Shown piece by piece: positions 1 through 64,000 of a stretch of DNA of 64,000 bases. Position numbers and translations under genes: made by a program. Source of the DNA: Candidatus Methanoperedens sp. (GTDB lineage Archaea; Halobacteriota; Methanosarcinia; Methanosarcinales; Methanoperedenaceae); the NCBI GenBank assembly GCA_027460525.1, contig JAPZAS010000034.1:1-64000 (forward strand), read 5' to 3'. The first letter of the stretch is position 1. Each line of letters starts with the position of its first letter. The notes beneath the pieces are model-generated. The model worked only from the letters and a program-made list of their open reading frames with translations. It was not told the origin of the DNA and did not search any database.

Positions 1-980
1 GTATCGCTGTCTGCTGTAACGAAATTCATGTTGCCCATCAGGTTAACCCTGGTATCCCTGCTCAGGGTCACTGTGTTATCGGTGTTCTGCAAGATAATCG
101 GCTCGGTAGCCTGTACCTTGAATACGCCGTAGACGTCTCCACCCTTAAGCTCTGTGATTGAGGTATCGATTGCCCATGTGTATCTTAGCTGCACCATGTC
201 GCTGGTCGCACCTGCGAATACGCTGTCAACGAATGTTAAGAACAGCGGTACGTCAGATTCTCCGCCGATATTCTTCTCGACGTAGGTGTATATCTGACCC
301 TGCTGGACTACATTATCGTCTTTCTTGACGCCGTCCTTGCTCAAGGTGAGCCAGACCTGTCTCGGTGATGCCTTGGCATCTATGGAGTTGGCTGTCAATG
401 TCCAGCCTCCGCCGATATCCCATGTATCGCCTACTGTCATGGTCTTCTTGTCAGAAGAGGAGTTTTGCTGCTCGATTATGAGCTTTGAAAGCTTGTAGCT
501 GTGGTTCTTTACGCCCACATACGCCATTGCCTGCCAGCCCACGACATTATACGAACCCGCAAGTGCCGACATCTGACCTGCGGCGAACTTCTGAAGTCCA
601 TTAGAAAGAGGACCGCCATCAGATCCATCGGATTTGCCATTTTGTACTGCATACAGTCCCTTTGGCTGACCGGCTGTCTGATAAGTGAGGTCTTTCAGTT
701 GAATTGTTCTGCTGTTGCCTGCTAGATCGCCAGGAGCTATTCTAAGGGTCTCTGTTCCTAAATCGTTTTTCAGGTCGTAGTAGAACCCTGCAAAGTTATA
801 CGGTGTCCATGTGGCATTTATATCCGAAGCCAGAACGCCTGGCCTGAAGGGCACAGTGGTTGACGGTTCCGCAATTGCACCACGGACCTCCAAGCTTGTA
901 GCCTGTATTGCTGCATTTGCAGGTAATGCTAATGCTAACATCAACACTGCCAATGCAACTGCTGTTATTCTTTTACTCAT
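1..980 (-). CDS. S-layer protein, N-terminal part (3' end outside window)
   Basis: Cell-envelope surface-layer protein. The frame is open from the ATG at 980 to the window edge (about 326 residues). It starts with a classical signal peptide (MSKRITAVALAVLMLALAL, cleavage probably after PANA). The mature part carries a Methanosarcina-type S-layer domain, with motifs such as YDLKNDLGTETL, GLYAVQNGK, KLSKLIIEQQ and WTLTANSIDAK. A GGAGG ribosome binding site lies about 7 nt before the ATG. The family normally has duplicated domains and a C-terminal anchor, which would lie outside the window. Family assignment is by recognised motifs; the anchor type is unseen. Confidence 0.85.
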   Translation of the reverse strand, partial: MSKRITAVALAVLMLALALPANAAIQATSLEVRGAIAEPSTTVPFRPGVLASDINATWTPYNFAGFYYDLKNDLGTETLRIAPGDLAGNSRTIQLKDLTYQTAGQPKGLYAVQNGKSDGSDGGPLSNGLQKFAAGQMSALAGSYNVVGWQAMAYVGVKNHSYKLSKLIIEQQNSSSDKKTMTVGDTWDIGGGWTLTANSIDAKASPRQVWLTLSKDGVKKDDNVVQQGQIYTYVEKNIGGESDVPLFLTFVDSVFAGATSDMVQLRYTWAIDTSITELKGGDVYGVFKVQATEPIILQNTDNTVTLSRDTRVNLMGNMNFVTADSD

Positions 981-1354
981 TATTCTTTTCCTCCATATTT
1001 TTATATGGTTTAATTTTTCTCCTTCGAGATGCCGATTTTACGGCTTTTTGACGAACCCAGGATAATATCCTTTTCGTCGGGTTCATCAAAGAGTGATATA
1101 GTAATTAAAGACAGAACATTCCGTTCCATCGCCATCGCTAAACCGCCTTTGTCCTGCGCAAGGCAGTTAAAGACGATTTTCATCACCCTCTTATTAATCC
1201 CGTTATGGATTACATTGCGTTTATAGTAAGTACCCTTTTAAATCTTTTGTGGTCAAAATATGCATGCACGGGCACAATTGACGAATCTGGGTTCACTTAT
1301 AGTCGAATTGGGAGAACACTCTATTGTTTTCCAACATGATTGAACCTATCTGAC
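981..1354 (-). promoter_or_regulatory. Upstream region of the S-layer gene with TATA-like box and nested inverted repeat
   Basis: This 374-base stretch holds no convincing gene. Read on the minus strand there is a TATA-like AAAGATTTAAAAG near 1236-1250, so the S-layer mRNA may have a leader of about 230 nt. Within that leader is a nested dyad: GAACCC (1053-1058) pairs with GGGTTC (1079-1084) and encloses AGGATA (1059-1064) / TATCCT (1066-1071). Long structured leaders are common on abundant S-layer mRNAs; assigning that role here is inference. Confidence 0.4.
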
Positions 1355-2215
1355 TCACACTAAATTTTTTACTAACCGTACTATATCTCCAGGGCTTTTA
1401 GCCACTGTGATGCCCGCGCCCTCAAAGGCAGCTATTTTTTCAATCGCACTACCGCCGCCGTTTATAATCGCACCCGCATGACCCATGGTTTTCCCGGGCG
1501 GCGCAGAAACACCCACGACGTAGCCTATGACTGGTTTACTCATTTTCTTAATAAAGGCGATTGAATCCTCTTCCGCAGTTCCGCCGATCTCCCCAACAAG
1601 CACAACAGCATGAGTTCTGGGGTCTTTTTCAAAGAGTTCCAGTACTTCCACAAACGATGTTCCATTAACCGGATCCCCGCCGATACCCAAGGAAGTTGAC
1701 TGCCCCAGCCCGTTCTTTGATAAAAGGGCAACTATCTCATAGGTGAGCGTCCCGCTTCTTGATACCACTCCGATATTCCCTGGTAGATGTATGGGATTCG
1801 GCATTATTCCCACTTTTGATTCGCCCGGCACGGTAATGCCAGGACAATTAGGACCCAGAAGCCTTGACGATGAGTTTTTAAGATACGCACAAACCCGCAT
1901 CATATCATGCACAGGAATCCCTTCTGTTATGCATACAATGAGTTCTATCCTGCTATCTATTGCTTCAAAAATAGCATCCGCTGCGAATGCCGGCGGTACA
2001 AAAATAAGGGATGCGCTGGCTTTTGCCTCTCCAACTGCTTCCTTTACAGAATCAAAAACAGGAATGCCGTGCACCTCGTTGCCTCCTTTTCCCGGGGTGA
2101 CACCAGCCACGATATTGGTTCCGAAATCTATCATCTGTTTTGTCTGGAACGACCCCTCATGCCCCGTAATCCCCTGCACCAAAAGCCGCGTGCCTTTATC
2201 TATCAGAATGCCCAA
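1355..2215 (-). CDS. sucD: Succinyl-CoA ligase (ADP-forming), alpha subunit
   Basis: Alpha subunit of succinyl-CoA synthetase; it binds CoA and carries the phosphohistidine. Visible are the Rossmann start ([12 protein letters not shown]), the CoA-ligase block [30 protein letters not shown], and the active-site histidine in [11 protein letters not shown] near the C-terminus. I place the start at TTG 2215 ([12 protein letters not shown]) because a GGTGG ribosome binding site sits 6 nt before it and the N-terminus then matches the family. A TTG at 2221 is possible but too close to the GGTGG. It overlaps the end of sucC, so the pair is translationally coupled. Confidence 0.93.
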
Positions 2216-3302
2216 GTTCAACCACCGCCTTTGTTGCTTCTTCAGTCGATGATGCCAGAATTATTCCATGTGTTTCAAGCATCCTCCTTCCCTCTTCCTC
2301 ATTCGTTCCTGCAAGCCTGATTACAAGCGGAACCTTTATTTCAGGGATCACATCGATAATTCCTCGTGCTACCTCGTCGCACCTTGTAAGACCTCCGAAA
2401 ATGTTGATGATCAGTGCTTTCAAGTTCCTGTTGGAAGATACTATCCTGAGCGCTGTTTTTACCTGCTCTGCACTTGCTCCCGCCCTTACATCCATGAAAT
2501 TGGCTGGCTTACCTTCATTAACCTTTATCATGTCAAGCGTCGCCATGGCAAGACCCGCGCCGTTCACTATGCATCCAATATCCCCGTCAAGACCAACATA
2601 ACTCATCCCGCTTTTCTTTGCAATCTCCTGAAGTGAGCCGGTTTCTTCCACCTTAAAATTCTGCCTGAAAAGGGCGCTGTCATCTATAACCATCTTGGCA
2701 TCCAGGGCAAATATCCCCTGTGCAGCAAAAGCAAGCGGGTTAATCTCGGCAAGTGTGCAATCATACTCGATAAAAACACTGTAGAGTTTTTTTATCACAT
2801 CCGCGATTGCCGTTGCATTCTTCCTGTCCAGCGAATATGCAAGTGTTCTTGCTTGATAATCATGAACCCCGGTGAGCAGATTGATATGCTTCCTGACAAT
2901 CTTCTGAGGGGATTTTTTGGCTGTCTCCTCGATATCGACACCGCCTTCTGAGCTCGCTATTATTACCGGGCATCGTGCTCTTCTGTCGAGCGTAATTCCA
3001 AGATACATCTCGATTTGTGGTTTTTTATATTCCTCTACAAGGAGCTTTTTTACAGGCAATCCTTTTATTGACATTCCAAGAATGCGCTGTGCATTCCGGT
3101 TTGCCTCCTGCGGGTCTTTTGCTCTGGCTATGCCTCCTGCTTTTCCCCGCCCTCCCACCAGAACCTGGGCTTTGATGACCACATCCCCTAATTTTCTGGT
3201 AATTTCCTCTGCCTCATCTGCGCTCACAGCAAGGTTTCCTCGTGGAACCGGGATACCGTATCCAGAAAATATTTCCTTGGCTGCGTATTCATAGAGTTTC
3301 AT
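2196..3302 (-). CDS. sucC: Succinyl-CoA ligase (ADP-forming), beta subunit
   Basis: ATP-grasp beta subunit that binds nucleotide and partners SucD in substrate-level interconversion of succinyl-CoA and succinate. Seen: N-terminus [20 protein letters not shown], the grasp-loop [17 protein letters not shown], and the C-terminal flavodoxin-like [17 protein letters not shown]. The start is ATG 3302, with AGGGAG 7 nt upstream; an in-frame TTG at 3344 would add 14 residues foreign to the family. It is the first gene of a sucCD operon that runs leftward from a promoter region shared with argF. Confidence 0.94.
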
Positions 3303-3341
3303 AACCAACTCCCTTCGTGTAAGTACATAGTGAGACTTTAT

Positions 3342-3360
3342 CAAAAGTAATTTAAATAGG
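3342..3360. promoter_or_regulatory. TATA box between divergent sucC and argF
   Basis: AAAAGTAATTTAAATAGG contains a near-consensus archaeal TATA (TTTAAATA) with an A-rich BRE upstream, about 42 nt before the argF start. TTTAAA is self-complementary, so the element could also serve sucCD on the other strand, whose start is 40 nt away. Bidirectional use is inference. Confidence 0.5.
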
Positions 3361-3399
3361 TATCTACAATTGTAGCATAACCAATGGAGTGTCCTGATT

Positions 3400-4308
3400 T
3401 TGCCATCTCATCTATTATCTCTTGCAGATTTATCGTACACTGATATTATTAATTTACTCGATACAGCTTCCGATTTGAAGGAAAAAAGGGCGAGAGGGAA
3501 AACATCCGGTGCCCTGAAAAATAAGACGCTTGCCATGCTTTTTGAAAAATCTTCCACACGCACCCGCATCTCATTCGAAGTAGCGATGGCAGAGCTCGGA
3601 GGGCATGCAATTTTCCTGAATTACAAGGATATTCAGCTCGGGCGCGGGGAATCAATCGCAGATACAGCCAGGGTCATGTCGTGTTATGTTAATGCAATCA
3701 TGGCAAGGGTGTATAAACATGAAACCCTGGTTGAATTTTCAGAGAACGCAACCGTGCCAGTTATAAACGGTCTGTCCGACCTTGAACATCCATGCCAGCT
3801 CCTTGCAGACCTTCTTACGATAAGAGAATACAAAGGCAAATTCAAGGGGCTTAATTTTTCATGGATAGGAGACGGCAATAATGTCTGCAATTCTGCGCTC
3901 CTTGCATGTGCCCTGACCGGCATGAAAATGACAGTCGCATGTCCTGAAGGTTATGAGCCAGAGAGTGAGATTGTAGATAGGGCAAAGCAAATTGGGGGAG
4001 TGATTAGTATCATTCATGACCCCGCAACAGCTGCAAAACAAGCTGACGTCCTTTATACGGATGTCTGGGTTTCCATGGGCGATGAGGACGAATACGACCA
4101 GAGGCTGCGTGACTTCAAGCCCTACCAGATCAACAGCAAGCTTTTAGAACAAGCCAAGCATGATGTGATGGTACTGCACTGTCTTCCTGCCCATCGCGGC
4201 GAGGAAATCACTGCGGACGTTGTCGATGGGCCAAACTCAGCGGTTTTTGACCAGGCTGAGAACAGGCTGCATGTCCAGAAGGCATTGCTGCTGAAATTAT
4301 TGTCGTAA
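3400..4308 (+). CDS. argF: Ornithine carbamoyltransferase
   Basis: Cytoplasmic enzyme of arginine biosynthesis (carbamoyl phosphate + ornithine to citrulline). It has the carbamoyl-phosphate motif KSSTRTR, HPCQLLADLLTI, and the ornithine/closure motif HCLPAHRGEEI. Length (302 aa) is normal for the family. The start is a TTG (MPSHLLSLADLS) with GGAG about 10 nt upstream; no in-frame ATG gives a better N-terminus. The stop is only 8 nt before tRNA-Leu, which may be co-transcribed. Confidence 0.95.
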   Translation: MPSHLLSLADLSYTDIINLLDTASDLKEKRARGKTSGALKNKTLAMLFEKSSTRTRISFEVAMAELGGHAIFLNYKDIQLGRGESIADTARVMSCYVNAIMARVYKHETLVEFSENATVPVINGLSDLEHPCQLLADLLTIREYKGKFKGLNFSWIGDGNNVCNSALLACALTGMKMTVACPEGYEPESEIVDRAKQIGGVISIIHDPATAAKQADVLYTDVWVSMGDEDEYDQRLRDFKPYQINSKLLEQAKHDVMVLHCLPAHRGEEITADVVDGPNSAVFDQAENRLHVQKALLLKLLS

Positions 4309-4316
4309 CCCTCAAT

Positions 4317-4401
4317 GCGGGGGTCGCCCAGTCCGGTCAAAGGCGTTAGCTTCAGGGGCTAATCTCGAAGGAGTTCGTGGGTTCAAATCCCATCCCCCGC
4401 A
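4317..4401 (+). tRNA. tRNA-Leu (CAG)
   Basis: Full cloverleaf with a type II long variable arm: acceptor GCGGGGG / CCCCCGC, D arm GCC...GGC, anticodon stem TTAGC/GCTAA with loop TTCAGGG (anticodon CAG), a variable arm of about 15 nt, and T arm TGGG-TTCAAAT-CCCA. CCA is not encoded. It directly follows argF. Its last 20 nt recur at 39552-39571, so it is the likely integration site of the island to its right. Confidence 0.95.
4382..4401 (+). other. Putative attL (3' end of tRNA-Leu)
   Basis: The 20 bases TTCAAATCCCATCCCCCGCA, covering the 3' part of the T arm and acceptor of tRNA-Leu, occur again exactly and in the same orientation at 39552-39571. Integrases of archaeal and bacterial islands commonly use this part of tRNAs, restoring the tRNA at one end and leaving a fragment at the other. 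Confidence 0.6.
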
Positions 4402-4930
4402 TCTAATTACAGGTTCAATTCGTTCTTTTTTCAGGATTACTTTCACACTTTATTAACTATCGATATAAATCAAAGCGCTTCATCCACTCCAGCAGGTGAC
4501 GGCGCCGCTCATTCGCCGCGGTGGCTGCTGCTGCCATGTTTTCCTGTCTTGGAGGCTGTATTTTTTCTATCGGGTATTGGTTATGATGTCCTTGAAGGCA
4601 TATACGGGCAAGAGTATGAATGATACATTGCTGCTCGTGTTCACGGAGCTTGAGCCTTTCTATTAGAAGGCGCGCTACAGGTTCAGGATGGCGACCGTTG
4701 GCGAGAGGAACAGGGTGATGAAACTTTTGGACATGAAGGGGTACGACCCTACCTTGATCGAAGACCCTGCGCCTTTCACTGTGAGATAAGCAGGTACCAG
4801 AAGTATGGCGAGCTGCTCAAGAACTCGGTAGAGAGCTATACTCTCTGGGATAAGATAGTACTGGTTATGAAGGATCTGGTGTGGGTGGAGCAGGCGGTGG
4901 CGATGGGGGGGCGTGCGCCGATACGTTCCC
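4402..4930 (+). repeat. Gene-poor stretch with a remnant of an unknown repeated coding family
   Basis: No intact gene. From about 4559 short open stretches in shifting frames read like a decayed protein. The part at 4817-4907 encodes KNSVESYTLWDKIVL followed by MKDLVWVEQAVAM. The same C-terminal pattern recurs in decayed form in the direct repeats at 6625-6835 and 7071-7190. I do not recognise the family. The bases just after it (GCGCCGATACGTTCCCGAA near 4912) also match the start of those repeats. Confidence 0.4.
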
Positions 4931-4937
4931 GAAGCAA

Positions 4938-5064
4938 CTACCCCGCCAGCATCCTCCCCACGACCGCCTCCATCAGCTTCTCGCTGTCCGCCTGCGAGCG
5001 CAGGAGTCCGGCTTCAAGCTCCTCGCAGAGGGACATGAGCTGGGCTGGCGACGGTGCGGCGCTG
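4938..5064 (-). pseudogene. HsdS C-terminal remnant 1
   Basis: On the minus strand the sequence reads QLMSLCEELEAGLLRSQADS, then EKLMEAVVGRMLAG and a stop. This is the typical C-terminal coiled-coil end of a type I restriction specificity subunit. Upstream of QLM the frame breaks: compared with copies 2 and 3 (RVDQ before LMSL), about 5 bases are missing. Nothing of the target-recognition domains remains. It is one of three such fragments between tRNA-Leu and hsdR. Confidence 0.6.
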
Positions 5065-5085
5065 AAACAATGATTTATCTGAGGT

Positions 5086-5520
5086 TTAATTCAAAATTTC
5101 TTCTGGCTTTGCGCCGCGCATTTTTGGTCTTATGTTCTTTATGATTTTATCATCCCTTGTAACGAAAATCTCACATCCGGCGGTTTGGGCAATTGCAAAA
5201 GCTATTGAATCATAAGGATCTAATTCATATTCCATCTGGTATTCCAGCGCTTTGATCATAACCCAGGAGTCCGGTGCATTAATACTGACATTCAGTCTCT
5301 TGACATCTTCTATAGCTTCGTTATAATCCTTGCCCCTTACCCTGAAAACATGGACTATTTCCATTATTGTAGTAATTGAGGTTATTGCCTCAAATTCGTT
5401 TCTTTCGATTTTTTCGAGTAGATCCCTGGAACTTCTCCAGAGTTCTTTTCCGCTCTTTGGGTCTATCTCCTCATTCCAGACATTAAAAAAAATATTCGTA
5501 TCAATGTAAATTTTAGTCAT
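5086..5520 (-). CDS. PIN-domain toxin (VapC-like)
   Basis: PIN-domain ribonuclease, 144 aa. Acidic residues of the fold are visible: D in KIYIDTNIFF, E in TTIMEIVHVF, D in LDPYDSIAFAIA and DD in IFVTRDDKII. The start is ATG 5520, which overlaps the stop of the small upstream gene (ATGACTAA); a GTG at 5532 is less likely. Coupled with the 57-aa gene, it forms a toxin-antitoxin pair. Confidence 0.82.
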   Translation of the reverse strand: MTKIYIDTNIFFNVWNEEIDPKSGKELWRSSRDLLEKIERNEFEAITSITTIMEIVHVFRVRGKDYNEAIEDVKRLNVSINAPDSWVMIKALEYQMEYELDPYDSIAFAIAQTAGCEIFVTRDDKIIKNIRPKMRGAKPEEILN

Positions 5521-5686
5521 ATTGACTTTCACGAACTTTCTTTAAAAAATCTACGCTGCTTGTTCCTTCTGGAATGATTCCTTTGAATTTTCCAACCATT
5601 TGCCGAGCTACATGCACGCCGGTTTCTGGTTTTAGCTTCTTCAGAAACTCCATGAGATTATATGCTTCCTTTATGTCAACAACCAT
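5513..5686 (-). CDS. Small antitoxin-like protein upstream of the PIN toxin
   Basis: A 57-aa gene (MVVDIKEAYNLMEFLKKLKP ... VRESQYD) whose last codons overlap the vapC start by 8 nt. Acidic/basic helical composition, size and coupling fit an antitoxin. I do not see a clear AbrB, RHH or Phd domain, so the family is open. The function comes from context. Confidence 0.65.
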   Translation of the reverse strand: MVVDIKEAYNLMEFLKKLKPETGVHVARQMVGKFKGIIPEGTSSVDFLKKVRESQYD

Positions 5687-5746
5687 TTAATTCACTTAAC
5701 TGTATTATTTCATTTATTATAGATAAATCAGTCTGTTGCAAAAGTG

Positions 5747-5878
5747 CTACCCCGCCAGCATCCTCCCCACGACCGCATCCATCAACCTCTCGCTGTTTGC
5801 CTGCGAGCGCATGAGTCCGGCTTAAAGCTCGGCGCAGAGGGACATGACCTGGTCAACTCTGGCGACGATGCGGCGCTG
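5747..5878 (-). pseudogene. HsdS C-terminal remnant 2
   Basis: Minus-strand reading: RRIVARVDQVMSLCAEL, an in-frame TAA, then AGLMRSQANSERLMDAVVGR and MLAG plus stop. It is the same HsdS C-terminal end as copies 1 and 3, broken by a nonsense codon where the others read GAA. It lies between the VapBC and RelBE pairs. Confidence 0.6.
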
Positions 5879-5892
5879 TAAAACAAAAATTA

Positions 5893-6156
5893 CTATAAAT
5901 AAATCTTATCGTGGTGATCATAATCTTCTATTATCACGACTTTATTTTGCTCATTGACTGAATAGGTTAAGACAAAGCTTTTATCAACATGGACTCTTCG
6001 CAAATGCTGCATCGGCGCTCTTAAGGGTTTGAAATGCAGAGGTTTTTCACAAATCTGTTTTATCTTTTTCTCGATTATCCGCATCTTTTTCGGATTTTTC
6101 TTTGCGAGTTTTGAGAATATCCGGTCAACGCTTTCCCTCACTTCAAGAGAATACAT
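5893..6156 (-). CDS. RelE/ParE-type toxin
   Basis: An 87-aa protein with the compact RelE layout: N-terminal MYSLEVRESVDRIFSKLAKK, a central helix pair, PLRAPMQHLRRVHVDKSFVL and a C-terminal DYDHHDKIYL. RelE-family toxins cleave ribosome-bound mRNA. It starts 1 nt after the upstream antitoxin gene ends, so the two form one operon. Confidence 0.8.
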   Translation of the reverse strand: MYSLEVRESVDRIFSKLAKKNPKKMRIIEKKIKQICEKPLHFKPLRAPMQHLRRVHVDKSFVLTYSVNEQNKVVIIEDYDHHDKIYL

Positions 6157-6157
6157 A

Positions 6158-6391
6158 TTAATCTAAGCCGTAATGGCTGCTAAAATTGGATATCTTAACG
6201 GTTTTCTCTTTTTGCCTTGCTTTGATTTTTTCGATAAATTCAGGCCGAAGTTCAGGTTCAAGAAGTGATTTTCCATACTCACTTACCACTTTATTAATAG
6301 CTTCAGATTTGGTTTTCAAACCATGTTTTGCTTTTACTATATTTAATACCCTGTTGGCTCTTTCGTTTATATTCACTATCGCTTTTACCAT
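6158..6391 (-). CDS. RelB-like antitoxin
   Basis: A 77-aa protein. The N-terminal part (MVKAIVNINERANRVLNIVK) looks like a ribbon-helix-helix dimerisation/DNA-binding segment, followed by TKSEAINKVVSEYGKSLLEP. The C-terminal tail (ARQKEKTVKISNFSSHYGLD) would bind the toxin. It is the first gene of a two-gene toxin-antitoxin operon with the RelE-like gene. Confidence 0.7.
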   Translation of the reverse strand: MVKAIVNINERANRVLNIVKAKHGLKTKSEAINKVVSEYGKSLLEPELRPEFIEKIKARQKEKTVKISNFSSHYGLD

Positions 6392-6403
6392 ATTAATGCA
6401 ATA

Positions 6404-6628
6404 TTAACAGATTACTAATATCGTATATATGTTTTCTTTATTTTCATTTGATATTCTCATTATGCGATTTTTCCTCAAGCACCCACTCACCACCGCCTCC
6501 ATCAACCTCTCGCTGTCCGCCTGCGAGCGCATGAGTCCGGCTTCAAGCTTATCGCAGAGGGACATGAGCTGGTCAACTCTATCGACGATGCGGCGCGCTT
6601 TCGGTTCAAAATGCCAACTGCGAGTCAT
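6404..6628 (-). pseudogene. HsdS C-terminal remnant 3
   Basis: The open stretch reads MTRSWHFEPKARRIVDRVDQ, then LMSLCDKLEAGLMRSQADSE and RLMEAVV, the conserved HsdS C-terminus, then diverges into SGCLRKNR. It could be mistaken for a 74-aa gene, but the two sister remnants show that it is the tail of a specificity subunit. Homology to the other copies spans about 6488-6602. The intact-end hsdS nearby belongs to a different subfamily, so these remnants come from other lost systems. Confidence 0.6.
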
Positions 6629-6835
6629 ATATCACTTCAAAATATATTAATCTCGCGGCGCCGATATGTTACCAGAACAACCTCAGGTCTGTGAGAACGG
6701 CGCGTGTACTCAAAATCAACAGCGAACTCGTATGAACTCCGGTTGAGAGCTATCGGATGTGGGATAGTAATGGCGATGAAAGACACTGGAGCAGGCGGCT
6801 GGGGGGCAGGGAGAGCGGGGAAACGGTGATCGTTT
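6625..6835 (+). repeat. Direct repeat, copy I
   Basis: It begins TCATATATCACTTCAAAA, continues with GGCGCCGATATGT, CAACAGCGAACTCGTA and GAACTCCGGTTGAGA, and ends with GGTGATCGTTT. It matches copy II (6959-7194) along its length with substitutions and small indels. Both contain decayed coding for the unknown VESY..WD family also seen at 4817-4907. No transposase or clean terminal repeats are visible. Confidence 0.6.
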
Positions 6836-6865
6836 CTTTTTTATGGTGAGACGAGGTTCGAAGAA

Positions 6866-6953
6866 TAGAACGCGGATGACATGGATTTAACGGATACGCA
6901 CGGATATTTTGTCATCCGTGTCAATCAGTGTTATCCGTGCGCTCCGTGTTCTA
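6866..6953. repeat. Long imperfect hairpin (interspersed-repeat type)
   Basis: The outer arms TAGAACGCGGATGACA and the matching ATCCGTGCGCTCCGTGTTCTA, with inner CACGGAT / ATCCGTG, fold into one long imperfect hairpin. CGGAT/ATCCG-rich elements of this kind are frequent intergenic repeats in environmental bacteria and archaea. It lies between direct-repeat copies I and II. Confidence 0.5.
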
Positions 6954-6958
6954 CCACA

Positions 6959-7194
6959 TCATATATCACTTCAAAAATATTAAATTCCCGGCGCCGATAT
7001 GTCCCCGAAACAAGCTCATGGTATGGAAAAACGGTGCATGTACTCGAAATCAACAGCGAACTAATACGAACTCGTACGAACTCCGGTTGAGAACTACACG
7101 ATGCGGGATAGTACAGCCGATGAAGGACACGGCGCGGGTCGGGCAGGCGGTGGCGATGGGGGCGGTGGTAAAGGGAGAGAAACGATGATCGTTT
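6959..7194 (+). repeat. Direct repeat, copy II
   Basis: Second copy of the element at 6625-6835. Its last part keeps an open frame reading VQPMKDTARVGQAVAMGAVV then KGEKR and stop, parallel to MKDLVWVEQAVAM at 4867-4907. All three therefore look like 3' ends of one lost gene family. It ends about 70 nt before hsdR. Confidence 0.55.
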
Positions 7195-7266
7195 TATGTG
7201 TTGCTATAGCTCATTTAAACGAGTGGTTTTTATACTTAAGACCACATTATACTTCCGAGGCTTGGA

Positions 7267-9392
7267 TTGGTCGAAAAAGATATTTATCCCTGGATATATG
7301 AAGAACTCGAAAAGAAAGGGTGGAAAACACACGATAAATCTCAGGTTCGAGAAGAGGTTAGAGTTGGTAAGAAGAGAGCAGACATCCTTCTAAATGACAA
7401 CAAGGGAGAACCTCTTGGAGTAATAGAGGTTAAAGATGAAGGGACAAAACCTTACTCTGCAAAGATGCAGGCTAAGGAGTATGCCAAAGGTTTGGGAGCT
7501 CCGTTCGTTTTCCTTACCGATGGAGATGAACTTTATTTCTGGGAGCTCGATACTGGATTTGACGCTCACCCTGTAAAGACATTTCTGACTCAGGATGACC
7601 TCATAAGAAAAAGAGTTCTTCTTGAAAACCGTAAAGACTTAGAAATCATTCCAATAGATTCGTCCTTAGTTGGAGGAATAACCGATGGTAAAGATTGGAG
7701 TTTCCAAGTAGATGCATCCATGCCCTATCCGATGGCTTGAAAAAACACAAACGACGAATGCTTGTAGAGATGGCCACAGGGACGGGTAAGACCCGCACTA
7801 TTGCAGCTTTTATAAAACGCATTCTTCAAGCAGGATGGATTAGCCATGTCCTTTTTGTAGTTGATAGGGAATCGTTAGCTACACAGGCAGAGGGTGTTTT
7901 CAAAAACTTCCTTCGAGAATATTCTACCTACATCTTCGCTAAAGGCGAAAAACGACCCGGAGCAGTAATAACCATATCAATAATCAATACTATGGCAAAT
8001 CACTACCAAGACTTCAGTCCTGGGGAATTCGATCTTATAATCACCGATGAATGCCACCGATCCATCTATAATAAGTGGAGGGAAACCCTCTTATATTTCG
8101 ATGGTATCCATATTGGCCTAACAGCCACTCCCGCCAATTATATCGATAGAAATACCTACCGCTTCTTTCATTGTGAGGATGAAAAACCTACTTTCTCTTT
8201 TCCCTTAAAGTTTGGTATCGAAAAAGGAGTTCTCGTGCCCTATGAAATCTTTAAAGCAACTACGATGATTACCCGAGACGGCCTCCATTGGGATGGTGAG
8301 GATTACCTGCCATCAGACTTGGAGAAAAAGGTAACTGTCCCTGAAAGAAATGATAAAATCGTCAAAGAATTTAAAGACAAAGCTAAGCTTGCCAAAACCT
8401 TAGTTTTTGCATGTACTAAAAATCATGCTTCACTCCTGGCAGAAATCTTCAACCGCGCCTATTCTGAGATAGGAGATAATGTTGCCATTGATATCACAAC
8501 CGACACGAGACGACCTGACATGGCAATAAAGGAATTCAAGGAGAATTCTATGCCCTTAATCGCTGTATCCGTTGGGATGCTTGATACTGGTTTCGATTTC
8601 GATGAGATTGAAAACCTGGTGTTTGTAAGACCCATACGTTCCCCTATACTCTATCAGCAAATGAGGGGGCGAGGTACCCGTACCTGCGACCGTATAGGTA
8701 AAGTTCATTTTACAATCTATGATTTTGGAGGGAACGCAGATTATTTTAATGACCCAGGTTATGACCCTACAGCATACCGTTCAAGCGGTGGTGTAATTAG
8801 AGAAAAAAAGGCAAAATATGGTAAGATAAAACCCAAGGTTGCAGATATACCTGATATTATCATTGAACGAGGATGGATATATTTCACTCCCGGTCAAGAA
8901 AAGGTCGATATAAAATCTTACCAAATCGATTTCGAGTCACGCATGAAACGCCTCGTTGAATATCATCCTTCCCTCATTAATCTAAAAAAAGGAATTGAAC
9001 CTAACGAAGAAGAGATAAGGGAACTCATGATAGAACTAAATATGGAGGGTTATACCATCACCGAACAGGCTCTTCAGGATGTCTATAACCAGCCTACTGC
9101 ACATCTTCTGGATTTTATAAAACACGTTCTTGATATCGAAAAATTACCCGATAGAGAAAAGCGTATAAACAGTTCCTTCCAGAATTATATTATAAGTCAT
9201 GACTTCACTCCTGAGCAGGTGCGTTTCCTCACTTTAATTAAAAACACCTTACTTACAAAAGGAAAATGCGCCTATGAGGATCTGGCTAAACCACCACTTG
9301 CCACAGAAGGTGGCCTGGATCTGGGAGAAAAGCTCTTTCCCAATATTTTCGACCATGTATTCACGGAGTTGACAACGGAGGTTTTGGCGTAG
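7267..9392 (+). pseudogene. hsdR: Type I restriction endonuclease subunit R (frameshifted)
   Basis: DNA-translocating and cleaving subunit. The N-terminal nuclease domain shows RADILLNDNKGEPLGVIEVK (D...ExK). The helicase core has Walker A ATGTGKT, DECHRS, GLTATP, and QMRGRGTRTCDR (motif VI). The frame breaks near 7715: the first part ends at FQVDA and the second continues as IHALSDGLKKHKRR. Restoring one A (GCATCC to GCAATCC) rejoins them into about 708 aa, a short R subunit. It starts at TTG 7267 with GAGG 6 nt upstream. The break may be real inactivation or a base-calling error. Confidence 0.85.
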
Positions 9393-10537
9393 ATGGAATT
9401 ACCAGAAGGTTGGGAATACATACCCTTAACAAAAGCAATAAAAAAACCCAAACAAGATATTAAGAAACTTAAAAAATCTGTGTATAAAAATTCTGGCAAA
9501 TATCCAGTTGTTGACCAGGGTCAAAAAAAATTGCGGGTTATACAGATGAAAAAAATTATTTATATCAGGGCGAGTTACCAGTTGTCATTTTTGGAGATCA
9601 TACACGGATTTTCAAATTTATTGATTTTCCTTTTGTTATTGGAGCAGATGGCGTCAAGGTCTTATCGCCTGATACAGATTTGTTCGAACCCAAATTTTTA
9701 TATTATTTTCTTTTGAATCGACCTATAGAAGCTAAAGGGTACAGTCGGCATTACAGATATTTGAAAGAAGAAAAAATCCTACATCCACCACTCAAAACTC
9801 AGAACAAGATCGTCGAAATACTGGACAAGGTTGATATCCTACAAAAGAAGCGATTAGAGGCTGATGAAAAAACTGGGCGGATATTAGAGGCGACCTTTGT
9901 CAAGATGTTTGGAGACCCAGTTGCCAACCCCATGGGGTGGGATACAAATATAATTGATAATTATACTTCAAAAAAAGCCACAAAAGGTTCAACTCCAACA
10001 ACCTATGGATACAAATGGGAAGATGAGGGAATACTTTTTCTTAGAAGTGAATGCATAGAGCAAAATGGAATTTTTCTAAATGGTTCTATGCATATTAGTC
10101 AAGAAGCACATAATTCGATGGAGAGGTCTAAGGTAATTCCAGGTGATATTTTAATTAGGATTACTGGAGATGTTGGTATCTCAACAATTTTCCCAGAATA
10201 TTTGAAAGAGGCAAATATCAACCAACATATTGCAATTGTAAGATTAAAAGAAAATTGTGATATTAACCCACTATTTTTGATAACACAACTGAATACTAAA
10301 TATTTTAGAAATTATTTTGTTTCGATTACTCGAGGAGTAACACACCCTCATCTGAGCTTACAGCAGATTCGTGAAACAAATATAATTGTCCCGCCCTTCT
10401 CTCTTCAAAATAAGTTCGCTGAGATGGTTGAAAAACTCGAAATCATAAGGAAAAAACAAGATAAGTCAAATGAGCACATAGAAGAGATGTTTCAAGGATT
10501 GGTACAGAAGGCATTTAGAGGAGAAATTGTGGCATGA
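9393..10537 (+). pseudogene. hsdS: Type I restriction specificity subunit S (frameshifted at an A8 tract)
   Basis: DNA-recognition subunit with two target-recognition domains. The first 46 codons read MELPEGWEYIPLTKAIKK ... VVDQGQK. After the A8 tract at 9523-9530 the true continuation is in another frame (IAGYTDEKNYLYQGELPVVI ... FGDHTRIF). Spacer helices ILDKVDILQKKRLEADEKTG and the second domain up to GLVQKAFRGEIVA follow intact. One extra A (A9) would restore about 381 aa. It starts directly after the hsdR stop, and its stop overlaps the next start (ATGA). The tract could be phase-variable, an inactivating mutation or an assembly error. Confidence 0.85.
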
Positions 10538-11367
10538 CTGAAAAATATTCCAGTACAGTTTTATCTCACTGGGAACAGATAAATAGTGAAATATGGACTC
10601 CTCTTCAAAAACGAAAAGATGCCCGCGATGATATATATATCGAACTTCTCAGATATTTTTGGAACAAAACCCAAAGGGAATTGGATGATGAAGTTTTATC
10701 AGACCCTTTGAAAGCAAAAGAAATATTTAAAGCCATATCTAAAGATGAAATATCCTCTGAATCAAGTTGTATTGGCATTCTTGAAGGTTTCTATGATGTT
10801 TTGAAAGAATTTGAAACTGGAATTTCTGATATTTATGTGGATAGACTACGTGATTTTTGTTCTACATACAATCTACGCTATATTATCACTGATGATTGTA
10901 AATTCAGACTCACAATCAATGGTATTTTAGCAGGTCAAATCAATCATCTTAAAAAAGCTCTTTCTGGAAATCCGCATAATAATGATATGTTAGTAGAACT
11001 CGAGAATACACTTTCAAGATTAAGAGAAACTAACGAGCCACAAAGTTGTATCAGAGTAGCTTGTAATCTTTTGGAACAAATTGTCAAAGATAGGACAAAT
11101 ATTAATGAGACTCTTGGTAGAGCTTTGAACAACAGTAGGGAGTTAAATTTATTTCCACATGATGCTGTTTGTGTATCTCTACAAAAATTGTATAAATTTG
11201 CTAGCGATTATCCAAATATTCGCCATGCAGGAAATCCAACAAGTAAAAAAAGAGATCTGGAAAATGAAGATGCGATTTTATTTATTACGTTAACCATCGG
11301 GTATGCAACTTTTCTCTGTGAAACTATAAACTGCGAATTACTCATCACGGGAGATGATGAAAATTAG
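10534..11367 (+). CDS. Abortive-infection C-terminal-like protein inside the hsd operon
   Basis: A 277-aa soluble protein. The C-terminal third (LYKFASDYPNIRHAGNPTSK, then ENEDAILFITLTIGYATFL) resembles the Abi_C domain found in defence loci next to restriction genes. The N-terminal two-thirds is helical and unrecognised. It overlaps hsdS by 4 nt and precedes hsdM, so it is part of the restriction operon. A defence-accessory role follows from context and the C-terminal motif. Confidence 0.65.
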   Translation: MTEKYSSTVLSHWEQINSEIWTPLQKRKDARDDIYIELLRYFWNKTQRELDDEVLSDPLKAKEIFKAISKDEISSESSCIGILEGFYDVLKEFETGISDIYVDRLRDFCSTYNLRYIITDDCKFRLTINGILAGQINHLKKALSGNPHNNDMLVELENTLSRLRETNEPQSCIRVACNLLEQIVKDRTNINETLGRALNNSRELNLFPHDAVCVSLQKLYKFASDYPNIRHAGNPTSKKRDLENEDAILFITLTIGYATFLCETINCELLITGDDEN

Positions 11368-11421
11368 AGAAAGTATTGTGAATAACTCCAGAATGAATTC
11401 TATAATTGGGAGATCAATGAA

Positions 11422-12912
11422 ATGCTAAACGGCGAACCAAAATCAACAATCAAAAGGCTTACAAATTATTTTTGGGCTGCAGGGATTACGAACCCAGTGG
11501 ATTACATAGAGCAGATCAGTTACCTGTTTTTTTTAAAAATGCTGGAAGAGAACGATGATGTCAGGGCTAAGGTGAGTCGACGCTCCGGGACACCCTACAA
11601 CACTGTTTTTGATGGTGAGAATGCAAAATATAGGTGGTCTGAATGGCATCATAAGACTGGGCCTGAGCTTCTAAAATTTGTAAGGGACGAAGTATTTGAT
11701 TTTATGAGAAAACTTGGACCAATAAATCCTTTGGGTGGGAGCCTTTTCAAGGATGCAGCCCTGATGATCCAGGACCCCGTAGTTTTGCAGAACGCCATCG
11801 GAATAATCAATGATGAAATCAAATTTCGTGAAATGGATACGGATGTAAAAGGTGACTTGTATGAATATTTGCTTTCTGAGGTCAAAACGGCAGGAAAAAA
11901 CGGACAGTTCCTTACACCGAGACATATCATACGGTTCATCGTAAATATGGTGGATCCGAGAATTGGCGAGACTATATACGACCCAGCTTGCGGAACTGGT
12001 GGATTTTTAGTTATGGCCTATGAGCATATAAAAACGAAGAGCAGTTCTCCAGAACTCTTAAGAAGAGAAAATGGTTCCATAAGGGGACCAGGAGACAAAC
12101 TCAAAGACTCTCAATGGGAGTTTTTACAAACAAGGGCTCTTAACGGCAACGACAACGATGTAAGAATGATTCGGTTTGCCATTATGAACCTGCTATTACA
12201 CTCTCTAGAGAAATCCAAGGTATGGTATAAGGATAGTCTCGTTAAAGGATTTGAGTCCAGCGATACCAAATATGATGTAATTCTTTCCAATCCTCCTTTT
12301 GCTGGTTCCATTGATATACCTAGGATAAAGGACAGCCTTCCTGTTATTTCGACAAAAACAGAGATTCTATTTTTGGGATATATGATCAAATCCCTGAATG
12401 ATGGCGGCCGGTGTGGAGTAGTGGTTCCAGAAGGTTTGTTGTTTGGAACGACTTCGTCTCACATGGCAATACGAAAGATGCTTCTGGAGAAATGCAGCCT
12501 TGAAGCTGTAGTATCTCTGCCATCTGGATGCTTCAAACCATATGCAGGGGTAAAAACATCGGTTTTGGTATTCAGAAAAGGAGATCAGACGGAGAAAGTA
12601 TGGTTCTATGAGGTGAAAGCTGACGGTTACAGTTTGGATGACAAGAGAAATCCGACAGAACAGAATGATATTCCTGACCTTATAGAGCAGTGGAAAAAAT
12701 TCAAAAATGGGAATTGGGAGACGACAGAAAAATCATGGAGTGCCTCTATCGAAGATATTAAAAAGAATGATTATAACATTTCAGCGTCGAGATACAAGTC
12801 TTCGAAAATCGAAAAGATTGAGTATGAAGACCCGAAAAAGCTCATTGAGGAGGTTCTGGGGCTGGAAGAAGAGATTGTCGAAGATTTAAGTGGATTAAGA
12901 GGTTTATTGTAA
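11422..12912 (+). CDS. hsdM: Type I restriction-modification methyltransferase subunit M
   Basis: N6-adenine methyltransferase of the type I system, 496 aa. It has the helical HsdM N-domain (TIKRLTNYFWAAGITNP), the gate motif GQFLTPRHIIRFIV, the SAM-binding motif I DPACGTGGFL, catalytic NPPF in ILSNPPFAGSID, and a C-terminal helical tail. The frame is intact, unlike hsdR and hsdS, so modification could persist only if a specificity subunit is expressed. ATG 11422 is preceded by GGGAGATCA. Confidence 0.92.
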   Translation: MLNGEPKSTIKRLTNYFWAAGITNPVDYIEQISYLFFLKMLEENDDVRAKVSRRSGTPYNTVFDGENAKYRWSEWHHKTGPELLKFVRDEVFDFMRKLGPINPLGGSLFKDAALMIQDPVVLQNAIGIINDEIKFREMDTDVKGDLYEYLLSEVKTAGKNGQFLTPRHIIRFIVNMVDPRIGETIYDPACGTGGFLVMAYEHIKTKSSSPELLRRENGSIRGPGDKLKDSQWEFLQTRALNGNDNDVRMIRFAIMNLLLHSLEKSKVWYKDSLVKGFESSDTKYDVILSNPPFAGSIDIPRIKDSLPVISTKTEILFLGYMIKSLNDGGRCGVVVPEGLLFGTTSSHMAIRKMLLEKCSLEAVVSLPSGCFKPYAGVKTSVLVFRKGDQTEKVWFYEVKADGYSLDDKRNPTEQNDIPDLIEQWKKFKNGNWETTEKSWSASIEDIKKNDYNISASRYKSSKIEKIEYEDPKKLIEEVLGLEEEIVEDLSGLRGLL

Positions 12913-13240
12913 TTTAGGGTTTGTTGGTTGAATCGCGCCCCCAACCAGAAACTACACGTCCTCTCTCCTCACAAAAAAAGCCCATCACATCAATGTGCGC
13001 GCGAGGAGTTCGGGTCTAATGGAATGTTGCTGCTACGGGAACATATCGGCGCGCCGATGTGCTTGCAGAACCGCTTCTCCCGCACAGTTCTTCTCCAGTC
13101 GCCGCAGTCGTGCAGTATGGTCTCTTTCACAAGCAACATGCTCGGACTTTGTCCGAGACATCCCTATCTCAAAAAACGCAGACAAGCGGAGATAGGTTTT
13201 TATACTGAACTTGCGTCTAATATATTGAACGGTGGTTCAC
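12913..13240. other. Gene-free stretch with two hairpins
   Basis: No supported gene; an open stretch here has unnatural composition. It holds a perfect 14-bp palindrome ATCGGCGCGCCGAT near 13046 and hairpin CTCGGAC-TTT-GTCCGAG (13141-13157). A second hairpin, CCTATCTC (13163-13170) / GAGATAGG (13189-13196), is followed by T5. The second may end hsd transcription, and its T run blends into the TATA-like TTTTTATACTG for the next gene. Confidence 0.45.
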
Positions 13241-13804
13241 TTGATTGAACTCTTCAGAAAATATGTGCAATGGAAAATCCTGGCTCATTTCCTGGCCAAT
13301 CCAAATACCTCTTTCCACATAAAACAGCTTGCGAGGGTACTTGACGTAAGTCCTGCCAGTGTAAGCAATGCTGTAAAGTCCTTCGAGGAAGACGGAATGC
13401 TTTCGAAGGAAGAAAAAGGGCTTGCCCATATTTACAGGCTGGATTCTGACAATAGCGTGGTTGCGCCTCTGAAAAAAGCATACGGCATCACTTTAGTGCT
13501 GTCATCGAAGCCGAAAGAAACATTCCTTGAAATTGATCAGAATATAATCTCTCTTGCCCTTTTTGGAAGCTATGCAGACGGGAGCTATGACGAAAAAAGC
13601 GACATGGATTTTCTGATAGTGACACCCACCAGGAAAGAAATCCTCATAAAAGCTGCCAAAAGATTGGAGGAAGAACTGCAAAGAGAGGTAAGTATATCGG
13701 TATTCAAATTATCAGAATGGAGAGCTATGGCAAAAAAAGGAGATGCATTCTATAAAAGAATTGTCGCGAATCATATCCTGCTTTACGGGAGCGGGTTAAA
13801 ATGA
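13241..13804 (+). CDS. Nucleotidyltransferase (MNT-type antitoxin) with N-terminal winged helix
   Basis: Residues 1-70 form a helix-turn-helix (HIKQLARVLDVSPASVSNAV). Residues about 100-140 carry the minimal nucleotidyltransferase signature GSYADGSYDEKSDMDFLIV (GS...DxD). MNT proteins neutralise partner HEPN ribonucleases, in known cases by AMPylation. It starts at TTG 13241 with GGTGG 5 nt before it; GTG 13232 is the alternative. It overlaps the HEPN gene by 4 nt. Confidence 0.82.
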   Translation: MIELFRKYVQWKILAHFLANPNTSFHIKQLARVLDVSPASVSNAVKSFEEDGMLSKEEKGLAHIYRLDSDNSVVAPLKKAYGITLVLSSKPKETFLEIDQNIISLALFGSYADGSYDEKSDMDFLIVTPTRKEILIKAAKRLEEELQREVSISVFKLSEWRAMAKKGDAFYKRIVANHILLYGSGLK

Positions 13805-14223
13805 AGCTTGCAGAATGTTTCCAGAAAGGTCTGCTGAAAAGGACATCGCCAGATACGGAGAATGCCCTCCGTTCCCTTAAGCTTTCCACGAACAATATCG
13901 AAGATGCTGTTGCGAATCTTTCCATACATCGTTATAGAGTTGTGGCTATTTCGAGTTATTCAGCCATGTTTCATGCAGCAAGGGCGATCCTTTTCAGGGA
14001 CGGTATAAAAGAGCGCAGCCACGAATGTATCCCTGTTTATCTCAAGGAAGAGTATCCGGAATTGGAGACTTTAGCTAATATTCTTGACTCATACAGAAGA
14101 TTCAGGCACGATGCGATTTACGGGCTGGATTTTGCTATGGATGAGGAAGAAGCACGAACTGCGCTGGATTCTTCAAAGGAATTTCTGGAAAAAATAAAAA
14201 TTTTCATCCAGGCACGCCGGTGA
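13801..14223 (+). CDS. HEPN-domain protein (toxin partner of MNT)
   Basis: A 140-aa helical protein with the HEPN layout: ISSYSAMFHAARAILFRDGI in helix 2-3 and an R-rich catalytic-like motif YRRFRHDAIYG (Rx(4-6)H region). HEPN partners of MNT proteins are RNases. The 4-nt overlap with the MNT gene shows a typical two-gene toxin-antitoxin operon. The exact catalytic spacing cannot be judged by eye. Confidence 0.8.
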   Translation: MKLAECFQKGLLKRTSPDTENALRSLKLSTNNIEDAVANLSIHRYRVVAISSYSAMFHAARAILFRDGIKERSHECIPVYLKEEYPELETLANILDSYRRFRHDAIYGLDFAMDEEEARTALDSSKEFLEKIKIFIQARR

Positions 14224-14359
14224 GCCTGACCCGAGTAAATAAGATTCATGCGTCCTTGCCAATCTGCATGGTAACTATAATAAACCCGCACTTAGGTATA
14301 CCCTAATCCATAACTTCGTTTATTTACGTGATCTGTGATTCTGTTCTCCCTTCTTTAAT

Positions 14360-14989
14360 TTAATGTCGTATTCCTTTTAAGATTCTTCCACCCCCGAGCA
14401 ATATAGGAAGTTTCTCCGTTATATCGATTCCAGATTTTCTGAGCAATGCTTCAAACTCAGATTTTATAAATTCTATATAGTATTTACCCTCATAAAGTTT
14501 AACAAAGTGATAAATCAAGAATCTACCGATCTTGTTCTCAGGCAGGGCATAATCAACGATCACTATCATTCCCCCTGGTTTGGTGACTCTGACCATTTCT
14601 TTCAATGCTTTTTCTCTTATAGGAAGAAGCATATCATGCAGGGCAAAGGACACACCGGAAACATCAAGGCTGTTATCCTTAAAAGGCAGATTTGAAGCAT
14701 CTGCTACTGCAAATTTCACATTTTCATAATTATTTTTCTTATCGGCGACTTTGAGCATGGCTTCTGACAAATCGATACCAGTAACATCATACCCCTTCTT
14801 CGCAAATGCAAATGCCTGCTTTCCTGTTCCTGTACCGACATCCAGTATTCTTGAGCCATTTCTTGCATTAGTAAAATCTACTACCGTATCCCTTATTCTT
14901 GAGATGGGCATAGTTACAGTATCATAAAAAGGAGCTAATATTTTAAACACATTTTTTACCAGTGAGTAGTACTCTTGTTTCTCGTCCAT
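14360..14989 (-). CDS. Class I SAM-dependent methyltransferase (UbiE-like)
   Basis: A 209-aa methyltransferase of the UbiE/COQ5 type. Motif I is ILDVGTGTGKQAFAFAK, the acidic residue after strand 2 is in VTGIDLSEAML, then VADASNLPFKDNSLD, and post-motif MVRVTKPGGMIVIVDYALPE. The substrate is not predictable. It stands alone on the minus strand. Confidence 0.8.
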   Translation of the reverse strand: MDEKQEYYSLVKNVFKILAPFYDTVTMPISRIRDTVVDFTNARNGSRILDVGTGTGKQAFAFAKKGYDVTGIDLSEAMLKVADKKNNYENVKFAVADASNLPFKDNSLDVSGVSFALHDMLLPIREKALKEMVRVTKPGGMIVIVDYALPENKIGRFLIYHFVKLYEGKYYIEFIKSEFEALLRKSGIDITEKLPILLGGGRILKGIRH

Positions 14990-15016
14990 AATCTTGTGAT
15001 TTCGATTTTTAATAAC

Positions 15017-15159
15017 TTATAATTTATAAATTTGAACGTAATTAGGTTCTATGATCTCATCAGAAATTACTCTGTCAACTCTCGCCCTTGTAAGCGAACC
15101 TCTGATTTTTTTCAAGGTTGAATTCCTCTTTTTTACCGTTTGCTTTTATGACATACATG
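15017..15159 (-). pseudogene. ATP-cone domain fragment
   Basis: The minus strand reads MYVIKANGKKEEFNLEK, then, one base removed from an A7 run, IRGSLTRARVDRVISDEIIE and a stop soon after. This matches the first half of an ATP-cone domain (as in NrdR or NrdD). With the frame break and truncation it is a remnant. It sits directly 3' of the UspA-CopA fusion. Confidence 0.45.
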
Positions 15160-15180
15160 AACACCTAATCGTGTCAATAA

Positions 15181-16270
15181 TCAGACAGCCCTTTCGAACT
15201 TGAATCTTTTAAGGAGCGCGGAGTTCGCTACAACCGAGAGAGAACTTATTGCCATGGCAGCCGCCGCAATTATCGGATTCAATAGCCCGACGGCTGCTAT
15301 AGGTATGGCGGCTGTATTATATCCAAGCGCCCAGAACATGTTCTGCTTTATTTTCTTCATCGTGGCCTTACTTAACTTGATCCCTGCTACTACGTCCCTG
15401 AGGTCGTCTTTAATCAGGACTATCCCGCCTGTCTCCTTTGCTATATCAGAGCCGCTGCCTACTGCTATGCCTATGTCCGATTGCGCAAGAGCCGGAGCAT
15501 CATTTATGCCATCGCCTACCATTGCAACAACCTTTCCCTCTGCCTGCAATTTCTTTATTACCCCTGCCTTTTCTCCGGGAAGCAACATTTGCAATAACCC
15601 GCTCTATTCCGACCTGCAGTGCAATCGCTTTTGCAGTTCTCTCGTTATCGCCTGTGAGCATTATCGTTTCAACCCCGATCTTTTTTAGCTCAGCCACAGC
15701 TTCTGCTGAGTTCTCCTTCAGGGTATCTGCAACTGCTATTATGCCCATAACCGTTTTATTTGCAGCAACCAGCATTGCGGTCTTGCCCTGGATCTCAAGG
15801 ATCTGGATATTCTGCTCAAGATGCGCCGTGTCGAGACCGTTGATCTGCATCAGCCTGCGGTTACCTACAAGCACGTCCTTCCCATCTATAACCACTCTGA
15901 TGCCATGTCCGGGCACAGCCTCAAAGGATGCGGCATCCTTTATATCCATACCTTTTTCCCTGGCAGCTCTCACTATCTCCTCAGCCGGGTTCCCCTCAAC
16001 TATCCATCTTTCAGTATGGATACCTTCTCTATTTGCCAATTTCTCGATATATTTTATGGCTGTATCCCCCTGGCATCCCAAAATACTCTTCAACCTTTCA
16101 GGGGATGTATCGGCAAGAATGCAGGATTCAGTACCACAACCATATCTTGTGTCCACGACATAAATCGCATGAAGATCTGCTCCGCAAAGCTTTGCGATTT
16201 CTATCGCATGTGCTGTCGCCTTTTTGGTATAATCAGACCCATCTGTTGCTATTAAAATTTTTTTATACAG
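15181..16270 (-). pseudogene. UspA-CopA fusion pseudogene (truncated copper P-type ATPase)
   Basis: The N-terminal part is a universal stress protein (LYKKILIATDGSDYTKKAT, VEGNPAEEIVRAAREKGM). At AAREKGMDI it passes in frame into the nucleotide-binding half of a CopA copper ATPase (ASFEAVPGHGI, MLTGDNERTAKAIA). A frameshift near 15580 follows, then [21 protein letters not shown] and the last two membrane helices ([15 protein letters not shown]). The transmembrane CPC helices and the DKTGT phosphorylation site are missing, so it cannot pump. No clear start codon is seen (CTG 16270 begins the UspA match). Confidence 0.75.
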
Positions 16271-16392
16271 CTTGCTCGTAATCTTCTCTCCGAAGTATGT
16301 CTATATAAACCAATTATCTTCTTTTTCATTTAAGCGGTTTTCCCTTTAAGTTTTCATATTCGGCAGGGTATTGTTTTTTAAGAAAATGAAAT

Positions 16393-17058
16393 CTAAACAC
16401 GCTTTTTTATTATATCTTCACTTTTTATAAACCCGATGTACATTACAGCAACGCCAAACAGTTCAAGTAAGTATAGCGCCCATTCCATGCCGAATCTGGA
16501 TAGACCGCCTCCAGATGCCACCAGAAGGGCACCTAATGCGATGAATAAGTTATATTTTCTTCGTGAAATGTACCAGGAATATAACGCACCGCCGATTAAT
16601 GCGATGGAACCGGGAATTGTAAGAAATGGGGATATTGTTCTGACACTGGCGGGCATGGCACTGCCTCCTACCGTTCTTTCTTTCAGTTTTCCGGTATCCA
16701 CCTGGGCATTCAGGGTTAAGACTATTAAAACGGCTATAACTACAGCAAAATAAAGAGTTAAATATCTTCCAGCGCGCCTGTTGAAAAGATAAACTGTCCC
16801 AAGTCCCAGAATAGCAACAAGGGAGGCTATTAGTACATAGTAAGCCCGATACATAGGTATAGTCCATCCATAGATTTCAGAAACGAACTCAAATAGAGTC
16901 GTAAATGAAAAAATAAGAAGCCCATTTCCCCAGATATACTGATATATTTTCCTCCTTTGTGAATACTGGCGAAAAACAGAGATGGTAAAAAATAGGCTTA
17001 TCAGTGTGGTTATTAAAGGGGCAGAAGATTGTATTGCAGACTCTAAATTAAAGATCAT
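16393..17058 (-). CDS. Integral membrane protein of unknown function
   Basis: A 221-aa protein with about seven predicted hydrophobic helices (LITTLISLFFTISVF, AYYVLIASLVAILGLGTVYLF, YLTLYFAVVIAVLIVLTLNA, ALYLLELFGVAVMYIGFI) and a short basic C-terminus (EDIIKKRV). I do not recognise the family. It is divergent from ccmC, with about 150 bp between the genes. Confidence 0.65.
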   Translation of the reverse strand: MIFNLESAIQSSAPLITTLISLFFTISVFRQYSQRRKIYQYIWGNGLLIFSFTTLFEFVSEIYGWTIPMYRAYYVLIASLVAILGLGTVYLFNRRAGRYLTLYFAVVIAVLIVLTLNAQVDTGKLKERTVGGSAMPASVRTISPFLTIPGSIALIGGALYSWYISRRKYNLFIALGALLVASGGGLSRFGMEWALYLLELFGVAVMYIGFIKSEDIIKKRV

Positions 17059-17211
17059 CTTAACTATTCTTTATAAAATCTACACATATTAGGCTGCTTA
17101 AATGGTTTGTGCTTAAAAAATACAAAAAATTTAAAATATTTATTCATTATTGTAAATGGAAACCAATATAGCAACGAAATTAATTATGCTATAAATCAGA
17201 GACGTTTAAAC

Positions 17212-17906
17212 ATGTTCAGAAAAACGCTTTTTTCACTAACAGTAGTAGCGCTGGTTGTTTCAATATACCTGATATTCTTCATCGCCCCTATTCCCATCAA
17301 TCCCATGGATGCTAGTGGTGATCCCATAAATTTCAAGATATTTTATTTTCATGTTCCCATAGCTGTCACAGCATATCTGGCTTTCGCCATTGTATTTGTT
17401 TCTAGTATCCTGTATCTCCGAACAAAGCAGCAAAAATGGGACATTAGAGCAATTTCAGCATCAGAGATTGGAGTGATATTTGCACTCCTTACCCTGATTA
17501 CTGGCTCGCTCTGGGCAAGATCGGCATGGGGCGCGTTCTGGGTAACATGGGATGTAAGGCTTAATACCTCACTTTTCTTTTTTTAAGTTATTTATCTTAT
17601 CTAATGGTGAGAAAATCCATAGATGAACCTGAGAAACGGGCAAGGCTTTCAGCAGTATTTGGTATTGTCGGTTTTATAGGTGTGCCTTTAAGCTTCCTTT
17701 CTATCAGGCTGTGGAATAGAGCCACTGTTCATCCTGTGGTTGTAGGACCCGGGGGAGGAGGGATCAGCGGAGATACTGTGATTGGTACTGTCCTTGTGAA
17801 CGTTATTACATTTATTCTTCTTCTGACATCTCTGGTCATTTTACGCATGGAAAATGAGAAACTGACCGAGGAGATTGCTTTTATCAAACGCACTAAGAAT
17901 TTGTGA
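17212..17906 (+). pseudogene. ccmC: Cytochrome c maturation protein CcmC (frameshifted)
   Basis: Six-helix heme-handling membrane protein of the CcmABCDEF system. The tryptophan-rich heme motif is visible as WARSAWGAFWVTWDVRL. The frame stops right after it in a T7 run (17576-17584 region). Adding one T continues as LSYLSYLMVRKSIDEPEKRA and on to the C-terminus, including WNRATVHPVV with the second heme-ligand histidine. Rejoined length is about 231 aa, normal for CcmC. ATG 17212 starts MFRKTLFS. A base-calling error is as likely as mutation here. Confidence 0.82.
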
Positions 17907-17935
17907 AATTAACCTTAAACCGTAAAGTACTTATG

Positions 17936-17952
17936 TTTACACTGCCTGTAAA
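17936..17952. promoter_or_regulatory. Operator TTTAC-N7-GTAAA, site 1
   Basis: TTTACACTGCCTGTAAA, 8 nt before the ATG of the Lrp-TRASH regulator. It lies between a TATA-like CTTAAACC near 17914 and the start codon, a repressing position. It is one of seven matching palindromes, all within 17.9-33.6 kb. Confidence 0.65.
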
Positions 17953-17960
17953 GTAATATA

Positions 17961-18560
17961 ATGGTAGAACTGGACAATCTCGATGTCAAGATATTGACCC
18001 ATCTGCAGAGCAACAGCAGGGAGTCATTCCAGGAGATTGCAAAGCGCTGTCTTACAAGTGTGCCTACAGTCAAGAGCCGTGTGGACAGGCTTCTTGAACT
18101 CGGAATTATCAGTAAATTCACCATAGACATTGATAACAGCAAACTTGGGATAACCGAAGCCATATTACTTGTAGATGCAAAGCCAGGCGCCATAAGCAGG
18201 ATAACTGAAGAGCTCCGGGGGCTTGAAGAAGTTAAGGAACTGTATGTAACCTCCGATTCTGAAACAGCCATAGTATCAAGGGTAGCAGGGAATTTGCAGC
18301 GAATTCTTGCGATACAGGAGAAGATAAACCTCACAGATGTGAATAACATCCGCATATTATCAGTAAAAAACGCATTCACAAAGGATTCAACTATCCCGCT
18401 CGCCTCTTCCAGCATAACCCTGACATGTTCTTATTGCAATAAGAAAATGGCAGGAGATGCGGTAAGAAAGAAATTTGAAGACACAGATTATTTCTTTTGC
18501 TGCAGTACGTGCCAGGGCGAGTTTGAAAAGAAATACACTAAACTGCTCGCCAAGGTCTAA
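17961..18560 (+). CDS. Lrp/AsnC-type regulator with C-terminal TRASH metal-sensing domain
   Basis: Residues 1-60 are an AsnC winged helix (LDVKILTHLQSNSRESFQEI, VPTVKSRVDRLLELGII). Residues 60-140 are a RAM-like effector domain. Residues about 155-195 hold CSYCNKKMAGD ... YFFCCSTCQGEF, the cysteine pattern of a TRASH domain. Archaeal proteins with this architecture control copper efflux. Its expected target, copA, is only a fragment 2 kb away. An operator lies just upstream of the gene. Confidence 0.85.
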   Translation: MVELDNLDVKILTHLQSNSRESFQEIAKRCLTSVPTVKSRVDRLLELGIISKFTIDIDNSKLGITEAILLVDAKPGAISRITEELRGLEEVKELYVTSDSETAIVSRVAGNLQRILAIQEKINLTDVNNIRILSVKNAFTKDSTIPLASSSITLTCSYCNKKMAGDAVRKKFEDTDYFFCCSTCQGEFEKKYTKLLAKV

Positions 18561-18694
18561 TGAGAGAATAATAAGATATAAGGATTCACTGGAATTAGCA
18601 TACATTTTCAAAAAAGCAAATTTAATGCATTTATATCTTAATTTTATAAAGCACAAATCAAATAAAAAATTATCACCTTCAATCTAGTGCAGCG

Positions 18695-18931
18695 ATGGCG
18701 GAGAAAATACAAAATACTGTACTGGATGTAAGAGGGGAGACATGCCCTTATCCTTTCATCAGGACAAAATGGCAGATGGAAAAGATGGAAAGTGGCGAGA
18801 TACTTAAAGTGATAACCGATGATTCTGAGGCGCCTCATAACATCGATGCATGGACGAAAAAATCGGGTGATGAGATTAAGAAACTTGAAAGGGAAGGGAG
18901 CTCATTCATTATTTATCTAAAAAGGAATTAA
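18695..18931 (+). CDS. TusA/SirA-family sulfur carrier
   Basis: A 78-aa protein with the family core LDVRGETCPYPFIRTKWQME. The conserved cysteine is in CPYP, the site of persulfide transfer in TusA. It is followed after 3 nt by a methyltransferase gene, so they likely form an operon. A second TusA-like gene is at 62537. The sulfur acceptor is not evident from context. Confidence 0.85.
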   Translation: MAEKIQNTVLDVRGETCPYPFIRTKWQMEKMESGEILKVITDDSEAPHNIDAWTKKSGDEIKKLEREGSSFIIYLKRN

Positions 18932-18934
18932 TGT

Positions 18935-19585
18935 ATGGACAGGAATTTAAATAAATATATCCCGGCGCTCAGCCATGAGTGGTTAACACCTTTGTATGAT
19001 CCGATAATGCAGTTGTTCATGCGCGAGTCCATATTCAAGCGTTGCCTTATCGTGCAGGCAAAGATAGAAAAAGCTTATCGTGTCCTTGACATAGGCTGCG
19101 GTACTGCTACACTCACTATTCTCATCAAGAAAGTCAATTCCGAAGCTGAAGTGAGGGGGCTTGACGGAGATCCTAAAATCCTCGAGATGGCAAAGACAAA
19201 AATAATTCGTGAAGGTCTTGACATTAAACTTGACCTCGGGATGTCATTTGAATTGCCGTATCCTGACAGCTCTTTTGACCGTGTAGTTTCAAGCCTGGTA
19301 TTTCATCATCTGACTCGGGAAAACAAAGCCCGCACATTTAAAGAAATATTGCGGGTTCTGCGGTCCGGGGGAGAATTGCATGTCGCTGACTTTGGAAAAC
19401 CTCATAATGCACTGACGTATTTGATATCCCTGATATTCCGGCATCTTGAAGAAACAAGAGATAACATAAGAGGTTTGCTGCCGGAGATGATGCAGAAAGC
19501 TGGTTTTGACCATGTCGAAGAGACAGCCAGATATACGACGCTTTTTGGTACGCTATCCCTATTCAGGGCAAGAAAAGCTCTTTAA
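18935..19585 (+). CDS. Class I SAM-dependent methyltransferase
   Basis: A 216-aa methyltransferase. Motif I is VLDIGCGTATLTILIKK, the acidic residue after strand 2 is in EVRGLDGDPKILEMAK, then FELPYPDSSFDRVVSSLVFH and LRSGGELHVADFGKP. It is of the UbiE type; the substrate is unknown. It starts 3 nt after the tusA-like stop. Confidence 0.8.
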   Translation: MDRNLNKYIPALSHEWLTPLYDPIMQLFMRESIFKRCLIVQAKIEKAYRVLDIGCGTATLTILIKKVNSEAEVRGLDGDPKILEMAKTKIIREGLDIKLDLGMSFELPYPDSSFDRVVSSLVFHHLTRENKARTFKEILRVLRSGGELHVADFGKPHNALTYLISLIFRHLEETRDNIRGLLPEMMQKAGFDHVEETARYTTLFGTLSLFRARKAL

Positions 19586-19700
19586 TTTTGTAAACCGAAA
19601 ACCCTTGAGTCCAGAACAGCAATATCCCTGTACTGATATTTGTTTTAATCTTTTTCCTGTTTAATCTCCGGGTACTCGGGCAGCCGATAATGCACAAACA

Positions 19701-20540
19701 CTAAACTCCAAGTACCATTCCGAGCAAATTCCTGGCACCCATAGAGAAACCAAGAACAATCAATGTCAGCACCCACATATATTTCTCATCCTCAATGTGA
19801 TCCTTCTTTGAGTCTTTTTCAAGCAACAGGATTATCAATATGACTAAAATCAAGGATAAAGGAATCAATATAATTCCTGTTCCAAAAATCGAGGGAAGGA
19901 AGGAACTGAAAGGGTGTTTGTTGGTATAGCCCAGCAGATCCACGCCTATATATGTTGTAAATGAATCGAGTAAAAATGAAAATATCGCAAATGAATAGAT
20001 TCTGCTGCGAAGATATGCCATTTTAATCACAGGGGATATTCTTTTAACGGACTCGGTCAATGCCACTGTCGGCATCAGACTATATAGTAAAATATCAATT
20101 TTCAGATTGATTTTAGAGTAAAGAGCAAGAACGATAATGCCTGCAACAGAAATTATTATTCCAGCAGTTGCATACATGCCAGCGTAACTCTTTATTTTCC
20201 GGGTTTTCTCAAGATATTTGGTTAAAAGGAGAATACCAAAACATATCGCAAAGATTACAAAGTAAATAAGCGGCGTAATAAAAAAATATTTGATAGGAGG
20301 ATTCAGTAGATTTGCATCCTCAATTACTCGAAATACTGAACCCATGAAAATATAAGGAATCGTGGCAATCACAAACTCTTCATCAACCTTGATTTTCAAT
20401 TTATTCAATAGTTTAAGAACAGCATATATACCTGCAAATAAAATGATGACATATGTGATCATGTCAAAATGATTATAGCTTGTATCGTTGATGATGCCTT
20501 CAATATAATTTTGATTTATGAAATCAATCAATCCGCTCAT
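19701..20540 (-). CDS. DUF63 family membrane protein
   Basis: A 279-aa archaeal membrane protein with about eight helices. The DUF63 hallmarks are present: FDMITYVIILFAGIYAVLKL, VIATIPYIFMGSVFRVIEDA near residue 70, and the C-terminal GFSMGARNLLGMVLGV. Function unknown. It is the last gene of a leftward operon with a ubiquitin-like protein and an archaeosortase. Confidence 0.8.
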   Translation of the reverse strand: MSGLIDFINQNYIEGIINDTSYNHFDMITYVIILFAGIYAVLKLLNKLKIKVDEEFVIATIPYIFMGSVFRVIEDANLLNPPIKYFFITPLIYFVIFAICFGILLLTKYLEKTRKIKSYAGMYATAGIIISVAGIIVLALYSKINLKIDILLYSLMPTVALTESVKRISPVIKMAYLRSRIYSFAIFSFLLDSFTTYIGVDLLGYTNKHPFSSFLPSIFGTGIILIPLSLILVILIILLLEKDSKKDHIEDEKYMWVLTLIVLGFSMGARNLLGMVLGV

Positions 20541-20542
20541 TA

Positions 20543-20842
20543 TTATCCCCCGCAGAATCCATAGACGAATTCAATCTTATCACCGTCATGCAGCAATTGT
20601 TCCAGCATGTTTTCCCGCGCAGAACCATTAATAAAAACCACACATCCATTCAATCCTTCATTTACCAGCGTGGTTTTATAAGTGGTCTCTATACCCTTAT
20701 TTTTTCCAGCTTCCATAATCCTGGTGTCGATTATCCGCAACAAATCTCCAAGTTTAGCTCCTTCTGCAATTTCAAAAACATCCGTTTCGCCAACCAGTTC
20801 TTGCTGGGTAAAATCATAATTCACTTTTATTTTCACAGTCAT
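20543..20842 (-). CDS. Ubiquitin-like (MoaD/ThiS/SAMP) protein with terminal GG
   Basis: A 99-aa beta-grasp protein ending in VYGFCGG. The diglycine terminus is the hallmark of sulfur carriers (MoaD, ThiS) and archaeal SAMP modifiers. The middle has FINGSARENMLEQLLHDGDK, as in MoaD-like folds (DGD before the C-terminal strand). It overlaps the archaeosortase gene by 4 nt. Whether it is a sulfur carrier or a protein modifier cannot be told from sequence; an E1-like MoeB is encoded at 62764-63570. Confidence 0.8.
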   Translation of the reverse strand: MTVKIKVNYDFTQQELVGETDVFEIAEGAKLGDLLRIIDTRIMEAGKNKGIETTYKTTLVNEGLNGCVVFINGSARENMLEQLLHDGDKIEFVYGFCGG

Positions 20843-21642
20843 CTCACCGTTAACCTGTGGAATTCTATTCTCATCATCTTCACCGTACCATCGATCATAT
20901 CCGAGACCTCAGGAAGGGTTTTAAGAACCATATATGAAATAAGAAAGAGCGCCAGCAGAGAGCCTGCCTTGGTAATAATATGCTCCGAAATATGGAAACT
21001 CTCATCCGGTGTCCCAAACCAGCTAAATCCATAAGCAGAAGCGGTGAAAGCCAATCTTTGCAGATTGAGGATATAGATTACGGGCACTGATATCATAAAC
21101 GCCCTGAGTTTCCGTGCAGCAGGCGCACCTGTAGCAGAGGAGATTATACCTGAAAATAGGGCAATGCTTTCGATAGCTGTGCAGGCAAGTATTATTTCAA
21201 CAACCATCCCGTTGACCGCAAGCTTGTTCCATGCTACCTGCACAACGGAAACACCAAATTTTCCGGTGACCCAGATTGCCTGGTCAGTGACCGTTGAAAT
21301 TATCTTTGTATTTAAGAAGCCTATTTCTGCAAACAAGAAATACAGGAAACCACCTACGGATGCGGCCCTTGATAATGAAATAAATACATCGTAATCGCTT
21401 TCTTTCGTATCCCTTGCCCGGAACATAATATATGCTATGAAAAGGGATACTCCTCCTGCGGCGACTACCAGAAAGGCATTAACATAATCCTGAATATCAA
21501 TATAAGTTCCCGGCTGCAAAAACCAGTATATGGAAAGGAATACCCAGCCAAGCCCTCCAAAAATGAACCTTGAATTATAGGCTTTTGGGAGGATTGATGA
21601 TACTCCCAGAAGTATGAGTGAGGTCCAGAGTATTGCAGTCAT
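20839..21642 (-). CDS. artA: Archaeosortase A-type transpeptidase
   Basis: A 267-aa multi-helix membrane cysteine protease/transpeptidase that processes C-terminal sorting signals on surface proteins. The three catalytic motifs are visible: cysteine in ACTAIESIALFSG, arginine in YILNLQRLAFTASAYG, and histidine in HISEHIITKAGSLLAL. The S-layer-type gene at 1-980 belongs to the same cell-surface context. It overlaps both neighbours by 4 nt. The symbol is by motif; the PGF-CTERM specificity is inferred. Confidence 0.8.
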   Translation of the reverse strand: MTAILWTSLILLGVSSILPKAYNSRFIFGGLGWVFLSIYWFLQPGTYIDIQDYVNAFLVVAAGGVSLFIAYIMFRARDTKESDYDVFISLSRAASVGGFLYFLFAEIGFLNTKIISTVTDQAIWVTGKFGVSVVQVAWNKLAVNGMVVEIILACTAIESIALFSGIISSATGAPAARKLRAFMISVPVIYILNLQRLAFTASAYGFSWFGTPDESFHISEHIITKAGSLLALFLISYMVLKTLPEVSDMIDGTVKMMRIEFHRLTVR

Positions 21643-22418
21643 GATACGGCCTGAGATGGCAAATTTCTTCTTATAGATGGCAAAAACATCGGCGTATTTA
21701 GTTTATACTCTTCATATCTCTCGCCAAAAGCCTCACCAGCTTCTTTTTCTTCTTTTTTCGCAAGCCTGTAATACATTAAAACAAGAACAGGCCACATGGC
21801 AAGCGTGATTACGGTGGGCCACTGGACGAGCAGTCCGACGGTTATTACAATAAGACCCAGATACTGTGGATGCCTGACATACCTGTAGATGCCATCGGTC
21901 ACAAGTTCTCCATGAGAAGCATGTATCATGCTCCAGCCCTTTGACATCAGGAATAGACCAAGGAATATGATGGCGCTGCTTGCCACCATCACCAGTGCCC
22001 ATGCAGTTTCCATGCTCATTACACCTGCTTTTGAAAGGAGCACTCCCAGCAGATGCCCTTCAGCATGTCCAAAAGACAATGTCAGTCCGAAAAGCGAAGA
22101 GAGAACATATATCGTAAGCGGGAAGCCATACATCTCCGAGAACAGCGCTATTATGAACGCCTCGTATATCCCCAGGGTCCGCCAGTTCTGCTTCTTCAGT
22201 GGGGTAAGGAAGCTGAGCACGAAAACAGAAAAAATCCCGATGCTAAGAAGTGTTGCTGCCCATTTGCCATACGCATATCCTGTCAGGTCATGGTGTCCTC
22301 CGCCTTCGATATTTTCAGGTTTTTCGTAACCGAGGAGCACTGAAAGACCTGAGATGAGAACTAAAATCATGAGCGCTATAAATCCAAGCGCAATAAGGTT
22401 GCCGAAAAACTTTTTCAT
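21639..22418 (-). CDS. Isoprenylcysteine carboxyl methyltransferase-like membrane protein
   Basis: About six helices followed by the ICMT/PEMT signature GIYRYVRHPQYLGLIVITVG and the C-terminal KKEEKEAGEAFGERYEEYK. These SAM-dependent enzymes methylate lipid or carboxyl groups at membranes. It is directly upstream of artA with a 4-nt overlap, so a link to surface-protein or lipid modification is plausible. I choose ATG 22418 over GTG 22421 because GGTGG lies 6 nt before it. Confidence 0.75.
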   Translation of the reverse strand: MKKFFGNLIALGFIALMILVLISGLSVLLGYEKPENIEGGGHHDLTGYAYGKWAATLLSIGIFSVFVLSFLTPLKKQNWRTLGIYEAFIIALFSEMYGFPLTIYVLSSLFGLTLSFGHAEGHLLGVLLSKAGVMSMETAWALVMVASSAIIFLGLFLMSKGWSMIHASHGELVTDGIYRYVRHPQYLGLIVITVGLLVQWPTVITLAMWPVLVLMYYRLAKKEEKEAGEAFGERYEEYKLNTPMFLPSIRRNLPSQAVS

Positions 22419-22428
22419 CACAAACCAC

Positions 22429-22956
22429 CTAAATCCTTTTTATGGCTTCACTCACGAAGCTCTTCCTGTAAGCTTCATCCGGGTTATCGATCTGTATCCA
22501 GAATACCCTTTTATCCTTGGCATAGAAGTAATGGTACAGACCTAATTCTGGATTTAGCCCGTTCACAAAATAAACCGTAATACCTTCTATGTCCAGAGAT
22601 GTGGACTCGCTGAACATTCCTGTTTTTCCCACCCTGCTGTTCATAGCCGCAAGAAGCGATGTTGCTTCTTCGCTACTTTTAGACTCCGATACCCAGAATT
22701 TAGCTTTATTACCTGTTGTGCTCCTGTAATTTGCTATGTATGCATTCTCCGGTACCACAGCTCCACCATGCAGGTTTTTGACTTCCCCTATGGCTGCATC
22801 TCCCTCCATATAGAGGGTGAGGTTCATATCACCAAGTTTTTCAGGAAAGATGCCAGAGCTATTTTTTTCCTGTGTCTGGAGATATAGAAACGCCGTTGCT
22901 GCTATTACAGCGACTATGAATATTGCAAGGTATATTTCTGATTTATTTTTCCTCAT
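22429..22956 (-). CDS. Secreted/anchored protein of the archaeosortase operon (paralogue 1)
   Basis: A 175-aa protein with a single N-terminal helix (YLAIFIVAVIAATAFLYL) and an extracytoplasmic domain starting GIFPEKLGDMNLTLYMEGDA. It is a paralogue of the adjacent gene 22965-23554, sharing the IF.E.LGDM.LT.Y..G pattern. Position and topology are reminiscent of EpsI-type accessory proteins of exosortases, but I do not recognise the family. Confidence 0.7.
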   Translation of the reverse strand: MRKNKSEIYLAIFIVAVIAATAFLYLQTQEKNSSGIFPEKLGDMNLTLYMEGDAAIGEVKNLHGGAVVPENAYIANYRSTTGNKAKFWVSESKSSEEATSLLAAMNSRVGKTGMFSESTSLDIEGITVYFVNGLNPELGLYHYFYAKDKRVFWIQIDNPDEAYRKSFVSEAIKRI

Positions 22957-22964
22957 AGCTCCCC

Positions 22965-23554
22965 CTATATATTCATTACAGCCTGCTTCACAATCGACAA
23001 TTGATAACCTGTATCCGGAGAATCAAAAATTATCCAGTAAACTCTCCCCAACCTGTAATCCATTTTAAAATAATAGTAATTGATTGCATTGTTCGCTTTC
23101 ATCATATAAACATCTGGCTTCACAAACTCAATAATGTCCACTTTCACGGGTATGGTTCCATTCATCATGCCAGCATTGCCGTGCCCTTTATGCGAATCTG
23201 TCTGTCCCACGTCGCCCGAGTATTCATGCCCTTCATGTCCTGTTGAACCTCCAAGCATGGAGTTCATGGCATTGAAGGCATCGTTTGCAGTATTATGGTC
23301 TGGAGCTTCGGCGACCCAGATACGCATGGTGCCATTACTACTCCTGTACACTGCGGAGTAAGCTTTCGCCAGTGGTATTTCCTTCAGCCCGTACATGTTC
23401 GATATCTGCTGCGCAGCAGCCTCTCCAGTCTCGTATCTTGTCAACGTCATGTCGCCCAGTCTCTCTGTGAAGATGCTTTTTCTGGAATCTGATATGTATA
23501 GAAAGGATACTGCCAGCCAGCAGCCATAACTATTATAATGTAAATTTTTTTCAT
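22965..23554 (-). pseudogene. Secreted/anchored protein (paralogue 2), frameshifted near its signal anchor
   Basis: ATG 23554 gives MKKIYIIIVMAAG, then the frame must shift by one near 23515 to read LAVSFLYISDSRKSIFTERL, then GDMTLTRYETGEAAA and on to the end. Residues about 90-125 are rich in His and Met (GHEGHEYSGDVGQ, HKGHGNAGMMNG), suggesting metal binding. Taken alone, the open frame starting at 23450 would lack the signal anchor that its paralogue has. Confidence 0.65.
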
Positions 23555-23563
23555 ATCATGCCG

Positions 23564-24058
23564 TTAGACCATAGATTTTTTTGCATCAGCAATAATCGAT
23601 TTATCTTTTAAAATTGCTCTTGCAATGTAGGAGCTTCCAGCTATGTTGGCAAGGAGCCCGATGATTATTATGGCATCTTTATACTGAATAAGGAACGACG
23701 ATGTTGCGAGAATAAAACCTACTGAAGGTAAGAAATCGCTCACATGGTGAAGGCAGCATGCTACCATCGTTAGCGACGAAGTTGCTGAGCCCGCTACGCC
23801 GACTTTCTCCGAGCCGCATAATTTTTTCTCGGCTGTGATGTTCCTGTGATATTTGAAAAGCCCCATCTGAACGCCTACTGCCAAGGGAATGAGGTAAACG
23901 AATATCCCGTTGGTAAGAAATACCTGAAATCCTTTATGAAGCGAGCCTTCTCCTATGGAAGCGATCGAGATATTGAAGAGTATTACAAGTATCCCGATGC
24001 CTGCTCCGAAAATAATGGGATTTTTTAAAAGGCTTTTGATACCCCAGGCTTCTGACAT
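23564..24058 (-). CDS. Four-helix membrane protein with CCLHH motif
   Basis: About 164 aa with four hydrophobic segments and a conserved-looking cluster TMVACCLHHVSDFLPSVGF between helices 3 and 4. Cys-Cys-x-His-His in a membrane protein suggests metal binding; next to YHS and cupredoxin genes this would fit copper handling, but that is inference. ATG 24058 is chosen; ATG 24085 would overlap the upstream gene by 23 nt. Confidence 0.6.
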   Translation of the reverse strand: MSEAWGIKSLLKNPIIFGAGIGILVILFNISIASIGEGSLHKGFQVFLTNGIFVYLIPLAVGVQMGLFKYHRNITAEKKLCGSEKVGVAGSATSSLTMVACCLHHVSDFLPSVGFILATSSFLIQYKDAIIIIGLLANIAGSSYIARAILKDKSIIADAKKSMV

Positions 24059-24062
24059 ATTC

Positions 24063-24455
24063 TTACCACTTAAAGATTCTCTCATTTACCCCTGCAACGT
24101 CCTTGATCACAAGTTCAAAACTCTTGCTTTCGATCTTTGGAAATCGCAGTGTTCCGCTTGCATGATGCCCGCCTTCACCCTCATAAGATAGAGGTTGATA
24201 TGTTTTGCCACTGGAATCCCGCAGATAAGAGTTGTTCTTAAAATCATCGTCATAGTCCTTATGGGCAGTCACTTTAATGTCAAACGCGGTGGCATCGGTA
24301 ATATCCGGAAGATAAGTAACAGTAATTTGTACTCCTGCATCTGAATTCTCTCTCGGTGCAGATAGATCAACAGGTGCCTCGCTGTTTGATAAACACCCGC
24401 TAACTGCAATTGCAATCAAGATCAAAAGTGCTATTGTAATACCTGTTATTCTCAT
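24063..24455 (-). CDS. Lipoprotein of unknown function
   Basis: A 130-aa protein with a signal peptide ending in a lipobox-like IAVSGCLSN (Cys about residue 21), then a beta-rich domain with ITVTYLPDITDATAFDIKVT and HKDYDDDFKNNSYLRDSSGK. It overlaps the upstream DUF2933-like gene by 4 nt. No family recognised. Confidence 0.65.
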   Translation of the reverse strand: MRITGITIALLILIAIAVSGCLSNSEAPVDLSAPRENSDAGVQITVTYLPDITDATAFDIKVTAHKDYDDDFKNNSYLRDSSGKTYQPLSYEGEGGHHASGTLRFPKIESKSFELVIKDVAGVNERIFKW

Positions 24456-24709
24456 GTAAATTCCTCTTTTTTTTCGTTATTATTTATCTTACTTTCAATA
24501 TTCCCGTGGTTCATATTTTTCATCATCACAAGATGCATTACCGGGCAGAGCAACAGTATCCCGAAAAAAATTATGTTCTGCGAGACTCCTGCAAGCCACA
24601 GAATCCCGAGGATTACAAGCGGCACCAGGCAGCCGAGTATCATCAGTAATGTATGCTTGCTCTTGTTATTCCCCGTATTTAAATACGGGGTCTTTGATTC
24701 TTCTCCCAT
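24452..24709 (-). CDS. Small membrane protein, DUF2933-like
   Basis: An 85-aa protein with two short helices around LMILGCLVPLVILGILWLAG and a Cys-Pro-x-Met-His motif (LLLCPVMHLVMMKNMNHGN), as in DUF2933 proteins of copper/heavy-metal loci. Codons 7-13 (PYLNTGN) are encoded by the perfect 20-bp palindrome also found at 30755. Confidence 0.65.
   Translation of the reverse strand: MGEESKTPYLNTGNNKSKHTLLMILGCLVPLVILGILWLAGVSQNIIFFGILLLCPVMHLVMMKNMNHGNIESKINNNEKKEEFT
24671..24690. repeat. Perfect 20-bp palindrome, copy 1
   Basis: CCCCGTATTTAAATACGGGG is perfectly self-complementary and carries a strong archaeal TATA core (TATTTAAATA). An identical copy is at 30755-30774, and similarity continues a few bases outside (AAAGA before, A.TA.CAA after, reading this copy on the minus strand). 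This copy lies within the first codons of the DUF2933-like gene. Confidence 0.7.
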
Positions 24710-24781
24710 TCATATACCTCCACTGTTTATGATTTTATCTCGTGTTTCAGAAAAGTATGATTTGTATTTTGCGAAAACAAC

Positions 24782-24973
24782 CTACCAGAACTTCCACCAG
24801 GGCTTCTTCTCACCCATACCTACGGGTCCACTTTTAAGATATTTCTCTGGCTCTGACTCAAACGCTTTCTTACATCCAGGCGCACAGAAATAATAGGTCT
24901 TTCCTTTATACTCTGTCTTATATTGTGCTGTATTTTCATCCACTTGCATTCCACAGATAGGGTCTATTTGCAT
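24782..24973 (-). CDS. YHS-domain protein
   Basis: A 63-aa YHS domain: DPICGMQVDENTAQYKTEYK, then YFCAPGCKKAFESEPEKYL. The cysteines (C-G-M and C-x3-C) bind metal; such small proteins accompany copper transport and metal-responsive loci. ATG 24973 is chosen with GGAG 8 nt upstream; GTG 24979 is too close to it. It is the first gene after operator site 2. Confidence 0.85.
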   Translation of the reverse strand: MQIDPICGMQVDENTAQYKTEYKGKTYYFCAPGCKKAFESEPEKYLKSGPVGMGEKKPWWKFW

Positions 24974-25026
24974 GTTCACTTCTCCTTTTGCTTTGATTTT
25001 CTTTATGTATGTATCGATATATGTAT

Positions 25027-25043
25027 TTTACGGTAAATGTAAA
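25027..25043. promoter_or_regulatory. Operator TTTAC-N7-GTAAA, site 2
   Basis: TTTACGGTAAATGTAAA, 53 nt upstream of the YHS gene on the minus strand. It directly abuts and overlaps the BRE of a TATA-like ACATATATCG at about 25014-25024, so binding would block promoter access for the leftward operon. Confidence 0.6.
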
Positions 25044-25326
25044 GTAATCTATGGTGTGAGCAGCGTATTTTTTTCGCTCCTCAGCGCTTGAATGCTTGTA
25101 ATTGGAGCTTTTTGTTTTAAGCAGTTTTCGCTTTATAAAAATAAGTAAAAAATGGATAAAACTTTAAAATTTAGAGTACAAATAACCGTAAAAATTAATA
25201 CGCTGATAGCCCTTTAAACGAGGATAGCCGATGAATGCCCTTCAGCATGTTGGGATGAGTGCTGAGCATTTCGAGTAATAAATCAGCAGTACTTACTTTA
25301 ACACATGTTTTCGTCACTGTTTTTCT
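25044..25326. repeat. AT-rich intergenic stretch with promoter-like repeat, copy 1
   Basis: No gene seen. Bases 25114-25165 (TTTTAAGCAGTTTTCGCTTT, then ATAAAA and A-rich tail) match two other copies at 29719-29770 and 29953-30000. All have a strong TATA-like TTTATAAAA core. They could be duplicated promoters or leftovers of an AT-rich repeat. Confidence 0.4.
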
Positions 25327-26007
25327 TTAAGTAAATACTTTATCTAACTTGTTGCGCGCCGAAAAAAGCGCTTCACTGCCTGCTATTTCTGCAGCAAAAC
25401 AATCTGCCATATATTCAAGCTCAGATTCAGAATGAGATGAAAAGGTCATCAGAGCAAGCTGCTTTAGAAACGGCGTCCTTGAATTATTGCGGATATGCCA
25501 TGCCTCGTGCGCTAATACCGCCTTCAACTCATCGTCATTCAATATCTCAAGAAGCCCTATTGATACAAATATAGACTTGCCAGCAGCAAAAGCTCTTGGC
25601 ACTGCCGAATCGAAATAATAAAGCTTCGCTAACGCGAGGCTGTCCACAAATTCCTGAGGCCAGTTTATTATATCGCTTGCAGGCTTAGCATCAAGGCGCT
25701 TAATCATTATACGGTCATAATATCGGACAACCCCGAATATCAGCACTGTGGAAATTATCACATAAGCAAGGTAGAGATAAAATGTTAGCATATAGCTGCA
25801 GTTCATAAGGTAAAACGTCGCAAATATGCCCAGAAGAATAGCAACCTGTGCAGAAACAAATGTAACAAGCCTTTGCTTCGGTCTTTTGAGCATTACGCTA
25901 GCTGCTACTAAGGCTATTGAAATAACTACGAATAGCGCTACAAAAGGAGCAAAATAGGATAACTTCAAGCACGTGCCGAAGCAGTTTATTTCACCAAATA
26001 TATTCAT
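25327..26007 (-). CDS. Membrane metallopeptidase (M48/M56, BlaR1-like partner)
   Basis: A 226-aa protein with about four N-terminal helices (YFAPFVALFVVISIALVAAS, YLYLAYVIISTVLIFGVV). A cytosolic-facing zinc peptidase domain has HExxH in VLAHEAWHIRNN and the third ligand region ELEYMADCFAAEIAG (ExxAD, as in M48). It starts within the last codons of the BlaI-type repressor. In bacteria such pairs (BlaR1-BlaI) sense a signal and inactivate the repressor; that role here is inference. No penicillin-binding sensor domain is present. Confidence 0.8.
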   Translation of the reverse strand: MNIFGEINCFGTCLKLSYFAPFVALFVVISIALVAASVMLKRPKQRLVTFVSAQVAILLGIFATFYLMNCSYMLTFYLYLAYVIISTVLIFGVVRYYDRIMIKRLDAKPASDIINWPQEFVDSLALAKLYYFDSAVPRAFAAGKSIFVSIGLLEILNDDELKAVLAHEAWHIRNNSRTPFLKQLALMTFSSHSESELEYMADCFAAEIAGSEALFSARNKLDKVFT

Positions 26008-26363
26008 TTCCTACCACTGTACTTTGAGAAATTCTCACGCGCAAGAGGTCCAAAAGCATCCACAAGGCTGTCCAGGATTTTAGTGGTGATTTCAGTTGCA
26101 ACTTCTTCCTCGGAAAAAACCGGCGCATACACATATTTCACCCTGCCGTTTATGTTTTCCGTGCGCCTTGCTGTATATCCTGCTTTAACAAGCCGATCAA
26201 GAGTGCCAGCTACGCTTGTCAATGGAATCTTTGTCTTTCCTGTCAGCTGTGATGTAGTCATTTCACCCCCCTTCCATAAGGTCTTCAGTATTGAAGCCTC
26301 GATAGGACTGAAGAATTTGGTGAGACCACCGTTTGAAATATTTATCTGATCTATCTTAACCAT
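26004..26363 (-). CDS. BlaI/MecI/CopY-family transcriptional repressor
   Basis: A 119-aa winged-helix protein: SPIEASILKTLWKGGEMTTS, then TKIPLTSVAGTLDRLVKAGY as the recognition segment, and a C-terminal dimerisation helix pair (EEEVATEITTKILDSLVDAF). This is the BlaI/CopY layout. ATG 26363 gives MVKIDQINISNGG. An operator palindrome ends 3 nt before this ATG with a TATA (TTTAATATC) just beyond, so the mRNA is probably leaderless and self-repressed. It is the best candidate to bind the seven palindromes. Confidence 0.85.
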   Translation of the reverse strand: MVKIDQINISNGGLTKFFSPIEASILKTLWKGGEMTTSQLTGKTKIPLTSVAGTLDRLVKAGYTARRTENINGRVKYVYAPVFSEEEVATEITTKILDSLVDAFGPLARENFSKYSGRK

Positions 26364-26366
26364 GAG

Positions 26367-26383
26367 TTTACAATACACGTAAA
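26367..26383. promoter_or_regulatory. Operator TTTAC-N7-GTAAA, site 3 (repressor autoregulation)
   Basis: TTTACAATACACGTAAA, immediately in front of the BlaI-type ATG and downstream of its TATA (26385-26396). Binding here would cover the transcription start, as expected for autorepression. Confidence 0.7.
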
Positions 26384-26412
26384 GGATATTAAAGATTTCG
26401 ATAAGTAATTTC

Positions 26413-26910
26413 CTACGGCGGCAGCGACGTATTTGTTCCTACGCCTCTGCCTGAATACTCATTATCGATGATTTTTCTTACTTCTTTCAGTGAATATCCT
26501 TTCATCAACATGTCCCTTGCTTCAAGTGTTATGTCATTGCACAGCTTGCACTCAGATGCATGCGGCTCATATTCTCCGTTCGGCTTGATGTAACACTCCT
26601 TCAGGCTCTTATGCGAAAGGAGTTTGTCAGAGTGCTGCATACCGGCGCAGCCGCAGTAGCAGGCAAGGTACATGAGCTTGTCCTGATTCTGCACTGCAAA
26701 GATGTAGGCTTCTGCTACACGCCCGGTCTTATGGACGAATTCCGGAAGCTCAAGTTTCGCCGGTTTATTTGTATCCCAGTTTGCCTGTTTTTCACCACTT
26801 GCTTTGCTTAATATAGGCGAGCCACTGGACAGGATGTAAGCGATTATTAAGACCGCCGGAATGGCAACTGCACCAAGAATTAATTTTGACCTTATATCCA
26901 TCCTTCTCAT
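26413..26910 (-). CDS. PCYCGC-motif membrane-anchored protein 1
   Basis: A 165-aa protein with an N-terminal anchor (KLILGAVAIPAVLIIAYIL) and an extracytoplasmic domain carrying YLACYCGCAGMQHSDKLLSH, then CYIKPNGEYEPHASECKLCN. The CYCGC and paired cysteines resemble PCYCGC-motif proteins. A homologue is at 30801-32105. ATG 26910 overlaps the ccdA stop (TAATG); ATG 26901 is also possible. It is the last gene of the ccmH operon, so a thiol or copper role in cytochrome assembly is inferred. Confidence 0.75.
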   Translation of the reverse strand: MRRMDIRSKLILGAVAIPAVLIIAYILSSGSPILSKASGEKQANWDTNKPAKLELPEFVHKTGRVAEAYIFAVQNQDKLMYLACYCGCAGMQHSDKLLSHKSLKECYIKPNGEYEPHASECKLCNDITLEARDMLMKGYSLKEVRKIIDNEYSGRGVGTNTSLPP

Positions 26911-27605
26911 TATATCATCAACAGTATCACGAAGCCCATGGCCACCATGAACGAGCCCATTAACAGTCGCACCTTTGTTTTGTTTCCGGACTGCCACGCC
27001 ATAATTTTGTCAATTACAATCCTGTTTGAGGATGCGAGCAATACGGCCGCAAGCGGTACTATGAGCATCAGGATGTAGAGCAACAGGTACAACACTCCCT
27101 GGTCAAGTGTGGATTGCAGTGATAAAAGTCCAAGGACAGCAAGATATATGCCTCCGCTGCATGGAACAGTGCACAGCCCGACAAGGACGCCCGCACCAAA
27201 GACACCAGGTGCTGTGGTTTTTTTTATCCAACTGTTAATAGATGTATGCATGCTTCTGGGTATTACAAGCCCAAAACCGCCAGGTATGAAGTAATCCTTC
27301 ATAACAACTACACCGAGCAGCATGGAAATAAGAGCGGCAGCCTTGCCCACTGTATGCGTCATGGAAAAGAACGATATGGAACTGAGGATACCCACCCCAA
27401 TCAACACGTAGGTTACGAATATTCCGCTAATGTATATCGAGCCAACCTTCATCAGCCCAAACCTGTAGTCTGCATTCATCTGGAGCATGCCCATAGTAAA
27501 GGTTATGAACAACAATAGCACAGCAAACGCACATGGATTAAATCCGTCAATTAAGCCTGCAACCATTACAATGGGAAGAGTTAACGTCTGCGGGTCGATT
27601 GCCAT
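26910..27605 (-). CDS. ccdA: CcdA/DsbD-type thiol electron transporter
   Basis: A 231-aa membrane protein with six or seven helices. Two conserved cysteines sit in helix caps: GFNPCAFAVLLLFI and VGLCTVPCSGGIYLAVLG. CcdA moves reducing equivalents across the membrane to thioredoxin-like proteins that keep apocytochrome CXXCH and CcmH reduced. Two such thioredoxins are encoded at 30333 and 33706 under the same operator type. Confidence 0.85.
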   Translation of the reverse strand: MAIDPQTLTLPIVMVAGLIDGFNPCAFAVLLLFITFTMGMLQMNADYRFGLMKVGSIYISGIFVTYVLIGVGILSSISFFSMTHTVGKAAALISMLLGVVVMKDYFIPGGFGLVIPRSMHTSINSWIKKTTAPGVFGAGVLVGLCTVPCSGGIYLAVLGLLSLQSTLDQGVLYLLLYILMLIVPLAAVLLASSNRIVIDKIMAWQSGNKTKVRLLMGSFMVAMGFVILLMI

Positions 27606-27615
27606 TTCATTTCCT

Positions 27616-28080
27616 TCAAGCCACTATAAGTGTTCCATGCATGCTTGGATTCTCCTTACCCCCGCAGCATGAGTCGCAGTACCAGTCATATTGTCCTGGC
27701 TGTGTGGGGATAAAGGTAAATACTTTCTGGCTTTCAGGCTGCACGGTGATATTCACGTTCGCTGCTTTAAGCATGAAGTTGTGAATGCCGCCGCCGTCTG
27801 TATGCATTGAGTTATCTGGATTTATCAAGTTTATTTTCACAGTCTGCCCTACTTTTGCCCTGATTACATTGGGCTCAAAGCCTGCCATGGTGATGGTCAT
27901 CTTAATAGCGTCTTTGTCCGCAGGTTCCAAAGACGCTGTTGTGCTCATAATTAAATATAAAGCAGCGCCGAAAATGGCAATAACGATAACCACGAACAAA
28001 ATGCTCATAAAAGGCAGTTTTTTCGTTTGTTTTTCTTTCAATATTTTTCCTTTATCTTTATGTTTTTTTGATATTGACAT
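27616..28080 (-). CDS. Membrane-anchored cupredoxin
   Basis: A 154-aa protein with an N-terminal anchor (FMSILFVVIVIAIFGAALYL) and a cupredoxin barrel: AKVGQTVKINLINPDNSMH, GGIHNFMLKAA, and the copper loop WYCDSCCGGKENPSMHG. The loop has C-x3-C and a Met-His, near to but not the exact CuA pattern of cytochrome oxidase subunit II (no histidine at the expected place), so a mononuclear or altered site is possible. Confidence 0.8.
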   Translation of the reverse strand: MSISKKHKDKGKILKEKQTKKLPFMSILFVVIVIAIFGAALYLIMSTTASLEPADKDAIKMTITMAGFEPNVIRAKVGQTVKINLINPDNSMHTDGGGIHNFMLKAANVNITVQPESQKVFTFIPTQPGQYDWYCDSCCGGKENPSMHGTLIVA

Positions 28081-28101
28081 TCCAAATCCTTCTAATTAGT
28101 C

Positions 28102-29106
28102 TTAGTTAACTTTTGTTTGCGTTTCATCCATTCTTTTTAATAATTCAGGTTGACCTTTATTGTTTATTTTATCTATTTTAATAAAAATCTGAATTGCTTT
28201 CTGTTTATATTCCTCCATTAGTCTCACGTACTCCTCGGATTTTTCAGCCCCTGCATGTTTTTCAAATCCGTGAATCGCATGGAAAATCCTTCTTTTCTCA
28301 AGTTCAAGTTCCTCCAATGTGTACTCTTTTCCTCGCTTTCTGAAGATTTTTTCCTTAAAACGATAAACCATACCCATTGAAAATAAGGAGAGCAGACCAA
28401 TCCCTGCATAAAGATAGTCCTGCTCTTGCGCCAATTTAATTGGAATGCTGATTATTTCTCCGGCGTTAAGATCCTTAAAAGAAATAACATTATATTCATT
28501 TCCGTTAAGCTTTAAAGTCTCATACAAGCCATCAAAACCCACTCCACTTTTCTTATCAATGAATATCAAAAGAGAAGTGGTATTGTACATGGCACTTTTA
28601 TTATATACGTACTCTGAACCTTTGGGAAGAAGTGTATATGATACCTGCATCTCAAAATTATCTCCATGCTTTATGGGCTGCATCGGATCCATATACACCA
28701 CCCCATCGTCCTGCACAAGGCAGCACTCCATTGCCAGGGTCTTCAGATTTTTCACATCTGAAGGCGTTGATATTGCAAAGAAAGTATGGTTATCCTTGCT
28801 GTAGTAAATCTCAGGGCCTTCATTCCTGAACACAACAATTTCGGAAATTTCGAGAGAATTGTTTTTCTTTGAAATGAAAATATGGTCAAGGACTACCTGT
28901 ATACTGTAGTTCTGATTGCTCAGATTACGTCCATTAATCGAATTATTTCCCACGATTCTGATTATGTTTTCCTGGATGTTTGATGTAATATTTTCAGTAC
29001 TATTTTTTCCACCTGGAATGGTCTCACTAGTTTGAGCTGAGACAGTACTTATGAAATAAAATAGTATTATGAATACCGGAATTGATTCCTTTAGAGCAAT
29101 TTTCAC
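28102..29106 (-). CDS. Anchored exported protein with C-terminal cytoplasmic coiled coil
   Basis: A 334-aa protein: signal peptide (VFIILFYFISTVSA), an Asn-rich extracytoplasmic domain to about residue 230, one helix (LYAGIGLLSLFSMGMVYRF), then a charged helical tail (YTLEELELEKRRIFHAIHGF, EEYVRLMEEYKQKAIQIF). The tail resembles the charged segment of CcmI-like and zinc-ribbon proteins found with ccm genes. GTG 29106 overlaps the ccmH stop, which supports a joint role. The family is not certain. Confidence 0.65.
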   Translation of the reverse strand: MKIALKESIPVFIILFYFISTVSAQTSETIPGGKNSTENITSNIQENIIRIVGNNSINGRNLSNQNYSIQVVLDHIFISKKNNSLEISEIVVFRNEGPEIYYSKDNHTFFAISTPSDVKNLKTLAMECCLVQDDGVVYMDPMQPIKHGDNFEMQVSYTLLPKGSEYVYNKSAMYNTTSLLIFIDKKSGVGFDGLYETLKLNGNEYNVISFKDLNAGEIISIPIKLAQEQDYLYAGIGLLSLFSMGMVYRFKEKIFRKRGKEYTLEELELEKRRIFHAIHGFEKHAGAEKSEEYVRLMEEYKQKAIQIFIKIDKINNKGQPELLKRMDETQTKVN

Positions 29107-29537
29107 ATTTCCTCTATCTCGGAGACAAATTTCCGATATTCCTCTTCAAACCGTTTTTCGTACTTCTTATTAGAAACAGGTATAATATCCGGATTCGGTT
29201 TTTTGATTAGAATGAATCCAAGAAACACAAATATAAGGGCTAGTGGTACACCTGCTACCCACAGTGGTATTGAATGGACTTTCTCAGGATGTGCCAGAAT
29301 CTCCATTCCGTATTCTGTTTGAAGCGCTGAAAACATCTGATTTTCTGAAAAACCAGCTTCCTTCATCTGGAGTATCTCTTTTTTAACCTGTATTGCTGTG
29401 GAGCAACCGCATGTTGAAATAACCATGGCGCATTCACAGGGGCATATCAGGTGAGAGGTCATATCCTGATCTGCCATTACAGGATTAACCAGAAAAATTC
29501 CTGATATTAAAATCAAAAGTATGATTATTTTGAACAC
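29103..29537 (-). CDS. ccmH: Cytochrome c maturation protein CcmH
   Basis: A 144-aa thiol-reducing component that receives apocytochrome. After the signal peptide is HLICPCECAMVISTCGC, the CcmH/NrfF redox region, followed by VKKEILQMKEAGFSENQMF and TEYGMEILAHPEK, then a helix (GVPLALIFVFLGFILIKK). GTG 29537 has GAGG 7 nt upstream. It is the first gene of a leftward operon (CcmH, coiled-coil protein, cupredoxin, CcdA, PCYCGC). Confidence 0.88.
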   Translation of the reverse strand: MFKIIILLILISGIFLVNPVMADQDMTSHLICPCECAMVISTCGCSTAIQVKKEILQMKEAGFSENQMFSALQTEYGMEILAHPEKVHSIPLWVAGVPLALIFVFLGFILIKKPNPDIIPVSNKKYEKRFEEEYRKFVSEIEEM

Positions 29538-29661
29538 TTGATGCCCTCAGGTTTGCTCATAATTTCACGAGACTTTTAAACAGAGGGTGGAGCGGTTTCG
29601 CCCCACAATCTCCTGCATGATTACTCATTTTGTTCGATATCCTCGCATGTAAACTCTCACC

Positions 29662-29678
29662 TTTACAACGCATGTAAA
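29662..29678. promoter_or_regulatory. Operator TTTAC-N7-GTAAA, site 4
   Basis: TTTACAACGCATGTAAA. On the minus strand a TATA-like ACTATAAATG (about 29680-29690) lies just upstream, so this site would cover the transcription start of the ccmH operon. It is paired with site 5 on the other side of the TATA. Confidence 0.65.
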
Positions 29679-29690
29679 GTACATTTATAG

Positions 29691-29707
29691 TTTACGATAA
29701 GTGTAAA
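29691..29707. promoter_or_regulatory. Operator TTTAC-N7-GTAAA, site 5
   Basis: TTTACGATAAGTGTAAA, 29 nt centre to centre from site 4, with the ccmH TATA box between them. Two operators about three helical turns apart around one TATA suggest cooperative binding. Confidence 0.65.
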
Positions 29708-30049
29708 ATAGAAAATACCTTTTTAAGCGGTTTTTGGTTTATAAAATGTAAATTAAAACAATGTATAGTTAAAAATTGTGAACCTACATTTAATGCTTGT
29801 TTGGAAATCCTTCGTACAACAATACCACCTACGCATTTCACAAGCATATTTTCTTGTGCATTAAAGAGGATTGAATATAGTGGAGGTGGTTGTGACCGGC
29901 AATAGGAAAAATGAATTAGGAGTCCGGTCACTGATTGATTATTAGAAACTTCTTTTTTTATGTAGGTTGCGGTTTATAAAAATTAAGTTAAAACCTAATT
30001 TGCTTTAAAATTTCTAAATATTCTTGATGTTTTCAGTAGATAAAACACA
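29708..30049. repeat. AT-rich stretch with promoter-like repeat copies 2 and 3
   Basis: No supported gene. Copies at 29719-29770 and 29953-30000 share (G)GTTTATAAAA and a TTAAAAC tail with copy 1 at 25114. Between them a dyad GTGACCGG / CCGGTCAC (about 29893-29931) follows a strong GGAGGTGG. A 17-codon frame starting GTG there is too short to call. Confidence 0.35.
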
Positions 30050-30193
30050 ATGCCAATTAAAACAAGTTACAACAAATGCACGTCCAAACCTGTCAATGTT
30101 GTTTTGCACCTGATATTATCAATAAAAGCCAGCCCGACAGCGACGGCAACTACTTCTGGAATGTACGGAGGCGGAGGGTACGGGTACTACTGA
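30050..30193 (+). CDS. Possible 47-aa peptide with Gly-Tyr-rich tail
   Basis: ATG 30050 opens MPIKTSYNKCTSKPVNVVLH and ends SGMYGGGGYGYY before TGA. There is no good ribosome binding site. The Thr/Ala-rich piece before the GGYGYY tail looks like the C-terminus of a longer exported protein, so this may be a remnant. Weak evidence. Confidence 0.25.
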   Translation: MPIKTSYNKCTSKPVNVVLHLILSIKASPTATATTSGMYGGGGYGYY

Positions 30194-30304
30194 CGTCACT
30201 TAAAAGCCTTTAAATTGTGCAGAGGAGCCATCAGGTTCCTCAATCTTTTTTATTATTCCGAAATGAACTACAGGCATCGGTTCAAACCACAATCCTTATA
30301 TTAC

Positions 30305-30321
30305 TTTACATGTATTGTAAA
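30305..30321. promoter_or_regulatory. Operator TTTAC-N7-GTAAA, site 6
   Basis: TTTACATGTATTGTAAA, 11 nt before the start of the thioredoxin gene and just after a TATA-like CCTTATATTAC (30291-30301). This is the same geometry as at the repressor gene. Confidence 0.68.
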
Positions 30322-30332
30322 CTGAGATAGAT

Positions 30333-30779
30333 GTGAAGAAATGGATTTACGTATTGCTTGCCCTGCTTGTGCTATTCGCAGGCTACCTGGCGCAATCAAC
30401 TGGCTCTGATGCCGGCAAACTGACGTTAAAAGGAGTGAAATTCGATACCAACCTCACTGCGGCGCTCGAAGCTGCAAAAGTACAGGGCAAGCCGGTATTC
30501 GTGTATGCATGGTCGCAATACTGCGGCTGGTGCAAGAAATTCGAAGAGGAAAGCTTCACAAACCAGAGCGTAATCAAGACATTAAACGAAAACTTCATAT
30601 CGGTTTCCATAGATGTGGACAAACAAAAAAATGAGACCAGAAATTTCAGAGTATTTGGAACACCAACCGAGATATTTCTTGACTCAAACGGCACTGAGAT
30701 AAAAAGAATACCGGGATATACGGATACAGAAACATTTCTGAACATTGTAAAAGACCCCGTATTTAAATACGGGGATTAG
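30333..30779 (+). CDS. Membrane-anchored thioredoxin-like protein (CGWC)
   Basis: A 148-aa protein with an N-terminal anchor (IYVLLALLVLFAGYLAQ) and a thioredoxin fold: GKPVFVYAWSQYCGWCKKFE with the CxxC site, FISVSIDVDKQ, FGTPTEIFLDSNG (cis-Pro). It is probably the extracytoplasmic reductant fed by CcdA. GTG start 30333. The last residues (DPVFKYGD) are encoded by the inserted-looking 20-bp palindrome at 30755, so the original C-terminus may have been replaced. Confidence 0.85.
   Translation: MKKWIYVLLALLVLFAGYLAQSTGSDAGKLTLKGVKFDTNLTAALEAAKVQGKPVFVYAWSQYCGWCKKFEEESFTNQSVIKTLNENFISVSIDVDKQKNETRNFRVFGTPTEIFLDSNGTEIKRIPGYTDTETFLNIVKDPVFKYGD
30755..30774. repeat. Perfect 20-bp palindrome, copy 2
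   Basis: It is identical to 24671-24690. Here it forms the last codons of the thioredoxin gene. Its TATTTAAATA core lies about 35 nt before the next gene's ATG (30801), a suitable distance for an internal promoter. Confidence 0.7.
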
Positions 30780-30800
30780 CAAAATAAAAGAGGCGGAAAA

Positions 30801-32105
30801 ATGAAGCCCGAAAAGAAAGCGAAAAACGTAAAAGCAAAAAGTGAAAAAATTCCGAAAAAGAAAGGAAGCAGTACATTAATCATCGGCATAGTAGCGCTAT
30901 TAGTAATTGCTGGAATAGCGTATGCTGTTTTATCAGGTGGACAAACCACGACGAAACCATCAGAAAGCGGAGTAAAACTTCCAAGTTTTGCTTATACCAA
31001 CCCGATAACATTGAAAGCTTATCAATACGCAACCGAACATCCAGAAATACTTGAGCAAATACCATGCTACTGCGGCTGCGGGTCTCACGGCAGCGAAGCC
31101 TCGGATTACAAGCCGCATCGCTTTCTGAGGGACTGCTATATTAATGATAAATGGCAATACGACGAACATGCCTCATTCTGTGATGTCTGCGTAGGAGAAG
31201 CCACTAAAGTCCAGGAATATCTAGCCGAAGGCAAGACGCTCATGGAGGCAAGGGCGCTGATAGACCAGGAGTACAGCAAAATAGGGGCAATGATGACAAA
31301 TACACCCGCTGTAAGAGATGATTATATACCAATCCTGCAACCGAAACTTGCAGGAACGCTGGCAACACCAGCACTGACACCGACAATCGACTTATCCGCA
31401 CTCTCCCTGCCTGATAATTTCAAATCATTAAGTGACGGTTTGAAACTTATTCCACCCGGGATTACATGGGCATATTTTGCGAATCTGAAACAGGGAATAG
31501 GATTTGAGCAGAAATTTATGCATGATACGAATTTTTACGGAACGCAAATTATAGCGATGCTGAATTCAGAATATCCCGACGGCTCATGGGTAGAACTGCA
31601 TGATGTTGGCAAAGCAAACGCAAATGTTATATCAAATGCCGGAGCAGATGCTGACAATATCGTTTCTACACGGCCATTTATATTTGATTCTAAAGATAAA
31701 ACCAATAGTGTTCAGGCTCTCTTTATAAATTCTACAACTAATGCGAATGCATATGACCAATTTAAATCCATCCTGGAAAAAGTGGACGATGAAAATGCGG
31801 GATTTGCAAAGATAAATACCACAGCACCTTCATTTGCGGATGCGAGTTATATTGGAATAGTAAAATCCGAAACAGGCATACTTGGAGAAGTAAAGGGAGA
31901 AATCGCATTTAGAATCAAGGATAACAGCATAGCACCGCTGGCGAAATTCAACGAATTGAAAAAATCAAGCCTATCTCGCGGGTTTAAGTCTTATGAAGTG
32001 AGCCAGGAAAATAATATACTGGTTATAAAAACGACCTCTAACCTGAATAATTTTATTGCTGAAGCCACTCAGCAGTACGGATTTGAGATATCGGTCTTCG
32101 GTTAA
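30801..32105 (+). CDS. PCYCGC-motif protein 2 with large C-terminal domain
   Basis: 434 aa. Lys-rich N-terminus, one helix (TLIIGIVALLVIAGIAYAVL), then the domain EQIPCYCGCGSHGSEASDYK ... RDCYINDKWQYDEHASFCDV homologous to the protein at 26413. From residue about 200 there is an extra beta-rich domain (WAYFANLKQGIGFEQKF, FINSTTNANAYDQFKSIL, GEIAFRIKDNS) not found in its paralogue. It is extracytoplasmic by topology. It sits between a thioredoxin and a NapH-like protein, so a redox or metal role is inferred. Confidence 0.75.
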   Translation: MKPEKKAKNVKAKSEKIPKKKGSSTLIIGIVALLVIAGIAYAVLSGGQTTTKPSESGVKLPSFAYTNPITLKAYQYATEHPEILEQIPCYCGCGSHGSEASDYKPHRFLRDCYINDKWQYDEHASFCDVCVGEATKVQEYLAEGKTLMEARALIDQEYSKIGAMMTNTPAVRDDYIPILQPKLAGTLATPALTPTIDLSALSLPDNFKSLSDGLKLIPPGITWAYFANLKQGIGFEQKFMHDTNFYGTQIIAMLNSEYPDGSWVELHDVGKANANVISNAGADADNIVSTRPFIFDSKDKTNSVQALFINSTTNANAYDQFKSILEKVDDENAGFAKINTTAPSFADASYIGIVKSETGILGEVKGEIAFRIKDNSIAPLAKFNELKKSSLSRGFKSYEVSQENNILVIKTTSNLNNFIAEATQQYGFEISVFG

Positions 32106-32230
32106 TGCCAGCACCTTCCATATTCCTGGTTTTCATAGCAGGCATGGCAACAGTGATAACGCCGTGGCCACCCGTTTCAGTGCTTGATTCTTTTATGTCT
32201 TCCACAGCTATATTTGAGGTACATGGATAA
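32105..32230 (+). CDS. Small hydrophobic 41-aa protein, coupled on both sides
   Basis: The ATG overlaps the upstream stop (TAATG) and the stop overlaps the next gene's start region. It reads MPAPSIFLVFIAGMATVITP, then WPPVSVLDSFMSST. The first part resembles the N-terminal helix of CcdA-type proteins (normally TP-Cys-hydrophobic), but the cysteine is missing and the frame soon ends. It could be a real micro-membrane protein or a degenerated ccdA start. Confidence 0.35.
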   Translation: MPAPSIFLVFIAGMATVITPWPPVSVLDSFMSSTAIFEVHG

Positions 32231-33593
32231 AAACGACGAAAAATCCGATCTGCTGGATGTTTACTATTTCAGGAACCTGGTCAAAAACAGGTTTTTCAGA
32301 CCAGCCATTAATTTAATTTTTCTTATTGCGCTTTTAATCATAATCTATTTCGGTCTTTCGAGCGAGCCTGACCTTCGCTTCCGCGGGGGGATACCCTTTG
32401 CAACAACCATGATATGGGATATCTGGCATCCCCTCCTTGTTTTCACTATAATCATTTTCGCCAGGTTCTGGTGCTTCGCATGCCCGATAGGTGCATCGGT
32501 TGATTGGACGCAGTCCGTGTTCAGCCTTAAGCGGAAATATCCTGAAAAGTACCGCAATCTCTGGGTTGCAGTCATCTTCTTCCTTTTCATCTTCGCAGGC
32601 GAGCGCCATCTTTTTATGTTCACAAGGAATCCACCCAACACTGCCTATCTGCTTTTGTTCTTCACGGGCCTGGCAGTGGTGATGGCGGTAGTATATGAAA
32701 AACGAAGTTTCTGCCGCTATATCTGTCCTATCGGATTAGTGCTCGGGGTTTTCTCCATGCTCTCGGCAATAGAGCTTCGCTGCAAGTCAAGGAAAACTTG
32801 CGCAGACCATGATATAAAAGAATGCGTTATTGGAAACGAGGCAGGGAAAGCCTGTCCTGTCGGGGAATTCCCGCAGACGATAGAGCGCAACAATTACTGC
32901 ATCATGTGCATGGAATGTGTGAAATCATGTTCACAGGACAACATACGAATAAGTCCGAGGCTTCCCGGAGCAGATATAATAAAATCGAATAAAAAGCATC
33001 TTGATGAAGCCTATTTGGTCCACGGCATTATTGTAATATTTCTCTTTGTAATGGGAATGGAGCGCTTCCAGTTCAGAAATATGATCATCAATTTTGTCAA
33101 ATCCACACTTCCCTACAATTCTATCACTTTCCTTGACCTCTACTGGAGGAATATGTGGGCTATTATCATATTCGCACTGATAACACTGGGCGCAGCAGGC
33201 TTGATGTACCTCTCTACGAGGGCATCCTTCTCAGGTAAGAGTACGAAGCAGAAGTTTATAGAGCTGTCCTATGCCTTCATTCCCCTCAGCCTTACCGTTT
33301 ATCTCGCAGAAAACATGTTCAGATTGCTCAAAGGGCTGTTTTTCATCGCAGGAAAGATAGGGGGATTTTTCGGGCAAGTATGGGAATTCTCCGTAGACTT
33401 TGACACCATAAATCAGGTGCAGATTCTATTACTGGTAGCAGGGTTTCTTTTTACTGTATGGGCAGGCTATCTTATCAGCAAAAAGTTATCAAACAATAAA
33501 AAAGAGTTACAGCAGAGCATGATTGCAATAGGTATTGTTTCTGCTGTTTATTTCCTCATAGGATTAAAGATTCTGACAATACCCATAATATGA
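32223..33593 (+). CDS. NapH/NosR-like polyferredoxin membrane protein
   Basis: About 456 aa. Several helices, two CxxxCP motifs on the membrane face (FWCFACPIGASVDW, FCRYICPIGLVLGV), then a 4Fe-4S cluster motif CIMCMECVKSC, and five further helices. NapH/NosR-type proteins carry electrons from quinol or ferredoxin across the membrane. It is probably the electron source for the extracytoplasmic thiol or copper proteins here. ATG 32223 is chosen (GAGG upstream); a start at 32184 would add 13 residues. Confidence 0.78.
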   Translation: MDKNDEKSDLLDVYYFRNLVKNRFFRPAINLIFLIALLIIIYFGLSSEPDLRFRGGIPFATTMIWDIWHPLLVFTIIIFARFWCFACPIGASVDWTQSVFSLKRKYPEKYRNLWVAVIFFLFIFAGERHLFMFTRNPPNTAYLLLFFTGLAVVMAVVYEKRSFCRYICPIGLVLGVFSMLSAIELRCKSRKTCADHDIKECVIGNEAGKACPVGEFPQTIERNNYCIMCMECVKSCSQDNIRISPRLPGADIIKSNKKHLDEAYLVHGIIVIFLFVMGMERFQFRNMIINFVKSTLPYNSITFLDLYWRNMWAIIIFALITLGAAGLMYLSTRASFSGKSTKQKFIELSYAFIPLSLTVYLAENMFRLLKGLFFIAGKIGGFFGQVWEFSVDFDTINQVQILLLVAGFLFTVWAGYLISKKLSNNKKELQQSMIAIGIVSAVYFLIGLKILTIPII

Positions 33594-33594
33594 G

Positions 33595-33611
33595 TTTACA
33601 CATATCGTAAA
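33595..33611. promoter_or_regulatory. Operator TTTAC-N7-GTAAA, site 7
   Basis: TTTACACATATCGTAAA, starting 1 nt after the stop of the NapH-like gene and followed by a TATA-like GTATATGA. A second TATA (TTATATTAAA near 33672) is closer to the thioredoxin-ccmF start. Confidence 0.6.
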
Positions 33612-33705
33612 GTATATGATTACAAAGAATATATTGAAAAAAAACGACGAGAAAAACAAAAAGCAGATACACTTATATTAAATTCGACTAATTAGAGGTC
33701 AACAT

Positions 33706-34188
33706 ATGAAAACCAAGAAACTGCAGACAATACTTGTATTGATATTAATCATATCCATGGCATACGGCTCCTACAATATCGCCCTCAAGGATTTCAGGCT
33801 GACCGATAAAAACTATAGTTACCTCGGGGGTCTTACATGGTATCATTCAGCAGCTGGCCTTGACAAAGGATTCCAGAAAGCCCAGCAGGAAAACAAGCCG
33901 ATTCTGATGTATTTCTGGGCAGTATGGTGCCAGTACTGCGCGAAATTCCAGACAGATACTCTGGGGAATCCGCAGGTAAAAAAAATACTGGAAAATGATT
34001 ATGTTCTCGTGGCAATGGATCTCGATGTGGATAGGGATATGGCGAACACATACGGCGTGAGCTATCCACCTTATTTAATTTTCATGGACGCAAAAGGTAA
34101 CGTGCTTCAACGAGTGCCCGGCGCTGTGGATGCAGGATATTTACTCCCCATAGTGACGCAGGTGAGAGATACGATAAGGAGCAAATAA
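33706..34188 (+). CDS. Membrane-anchored thioredoxin-like protein (CQYC)
   Basis: A 160-aa protein with an N-terminal anchor (TILVLILIISMAYGSYNI) and a thioredoxin domain: KPILMYFWAVWCQYCAKFQT with the active site CQYC, YVLVAMDLDVDR, GVSYPPYLIFMDAKG. It lies directly before ccmF (1-nt gap), which supports a role in reducing apocytochrome or CcmH. It is similar to, but distinct from, the CGWC protein at 30333. Confidence 0.85.
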   Translation: MKTKKLQTILVLILIISMAYGSYNIALKDFRLTDKNYSYLGGLTWYHSAAGLDKGFQKAQQENKPILMYFWAVWCQYCAKFQTDTLGNPQVKKILENDYVLVAMDLDVDRDMANTYGVSYPPYLIFMDAKGNVLQRVPGAVDAGYLLPIVTQVRDTIRSK

Positions 34189-34189
34189 C

Positions 34190-36589
34190 ATGATAACCCT
34201 CGGTAATGCAATACTCTATATCAGCCTTGTGGTGAGCGCAGTCGCACTTTTAGGGCTGTTATTGAAAGAACGGCTAAATAGCGACATCCTGGCAAGGTTT
34301 GCCTCGCCTCTGATATTTTTAACAACTGGGCTTCTCACCTTTGCCTATCTGCTCCTGACGTATTATTTCGTGGCGAGCGATTTTACCTACGATTATGTGT
34401 GGACGTATTCCAGCCGTGACCTTCCTTTAATCTATAAAATATCAGGCACATGGGCAGGGCAACAAGGCACGTATCTTTTATGGGTATGGGTGGTATTCCT
34501 TTCCGCAGCATGGCTCGCACAAACCACAAAGCATGCAAATGCTCTGGCAAGGAGAACGCAAATAATTACTGTATTGATAGGAATATACTTGATAATACTC
34601 ACACTGATCCAGACCCCATTTAAGCCCATACTCGAGAGGCCAGAGCTTGTTGATTTAATCGCAAAGGGCACCCTGCCACCTAATTTTGTGCCTCCAGACG
34701 GCAACGGTTTGAACACCCTGCTCGTAAACTTCTGGATGATAGTTCATCCGCCGTTGATGTTCATCGGCTATGCAGCCATAACCATACCATTTGCAGCAGC
34801 CATCGTATATCTGCTTACAAAAGATGACGGCTGGGAGGAATTAAGCAGGCAGTGGGCAAGGTTCACCTGGCTGTTCCTTGGAATGGGCATAGCGGTGGGC
34901 GGCGTCTGGGCGTATTTAGTATTAGGCTGGGGGGGGTTCTGGGCATGGGACCCTGTTGAGACCGCGTCGTTTATCCCATGGCTTACGCTCACGGGCTTTC
35001 TTCATGCAGCCGCCGTTCACAGGAAGAATAAAACAACCTTCTCAATAGCTGCACCGATACTGGCTGCGGTTTCATTCATTCTGGTCTTGTATGCAGCCAT
35101 CGTTGTCAGAAGCGGGCTTTTCAATTCAGTTCACGCCTTCGGTGAGACTTCCACAGGCACACTGCTTCTCGGTTCAATCGTCATCACCTCGGTTGTATCC
35201 ATTGCCCTTGGCATGAAAAGGTATCTTGGCGAGCCTGAAAAGGTAGAAGAGGACTGGGGATTGTGGAGCAAGAGGAACATCTTCTACATAAGTTTACTCT
35301 TATTCGTGATACTTGCTTTCATATCCTTCTGGGGAATCACCTTCCCTGCGTTCATCCAGATAACACAGAACCTGAAGGTAAACGTGGCTTCCGATACCAA
35401 GAATTTCTTCAACGTATGGAGCTATCCTTTCACAATAATACTGCTTCTTGCGATGGGATTCTGTTTAAACTACAAGGAATCGCAGAAAGAAAAACAGAAG
35501 CAAACGCTGTTTGCAGTGACCGCCATAACACTACTAACCATGTTTGCCAGGACACAGACTTTCTACGTGCTTGACCATACCAGCCCATTCTTTGTAAGGG
35601 AGCCTGCTATCTATAAATTGATAGGCTCAATCTCTCTCCTCTCCCTTTTCCCACCCTTAATATACGCAGCCGCATCCACGTACCAGCGATTGGCAGATTA
35701 CCTGCGTCTGAAAAGCATGCGCCCCAGGATAAAAAGCATAGGCCTGGCAATGGTGCACTTTGGCGTGGTATTCATAATTTTTGGCGCGGTTGTAAGCTCT
35801 ACATTAGACACAAAAATACAGGGAATCAATATACCGCTTGCAGCGAAAGGACAACTGGTGGACGTTGGCGGTGGTTACGGCATCAGGGTTGTTGATTATT
35901 CAACCGGCAGCTTGACTCAAGCGACAACCAATCCCGGTGTAAGGATATCGGATATACTCACTAATCCAGAGAATTATGCTAATAACGTTCAGGTCAGCGG
36001 TAAAGTCACCGCAGTCGTGAATACACAGTCCAAGACTCCACCTGTTGCATACACAACATATTTTCAACTCGATGATGGAACGGGAACCCTCTGGGCAGTA
36101 ACACAGAGCTCAGAGCCCATGACCATTTCTGAGGGTAGCCAGTTAACAATAACAGGCTCTCTGATTCCTGGTTTTACGAGCCCATCTACCAACTATACCT
36201 ACGACCTCATTATATTCTCCAGTCCTGATGAGATCAGCGAGACACCGGCATCGGGCAGATATAATGTCCAGAGCGTCAAACTTGAGGTTTACCAGAACGA
36301 CAGGAAAATCGGAAGCGGAACTGCCGAATATCTTGCAGGGAAAGGCGGAAGCGGCACCTTCCCGATGGTGGACAGCAGCATAACAGGCACGGAAGTTTAC
36401 GTCATTTTCCAGGGACTGGGCGGGAGTATAATCTCTCAGGGCGCCATTGCAAAAACCAATGATATTTATGTTCCCCTGACACTGCAAATAAAACCTGCTA
36501 TCGACTTTGCGTGGATTGGTATCGTACTCTTTGCAATCGGGATAATCCTGATAATGGCAATGAAAACCAGAAAGATGCAGGACGATTAA
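34190..36589 (+). CDS. ccmF: Cytochrome c heme lyase CcmF with an OB-fold-like insert
   Basis: 799 aa, longer than the usual 600-700. Helices and heme-handling motifs fit CcmF: SGTWAGQQGTYLLWVWVV, the WWD region GGFWAWDPVETASFIPWL, and NSVHAFG. Near residue 590-660, in the last extracytoplasmic loop, is an OB-fold-like segment (YANNVQVSGKVTAVVN, YFQLDDGTGTLWAVT, EGSQLTITGSLI). CcmE, the heme chaperone absent from this window, is also an OB fold, but its H/CxxxY heme motif is not seen here. ATG 34190 has GGAG upstream. Confidence 0.9.
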   Translation: MITLGNAILYISLVVSAVALLGLLLKERLNSDILARFASPLIFLTTGLLTFAYLLLTYYFVASDFTYDYVWTYSSRDLPLIYKISGTWAGQQGTYLLWVWVVFLSAAWLAQTTKHANALARRTQIITVLIGIYLIILTLIQTPFKPILERPELVDLIAKGTLPPNFVPPDGNGLNTLLVNFWMIVHPPLMFIGYAAITIPFAAAIVYLLTKDDGWEELSRQWARFTWLFLGMGIAVGGVWAYLVLGWGGFWAWDPVETASFIPWLTLTGFLHAAAVHRKNKTTFSIAAPILAAVSFILVLYAAIVVRSGLFNSVHAFGETSTGTLLLGSIVITSVVSIALGMKRYLGEPEKVEEDWGLWSKRNIFYISLLLFVILAFISFWGITFPAFIQITQNLKVNVASDTKNFFNVWSYPFTIILLLAMGFCLNYKESQKEKQKQTLFAVTAITLLTMFARTQTFYVLDHTSPFFVREPAIYKLIGSISLLSLFPPLIYAAASTYQRLADYLRLKSMRPRIKSIGLAMVHFGVVFIIFGAVVSSTLDTKIQGINIPLAAKGQLVDVGGGYGIRVVDYSTGSLTQATTNPGVRISDILTNPENYANNVQVSGKVTAVVNTQSKTPPVAYTTYFQLDDGTGTLWAVTQSSEPMTISEGSQLTITGSLIPGFTSPSTNYTYDLIIFSSPDEISETPASGRYNVQSVKLEVYQNDRKIGSGTAEYLAGKGGSGTFPMVDSSITGTEVYVIFQGLGGSIISQGAIAKTNDIYVPLTLQIKPAIDFAWIGIVLFAIGIILIMAMKTRKMQDD

Positions 36590-36639
36590 TAATGTTGGGA
36601 CTGGAATCACTTCACCATTAGAATTAAGACTTTCTTAAT

Positions 36640-36891
36640 TCATATCCCGTAAACCGTGGTCGGGAAATATGGTGAGAGCGCCTTTATTATCAGCTTATCT
36701 ATATTGAACAGCAGCATAATTCCAATTACTATGAGCACGAGCCCCGAGAGTTTTTTAAGCATAGGTCCGCGCTTCACGAACCACTGGTATCTGGCTGTAA
36801 CCTTCTTGCCATAATAGGCTATGGAGAGCATGGGGAGGCTCATGCCCACGGAATAAACAAACAGCATCCAGTGCTTCGATGGATCATGCAC
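36640..36891 (-). pseudogene. CcdA-type protein, C-terminal fragment
   Basis: The frame reads KHWMLFVYSVGMSLPMLSIA, then YYGKKVTARYQ and KKLSGLVLIVIGIMLLFNID, the last two helices of a CcdA/cytochrome biogenesis protein. The N-terminal half with the conserved cysteines is absent: upstream of about 36900 the frame is closed and a different gene fragment begins on the other strand. Confidence 0.6.
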
Positions 36892-37041
36892 AGCGGCGGC
36901 ACATCAAATACCTCCAAACAGGCAGCCAGCTTTGCTCCCTACCTTGGAATTGCGTTACTCAGTATCATTGGCTTCTCGCAACGTAAGAGCATTTCTGAAA
37001 TGTACCAGAGGCTGAAATTCCAGAGACAGAGACGAAAATGA
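36886..37041 (+). pseudogene. C-terminal fragment of a membrane-anchored surface protein
   Basis: The open frame MHSGGTSNTSKQAASFAPYL then GIALLSIIGFSQRKSISEMY and a basic end (QRQRRK) looks like the C-terminal anchor of an exported protein. It ends by ATGA overlap with the permease gene, so a full gene probably once preceded that permease. It faces the CcdA fragment back to back, marking a rearrangement junction near 36890. Confidence 0.5.
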
Positions 37042-38294
37042 GGCTTCTGGATATTTTCCTGCTGTCTCTTTCCCATGTTAGGAAAAGCAGGATGAGAAGC
37101 TGGCTTACCATCGTGGGTGTAATTATAGGCGTCGCTTCGGTTGTAGCCATTATATCCATAGGGCAGGGAATGCAGGAGAATGTGCAGCAGAGGCTCGGAG
37201 GTTTCGGCGCTGATATAATAACTGTCATCCCTGGATACTTCAGAGCTGCTGGCGTACACAGCGAAATGCATACCGACAGGTCTGTCAGTACGAGTTCTTC
37301 GATCAACCTCACAGATAAAGATTACAGGGTAATTAAACAGGTCCCGGGTGTTATGTACGTGAACGGGCTCGTTTCCGGCAAGGCAGACCTCAAATACGAT
37401 AATGAGAAAACAGTAGTGTCTGTAACTGGAGTTGATACTTCAGTCTGGAGACTGATAGATAATACAGGAATAGATGATGGAAGGTATCTTCAGGCAGGGG
37501 ATTCAAATTCAATTGTAGTGGGGTACAGTCTTGCCCATGGTACTTTCCTTCAACCCATAACGCTTAACCGCCCGATTACCATAGAAGGTAAAAACTTCAG
37601 GGTTGTAGGTATTCTCAAGCAGTCCGGAGGATTCGGGGGCAGCAGCGATACAGGGATTTATATGCCTGCCGAGATGGCAAGAGAAGTTATCACGGAAAAA
37701 GTAGCAAATAATCAGTTTACATCTATAGTCATTAAAGCCTCGGACGCATCCCTCGTTGAATACCTTAATGCGGATATCGAACAGAAACTCATGAGCTCAA
37801 GACAGGTAAATCCGCGAACAAAGGATTTTACAGTCATTGCATCGGCCCTTATCCGTGAACAGATGAGCAGCGTGACACAGACCCTGTCCCTCTTCCTGAG
37901 CGCAATCGCTGCGGTCTCATTACTTGTCGGAGCAATAGGAATAGCCAATACCATGTTCATGTCGGTTATGGAACGCACAAAACAAATAGGACTCCTGAAA
38001 GCGATGGGCGCCAGCCAAAGAGAAATCATGAAACTTTTCCTTATCGAGTCAGGAATATTCGGACTTGTAGGAGGAATCATAGGCGTAATATTTGGTTCTG
38101 CTATTTCCCTGCTAATCCCTTATCTTGGCATACAGGCGCTTGGCTTTGGAGGGGATTTGAAAGCCACAATCACCACAGGAACTATCTTTTTTGCCCTCGG
38201 GTTCTCGGTTGTGATAGGAATAGTATCCGGGATAATCCCTGCCAGGCATGCAGCTAAGATGAGGCCTGTAGATGCTATAAGGTATGATCAGTGA
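37038..38294 (+). CDS. ABC transporter permease, MacB/FtsX family
   Basis: A 418-aa permease: N-terminal helix in RMRSWLTIVGVIIGVASVVA, a large extracytoplasmic MacB-PCD domain (GFGADIITVIPGYFRAAG, QVPGVMYVNGLVSGKA), then three C-terminal helices with the FtsX signature ERTKQIGLLKAMGASQREIM and ARHAAKMRPVDAIRYDQ. No ATPase partner is adjacent, so it may have been lost in the rearrangement upstream or lies elsewhere. Confidence 0.85.
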   Translation: MRLLDIFLLSLSHVRKSRMRSWLTIVGVIIGVASVVAIISIGQGMQENVQQRLGGFGADIITVIPGYFRAAGVHSEMHTDRSVSTSSSINLTDKDYRVIKQVPGVMYVNGLVSGKADLKYDNEKTVVSVTGVDTSVWRLIDNTGIDDGRYLQAGDSNSIVVGYSLAHGTFLQPITLNRPITIEGKNFRVVGILKQSGGFGGSSDTGIYMPAEMAREVITEKVANNQFTSIVIKASDASLVEYLNADIEQKLMSSRQVNPRTKDFTVIASALIREQMSSVTQTLSLFLSAIAAVSLLVGAIGIANTMFMSVMERTKQIGLLKAMGASQREIMKLFLIESGIFGLVGGIIGVIFGSAISLLIPYLGIQALGFGGDLKATITTGTIFFALGFSVVIGIVSGIIPARHAAKMRPVDAIRYDQ

Positions 38295-38430
38295 GAAGAA
38301 TAAATTATGATTTGTGTCCTCATCACCAAACCCACTTTTACCGGCGCTCCCAAAGTGGTCCACAATCTCGTTTATTGCTCGACAATGTTTTTTTATAGTA
38401 TAAAATCAATTGCTATTTGTGGAGGTCAAT

Positions 38431-38668
38431 ATGCAATTTGGAATGATGGACGGTTACGGTTATGGTATGGGCTATGGAATGTTGGATTTTAGGGCTGATA
38501 TTCTGGATACTGGTAATCATAGGACTTGTGCTGCTTATAAAATATTTATGGGAGGGCGGCAGAGCTAAAAGAGGAGAAGAATCTGCGCTTGAAATCCTGA
38601 AGAAAAAGTACGCTATGGGAGAGATAAGTAAAGAAGAATTTGAAGAGAAAAAGAAAGACCTGCTATAA
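38431..38668 (+). pseudogene. SHOCT-domain membrane protein (frameshifted)
   Basis: ATG 38431 (GGAGG upstream) begins MQFGMMDGYGYGMGYGM, after which one base must be dropped to read WILGLIFWILVIIGLVLLIK and the SHOCT tail ALEILKKKYAMGEISKEEFE. Rejoined it is about 78 aa: a Gly/Tyr/Met-rich head, one helix and a SHOCT domain, as in small copper-locus proteins. The shorter frame from 38462 alone would lack the natural start. Confidence 0.7.
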
Positions 38669-38691
38669 AAAGAGATGGAGATAAATTTAAA

Positions 38692-39081
38692 ATGTACACC
38701 TACAAAAAATCCGCTCCGTTGGGTTATGCTGATGCTGTTGCAAAAGTAAAGGATGAATTGAAAAAAGAAGGTTTTGGAGTCCTTACAGAAATAGATGTCA
38801 AGCAAACTCTTAAGACTAAACTAAATGTAGACTTCGATGATTACATAATCCTGGGAGCATGTAATCCACCGCTGGCTTACCAGGCACTAACTGCCGAGCG
38901 AGATATCGGAGTTCTGCTCCCCTGCAATGTCATTGTTTATGTTCAAGGTGGAAAAACATTTATCAGTGCGGTCTTACCTACTGTGCAGCTTGGAAAAGTT
39001 GGCAATCCAAAGCTTTTACCGATTGCAGAACAGGTTGAGAACAAGCTCAAAAAGGTAGTGGATGCTACAGCCAAGAAATAA
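38692..39081 (+). CDS. DUF302 protein
   Basis: A 129-aa DUF302 domain: YADAVAKVKDELKKEGFGVL, LGACNPPLAYQALTAERDIG, VLLPCNVIVYVQGG. DUF302 proteins often neighbour copper and thiosulfate genes. The conserved single Cys in GVLLPCNV is present. Good ribosome binding site (GAGATGGAG). Confidence 0.88.
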   Translation: MYTYKKSAPLGYADAVAKVKDELKKEGFGVLTEIDVKQTLKTKLNVDFDDYIILGACNPPLAYQALTAERDIGVLLPCNVIVYVQGGKTFISAVLPTVQLGKVGNPKLLPIAEQVENKLKKVVDATAKK

Positions 39082-39201
39082 CAGATTTGAGAATTGAAAT
39101 AGTTCTATTGCAGTGGGTCGGATTTGTCTTTTTGTGAGGAACTTGATGAAGAAACAAAACTATTTTATTCTGGAAGATAGAATCGAACTGGGAGGTAAGT
39201 T

Positions 39202-39441
39202 ATGCATAAGAAAACGCTTGGTATATTGGCTGTTATATTGATTATTATCGGCATTGCAGGATTGGTTCTCAGCTCCGGATACTCAGGTCTCACTTATAGG
39301 GGATATCCTGCTGGATATTCACCACAATTGGGCGGCTATGGAGGGATTGGTCCTGGAGGTATGATGGGCGGTGGAATGATGGGGTCTGTGATGCAAATGA
39401 TGGGCGGATACGAGCAGGGCGACATGATAATGTTCGCATAG
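39202..39441 (+). CDS. Small anchored Gly/Met/Tyr-rich protein
   Basis: A 79-aa protein: signal anchor (LGILAVILIIIGIAGLVLSS) followed by a Tyr-Gly-Pro-rich segment and a Met-Gly cluster (GGMMGGGMMGSVMQMMGG). Met clusters bind Cu(I) in several exported copper proteins; that function is inferred. GGAGG precedes ATG 39202. It is the last gene before the right att copy. Confidence 0.65.
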   Translation: MHKKTLGILAVILIIIGIAGLVLSSGYSGLTYRGYPAGYSPQLGGYGGIGPGGMMGGGMMGSVMQMMGGYEQGDMIMFA

Positions 39442-39551
39442 GCGCATAGCGATAAGTTTATCTCTCATTACTCAGAAATACCTCTTTATGCCCTCAGGGG
39501 CAAAAGTGATAGTGGGCGCACTGCCCCTAAAAAAGCGAATTGAACCTGTTA

Positions 39552-39571
39552 TTCAAATCCCATCCCCCGCA
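39552..39571 (+). other. Putative attR (tRNA-Leu 3'-end duplicate)
   Basis: An exact 20-base copy of the 3' end of tRNA-Leu (4382-4401), same strand, with no tRNA around it. It falls in the short gap between the island's last gene and the PEBP gene. It defines a 35.2-kb interval. Confidence 0.6.
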
Positions 39572-39576
39572 CATCC

Positions 39577-40038
39577 CTATCTTTCGTATTTCCCCATCAA
39601 CTCGCCCTGTGCAAGCACGTGCCCTTTCATAGCGTTTTCCAGCTGTTTCTTGGTTGCTCCAGGCGGCAGGTCAAGCATTGTATCAAGGGCGTATACCTTG
39701 AAATAATACCTGTGCGTCCCTCTCGGAGGGCATGGACCGCCGTAACCCGCCCTGCCGAAATCCGTCATTCCCTGGCGGCTCCCGTCGCCGAGGGTTTGGC
39801 TTCTCGGCATTCCCTTGGGCAGTTTCTGCGTGCCTGCAGGAATGTTGAACAGCACCCAGTGAACGAATGTTCCCACTGGAGCATCAGGGTCATCCATTAT
39901 CAGGGCGATGCTCTTTGTATTTTCAGGTATTCCTTTCCATGACAGTGAAGGTGAAACATCTCTACCATCGCAGGTATATTCCGCAGGGATATCCCCACCC
40001 TCTTTAAATGCCTCGGTTGAAACAGTAATCTTCTCCAT
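39577..40038 (-). CDS. PEBP/YbhB-family protein
   Basis: A 153-aa phosphatidylethanolamine-binding-like protein. Signature motifs are DDPDAPVGTFVHWVLFNIP and YGGPCPPRGTHRYYFKVYALD. Archaeal and bacterial members are cytoplasmic, with unclear ligands. It is the first gene to the right of the att copy and reads toward it. Confidence 0.9.
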   Translation of the reverse strand: MEKITVSTEAFKEGGDIPAEYTCDGRDVSPSLSWKGIPENTKSIALIMDDPDAPVGTFVHWVLFNIPAGTQKLPKGMPRSQTLGDGSRQGMTDFGRAGYGGPCPPRGTHRYYFKVYALDTMLDLPPGATKKQLENAMKGHVLAQGELMGKYER

Positions 40039-40147
40039 AGTTTTTACCTCCTTTTCCCCCGGCTATGCATCCTGAGACCACCGCAAGTGGCTCATTCAGC
40101 TCCAAATAACTTCTGTCGTGTGTTATATTATAGTTTTCGAGCCTGCT

Positions 40148-40516
40148 TCAAATGAGTTTCTTGACTTTCTCAGCAGCTTTTTTTAACTCATTCAGAATCA
40201 AGCCGATATAGCCTTCGTTTCCAACCAGAACCACAATTAATGCATCCGGGCCTGCTGCATATGTTATGAGATGCTTATCCTCTGTTTCTACTATAATAGA
40301 TTTCGGTTTCTGGTTACTGAGCCGCGTGGTCGTGGATTCTGCAGATATATATAAAGTAGCGGTCAATGCAGCAAGCGCTTCACTGTTAAGCCCTGTGGCT
40401 GTTTCTTTATAAACCATCAGTAATCCCTGTTTCGAAACTATGGCAGATAGTTCGATACCCCCGACTGCCTGCAGGTCGTCAAGGATTTTTTCAAGCATAG
40501 TTGCTATTGTTTCCAT
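40148..40516 (-). CDS. Roadblock/LC7-domain protein
   Basis: A 122-aa roadblock fold: IELSAIVSKQGLLMVYK, the middle helix EALAALTATLYISAESTTTR, and LIVVLVGNEGYIGLILNELK. In archaea such proteins partner small GTPases or other signalling modules. No GTPase gene is adjacent. Confidence 0.8.
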   Translation of the reverse strand: METIATMLEKILDDLQAVGGIELSAIVSKQGLLMVYKETATGLNSEALAALTATLYISAESTTTRLSNQKPKSIIVETEDKHLITYAAGPDALIVVLVGNEGYIGLILNELKKAAEKVKKLI

Positions 40517-40595
40517 CGATGCCTCGGTACATTTAATGCTTTATACACAACCACCAGGTGATAATTCTTGAAATAGATCGCCTTACACACGCAAA

Positions 40596-41834
40596 TCAGG
40601 CAAACATTCCTTCGGAATGAAGATTGGGCTTTGTAGTGGGAATTATTAATTTTTTAATTGCATTCCGGAAATCATTCATTCCGACGCTGTGGCGTTCTTC
40701 TCTTACAGCAAACATCCCGGCTTCCATCGCAATTGCTTTAAGATCAGAACCGTTCGCTCCTTCAGTAAAAGAGGCGAGTTCGTCAAAATCAACATCCTCT
40801 GAAAGCTTCATCCTTCTTGAATGGATTTTTAGAATTATTGCCCGCACTTCCTTGCTGGGCATTGGGATTGATATGAATCTGTCAAACCTCCCGGGACGAA
40901 GTAAGGCTGGGTCAAGGATGTCAGGCCTGTTTGTTGCCGCGATAATCCTGATATTCCCACGTGCATTAAAACCATCCATTTCTGAGAGCAGTTGCATCAA
41001 GGTGCGCTGGACTTCCCTGTCTCCAGACGTAGCTGTATCAAGACGTTTTGCTCCGATGGAATCAAGCTCGTCAATAAATATGATGCTCGGGGACTTTTCT
41101 TTTGCCATTTTGAACAGGTCACGGACAAGCCTTGCGCCCTCACCAATATACTTCTGCACAAGTTCAGAGCCCACAATCCTGATAAATGTGGCTTTTGTCT
41201 GGCTTGCCACCGCCTTGGCAAGGAGGGTTTTTCCTGTCCCGGGGGCGCCGTACAATAATACGCCTTTTGGAGGCTCTATCCCTATTCGTTCGAACACTTC
41301 AGGTTTGGTGAGCGGCATTTCCACAGTTTCGCGAAGCTCACGGATCTGTTCATCCAGCCCGCCGATATCCGAATACGACACATTCGGGGACTCTATAACC
41401 TCCATGCCGTGCACGAAAGGATCCCGCGAAGAAGGCAGAATTCCTACCACGGCAAGGGTCTGGTAATTCAAAGATACTGCTGCCCCTGGTATAAGCTCGC
41501 TACCGTTTATAAACTGGGATGAACCTACCACAAACTGAGGACCTGTGCTGCTCCTTATAATTACTTTACCGCTATCGAGGGCATCAACTACAGTTCCTAC
41601 CACCAGCGGTGGCGTTTTTAATCTATCAAGTTCGCTTTTTAATTGCCTTAACTCCCTTTCGTACTTGAGGTTCTGGCTCTCGGTAAAACGTTTCTCAAGC
41701 TCTATCTTATTAGTCTGTTCCCTGAGAAGATTGTTCCTCTCCTCAAGCGTTTTTATCCTGTCCATGAGATAGCGGGAGAAATCATTATTTCCCATTGCTA
41801 TCGGGCTTTCCTGGTTTTCCTGGGTTTCAGACAT
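40596..41834 (-). CDS. pan: Proteasome-activating nucleotidase
   Basis: A 412-aa AAA+ regulatory ATPase of the archaeal 20S proteasome. N-terminal coiled coil ([20 protein letters not shown]), OB domain, then Walker [14 protein letters not shown], Walker [12 protein letters not shown], and [23 protein letters not shown]. The C-terminus ends GMFA, a hydrophobic-Phe-x variant of the HbYX motif that docks PAN on the 20S ring. Confidence 0.95.
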
Positions 41835-41884
41835 TGTATAGAATGATATTTAAGCGTGGACGGTATATAGAGTTTTCGTCGAAA

Positions 41885-42370
41885 ATGCAATGCGAAATAT
41901 GCGGCAGTGATATAAAGGGAAACCCGATTCGTGTTATGGTTGAGGGAAGTGTTCTGGACGTATGCGGAAAATGTGCACGCTACGGGAAACCCACAGATAA
42001 GTGGTCTCCTGTGTCCAGGAAAATATTGCCGACTGAAAGGGTTATTGTGACTCACAAGCCAAGAAAAGATGCTTTTGATAAACTTCAGGATGAAATCGTC
42101 CCGGATTATGCTTCGATGATCAAGAAAGCCAGGGAATCCCAGGGATTGACCATCGAAGCACTTGCCGCGAAGATGATGGAGAAGGCTGCACTTATCAGGA
42201 AGATCGAACGCGAGGAGCTTATTCCCGAGGATACTGTCAGGAAAAAACTTGAGACCGCGTTGAATATCAAATTGACCGAGAGGGTATCTTCACAGAATCA
42301 GCGGGGGGGCGGGTTCATAAGAGGAACCACGCTCGGGGATGTGGCTGTTATCAGGAAGAAAGTGAAGTAG
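41885..42370 (+). CDS. mbf1: MBF1-type multiprotein bridging factor
   Basis: 161 aa. An N-terminal zinc ribbon (MQCEICGSDIKG ... VCGKCARYG) and a C-terminal helix-turn-helix (ARESQGLTIEALAAKMMEKA). It is the archaeal homologue of the eukaryotic co-activator. The start is ATG 41885, as the zinc ribbon begins there. It is divergent from pan, with TATA-like boxes in the 50-bp gap. Confidence 0.9.
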   Translation: MQCEICGSDIKGNPIRVMVEGSVLDVCGKCARYGKPTDKWSPVSRKILPTERVIVTHKPRKDAFDKLQDEIVPDYASMIKKARESQGLTIEALAAKMMEKAALIRKIEREELIPEDTVRKKLETALNIKLTERVSSQNQRGGGFIRGTTLGDVAVIRKKVK

Positions 42371-42395
42371 AGCTTTGAAACCTTATCTCGTATCG

Positions 42396-42782
42396 CTAAT
42401 GGAGCCTTTCGATTTCTCTTACTTTATCAAAGTCGCCGTCAAAGGATATTATCCTTTTAATCCTGTTTTCTTTCATTATTTCCACAGAAACCGCATCTGC
42501 AAGAGATATCGAACCGTCATACTTTAAGAACGTCTCCATTCCTTTTGCCAGCATCTCACTATCTATGAACTCTATTTTACAGTTGTCTATGAAGTATTCA
42601 TAAAGAAGCTTTCCAGCTTTTCCACCTTCCAGCGAACCTACGAGCGTAACACTTTCACTGATAATAAGGTCAGAAACAAGAAGTGGATCGTTGATTTTTT
42701 CAGCGAGCTTCAGGGCATCCTTATGCCACCTGTCCTTCTCTCTTGCCAGTGCGATAAAATATGAGGAGTCGGCAAAAATCAT
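42396..42782 (-). CDS. vapC: VapC-type PIN toxin
   Basis: 128 aa. PIN acidic residues: D in MIFADSSYFIAL, E in LIISESVTLVGS, D in ISLADAVSVEIM, and D in IISFDGDFDKV. A tRNA- or rRNA-cleaving toxin in known relatives. It overlaps its antitoxin gene by 4 nt. Confidence 0.88.
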   Translation of the reverse strand: MIFADSSYFIALAREKDRWHKDALKLAEKINDPLLVSDLIISESVTLVGSLEGGKAGKLLYEYFIDNCKIEFIDSEMLAKGMETFLKYDGSISLADAVSVEIMKENRIKRIISFDGDFDKVREIERLH

Positions 42783-43006
42783 TTAAGCCCTTTCTGGATT
42801 TTTTTCTTCGACTCAACCGCATCTCCTTCTGTCTTTACAATACCGATTATGTCCTTTATAGTTCTTTTTTTCCTCACCTGCACCAGTATCCCTTTTTCAT
42901 TTTCTGTCCATTCGAGAACATCCCCGGGCAGTATTTTATGGGTTTTTCTTATCCTTGCAGGTACAACAGTTTGATAACCCTTTGAGATTACAGTTTCACT
43001 AAGCAT
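42779..43006 (-). CDS. vapB: AbrB-type antitoxin (VapB)
   Basis: 75 aa. A swapped-hairpin AbrB N-terminus (ETVISKGYQTVVPARIRKTH, ILPGDVLEWTENEKG) and a toxin-binding tail. The start is ATG 43006; a longer frame to 43057 would add residues foreign to the AbrB fold. Confidence 0.86.
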   Translation of the reverse strand: MLSETVISKGYQTVVPARIRKTHKILPGDVLEWTENEKGILVQVRKKRTIKDIIGIVKTEGDAVESKKKIQKGLK

Positions 43007-43078
43007 TTTGTGTTCACAAAGGATATTGTGGTTTTTAAAGTATTTAATTTTTTGCAAGAAACAGAAAAATCCCGCCCT

Positions 43079-44236
43079 TCACTCCAGCTCCCTTATGAAC
43101 CCCTCAAGCCTCTCGCAAGAAACCTGCTTCTTCGCCTCGCTGCACTTCTTTACCTTATCCAGAAGCTCGCACATCTGCTCATGCGTGAGATTATAACCCA
43201 TCTTCTGGACAACGCCCTTCAATGCCTTTGTTCCCGTATGCTTTCCTATGATTATTTCCCGTTTTGCCCCTACCATCTCAGGAGCAAATAATTCATAGGT
43301 CATGGGTTCCTCAAGCACCGCTGCCACATGTATCCCTGATTCATGCGAAAACGCATTGGCGCCTACAATGGGTTTAGTCCTGGGAATCGCAAGTCCTGAA
43401 TATTGTTCAACGAGCCTTGATAATTCCATCAGCTGGCTCACATCATACCTTTCTATGCCATACTGCACCCGCAGGCTCACAAGCAGCTCCTCAAGTGCGG
43501 CATTTCCGCACCTCTCCCCGATGCCGTTGACCGTTGTATGAAGCTGAAAAGCTCCTGCCTCGGCCCCGCTTAGCGTATTTGCCACTGCCATGCCCAGATC
43601 GTTGTGGCAGTGGAGGCATACCTTTGTTTTCACGGTCTTCTTAATCTCCTTTACAAGAAAGAACGCTGTGCTTGGATTCAATACCCCCACGGTATCAGCA
43701 ATGCTGACGTAATCCGCGCCGTGTTCTTCTGCAGACCTGAATATGGATTTGAGCGCATTGAGGTCGGTACGTGTGGCATCCTCGGCAGCAAACCGCACTG
43801 TAAGACCATGGTCTTTTGCATAATCAAGCACGTCGAGGGCACACGATTCAGTCTCTGCAAACGTCTTATGATACTTATATTTAAGGTGCAAATCCGATGT
43901 TGCAATAAATATGCTCACGAAATCCACATCGCAGCGAAGAGCAACATCCACATCTTTCGCAACAGAACGTGCAAGACAGCATACTCTGGCATCGAGCCCA
44001 AGATGTGCAATCTCCCGTACTGTTTCTTCTTCAGCTTTTGACACCACGGGGAATCCTGCCTCAATTATCTCAATACCGATACTGTCGAGTTTTTCTGCGA
44101 TTGCGATTTTCTCTTCTTTGGTAAAAGCCACTCCCGGCGTCTGCTCCCCATCCCTCAATGTAACATCGCATATCTCTATATCCCCTGGTTTTGGATTGAT
44201 GAACTGCATCAGGAAGTTTTTGGAGTAAGCTGTCAT
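43079..44236 (-). CDS. aksA: Homocitrate synthase-family protein (AksA)
   Basis: 385 aa, of the isopropylmalate/homocitrate synthase family. Active-site motifs: VTLRDGEQTPGVAF, HCHNDLGMAVANTL (metal-binding HxH), NGIGERCGNAALEE, and SHESGIHVAAVL. Length and absence of the C-terminal regulatory domain of LeuA favour AksA (coenzyme B 2-oxosuberate pathway) or NifV. In a methanogen-related genome AksA is the better guess. Confidence 0.85.
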   Translation of the reverse strand: MTAYSKNFLMQFINPKPGDIEICDVTLRDGEQTPGVAFTKEEKIAIAEKLDSIGIEIIEAGFPVVSKAEEETVREIAHLGLDARVCCLARSVAKDVDVALRCDVDFVSIFIATSDLHLKYKYHKTFAETESCALDVLDYAKDHGLTVRFAAEDATRTDLNALKSIFRSAEEHGADYVSIADTVGVLNPSTAFFLVKEIKKTVKTKVCLHCHNDLGMAVANTLSGAEAGAFQLHTTVNGIGERCGNAALEELLVSLRVQYGIERYDVSQLMELSRLVEQYSGLAIPRTKPIVGANAFSHESGIHVAAVLEEPMTYELFAPEMVGAKREIIIGKHTGTKALKGVVQKMGYNLTHEQMCELLDKVKKCSEAKKQVSCERLEGFIRELE

Positions 44237-44318
44237 AATGATCGGATTTCTTTAACCATGTTTAATCATTACTTATATCTTTTCATTTTCTGCTGTGTTG
44301 ATTGTTTAACCAAAAGAG

Positions 44319-44392
44319 AGCCCCGGGAGGGATTTGAACCCTCGACCTAGAGATTACAAATCTCTCGCTCTGCCAGGCTGAGCCACCGAGGC
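44319..44392 (-). tRNA. tRNA-Thr (TGT)
   Basis: Cloverleaf on the minus strand: acceptor GCCTCGG / CCGGGGC, D arm GCTC...GAGC, anticodon stem AGAGA/TCTCT with loop TTTGTAA (anticodon TGT), T arm GAGGG-TTCAAAT-CCCTC, discriminator T. No intron and no encoded CCA. Confidence 0.95.
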
Positions 44393-44693
44393 TTGGGGAA
44401 GCTCTCGCTTTTAAGGTTTGGTTTCCATTTAAAAGCTTCGGTAATTAATTATACTTTTCGCGGTATTGAAATATTTTTTTTGTGGTATAAAGAATTTGAA
44501 TAATTAATCGCTCATAAAACATCCAGAAAATTTAGAGTGAACATACCTCATCAGAAATTCGCAAACCATGGCTTAATTTTCTTTAACTATAACAAGCATA
44601 TAAATTATTTATAAATTTATCCATTTAAAAATTAATTGTAGAAAAGTATATATATTATAAAAAAGGATTTTTACATAAATCAGGGGTGATACG
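44393..44693. other. AT-rich gene-free stretch before DUF2551 gene
   Basis: No gene seen. A run of TATA-like elements (TATATATTATAAAAAAGG at about 44648) lies about 40 nt before the next start and is the likely promoter of the DUF2551 gene. Confidence 0.4.
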
Positions 44694-44999
44694 ATGGAGT
44701 CGCTCAGGCTTAGAATAAAAAGGCGCCTTGAGATGTATATTGAGCTTGACATAGATGGCATCAGGAAATCCATAATCGATATATTGCTAAAATTGAAAAA
44801 GGTAACCGTAGACATGTTGTACCATGAACTCAACCGCAAATTCAAGGTTTCCTACAGTGCAGTTGCCTCAACCTTGGGATACATCCACTCAAAACTCGGG
44901 ATTCTACACGCCTACAAGGAATCCTATAAAACGCCCATAGTATACTCATTAAAGGAAGAATACGTGGATATTATAAAAAGCGTTTTAAGTAAAAACTAA
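44694..44999 (+). CDS. DUF2551 protein
   Basis: 101 aa, an archaeal DUF2551 protein with winged-helix character: IIDILLKLKKVTVDMLYHEL, KFKVSYSAVASTLGYIHSKL, YKTPIVYSLKEEY. Probably DNA-binding. Strong ribosome binding site GGGGTGAT. It converges on the HD gene with a 4-nt overlap. Confidence 0.8.
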   Translation: MESLRLRIKRRLEMYIELDIDGIRKSIIDILLKLKKVTVDMLYHELNRKFKVSYSAVASTLGYIHSKLGILHAYKESYKTPIVYSLKEEYVDIIKSVLSKN

Positions 45000-45523
45000 C
45001 ACATCATAGCACAAATCTCGTTGTTTAATTCGATAATCCGCCTGATTATCTTTTCATCAAGCTGTTTTTTTCTTAAACTCAAAACCAGTTCATCCAGTGT
45101 GCCGACTTTCGAACCGGAAACAAGATTGTCTGCGTGTGCAACTATTTTCTCTTCAAGCGTGATTGGCAGGTAATCCTTTATCGGAAGCCCGAGAAGCTCC
45201 GCATCTTCCTTGGTAATCCCTGCCCCAATATGCCTTTCTATAATATTTACAAGTTTATCGCTCAAGCCGTTTTCAATTGCTATCTTTCTACCAACAACCG
45301 CATGGTCTATTCCATGAGTCCTTGACCTGCCTATATCATGGAGCAAGCCCCCCAGAAAAACAGCCTCAATATCGATATTTATCGATTGTCTTTTCTTTTC
45401 AGCACATTTTTTGATATTGCTTGCTATTTTCCTGGCATATTCCGCCACGGTTTTACAGTGCTCAATTATATCAGGGGAGCATCCGCATTTAACGAGCAGA
45501 GCTACTGCATCTTTTTCATTCAT
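44996..45523 (-). CDS. HD-domain phosphohydrolase-like protein
   Basis: About 175 aa. The HD signature is LGGLLHDIGRSRTHGIDH (HD motif), preceded by H in EHCKTVAEYARKIA and followed by IIERHIGAG and VAHADNLVSG. Archaeal members act on nucleotides or phosphoesters, with the substrate unknown. ATG 45523 overlaps the TFE stop (TGATG). Confidence 0.82.
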   Translation of the reverse strand: MNEKDAVALLVKCGCSPDIIEHCKTVAEYARKIASNIKKCAEKKRQSINIDIEAVFLGGLLHDIGRSRTHGIDHAVVGRKIAIENGLSDKLVNIIERHIGAGITKEDAELLGLPIKDYLPITLEEKIVAHADNLVSGSKVGTLDELVLSLRKKQLDEKIIRRIIELNNEICAMMC

Positions 45524-46071
45524 CAAACTAAAGCGCTTGATGTCATTTCTTCAAGTTCCAAAATTCTTTGTTTCAGGGCGTTTATCGTTGAGGCATTTTC
45601 CTCGTATCTTAATTCCCCGCCGCAAATTGGACATATAAATTCCAATTCAGCCGCCTGTTCAAAAAGAAAACGTCCATCCTGCTTTTCGCATATATAGAAT
45701 ACCTTGTCTTGCTCAAATTCAAGCTTGGTCTTGAGATTTCTCAAAAGTTTTTTCGCTTCAAGCTCAAGCTGGCTGTTTAAATTGTCAATGTCGAGTTTCC
45801 ATAAATATGTCAGCCAGCCGCTATCTGTATCTCTTTCCCTGCGGTATACTGCAAGCCTGTTCTCATATAATATAAACAGCGTTCTTCGAACAATATTCAG
45901 CAAAACTCCCGTTGCCTCTGCGATCTTTTCATCCGTAACCTCGTCTTTGGGCATATTCTTTACAACTTTAAAACCTTCTTCCCCTACAAGGTTTATTAGA
46001 TAGCCTTTAATAACAGGGTCATTTAAATCAACCAGAAATATCACCGTACCTTTCTTGTTTTTATAAGACAT
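45523..46071 (-). CDS. tfe: Transcription factor E (TFE alpha)
   Basis: 182 aa. An N-terminal winged helix (TDEKIAEATGVLLNIVRRTL, YRRERDTDSGWLTYLW) and a C-terminal zinc ribbon ending ICPICGGEL. The first zinc half shows only one cysteine (VFYICEKQDG, usually CxxC), so zinc binding may be weakened. TFE stabilises open promoter complexes with RNA polymerase. It overlaps the ATP-grasp gene by TAATG. Confidence 0.9.
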   Translation of the reverse strand: MSYKNKKGTVIFLVDLNDPVIKGYLINLVGEEGFKVVKNMPKDEVTDEKIAEATGVLLNIVRRTLFILYENRLAVYRRERDTDSGWLTYLWKLDIDNLNSQLELEAKKLLRNLKTKLEFEQDKVFYICEKQDGRFLFEQAAELEFICPICGGELRYEENASTINALKQRILELEEMTSSALV

Positions 46072-47186
46072 TAAGCTTCCGTAATATTTTTGATATAACG
46101 CGAATTCTTCCCTACCTTTTCTAAAACCAATGAGCGGGTTTTAGCAGTTGCGAGCACTGTCGTTATGGGTTCGTCGGGATGTATTACCGACCCTTGTTGT
46201 GGAATGTCGGCTGCTCTCCCCATATTCATGCATCCTGTGAGAGCATCCGAGATTTTTTTGTCTATCACGACTTTCTTATTTGTATATACAATGGTCTTTG
46301 CAGCAAAACATGATGGTTCTTTCAATATTGGAAGTTCCCCGGCAAAGGATTTTATGTGCGCATCGAAAATGTTTATTCCTGTTGAGAGCTCCACAGTATC
46401 CATACTTCCCTGGAAACGCGGATTGACCTCGATAACCGTGATGCCTTTATCAGTCAAAATGAAATCCACCCCGTTTGAACCCAGAAGCCCAAATTCAAGA
46501 GTAATTTGCCTTGCATGGCGTATCATTTCATCATGGTACTTTGTATCAAAGGGCGTGATATTGCCGCAGTAAGCAAACGGTAATCTGGTAAGCCATGGAA
46601 CCCCTATCAGCTGCTCGTTTATTGCAACCACAACTGCATCATCTCCATTGCTTATTATAGATGCGCTGCAGGGAATACCTTCCAGAAATTCCTGGGCTAT
46701 GAACTCACCAGCATCGCTTCTTTCTTTAAACAGAGTTAGTTCCTCCCCGTTTCTTATGATCATGTTACGCATACCCCCAGAGCCAAACTTCGGTTTTATC
46801 AAAAGCGGGAACCCTAAGCCTTCTGCCCTGCCTATTGATTCTGTTTCAGGGTGAGGGATGCCCATTGATTTTAATTTTTTCGGGAGCTTTGACTTATCGC
46901 TCACCTTTTCCACAACCTCTGCCGGGTTATTAAAAACATTTTCAAATTTTAAATTCTCAAAGCCCGGTCCGAGAATTACGATATCAACCTCGCCAAATGA
47001 TTCCGCCTGTTCATGCAGTTTACCCTCTTGACTGCTTTCAATAAGAAAAGCCTTGTCGGCGCATCTTCGCATGTCCACATCCCCAAAACGGTCAAGGGCA
47101 TAAACCGAGTACCCTGCTTTTTTCGCAGAGCTTACAACACTTCGCACGTTGTTGGCTATAACCAGGACTTTCCTTGGGTTTTTCAT
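46071..47186 (-). CDS. ATP-grasp carboligase-like protein (COG2232 type)
   Basis: 371 aa. An N-terminal Rossmann-like region (KVLVIANNVRSVVSSAKKAG), then an ATP-grasp fold: LLIKPKFGSGGMRNMI, FIAQEFLEGIPCSASI, and the metal-binding VIEVNPRFQGSMDTVE. Biotin-carboxylase-like predicted ligases of this type are common in methanogens. The substrate is unknown. Confidence 0.8.
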   Translation of the reverse strand: MKNPRKVLVIANNVRSVVSSAKKAGYSVYALDRFGDVDMRRCADKAFLIESSQEGKLHEQAESFGEVDIVILGPGFENLKFENVFNNPAEVVEKVSDKSKLPKKLKSMGIPHPETESIGRAEGLGFPLLIKPKFGSGGMRNMIIRNGEELTLFKERSDAGEFIAQEFLEGIPCSASIISNGDDAVVVAINEQLIGVPWLTRLPFAYCGNITPFDTKYHDEMIRHARQITLEFGLLGSNGVDFILTDKGITVIEVNPRFQGSMDTVELSTGINIFDAHIKSFAGELPILKEPSCFAAKTIVYTNKKVVIDKKISDALTGCMNMGRAADIPQQGSVIHPDEPITTVLATAKTRSLVLEKVGKNSRYIKNITEA

Positions 47187-47710
47187 CTCCCCTTCACCTC
47201 TTTTCCTGCCCTTTTGGGAACGATCTTGAGCTCACCGCCTGTGAATTGCGTTTTCAAAGCATCCTTGCCGCATGCCGCCGCAAGCCTGTCAAGCGCAATT
47301 GCAAGTGCACCAACCTCGGAGTGCGGCTGGTTGCCTATTGCTACGTTCCAGTCCGCAAGCCCGTAGAGCTCAGGCGGAACCTTTTCAGCCCCCACGACAA
47401 TCATAAGCTTGTCGGCTGCTATTTCATGTACCACATCCGGAAGATTGATGCCGTACATGGTGAGATGCAGCACTTTTCCTCCAGCTTCCTTCCATTTCTT
47501 AATCTCGCTTTTCCAGCCTGCGATATTTTTGACATAGAATGAACCGCCCCATGCCGATGATGCCTCTTCCAGACTTTTCGCGATGCCCCTGTCTTCAGAA
47601 TCAAGGAGCATACCCTCGGCACCAAGAGCACGCGCCGTGAGGGCAACATGGGTGGTTATTCTCTGGTCTCTCTGGATGCGGTGACCGAGACGGAGTATTA
47701 TTATTCGCAT
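47183..47710 (-). CDS. trm56: tRNA (cytidine(56)-2'-O)-methyltransferase
   Basis: A 175-aa SPOUT methyltransferase, archaeal aTrm56. The N-terminus RLGHRIQRDQRITTHVALTA is diagnostic. The knot region is LMIVVGAEKVPPELYGLADW then NVAIGNQPHSEVGALAIALD. It methylates C56 in the T loop of tRNAs. It overlaps the ATP-grasp gene by 4 nt. Confidence 0.93.
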   Translation of the reverse strand: MRIIILRLGHRIQRDQRITTHVALTARALGAEGMLLDSEDRGIAKSLEEASSAWGGSFYVKNIAGWKSEIKKWKEAGGKVLHLTMYGINLPDVVHEIAADKLMIVVGAEKVPPELYGLADWNVAIGNQPHSEVGALAIALDRLAAACGKDALKTQFTGGELKIVPKRAGKEVKGR

Positions 47711-47738
47711 ATGTTAACGTCTAATCAAAAGTGTTATA

Positions 47739-47760
47739 AGAGGTAACCTCTATAAAAACT
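47739..47760 (+). promoter_or_regulatory. Promoter of cfbA-cfbE with adjoining dyad
   Basis: TATA-like CTCTATAAAAAC (47749-47760), about 35 nt before the cfbA ATG. Overlapping its left edge is a short dyad AGAGG-TAA-CCTCT (47739-47751), a possible regulator site. Confidence 0.5.
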
Positions 47761-47792
47761 CATTCAATTATCACTATTATACGAGGATTTTC

Positions 47793-48194
47793 ATGAATGA
47801 AAAAATTGGAATTCTGGCGCTCGGGCATGGAAGCAAACATCCGCATAATAAAGAAGTGGTTACTGGAGTTGCTGAGCTGATTGCTAAAAAATACAAGAAC
47901 GTGGTGGTTAGAACAGGTTTTATGAACATGAATAATCCCACGATGAAGGAAGGTCTTGATGACTTCAAGGGCACCGGCGTGACCACAATCGTAGCTGTCC
48001 CTATTTTCCTGGCGCACGGCGTTCATACAATGGAAGATATACCCCAGATCCTGGGTGTAAGCAGGCAATCCAGGAAAACCACAATAAAACTCGACGGCAA
48101 GGATGTAGCACTTGTTTATTCGGAGCCTCTCGGAGTCGATGAACTAATTGCCGAACTGGCATTCAAGAGGGCTAAAGAAGCTCTCTCAAAATAA
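47793..48194 (+). CDS. cfbA: Sirohydrochlorin nickelochelatase (F430 biosynthesis)
   Basis: A 133-aa small-type CbiX chelatase. GILALGHGSKHPHNKEVV and the second histidine in VPIFLAHGVHTMEDIPQIL are the metal-insertion residues. It inserts Ni (or Co) into sirohydrochlorin. Direct coupling to cfbE (TAATG) points to F430. Confidence 0.92.
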   Translation: MNEKIGILALGHGSKHPHNKEVVTGVAELIAKKYKNVVVRTGFMNMNNPTMKEGLDDFKGTGVTTIVAVPIFLAHGVHTMEDIPQILGVSRQSRKTTIKLDGKDVALVYSEPLGVDELIAELAFKRAKEALSK

Positions 48195-49552
48195 TGTATT
48201 TTAATATATCATCCCGGGTGGCAGTACTTGATTTAACACACGGCGGCAGGGTAATAGCACAAAAACTTAAGAAAATCGTAAGCGAAGTAGTTGGGATAGA
48301 TGTATATAAGACCCAGAGTGCTGAAGATTTAGATGGTCTGGAAAGCGAAGGCATCAGGACTTCCCAGGATGCCCTGAAAGCAGTGGATTTTGATGTTATT
48401 ATCGCGCCTGTACATCTTGATAGCAACTATCCCATGCTTGTGGACGCTGTTAAAAGCAACATCCCTGTTTTATCGCACCATGCAGCCGTAGGGGAAATTT
48501 TATCTGAGTACAACCTCAAAGATAAAACCCTGATTGAGATAACAGGCACGAAGGCAAAAACAAGCACTTCTATTCTACTGGCAGAGATTTTATCAAAGGA
48601 AAAAAAAGTCATCACGCACACAAGCAGAGGTGTTGAAAACTGGAGTACTGGAACAGTAATCAAAAAAGGATTGAGCATAACCCCTGCCAGCATCCTTTCT
48701 GCACTGGATTCCATTACTGAGGCGGGAATTGAATTTGACGTATTAATATCTGAAATCTCACTCGGTGGAACAGGGGCTGCCGACATCGGTGTGATAACCA
48801 CAATAGCCAATGACTATAAAATTGCGAACAACACAAAGCTTGCAAGCGATGCCAAGCGCCAGATGATACTCAATGCAAAACCCAAAAGTACACTTGTGAT
48901 AAACAATGATGCCTTGAGGTTTTTCGGTGCCTGCAGAAGGGATTTGGAAATTATTTCATTCACAGAGTCTGTCGATGCCTCTTGCAATGTCTATTATGAG
49001 GATACTAACACGATAGCATTTTTCCTTGGCAAAAAGCAGGGCAGGATACATATCCCTGAATCACACGGTTATGACATAAGCGCGTATAAAACTGCGTTTG
49101 TGTGCGCAACAGCGGCGGCTCTCGCAATGGATGTGGATGCTGATACTATCGAAAGCGCGCTCCTGGGATTTAGCGGCGCTGTGGGGCGCATGATAAAAAC
49201 ATTCCTTTCAGGAAGAACGCTGATAGATAACTCAAACTCGGGACTGGATATCCAGAATGCCAAGAAGGCACTGCTGTTTGCACAGGCACAGGCAGGACGA
49301 ATCGTCATGGTGCTCGGGGAAGAGGCAAGAGAGGTATGCGAAGGGCTTGACCCCTCAGGTGTTGTCCAGTTTATTCACAAGCATCTGAACGAACTCGGTG
49401 CTCTCGTACTTGTAGGTGAGAGGATGAAGCCCCTTGTTAATACTGAAAATAATATTTACTATGCAGACGATCTATCCAGCGGGATTGAACTTGCAAAAAA
49501 ACTGACGCAAGAAAAGGATACTATTTTATCCTGTGTAAAATGTTTTAGATAA
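48194..49552 (+). CDS. cfbE: Coenzyme F430 synthetase (Mur-ligase family)
   Basis: 452 aa. Mur-ligase-like: P-loop LIEITGTKAKTSTSILLAEI, then SEISLGGTGAADIGVITTIA, a central domain, and the C-terminal LIDNSNSGLDIQNAKKAL. CfbE closes the last ring of F430, the nickel cofactor of methyl-CoM reductase. It is preceded by cfbA; cfbB-D are not in the window. Confidence 0.9.
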   Translation: MYFNISSRVAVLDLTHGGRVIAQKLKKIVSEVVGIDVYKTQSAEDLDGLESEGIRTSQDALKAVDFDVIIAPVHLDSNYPMLVDAVKSNIPVLSHHAAVGEILSEYNLKDKTLIEITGTKAKTSTSILLAEILSKEKKVITHTSRGVENWSTGTVIKKGLSITPASILSALDSITEAGIEFDVLISEISLGGTGAADIGVITTIANDYKIANNTKLASDAKRQMILNAKPKSTLVINNDALRFFGACRRDLEIISFTESVDASCNVYYEDTNTIAFFLGKKQGRIHIPESHGYDISAYKTAFVCATAAALAMDVDADTIESALLGFSGAVGRMIKTFLSGRTLIDNSNSGLDIQNAKKALLFAQAQAGRIVMVLGEEAREVCEGLDPSGVVQFIHKHLNELGALVLVGERMKPLVNTENNIYYADDLSSGIELAKKLTQEKDTILSCVKCFR

Positions 49553-49553
49553 T

Positions 49554-50480
49554 ATGGAATTGCAAAGACCTATCAGGCATGCGAAGATAACACAGGACAT
49601 GACCGTAAGACAGCTTGCGGATTCTTTTTCAGGTTGTGCTTTCGGGGCAGGACGGCTTTCCGAAGCCATCGAGATATACAGGGAAATGGTGAACGATAAG
49701 GAGTGTACCAAGTTCTTTGGCTTAGCCGGAGCTATGGTGCCTGCAGGCATGAGGCAGATCGTAAGCGACCTGATACGGGAAAGGGAGATTGATATTCTTG
49801 TTACCACAGGCGCCAACCTTGTTCATGACATAATCGAGTCCATGGGGCTTCGCCATTACAAAGGAACTCATGCCGTGGATGACATCCAGTTAAAACATGA
49901 AGCTGTTAACCGAATCTATGATGTGTTCCTGCCTGAGCAGCATTTCTCCGAGTTTGAGGATAAGATGCAGTCCATTTTCAGGGAACTTCCTGATAGGCTG
50001 TCGATAACGGAGCTTCTCTCACACATAGGCGCGAAGCTTGATGACGACAACTCGATATTGAAAAGCGCGTATGATATGCATATACCTGTGTACTGCCCTG
50101 CGCTCCAGGACTCCATAATCGGTCTGCAGGCATGGTTATACAAACAGACTAAGCCGCTCAATGTAGATGTGTTTGATGATATGCGTGGATTGATTGACCG
50201 CTGCTACGAGGCAAAACATGCTGGCGCGATGATAGTGGGCGGCGGGGTGCCCAAGAACTTTATCCTCCAGTCCATGCTTGTTACTCCAAGGTCGTTTGAT
50301 TATGCCATACAGCTTACCATGGACAGACCCGAAACAGGAGGGCTTTCCGGCGCCACGCTCGATGAGGCGCGCTCGTGGGGTAAGGTCGGGGAGAATGCGA
50401 GGGCTGTGACCGTGTATTCCGATGCGACAATCACGCTGCCGATAATTGTGGCTGCGGGGAAGAGAACCGCAGATATTTAA
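49554..50480 (+). CDS. dys: Deoxyhypusine synthase
   Basis: 308 aa. NAD-binding motif TGANLVHDIIESMG, and the active-site lysine region GAMIVGGGVPKNFILQ near residue 230. It transfers aminobutyl from spermidine to aIF5A. It starts 1 nt after the cfbE stop, in the same transcript. Confidence 0.93.
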   Translation: MELQRPIRHAKITQDMTVRQLADSFSGCAFGAGRLSEAIEIYREMVNDKECTKFFGLAGAMVPAGMRQIVSDLIREREIDILVTTGANLVHDIIESMGLRHYKGTHAVDDIQLKHEAVNRIYDVFLPEQHFSEFEDKMQSIFRELPDRLSITELLSHIGAKLDDDNSILKSAYDMHIPVYCPALQDSIIGLQAWLYKQTKPLNVDVFDDMRGLIDRCYEAKHAGAMIVGGGVPKNFILQSMLVTPRSFDYAIQLTMDRPETGGLSGATLDEARSWGKVGENARAVTVYSDATITLPIIVAAGKRTADI

Positions 50481-50502
50481 CAATTGAAAGACTCAAAAAT
50501 CC

Positions 50503-50937
50503 ATGCTAAGAGAAGACGATTTCGAGAAAAAGATCTCGTTAAGATTTTTGCAGACGCTGAACAGGCACCTCCCTAAAAAAAGGAGAACACTTAAAGAGCT
50601 TCTTCTGGAAGACATACCTGACATAAAAAACCTGGATGGCTCAACTCATTCGTTCGATAAAAAGGAGCTTGAAAAACTGGCATCCATAGTACCGGAATGG
50701 GAGCACGATAAGCTTCGGCTTCCAATCTATCTTGAAATGAGTTCCTCGATGGAAAGGGGCACGATTAAGATTTCAGGAAGGCTTGAATGCAGGATAATAA
50801 ATAGAGTTTTACACGAAGATGAAAAGCCAGAAAAAAGAAGCCTGGAAGAACAGGACTCTATGACTATATACTATCCCCATCTTCCAAAGATTAGAAAAGA
50901 GCTTTCCACGACAACGCAGTATATGTTTACGATGTAA
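50503..50937 (+). CDS. UPF0216/DUF61 protein
   Basis: 144 aa, an archaeal UPF0216 protein. Basic N-terminus (NRHLPKKRRTLKELLLEDIP), DGSTHSFDKKELEKLA and LRLPIYLEMSSSMERGTIKI. Function unknown. It is the last gene of the cfbA-cfbE-dys run. Confidence 0.85.
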   Translation: MLREDDFEKKISLRFLQTLNRHLPKKRRTLKELLLEDIPDIKNLDGSTHSFDKKELEKLASIVPEWEHDKLRLPIYLEMSSSMERGTIKISGRLECRIINRVLHEDEKPEKRSLEEQDSMTIYYPHLPKIRKELSTTTQYMFTM

Positions 50938-51040
50938 AAAACGGGCTGCCGACTCGGCATTATTGAAGACCCTGTTCATTGTGGAAATCACAGTGGAAAT
51001 TATCCGTAAATTTTAAATACAATGATGTATCTATTGGCGC

Positions 51041-51106
51041 TTACGATGGGCAGGAAAATCTATTTTTAAATACACTAACCCCCACTCCCCAACCTGTCCA
51101 TCGTAA
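51041..51106. terminator. Inverted repeat between convergent genes
   Basis: TTACGATGGGCAGG (51041-51054) and CCTGTCCATCGTAA (51093-51106) form a 14-bp stem with one mismatch and a 38-nt loop. It lies in the 209-bp gap between the UPF0216 gene and ribC, which converge, so a shared transcription end is plausible. TATA-like TTTTAAATAC elements inside the gap serve no obvious gene. Confidence 0.4.
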
Positions 51107-51146
51107 CTATTACAATGTTACTAAATACAATTTTAGTTTGGTTCGA

Positions 51147-51614
<468 letters not shown>

Positions 51615-51713
51615 TTACATAAAAAGCTTTTAACGTATATTATGATTTCTTAACTTGGCAAAAAATATACATGCAAGTTAGTTGTATTAGGCAAAAATAT
51701 CTGGAGAACAATT

Positions 51714-52859
51714 ATGAACCTTGAAAATACTTTGCTTATGATACCAGGACCTGTACCCGTTGCACCTCGAATACTCCGTGCCATGTCAAAACCCATAATC
51801 GGACACCGCGGTAAGGAATTCGGTGACATGTATAACGAATGCAGATCAATCCTGCAGGAGCTTTTTGCAACAAAGAACGAGATGTACATCATAAGCGGTT
51901 CAGGCAGCTGCGCCATGGAGGCTGCTGTTGGGAACGTGATAGGGGAAAAAGATACACTTGTGACAATAGAGAACGGCAAGTTCGGGGAGCGGTTTCGAGA
52001 AATAGGCGAGCGCTACGGCAATGTAAAACCTGTAAAATTCGACTGGACTGAAGGCGAATCCATCGAACTGGATAAAGTGGAGAGTGCACTGGCAGAAGGG
52101 GCAAAAGCTGTAACATTGGTGCATAACGACACATCGGTGGGCATCAAGAACCCTGCAAAAGAGGTAGGAGAACTTGCGAAAAAATACGGCACACTGTTTA
52201 TAATGGACGGCGTAACCACCATCGGGGGCGACGAGGTGCTGGTGGATAAGTGGGGCGTGGATATCGCTGTTGTGGGCTCGCAGAAGTGCATCGGCGCTCC
52301 CCCTGGATTATCCGCGATCTCGGTGAGCAGGAAAGCATGGGAATCCATGGTTGAGAAGCCGCCTTATTATATGGATTTGAAAGCATACAGGAAATCAGCG
52401 GGCAAAGAGACAGCACAGACACCCTACACGCCCGCCATTCCCTTGTTTTTTGCGCTGCACGAGGCGTTGAAGATTGTAAAAGAAGAAGGACTTCCGGCGC
52501 GCATCAAAAGACATGCCAGTTATGCAGAAGCCCTGCGCGCTGCTGCGGATGCCATGGCGGTTGAGATGTTCCCGAAGTTGAATAAATACAGCAGGTATTC
52601 AAACACGGTCACAGCCATGAAAATACCCACGGGTATAGATGATAAGAAACTGCGCGGCGGGATAAAGGAACTTGGAATTCAGATTTCAGGCGGGCAGGGA
52701 CCCCTTGAAGGCAAGATATTCAGGATAGGGAGCATGGGCAACATAAGTAAACTGGATATTTTGAGCACGGTCCAGGCTGTGGAGATAGTGCTTCACAGGA
52801 ACGACGTGGTCAGGAAAATGGGACCTGGTGTCGAGGCTGCCAGCAATATATTAAAATAA
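51714..52859 (+). CDS. PLP-dependent alanine-glyoxylate/aspartate aminotransferase
   Basis: 381 aa, class V aminotransferase. IPGPVPVAPRILRAMSKPII, GSGSCAMEAAVGNVI, the PLP lysine in VVGSQKCIGAPPGLSAISVS, and SMGNISKLDI near the C-terminus. Methanogen homologues are annotated as serine-pyruvate or aspartate aminotransferases; the substrate is not decidable. Confidence 0.87.
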   Translation: MNLENTLLMIPGPVPVAPRILRAMSKPIIGHRGKEFGDMYNECRSILQELFATKNEMYIISGSGSCAMEAAVGNVIGEKDTLVTIENGKFGERFREIGERYGNVKPVKFDWTEGESIELDKVESALAEGAKAVTLVHNDTSVGIKNPAKEVGELAKKYGTLFIMDGVTTIGGDEVLVDKWGVDIAVVGSQKCIGAPPGLSAISVSRKAWESMVEKPPYYMDLKAYRKSAGKETAQTPYTPAIPLFFALHEALKIVKEEGLPARIKRHASYAEALRAAADAMAVEMFPKLNKYSRYSNTVTAMKIPTGIDDKKLRGGIKELGIQISGGQGPLEGKIFRIGSMGNISKLDILSTVQAVEIVLHRNDVVRKMGPGVEAASNILK

Positions 52860-52862
52860 AAA

Positions 52863-53216
52863 TTACTGTTGGGGTTTGCGCTCAACAGCTTTGATATCTT
52901 CCAGCACTTTGGTAATCAGTTTTTTAGCGCTCTCAAGATGCGCCGTTCCGCTTCCTGCAAGCTGGGTAAAGTTATCCTGGATAACAACTTCGTTCTCCTG
53001 GATCAGATGAATATAGTAAACAAGTACGCTCCAGTAAACAGCACCCCCTATGAAAACTGCCGCTCCTATAACAGCAAGCTGGTTATAAATCAAATAAGTT
53101 GACATACCACGAGGGAGCAGTGTTTGAATAGCAGTCCAGAAGTTGTAAATTATTATTAAACCAAAGATTATCGGCACAATCCATATTATCAAAAGATTAT
53201 TTTTACTTAGTCTCAT
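52863..53216 (-). CDS. Small two-helix membrane protein
   Basis: 117 aa with helices IIWIVPIIFGLIIIYNFW and QLAVIGAAVFIGGAVYWSVL and a helical cytoplasmic tail (GTAHLESAKKLITKVLEDIK). I do not recognise the family. It converges with the aminotransferase gene (3-nt gap). Confidence 0.6.
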   Translation of the reverse strand: MRLSKNNLLIIWIVPIIFGLIIIYNFWTAIQTLLPRGMSTYLIYNQLAVIGAAVFIGGAVYWSVLVYYIHLIQENEVVIQDNFTQLAGSGTAHLESAKKLITKVLEDIKAVERKPQQ

Positions 53217-53278
53217 CTGTCCACCGACATATACTATGCAAATTCAGTATATAAATCTGTCTCTTGCGCTCACAAAAA

Positions 53279-53290
53279 CTTTAATATAGG
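53279..53290 (+). promoter_or_regulatory. Promoter of the peroxiredoxin-thioredoxin run
   Basis: TATA-like CTTTAATATAGG, about 65 nt before ATG 53356. The start codon has GAGGTG (53342-53347) as its ribosome binding site. Confidence 0.45.
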
Positions 53291-53355
53291 GAAAATGCAA
53301 ATATTATTACATCGGAGGACGGGGGTTTAAACAAAAATCACGAGGTGTATAAATT

Positions 53356-53817
53356 ATGAGCGTTAAAACAGGAGATAAGGCAAAGGATTTTACTTTAAGC
53401 GACCAGGACGGAAAAGATATCACCTTATCCGGCTTCAGAGGCAAACGTGTGCTGCTGTCCTTTCATCCTCTCGCATGGACAGGTGTGTGTGCAGAGCAGA
53501 TGAAGTCGCTGGAGAAGAATCGAAACAGGTTTGAGAAACTGAACACCATTGCTCTTGGTATTAGCGTGGACACAGTACCATCAAAAAAAGCATGGGCAAA
53601 GGAGCTGGGCATCAAGAATACTAGGCTGCTTTCCGATTTCTGGCCGCATGGCGAGGTCGCAGCTCTGTACGGCATATTCAGGGAAAAAGAAGGTTTTTCT
53701 GAAAGGGCGAATATAATTATAGATGAAAAACAGCAGGTGGTATTTGCGAAGGTTTACCCGATTGCCCAGCTTCCCGATATAGAAGAAATAATAAAGGTTC
53801 TTGAGGGTTTGAAATAG
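53356..53817 (+). CDS. Peroxiredoxin (AhpC/TSA family)
   Basis: 153 aa. GDKAKDFTLSDQDGKDITLS and the peroxidatic cysteine in FHPLAWTGVCAEQMKSLE (P-x3-T-x2-C). No other cysteine is present, so it is a 1-Cys enzyme. The adjacent thioredoxin gene 58 nt downstream may regenerate it. Confidence 0.9.
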   Translation: MSVKTGDKAKDFTLSDQDGKDITLSGFRGKRVLLSFHPLAWTGVCAEQMKSLEKNRNRFEKLNTIALGISVDTVPSKKAWAKELGIKNTRLLSDFWPHGEVAALYGIFREKEGFSERANIIIDEKQQVVFAKVYPIAQLPDIEEIIKVLEGLK

Positions 53818-53875
53818 CTAAAAGGCAACTATTTTAAACCATAACGCTATAATGCCTGCAAAAGGAGGAAAATAA

Positions 53876-54148
53876 ATGAGTAAAATTGTTCTGATGGATT
53901 TTTTTGCAGAATGGTGCGGTCCATGCAAGATGCAGGACCCGATTCTCGAGGAGCTGAAGAAGAAATTCGCGGATAAAGTAGAATTTAAGAAAGTGGACGT
54001 TGATACCAACAACGAGCTTGCTGCCAAATATACTGTACATGCCGTACCCACGCTGATTCTTGAAAAAGACGGCGCATTGTTCAAGCGGTACGTGGGCGTG
54101 ACCCGGGCAAACGTGCTGGAAGCGGATATAAACACAGCTTTGATGTAA
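53876..54148 (+). CDS. trx: Thioredoxin
   Basis: 90 aa with the canonical active site AEWCGPCKMQDPILEELK, VDTNNELAAKYTVHAVPTL (cis-Pro) and no signal sequence, so it is cytoplasmic. GGAGG lies upstream of ATG 53876. Confidence 0.9.
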   Translation: MSKIVLMDFFAEWCGPCKMQDPILEELKKKFADKVEFKKVDVDTNNELAAKYTVHAVPTLILEKDGALFKRYVGVTRANVLEADINTALM

Positions 54149-54149
54149 A

Positions 54150-55130
54150 GTGGTTCTATTGAAACCTTTATTTGACCTCGGCGTGCTCCCCATAAGACAC
54201 CGCTCTGGAAGGGGATTCAAGCCCCATGTCTCCCTGGTTTTTAACGCAGAGAGAAGGTTAACTTTTGCAATAGATACAACAAACTCTTTTTCTCCCGATG
54301 CCTACCTGATTACCCATGCCCATTCAGACCATCATGGAAAATCCGCCATGCTTTCTGAAAAAGCGGTATGCTCGCAAGAAACCGCAAAAGCCCTTGAAAT
54401 CCTCTACGGGAAGAAATACGCAGGCAGGACTTTTAAAATCGGGGAGACTGTTCAAATTTCCGGGGTTGAGGTAAGAACATATCCCACCCACCACACCATA
54501 GGGTCATGTGCTTTTTACTGGGAAAATGACGTTGGGACAAGGATTCTGGTCACCGGTGATGTCAAGGATGCAAAGGACATGCCGAAATGCGATCTCATGG
54601 TTACGGAAGCAAACTACGGAGACCCCGATGACCCGAAATGTCATTTCAAGGACGATATCAATGCTTTTAAAGAGGCTGTGGAAACTTCGGATGATCTAGC
54701 GTTCGGGGCATATGCATTCGGGAAAGCCCAGCGCGCCGTGAGGCTGCTCCGGGAATCCGGCTATTCTGGAGATATCGGAATGGAGCCTGTATCGCGAGCG
54801 CTCACTGAAGGATTGATGGAGAACACAGGCGCACTTACCGACCTTGAGAGCAACTGCGGGGTTCGTATCACCACGCCAGGCGGAATAATGAAAATCCATG
54901 CAGCAAGGAAGTTCATTCTCACCGGGATGCGTTACAATTTCCCAACCATCAATATCAGCGACCACATGGATGTGAACGGTCTTATCGGCATGGTGCAGCA
55001 CTGCGCTCCTTCGGCTGTAATCACATATCATCCGGGCGGTGTTCGCCCGCTCAAGCTCGCTGCGTACCTGAATAAAGCCGGGATTTATGCGAAGGCGCTT
55101 GAGGAGATAAATACGGTGCTTGATATCTAA
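54150..55130 (+). CDS. Metallo-beta-lactamase-fold nuclease-like protein
   Basis: 326 aa. The HxHxDH motif is LITHAHSDHHGKSAM, further ligands are in RTYPTHHTIGSCAF and VTGDVKDAKDM, and the C-terminal histidine region is DHMDVNGLIGMV. The beta-CASP-like C-terminal half resembles archaeal exonuclease/RNA-processing factors. GTG 54150 overlaps the end of thioredoxin. Confidence 0.78.
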   Translation: MVLLKPLFDLGVLPIRHRSGRGFKPHVSLVFNAERRLTFAIDTTNSFSPDAYLITHAHSDHHGKSAMLSEKAVCSQETAKALEILYGKKYAGRTFKIGETVQISGVEVRTYPTHHTIGSCAFYWENDVGTRILVTGDVKDAKDMPKCDLMVTEANYGDPDDPKCHFKDDINAFKEAVETSDDLAFGAYAFGKAQRAVRLLRESGYSGDIGMEPVSRALTEGLMENTGALTDLESNCGVRITTPGGIMKIHAARKFILTGMRYNFPTINISDHMDVNGLIGMVQHCAPSAVITYHPGGVRPLKLAAYLNKAGIYAKALEEINTVLDI

Positions 55131-55175
55131 ACTTTAGATAACCTTATGCTCCAAAAAAATATTCATACTGCATAG

Positions 55176-55814
55176 ATGTTTGAAATACAGCCTTTATTCA
55201 CAATAATAGGTCAGGCAGTAGTATACCTTGTAATATTTTTATTCATAATCGCGGTAACGGTTTCACTGCTGATAGCGTATTCCTTTAAAACCGAAAGATT
55301 TATTTTCCCGAATTTCATGCTGTTCTCGATTACTCTGCTTGAGAACCTGGTCAAAGCATTATTCCGTCTTGTCAGGATGGATGATTCCATCGTGGATGAT
55401 GTGGGCATATCGCTAAAGAACAAGATTTCCCTCAGGAAATTCAGGGAAACCCCAGTAAACAAGCGCATGATATTTTTCCCGCAATGCTTGAGAGCATCCA
55501 CCTGCCAGTCCAACCTGAGCCAGGAAGGTATGCAGTGCACCAATTGCGGCTGCGATGTCGGAAATGCCAAGAAAAGCGCCGAGGCTATGGGTTATAAGGT
55601 ATTTATCGTGCCAGGTTCCAGTTTTATAAAAAGACTGGTGCGGAAGCATAAGCCTTCGGCAATATTGGGCGTGGGTTGCATGACAGAAGTGAAGGCAGGG
55701 CTTGAAATGTGTGAGAAATTAAACCTTTACGGTGTTGGACTTGTGCTGGAGAAGGCGGGGTGTGTTTCCACGGTGCTTGACTGGGATAAATTCTATGAGT
55801 TTATAGAGGAGTAA
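55176..55814 (+). CDS. DUF116 protein
   Basis: 212 aa. An N-terminal helix (AVVYLVIFLFIIAVTVSLLI), then the DUF116 cysteine-rich domain: FFPQCLRASTCQSNLSQEGM, CTNCGCDVG, GVGCMTEVKAGLEM. Several conserved cysteines suggest Fe-S or zinc binding. Function unknown. Confidence 0.87.
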   Translation: MFEIQPLFTIIGQAVVYLVIFLFIIAVTVSLLIAYSFKTERFIFPNFMLFSITLLENLVKALFRLVRMDDSIVDDVGISLKNKISLRKFRETPVNKRMIFFPQCLRASTCQSNLSQEGMQCTNCGCDVGNAKKSAEAMGYKVFIVPGSSFIKRLVRKHKPSAILGVGCMTEVKAGLEMCEKLNLYGVGLVLEKAGCVSTVLDWDKFYEFIEE

Positions 55815-55869
55815 TTAAAAGTACGGGAAAACTATTAATAGTTTGAAGAAAGTTCAAAAATGGTTTCTT

Positions 55870-57024
55870 ATGGCTTTTCACGTGATGCTGATCCCCACTC
55901 TGGGCTGTCCTTCCAAATGCAGTTATTGCTGGAGTTCAGAGGAAGGTTCCCCGGTAATGAGCATTGAGACCATCAAAGAAGTTGTTAATTGGCTCAAGAC
56001 TTTCCGGAATGAACCTGTCACCTTTACTTTCCATGGCGGTGAGCCGCTCCTGGCAGGCGCGGATTTTTACAGGCAAGCGCTACCTCTACTGGTTGAGGGT
56101 CTAAGTCATCTGAAACCGGCTCTTGCTCTGCAGACTAATCTCTGGAAAATGACCCCGGAACTTGCCAAGATTCTGGCTAAGTATAATATCCCCATCGGTT
56201 CCAGTCTGGATGGTCCAAAGGAACTTACTGACCTGCAGAGAGGAAAAGGATACTACGATAAGACCATGCGGGGCTATGAAATCGCTAAAGCTTCCGGTCT
56301 CAAGGTGAGCTTCATCTGCACCTTCACCTCCTACTCTATAAAGTTCAAAGAGGAAATTTTCAATTTTTTCCTGGAGAACGGTTTAAATCTTAAATTACAC
56401 CCTGCACTGCCATCAATACGTTCCGAAAATCCCGGGAAATGGGCGCTTTCTCCGGAAGAGTATGGTGAATTGTTGATCTATCTTCTGGATAAATATCTGG
56501 AAAACATGGGCAATATCGAGATCATGAACATCGATCAACTGTGCAAATGCGTGTTCACAAGTCGGGGCACAGTCTGCACATTCGTGGATTGCATGGGGGA
56601 TACCTTCGCGGTGGGACCTGACGGGAGCATATATCCCTGCTATCGCTTTGTGGGCTTGCCGAAATATGTCATGGGTAATGTTCATGACCATCCGGGAAGG
56701 GAAGAGCTTGCCAATTCTCATGCATGGAAGCTTATGTTCCAGTTCAAGGAATATGTGGACCAAAATTGCGGGGAATGTAAATATATCAAGTTCTGCCGGG
56801 GCGGATGCCCCTATAATGCCATGGCGCCTACAGATTGTGAAATAAAGGGCGTTGATCCCCACTGTACTGCCTACAAGAGGATATTCAAGGAAATAACCGA
56901 GCGGTGGGAGAAAGAGTTTTTAGGAGGCTCTGATATGGGGATGTTTGGTTTTCCATCAGGAACCAAGAATGGCAAGCCCGGGATAATGTCCTTGATGATG
57001 AAGCGCCTCTCTGCCCTGGATTAG
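55870..57024 (+). CDS. Radical SAM/SPASM protein (peptide-modifying type)
   Basis: About 384 aa. The radical SAM motif GCPSKCSYCW (CxxxCxxC) lies at the N-terminus, FHGGEPLLAG follows, and the SPASM C-terminal cysteines are in CGECKYIKFCRGGCPYNAM. It resembles methanogen radical SAM enzymes that modify Cys-rich peptides; no precursor peptide is visible nearby. I start at ATG 55870 (MAFHVMLIPTLG); a TTG at 55843 would add 9 residues. Confidence 0.8.
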   Translation: MAFHVMLIPTLGCPSKCSYCWSSEEGSPVMSIETIKEVVNWLKTFRNEPVTFTFHGGEPLLAGADFYRQALPLLVEGLSHLKPALALQTNLWKMTPELAKILAKYNIPIGSSLDGPKELTDLQRGKGYYDKTMRGYEIAKASGLKVSFICTFTSYSIKFKEEIFNFFLENGLNLKLHPALPSIRSENPGKWALSPEEYGELLIYLLDKYLENMGNIEIMNIDQLCKCVFTSRGTVCTFVDCMGDTFAVGPDGSIYPCYRFVGLPKYVMGNVHDHPGREELANSHAWKLMFQFKEYVDQNCGECKYIKFCRGGCPYNAMAPTDCEIKGVDPHCTAYKRIFKEITERWEKEFLGGSDMGMFGFPSGTKNGKPGIMSLMMKRLSALD

Positions 57025-57112
57025 GGGGTTGATTAAGCAAGTAAATGGTCAGGTTAATTTTACATTGAAGTATTTATAGACGTTTTATTAATATCAAAAT
57101 AGCAAAGGATCT

Positions 57113-57820
57113 ATGCCCTCGATAATCCGCATCGCCCCACGATACGACATGCTGTTCAATAACGGTGAATTCAACGGAACACTTCTCATAGGACCTGACC
57201 CGCTGGGCGCCAATTTTGATTATAAAGTATTCCTTGAGGCAAGGAGAAAATTGAGACTGATCGGTCTTAAGATGACCGACAGCAAAAGAGGACTTGAAGA
57301 ATACCAGAAAACATTCAGTTTTAATGATAAGAGTATAAAAGCACGGATACAGCTTGTCCTCGGACGAAATTATCGCGGCAACCTCCAGGAATTATGGCGC
57401 GAAACTCTTGCGCAAGAAGACCTCATATATTTGAAAACCCATGCAGGATATGGCAGGCATCTCAGCCTGAGCGACGATGTCAGTTATTTTACTGATACTA
57501 TGAAGAAGGGATCTGATCACCCGCGAAGAAAACCATACCAGTTGTTCTATCTTGATTGCTGCAAGAGTGAGATGTATTATAAGGAGGTATTGCATGACTA
57601 TGTGGGTGATAGCATAGATCTAATCCTCCATAAATGGTTCTGTGATTACAAGATAATAGGGCCGGTGATAGTGCTTATCGATGAACTGATGAAAGGATCG
57701 GACTTTGAAACCATTGTTTCGAAAATGAACGATGAATATGGCATCCCGCATTTTGACGTGGAAGATAAACCTGAAGATATGAGATTGGATAGAAAGATGG
57801 TCACATATTCCATAGCATAG
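57113..57820 (+). CDS. Uncharacterised protein with caspase-like His and Cys motifs
   Basis: 235 aa, no membrane segments. Two motifs recall clan CD peptidases: hydrophobic block then His in DLIYLKTHAGYGRHLSLS, and hydrophobic block then Asp-Cys in YQLFYLDCCKSEMYYKE, about 55 residues apart. Caspase-like folds have HG and DxC/DAC in this order. The rest is unfamiliar. A protease is possible but unproven. It lies 8 nt before the PAC2 gene. Confidence 0.5.
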   Translation: MPSIIRIAPRYDMLFNNGEFNGTLLIGPDPLGANFDYKVFLEARRKLRLIGLKMTDSKRGLEEYQKTFSFNDKSIKARIQLVLGRNYRGNLQELWRETLAQEDLIYLKTHAGYGRHLSLSDDVSYFTDTMKKGSDHPRRKPYQLFYLDCCKSEMYYKEVLHDYVGDSIDLILHKWFCDYKIIGPVIVLIDELMKGSDFETIVSKMNDEYGIPHFDVEDKPEDMRLDRKMVTYSIA

Positions 57821-57828
57821 GAAAAGAT

Positions 57829-58578
57829 ATGGATTTAAGATTCTTAAAAAAACCAGAAATGGCAAACCCCCGCATGTTAGTGGGTCTTCCAGGTATGGGC
57901 ATGGTTGCCAAGAGTACTATTAACTATTTTATGGAATTCCTGAAGCCGGAATTGTTTGCGGATATTCCAATGCCTTATCTTTCACCTTCCATGGCGTTGT
58001 TTGAAAAAGGTCTGGTAGTACCATTAGACAGGGAAATAAGCCCTTTTAGGTTCTACTACTCGGCGAAAGAAAATATCATATTGTTCTTGGGTGATATCCA
58101 GTTTGGCTATATCACAAAGGATAATGAGCTCGCTGAGAAAATAGTTGAAGCGGCGAAGCTTTGCGGAGTTGATATTATTTATACAGTAATTGCAACACAG
58201 GTACAGAGATATGTCGAAGAGCCGCAAGTTCTTGGGGTTGCAACCTCGCTCGAACTTCTGCGATTTTTAGAGAGAAGCGGTGTGAAGATAGCAGATGGCA
58301 GCCTTAAAATAAGCGGAGTCAATGGCCTTGTAATCGAATATGCATCGCGAAAAGGAATAAAAGGAATAGCCCTCCTCAGTGAGACTGCCTTTCCTGAGGC
58401 ACTGGATATAAAAGCATGTCATGCCGGAATAAAAAAAGTTTCCGAGCTTCTTGCTATTGACATCGATTTGAGCAGAATTGAAATTGAAACTAAAAAATTC
58501 GATGAAGGTTTTAAGAAGTATTTGAAAGATATGCAGGAAAAGAAGAGAAAAGAAGAGGATCTGGGGTATATAGGCTAA
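57829..58578 (+). CDS. PAC2-family protein (proteasome assembly chaperone-like)
   Basis: 249 aa, PAC2 family: PRMLVGLPGMGMVAKSTINY, IILFLGDIQFGYITKDNELA, and GLVIEYASRKGIKGIALLSE. Archaeal PAC2 proteins relate to proteasome assembly chaperones, and a PAN gene is in this window. A Lys/Glu-rich C-terminal helix (MQEKKRKEED) ends the protein. Confidence 0.85.
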   Translation: MDLRFLKKPEMANPRMLVGLPGMGMVAKSTINYFMEFLKPELFADIPMPYLSPSMALFEKGLVVPLDREISPFRFYYSAKENIILFLGDIQFGYITKDNELAEKIVEAAKLCGVDIIYTVIATQVQRYVEEPQVLGVATSLELLRFLERSGVKIADGSLKISGVNGLVIEYASRKGIKGIALLSETAFPEALDIKACHAGIKKVSELLAIDIDLSRIEIETKKFDEGFKKYLKDMQEKKRKEEDLGYIG

Positions 58579-58672
58579 AAGTAACGTCGTGTTGATTTGA
58601 TTTTAACTGAAAACTTTAATCCCTAACTCCTTGAAAACATTTTGAAGATGGGGGGATTGTGGAAAAGTTATT

Positions 58673-58757
58673 AAAGTTGGAAGCTATTGTTACCATCGTT
58701 AAACACCAGGTAATATCATTACATTAAATAATAAATAAGTATTTATTGTGATGATAT
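58673..58757. repeat. Left 85-bp inverted repeat of the vWA/SUMF1 cassette
   Basis: AAAGTTGGAAGCTATTGTTA, then CCAGGTAATATCATTACA and an AT-rich end TGTGATGATAT. The reverse complement recurs at 61236-61318 with about ten differences. It also has an internal dyad (TAATATCATTACA / TGTGATGATAT). It ends 12 nt before the vWA start. Confidence 0.75.
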
Positions 58758-58769
58758 AGATAGTGCCTT

Positions 58770-59405
58770 ATGGATAATGCCTCAAACCAATGTATCGAAA
58801 TATTCAAGCGAAATAAAAGTACCATTATTGTATCTGATAATAGTGTGGAAATTCAAAGAGGAGGCAAATCCGTTAACTCTGATAGCCTGATCAATGGATA
58901 CGTCTATCTGGTAATTGACTGTTCAGGAAGCATGGCTGGCGAAAAAATTGAGCAGGCCAAAAGAGGAGCAATTGACTTCTCAAAAAGTGCTCAAAACAAA
59001 GGATACTCAAGTGGATTGATAACCTTTGCTGATCATGCCAAATATCATATAGAACCGCAACGTGATTATAAAGCATTAATACCTATAATTAATAATATTT
59101 CAATTGATGGTAGCACTAATATGACTGCAGGTATCCGGTTAGCTATAGATAAACTCAGAGGGACACAAGGATTTAGAGTTATGGTTATTGTTACTGATGG
59201 CATACCTAATAATGCAAGAGAAACATTATCCATAGCACAAGAAGCTAAGAATCAAGGAATTGATATTATCGCCATTGGGACAGATGATGCCGACCAAAAA
59301 TTCCTAAAGGAATTAGCTTCGAGAAAAGATTTAGGCATTAAAGTGACTAAAGAACATTTCGAAACCGGTATATCCTCTGCAGCACTTATGCTGCCTGGCA
59401 AATAA
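58770..59405 (+). CDS. von Willebrand factor A domain protein
   Basis: 211 aa, almost entirely one vWA domain. MIDAS residues: YLVIDCSGSMAGEKIEQAKR (DxSxS), the threonine in DGSTNMTAGIRLAI, and the aspartate in VIVTDGIPNNARE. No signal peptide, so it is cytoplasmic. With the following J/SUMF1 gene it forms the cassette between the inverted repeats. vWA proteins pair with FGE/SUMF1 proteins in several signalling and conflict systems. Confidence 0.85.
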   Translation: MDNASNQCIEIFKRNKSTIIVSDNSVEIQRGGKSVNSDSLINGYVYLVIDCSGSMAGEKIEQAKRGAIDFSKSAQNKGYSSGLITFADHAKYHIEPQRDYKALIPIINNISIDGSTNMTAGIRLAIDKLRGTQGFRVMVIVTDGIPNNARETLSIAQEAKNQGIDIIAIGTDDADQKFLKELASRKDLGIKVTKEHFETGISSAALMLPGK

Positions 59406-59454
59406 AATGAACACGTTGAATAAAAGATAACAACAAAAGGCAGACCACAAAAGT

Positions 59455-61029
59455 ATGCCCGTTCCACCTTGGTTACGAAAATGGGAAGACTATTATCAAA
59501 TACTTGGAATAGACGACCCGACGGTGAGTGATGAAGATATAAAGAAATCTCATAATTACAAAAGCTTCACACTATCCCCCGATTTAAATAAAGGCAAGCC
59601 GAAATGGGTCCTGGATCAAAATGTGGAAGACCTGAAAAAGGTCAATATTGCTTACGAATGGCTCAGTGACCCCCAAAAGCGCCGAGAGTATGATAAGGAA
59701 TGGTTTGAGAGACATAATAACAGTACAAGCACCAATCCGCCAAAATCTTCCGCGTTTCCCAAACCGGTCGTTACCCCTGAGCATATCCGATTTGATAATG
59801 TAGGTCCTGGTAATATCAAGGTGGCCTCGTTTACTATTCAGAATATCGGTGGCCCTTATTCAAAGATTTGGTTCAGCACTCCAAAGTCGTGGATGAAAGT
59901 CGTTCGCTGGTATTCAACATCTGTATCAGATGAACTTCCATTAAAAGTTGAACTCGAAGCAGTTGGAACAGACTGGGGGAAAACCTATACCGAGTATATT
60001 ACAGTCAAACTAGATGAAGAGGAGACTAAAGTCAAAATAGAGCTTATTACCAAGCCACTATCCAGTAATATATCTAATTCTAAGCCTAATGAAGGAACAT
60101 GGTGGAAAGGCTTCTTTGTTGTGGCGCTGGTGCTGCTGATTGTATTGTTGCTGGGATACCTTTGGCTTGCGCCGGGTGCAACCAAAGCGCTTGGAACCAC
60201 GAAATCCACACCAGCACCTAAAGCAACTGCAAGTGTAACTCAGACTTCCAAGGTTACTCATACAGTTTCTCCAGCACTCGCATCTACGCCAGCCCTATAT
60301 CAGAGTACTTTCACCAACTCCATCGGCATGGAATTCGTGCTTATACCAGCAGGCGAATTTGATATGGGCTCTCCAGAAAGTGAAAAAGACAGAGATGGTA
60401 ATGAAGGTCCTGTCCATCATGTAAAAATATCAAAGGCTTTCTACATGGGCAAATATGAGGTTACTCAGAAGCAATGGCGCGAAGTTATGGGAAATGATCC
60501 CTCTAATTTCAAAGGTGACAACCTGCCTGTTGAAAGCGTATCATGGAACGATGTTCAAGAATTCATCAAAAAGCTAAACGAGAAAGAGGGCACGAACAGG
60601 TACCGTCTTCCCTCAGAGGCAGAATGGGAATATGCGGGGCGTGCAGGCACAACTACAAGATATTCCTTCGGCGATGATGAATCAAAGCTCGGCGAATATG
60701 CATGGTACGCTATGAACTCTGGGAGCAGAACTCATGAAGTCGGTCAGAGAAAGTCCAATCCATGGGGATTATACGACATGCACGGCAATGTCTGGGAATG
60801 GGTGCAGGATATATACCACAATAGCTACAACGGCGCACCTACTGATGGAAGTGCATGGGAAGGAGATGGCTCCGACCGGGTCCTTCGGGGCGGTTGCTGG
60901 TACGACCTCGCCAGCTACCTTCGCTCTGCGCATCGCGGCGGTCTCGTCCCTGACGACCTCCACCGCGGCGGCCTCGCCCTTGGCGGCCGCTACGGTGACG
61001 TTGGCTTTCGCCTTCTGAGGAATCCGTAG
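59455..61029 (+). CDS. J-domain-like, transmembrane, SUMF1/FGE-domain protein with variable C-terminus
   Basis: 524 aa. Residues 10-85 form a J-like domain (DYYQILGIDDPTVSDEDIKK, IAYEWLSDPQKRREYDKEWF) in which the HPD motif is SPD, so it should not activate DnaK. Residues 100-205 are a beta domain. One helix (FFVVALVLLIVLLLGYLWLA) and a Thr/Ser-rich linker follow, then from residue 285 a formylglycine-generating-enzyme/C-lectin fold (FVLIPAGEFDMGSPE, RLPSEAEWEYAGRAG, YDMHGNVWEWVQD, RVLRGGCW...GFRLLRNP). The final 45 residues bear signs of targeted diversification (see 60881-61020). Confidence 0.85.
   Translation: MPVPPWLRKWEDYYQILGIDDPTVSDEDIKKSHNYKSFTLSPDLNKGKPKWVLDQNVEDLKKVNIAYEWLSDPQKRREYDKEWFERHNNSTSTNPPKSSAFPKPVVTPEHIRFDNVGPGNIKVASFTIQNIGGPYSKIWFSTPKSWMKVVRWYSTSVSDELPLKVELEAVGTDWGKTYTEYITVKLDEEETKVKIELITKPLSSNISNSKPNEGTWWKGFFVVALVLLIVLLLGYLWLAPGATKALGTTKSTPAPKATASVTQTSKVTHTVSPALASTPALYQSTFTNSIGMEFVLIPAGEFDMGSPESEKDRDGNEGPVHHVKISKAFYMGKYEVTQKQWREVMGNDPSNFKGDNLPVESVSWNDVQEFIKKLNEKEGTNRYRLPSEAEWEYAGRAGTTTRYSFGDDESKLGEYAWYAMNSGSRTHEVGQRKSNPWGLYDMHGNVWEWVQDIYHNSYNGAPTDGSAWEGDGSDRVLRGGCWYDLASYLRSAHRGGLVPDDLHRGGLALGGRYGDVGFRLLRNP
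60881..61020 (+). other. Putative DGR variable region
   Basis: In the 40 codons after RGGCW (60901-61020) only 11 of 120 bases are A, and 37 codons end in C or T (TAC, GAC, CTC, GCC, GGC, CGC). This is what adenine mutagenesis of AAC/AAT codons leaves. The position, at the C-terminal ligand face of a C-lectin/FGE fold ending in GFR, is the standard place of DGR variable regions. The family's usual RGGSW is RGGCW here (AGC to TGC, an A change). Template and reverse transcriptase are not in the window. Confidence 0.55.
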
Positions 61030-61068
61030 CTACTTTCCACTTTACAACTTTACCACTTATCACTCGGA

Positions 61069-61095
61069 GGCTGTGCGCAGCGAGGCCTCACAGCC
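61069..61095. other. Hairpin just downstream of the variable region
   Basis: GGCTGTG (61069-61075) and CACAGCC (61089-61095) form a 7-bp stem with a 13-nt GC-rich loop, 39 nt after the stop. DGR targets often carry such a hairpin shortly after the variable region; it could equally be a terminator. Confidence 0.45.
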
Positions 61096-61235
61096 GCAGA
61101 CGCAGGGCATAAAATGCTCAGCAAGATTAAACTACTAGCATTTGTTCAATGGGATATGTTCATAAATAAGAATCTCTATAAATATATAACGAGAGTTGCA
61201 GCACTATCTCATAATCCAGTTATAAACAGGAAGTA

Positions 61236-61318
61236 ATATCATCACAAAAAATACTTATTTATTTTAAATGTGATGATATTACCTGGTTTTCGCAATGGTA
61301 ACAATAGCTTCCAACTTT
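61236..61318. repeat. Right inverted repeat of the vWA/SUMF1 cassette
   Basis: Reverse complement of 58673-58757, including the exact 24 bases AAAGTTGGAAGCTATTGTTA-CCAT. It contains an internal dyad TAATATCATCACA / TGTGATGATATTA. Together with the left copy it encloses 2.5 kb with two genes and no transposase. Confidence 0.75.
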
Positions 61319-61435
61319 AATTTAATGATAAGCATGAGCTTCTTCGTCCTGTAAAATGAATAATTTGCCCTGAAAACCTTTATCTTATTCCGATATTAAA
61401 GCAATACTAAGATATCCTACAAAAAAGGTGATAAT

Positions 61436-61597
61436 ATGGGTGAAGTAGTAAAACTTCGCAAATCCGGTAAAAACCTGATAATTACCGTACCGTCAGAGAT
61501 ATGTGAAAAGTTAGACCTCAAAGAAGGGTCAGAGATGGAGATGGAGCCTTTTACCTGCGGCGGTGATATTGGGCTGCGTATAAAACCAAAAAAATGA
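61436..61597 (+). CDS. Small AbrB/SpoVT-like protein
   Basis: 53 aa: VVKLRKSGKNLIITVPSEIC, then EKLDLKEGSEMEME, the swapped-hairpin AbrB fold of antitoxin/regulator proteins. A strong GGTGAT ribosome binding site precedes ATG 61436. No toxin gene follows, so it is a solitary regulator or an orphan antitoxin. Confidence 0.72.
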   Translation: MGEVVKLRKSGKNLIITVPSEICEKLDLKEGSEMEMEPFTCGGDIGLRIKPKK

Positions 61598-61641
61598 TGG
61601 AGAAGTACTACCTATCTCACAGCCAAGCAAACTTTTTATGT

Positions 61642-61887
61642 TTACCACGAAACCACTTTATCGTATTCAAACAGCATCTCAACAATCCTGTCATATCCCA
61701 CACATTCATGCCCTGTAACCCCTCGCGCTTCTGCATCCTTCGCGCAGGCATAGGCGGGCAATTCAGGTTTTGCGTACACAGCATCATGCAGCAGAAGTAT
61801 TGCCACTTCGTTGTCTTTGCTCTGCGCTTTTGCTATCTCAAGCGGGGTTGCATCGTTCGGGTTCCGGATAATATGCAGTATCTTCAT
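61642..61887 (-). CDS. DsrH/TusB-like sulfur relay protein
   Basis: 81 aa: MKILHIIRNPNDATPLEIAK, EVAILLLHDAVYAKP and YDRIVEMLFEYDKVVSW, the small DsrH/TusB fold. The conserved cysteine of DsrH is not in the standard place (cysteines in YACAKDA and HECVGY). It is the last gene of the moeB-tusA-dsrE run. Confidence 0.75.
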   Translation of the reverse strand: MKILHIIRNPNDATPLEIAKAQSKDNEVAILLLHDAVYAKPELPAYACAKDAEARGVTGHECVGYDRIVEMLFEYDKVVSW

Positions 61888-61889
61888 GA

Positions 61890-62234
61890 TTAAAATGGTA
61901 TCACAATATCGGATTCTGTGATTGTATTCACAAGCTCTTCACGTTCTGTCGGTTTTACATTTGCAATAAGTTCACTTATTCCCCTCTTTTCCATGGATGG
62001 TTTATCAGCCAGGAGGGTGCATTTTAGCATTGAAAACGCTCCGAATTCCTTATCCAGCGGCGCAAAATTAAGCACTTCAGGTTTTATGTGCGTGGCAGTA
62101 TAAACGCCGTCCTCCATGAAAATGACCGTGACCTTATCCCCGACCAGCGTCAATCCCACGCTCATCCTCAGTGCCTCGGCATTCCTGCGTGTATTCAACG
62201 GCAGGTTTCTCACAATCACTGCTATTTTTTTCAT
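61890..62234 (-). CDS. DsrE/DsrF-family protein (TusC-like)
   Basis: 114 aa: KKIAVIVRNLPLNTRRNAEA, VTVIFMEDGVYTATH, and LLADKPSMEKRGISEL. DsrE-fold proteins pass sulfane sulfur between TusA and acceptors. Only one cysteine (MLKCTLL) is visible, at the site used by DsrF/TusC-like members. It is 2 nt upstream of the dsrH-like gene. Confidence 0.75.
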   Translation of the reverse strand: MKKIAVIVRNLPLNTRRNAEALRMSVGLTLVGDKVTVIFMEDGVYTATHIKPEVLNFAPLDKEFGAFSMLKCTLLADKPSMEKRGISELIANVKPTEREELVNTITESDIVIPF

Positions 62235-62237
62235 AGT

Positions 62238-62540
62238 TCACCCGAAAGAAATAAACCTGTCCACATCGCTTGCTATGCATGCGTGGTCGTACTGGCTTCC
62301 GAACAATATGCCATCCACCCTTCCCATCTTTCGCTGCTCGACATTGAACGCACAGACTGCTATATTAACGCCTTTATCCACCAGCTCTGCAAACTCCTTT
62401 TTATGTGCGTTATACACGCCGTCGTACATCAAAAAAATAAATACCTCATGACCCGCCTCACGGGCTGCCGAGCTTATGGCAATAACTGTATTGGTATTCT
62501 CATTCTCAGGGTTTGTGGTCAGGAGTATCCCGAGTTTCAT
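62238..62540 (-). CDS. DsrE-family protein (TusD-like)
   Basis: 100 aa: MKLGILLTTNPENENTNTVI, VFIFLMYDGVYNAHK, and the cysteine in GVNIAVCAFNVEQRK at the position of the DsrE/TusD active site. It overlaps the tusA-like gene by 4 nt. Confidence 0.8.
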   Translation of the reverse strand: MKLGILLTTNPENENTNTVIAISSAAREAGHEVFIFLMYDGVYNAHKKEFAELVDKGVNIAVCAFNVEQRKMGRVDGILFGSQYDHACIASDVDRFISFG

Positions 62541-62776
62541 GCCTTGCGTATCCTTACATTCCAGAGGTGCTCGCCCTTCTGTTCGATTCCGAGTATCTTG
62601 TGCCCCTCGTTCTTCAGGCTTCTCGGTACGTTCTCCACAGCCGGGGCATGGTCAAAGGTCACGCTCAACTCCTCGCCGCTTTCAAGCTCCTCGAGTTTGA
62701 GCTTTGTCTTCACAAAGGTGTAGGGGCATACCTCACCTCTCAAATCAAGCTGGGTTACCTTGCTCATACTCTGCAT
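62537..62776 (-). CDS. TusA-family sulfur carrier
   Basis: 79 aa: QLDLRGEVCPYTFVKTKLKL with the conserved persulfide cysteine (CPYT), then LEELESGEELSVTFDHAPAV. ATG 62776 (or 62767) overlaps the moeB-like gene. It is paralogous to the gene at 18695. In this operon it would link the E1-like enzyme to DsrE proteins. Confidence 0.87.
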   Translation of the reverse strand: MQSMSKVTQLDLRGEVCPYTFVKTKLKLEELESGEELSVTFDHAPAVENVPRSLKNEGHKILGIEQKGEHLWNVRIRKA

Positions 62777-63570
62777 GATTCACCATATATCTCTTCCTGT
62801 ATTGAGGTTATCTTGGGTTCTTCGCCGCATACAGGGCATTGTTTGTTCCATCGCATTTTAATCTCATCGAAGGTCATGTTGAGTGCATCGTAGTAAATAA
62901 GCCTCCCTACAAGCAACTCTCCAATCCCGAGCAGGTATTTCACAACCTCTGTTGCCTGGATTACTCCTACTATGCCGGGCAGAACCCCGAGCACGCCTGC
63001 TTCCTGGCAGCTCGGCACCATTCCTGGAGGAGGAGCATGTTCGAAGAGGCATCTGTAGCACGGTCCCTTATGCGGTATTATCGTAGTTACCTGCCCTTCA
63101 AACCTGTATATGCTTCCGTGGGAAAGGGGTTTGTCGGTGAGCACGCAGGCATCGTTCACCAGGTATCGGGTTGCAAAGTTATCAGAGCCGTCAGCAACGA
63201 TATCGTATTCCCTGAAAATATCCACGACGTTGCCTGCATTCAGCCGCTCGATATATGTTTTTACCTCGATATCAGGATTGAGGTTGTTCACAAACTGCTT
63301 TGCGGATTCGGCTTTTGGTTTTCCAACATTCCCGCCGTGTATGACCTGGCGCTGGAGGTTGCTCAGGTCAACGGTGTCGTCATCTATTATACCAAGGGTT
63401 CCCACACCTGCAGCTGCGAGGTATTCGATTATGGGTGCGCCCAGGCCACCAGCGCCTATGCACAATACCTTTGATGCGAGTAGTTTCTTCTGCCCTTTTC
63501 CGCCAACCTCAGGTAAAATGATGTGGCGTGAGTATCTTCTTATCTGTTCTTCGCTGAATCCGCCTAACAT
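62764..63570 (-). CDS. moeB: E1-like adenylyltransferase (MoeB/ThiF/UbaA family)
   Basis: 268 aa. Nucleotide-binding LCIGAGGLGAPIIEYLAAAG, acidic GIIDDDTVDLSNLQRQVIHG, DGSDNFATRYLVNDACV, zinc cysteines in CYRCLFEHA and CPVCGEE. It activates C-terminal GG proteins by adenylation. The ubiquitin-like GG protein at 20543 is a possible partner; sulfur for it could come through the TusA and DsrE genes downstream. Confidence 0.9.
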   Translation of the reverse strand: MLGGFSEEQIRRYSRHIILPEVGGKGQKKLLASKVLCIGAGGLGAPIIEYLAAAGVGTLGIIDDDTVDLSNLQRQVIHGGNVGKPKAESAKQFVNNLNPDIEVKTYIERLNAGNVVDIFREYDIVADGSDNFATRYLVNDACVLTDKPLSHGSIYRFEGQVTTIIPHKGPCYRCLFEHAPPPGMVPSCQEAGVLGVLPGIVGVIQATEVVKYLLGIGELLVGRLIYYDALNMTFDEIKMRWNKQCPVCGEEPKITSIQEEIYGESCRV

Positions 63571-63654
63571 TGTTTTATCACCATATTATTACTGGGAGTA
63601 TTATTTGCACCTATAAAGTATTACTGCCATATATAATTTGTGGTTATTTTAAAA

Positions 63655-63723
63655 TCATTGCACTTTGCGTACTTTGCGTTCTTCGCGGTTAAGAACTACT
63701 CATCGCAAAGGGCGCAAAGAGCC
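63655..63723. repeat. Interspersed repeat with CTTTGCG/CGCAAAG arms
   Basis: GCACTTTGCGTACTTTGCG, TTCTTCGCGGTTAAGAA and ATCGCAAAGGGCGCAAAGAG: direct and inverted copies of CTTTGCG. Very similar elements are common in intergenic DNA of environmental prokaryotes. It lies between moeB and aspS. Confidence 0.5.
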
Positions 63724-63789
63724 AGTGTGAAAAGTCTCATAATTCCAATATATTAATAACACTATTGCTCATTACAGAGGCTGATATTC

Positions 63790-64000
63790 ATGATACGAAC
63801 CCATTACTCAACTCAGATAACACCCGAAATGAACGGCAGCAGTGTAACCATCTGCGGGTGGGCGCATGAGATACGTGACCTGGGCGGGATTACTTTTCTC
63901 GTCGTCCGAGACCGGGAAGGGCTTGTGCAGGTTACGCTTTTCAAGAAGACAATAGACAAAAGCTTGCTTGAAACCGTTCGCAACCTCTCACGCGAATCAG
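63790..64000 (+). CDS. aspS: Aspartyl-tRNA synthetase, N-terminal part
   Basis: The first 70 residues, open to the window edge: the OB-fold anticodon-binding domain of archaeal AspRS (VTICGWAHEIRDLGGITFLV, VRDREGLVQVTLFKKTID). Archaeal enzymes of this kind are often non-discriminating (Asp/Asn), which cannot be judged here. Confidence 0.9.
   Translation, partial: MIRTHYSTQITPEMNGSSVTICGWAHEIRDLGGITFLVVRDREGLVQVTLFKKTIDKSLLETVRNLSRES

Follow-up and report, generated by a model that had tools for sequence, protein, structure and literature searches.

A variable region of the diversity-generating retroelement type, probably a relic, at the end of a DnaJ–FGE gene in Candidatus Methanoperedens

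Diversity-generating retroelements (DGRs) are systems that rewrite binding proteins at adenines, and TvpA of Treponema denticola is a bacterial protein with a DGR of its own. In Nanoarchaeota, partial DGRs have been described that comprise a variable-region (VR) target and cis elements, with evidence of adenine mutagenesis and no adjoining reverse transcriptase (RT); for these RT-less targets both a fossil state and remote action were left open (Paul et al. 2015, PMC4372165). Conflict systems associated with DGRs, in which vWA/FGE proteins act as sensors, have also been reported (Kaur et al. 2020, PMC7159879), among others from multicellular bacteria (PMC10907252), and we found no DGR report for Methanoperedens in the openly licensed papers searched. 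Here, we describe a VR in a gene of a Candidatus Methanoperedens sp. (assembly GCA_027460525.1, contig JAPZAS010000034.1); ‘the window’ denotes the whole 64,000-nucleotide stretch that was analysed, and the features discussed are listed in Table 1.

Table 1. Features of the target locus, and of the complete DGRs in two relatives (G023 and G119)
Feature	Position	Strand	Remarks
Von Willebrand A (VWA) domain protein, upstream neighbour	58770..59405	+	Pfam VWA, 1.4e-20
DGR target gene	59455..61029	+	524 aa; DnaJ domain, transmembrane stretch, FGE-sulfatase/C-lectin domain
Variable region (VR)	60867..61019	+	153 nt (relatives' 123 nt + 30 nt); TR/VR match
In-frame tandem duplication of 30 nt in VR	60931..60990 (60931-60960 / 60961-60990)	+	Self-comparison
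Conserved 3' flank (GTAGCTACTTTCCACTTTAC..CTTTACCACTTA)	61020..61061	+	Similar sequence behind relatives' VRs
Hairpin GGCTGTG...CACAGCC	61069..61095	+	3' of VR; counterparts in relatives
G023 template repeat	L060 8439-8561		Follows RT
G119 DGR	L295 3433-7781	reverse complement	HRDC-like protein, Avd-like protein, RT, template

The target protein, the product of the only FGE-sulfatase gene in its genome, carries a DnaJ domain at residues 12-80 (Pfam, E 3.6e-12) and an FGE-sulfatase (SUMF1)/C-lectin domain at residues 284-524 or thereabouts (Pfam, E 1.8e-47), together with a transmembrane stretch read off the sequence. The FGE/C-lectin fold claimed in a preliminary description of this DNA is confirmed by the Pfam match, by an AlphaFold model of the domain (pLDDT 93) and by its best PDB matches, PvdO and TvpA, the variable protein of the Treponema DGR; the VR occupies the C-terminus of this fold, as in DGR variable proteins. 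The cysteine of the CRSA motif is aligned with a leucine (YLRSA), which leaves RGGCW, within the VR itself, as the sole source of a cysteine in the C-terminal part; the target does not have the active-site cysteine pair that a catalytic formylglycine-generating enzyme such as human FGE carries near its C-terminus. The VWA gene lies directly 5' of the target on the same strand, and its product is a possible functional partner. Rfam gave no match, and PADLOC assigned the target to no defence family.

Complete DGRs are found in two relatives. In a second Ca. Methanoperedens genome of the same genus (G023), contig C290 (L060) bears an FGE/SUMF1 homologue of the target and, next to it, the other parts of a complete DGR, in the order FGE target, HRDC-domain protein, Avd, RT and template repeat (TR); the Avd scores 103.8 bits against NF033474 (cut-off 80), the RT matches phrog_1423 (E 1.4e-115), and the VR is mismatched to its own TR at 27 of 32 adenines but at 0 of 91 other bases. 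The HRDC-domain gene sitting between target and Avd (L060 6437-6952) has a counterpart in the other cassette, and is a possible second accessory protein of these DGRs. That other cassette, on contig C68 of a 100% complete genome from a different genus of the same order (G119), has a similar layout and an RT 68% identical to that of G023, with the roles of its HRDC and Avd proteins assigned by where they lie and by their resemblance to those of G023; here VR and template are mismatched at 17 adenines and, at the very 3' end, at 2 further bases. We found a DGR RT in 1 of the family's 34 genomes and in 2 of the order's 186. Group II intron-like enzymes and other RTs in the genus share only about 30% with the DGR RT, and were discounted as candidates for that reason.

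When one 30-nt unit is removed, the window VR aligns without gaps to the TRs and VRs of both relatives. Against the G023 template it differs at 23 of 32 adenine sites and at 5 of 50 other first and second codon positions (third positions: 14/41), with a Fisher p of about 1e-8; against that of G119 it differs at 26-28 of 37 adenine sites and 2-3 of 45 other first and second positions (p about 1e-10 to 1e-11), the ranges reflecting the choice of where the 30 nt are removed. Comparing the rest of the target with the G023 gene provides a control, in which 26/157 adenines and 44/311 other first and second positions differ (17% vs 14%), such that the bias is confined to the VR. The window VR thus differs from a template at that template's adenines, the templates in question being those of relatives, and in the paralogous VRs of three further genomes (G006, G024 and G030) most differences fall in those same adenine columns. 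This adenine-specific mismatch to two related templates, taken with the within-gene control, strongly supports a VR of DGR type, as had been claimed; plain codon bias, considered as a cause of the tail's composition, is excluded by the same adenine-column test.

The composition itself stood up exactly as first counted: of the 120 bases that follow RGGCW, 11 are A, and 37 of the 40 codons have C or T as their third base, set against medians of 38 A and 21 such codons over all 40-codon segments of the target gene, which had been described as A-rich in its other parts. Both values are reached only by segments starting at 60880-60901, among 16,377 taken from every open frame of the window that is 150 codons or longer. 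The serine-to-cysteine change in RGGSW, attributed previously to a change of an A, is confirmed as A-to-T at a TR adenine; the templates of both relatives read GGT-AGC-TGG, and the window GGT-TGC-TGG.

Counterparts of the conserved 3' flank lie directly behind the VR copies of six genomes (G006, G010, G011, G023, G024 and G030), and it probably belongs to the homing (IMH) neighbourhood. A hairpin 39 nt past the stop codon, cited earlier as a matching DGR feature, does exist and has counterparts at the same position behind the relatives' VRs (GGCTGGC...GCCAGCC), which would make it part of a candidate IMH-type 3' end; its stability, however, is that of shuffled sequence (z -0.29), whereas those of G023 and G024 are strong (z -4.3 and -6.2, respectively).

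Within the VR, the two units of the tandem duplication are identical at 23 of 30 bases (P 0.0004 vs codon shuffles) and have 9 of 11 adenine-site outcomes in common (P 0.0007 if independent); the duplication therefore probably postdates diversification, having arisen in an already diversified VR. Six of the 7 differences between the units are transitions, with no excess at adenine sites, and the second copy is modelled by AlphaFold as a low-confidence loop.

The host genome is a 2.44 Mb archaeal MAG in 37 contigs, with an estimated completeness of 99.5%. It yielded no RT (PF00078 and homolog searches), no Avd (NF033474), and no template, whether searched for with the G023 template or with VR-built patterns allowing A for every C, G and T; plain BLAST likewise found neither a template nor a second VR copy. 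The absence of RT and template first noted for the window thus holds, and extends to the whole assembled genome; the genome-wide search for both that had been proposed as a check came back empty. Neither a matching RT nor a matching TR segment was found in 2.9 million viral contigs (IMG/VR), where FGE relatives are at most 62% identical, and phage records match the DGR RT at no more than 42% identity among the matches listed. The RT of the Methanosarcinales virus vir525, considered as a source, was rejected as not close enough (37.7% identity).

FGE genes with a VR are widely distributed in the genus, occurring in many Methanoperedens bins, and are much more widespread than the machinery. Their N-termini are modular, with a protein kinase and three FGE domains joined in one case (L072), a NosD/S-layer arrangement in another (L071), and N-termini that match no assigned family besides. 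Two FGE tails in G030 (L197 on C159, and L198 on C148) have VRs broken by TGA stops and are decaying targets; in this genome PF00078 matched only RT fragments.

Synthesising these findings, we put the probability that the target is a relic, in which the machinery has been lost and the VR fixed in its last state, at roughly 0.64. We suggest that the gene is a target of a Methanosarcinales DGR lineage with a cassette of target, HRDC protein, Avd, RT and template, in which adenine-mutagenic homing rewrote the C-terminal lectin-fold VR and gave random residues at AAC-type codons on a putative ligand-binding face. RT, Avd and template would since have disappeared through loss, as opposed to simply being missing from the data, and the VR would later have gained and kept the 30-nt duplication that has now diverged, leaving a formerly diversified membrane sensor or binding protein ‘frozen’ in its last state, with diversification presumably at an end. 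The relic reading is favoured because homing from a duplication-free template would be expected to erase the duplication, which has instead diverged, and because the hairpin is weak here and strong in G023 and G024. Against it, a MAG in 37 contigs could miss a cassette of ~3 kb, or one that is extrachromosomal, and the argument from the duplication concerns 30 nt and assumes a template that does not itself carry it.

The preliminary description had the target diversified from a distance; its VR stands, but remote action is unproven and, given the missing RT, Avd and TR and the diverged duplication, a relic is more likely. We nevertheless regard as the strongest of the alternatives, if an unlikely one, that a DGR of the same archaeon still acts on the VR in trans from a replicon that escaped assembly or binning, such as a plasmid, a Borg-like element or a virus. 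In favour of this, the window ORF is intact, and the many bins with VR-bearing FGE genes set against the single RT-bearing genome of the family point the same way. In G024, moreover, two VRs whose flanks differ at 2/140 positions differ from one another at 23 of 32 adenine sites and at 5 of 91 other positions, a change that looks recent from the sequences, and no DGR RT was detected in that bin (99% complete); a bin can thus lack machinery that has acted recently, which suggests that such machinery can be missed in bins of this kind. Paralogous VRs of G006 also show adenine-targeted change with no DGR RT detected. On the other side stand the empty search of viral contigs, the two known cassettes, which adjoin their targets among chromosomal-looking genes, and the diverged duplication and weak hairpin, which suggest no recent homing. 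A broader and somewhat more doubtful version would have a mobile extrachromosomal DGR diversifying chromosomal FGE-type sensors in trans across many Methanoperedens species, with chromosomes carrying only targets.

It is very improbable, by our estimate, that the diversified 3' end (VR, flank and hairpin) was recombined in from a VR gene of a DGR-positive relative, into a lineage that never had the machinery, although exchange of this kind has some precedent in the modular N-termini and in G024, where two paralogs (C31 vs C46b; L064 4497-4687 and L077 3061-3251) show 0/60 differences in the 3' flank and 156/658 (24%) in upstream coding sequence, which suggests that a 3' module was exchanged between targets. 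Standalone VR-plus-flank fragments, with no other part of the FGE gene, also occur in G024 (L196 5754-5876 and 6822-6944, on C20) and G011 (L202 326-448, on C13); these look like VR copies and not templates, because they are diversified at adenine columns, and could be debris or donor cassettes. No donor for the window VR was identified, and the present data do not separate such an import from the relic reading.

An equally improbable account, that an ordinary FGE-like gene simply ends in a GC-rich stretch with biased codon use, diverged through normal evolution or diversifying selection, can point to the many FGE-family proteins that have no DGR and to the lack of an RT in the genome, but is in effect refuted (with each of two templates, p is about 1e-8 or below), since ordinary selection has no cause to track template-repeat adenines while leaving neighbouring first and second positions nearly fixed and the upstream gene free of the bias.

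DGR-diversified lectin-fold proteins are hereby placed in Methanoperedens, a major anaerobic methane oxidiser, and the relic-or-remote question raised for Nanoarchaeota in 2015 becomes directly testable in Methanoperedens enrichment cultures.

Of the known systems, those of G023 and G119 are like the window in their homologous FGE target, in a VR register that is the same bar one 30-nt unit (by which the window VR is the longer) and in the adenine-specific mismatch of the window VR to their templates, with 3' flank and hairpin position also common to G023; they are unlike it in that the HRDC protein, Avd, RT and TR adjoin their targets, whereas the genome of the window yielded no RT, Avd or TR. 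The partial DGRs of Nanoarchaeota differ in having complete DGRs elsewhere in the same genomes, where the window assembly has no detected RT (PMC4372165), and the window target is set apart from them by an FGE fold homologous to the cassette targets of its relatives. TvpA (PDB 2y3c) has the same FGE-type C-lectin fold (TM-score 0.83, normalised to the query; 32% identity) but no DnaJ domain. Likewise, the DGR-associated conflict systems of bacteria are distinguished by the DnaJ fusion of the window target, while sharing with it the use of an FGE/CLec domain as the variable sensor and a vWA protein nearby.
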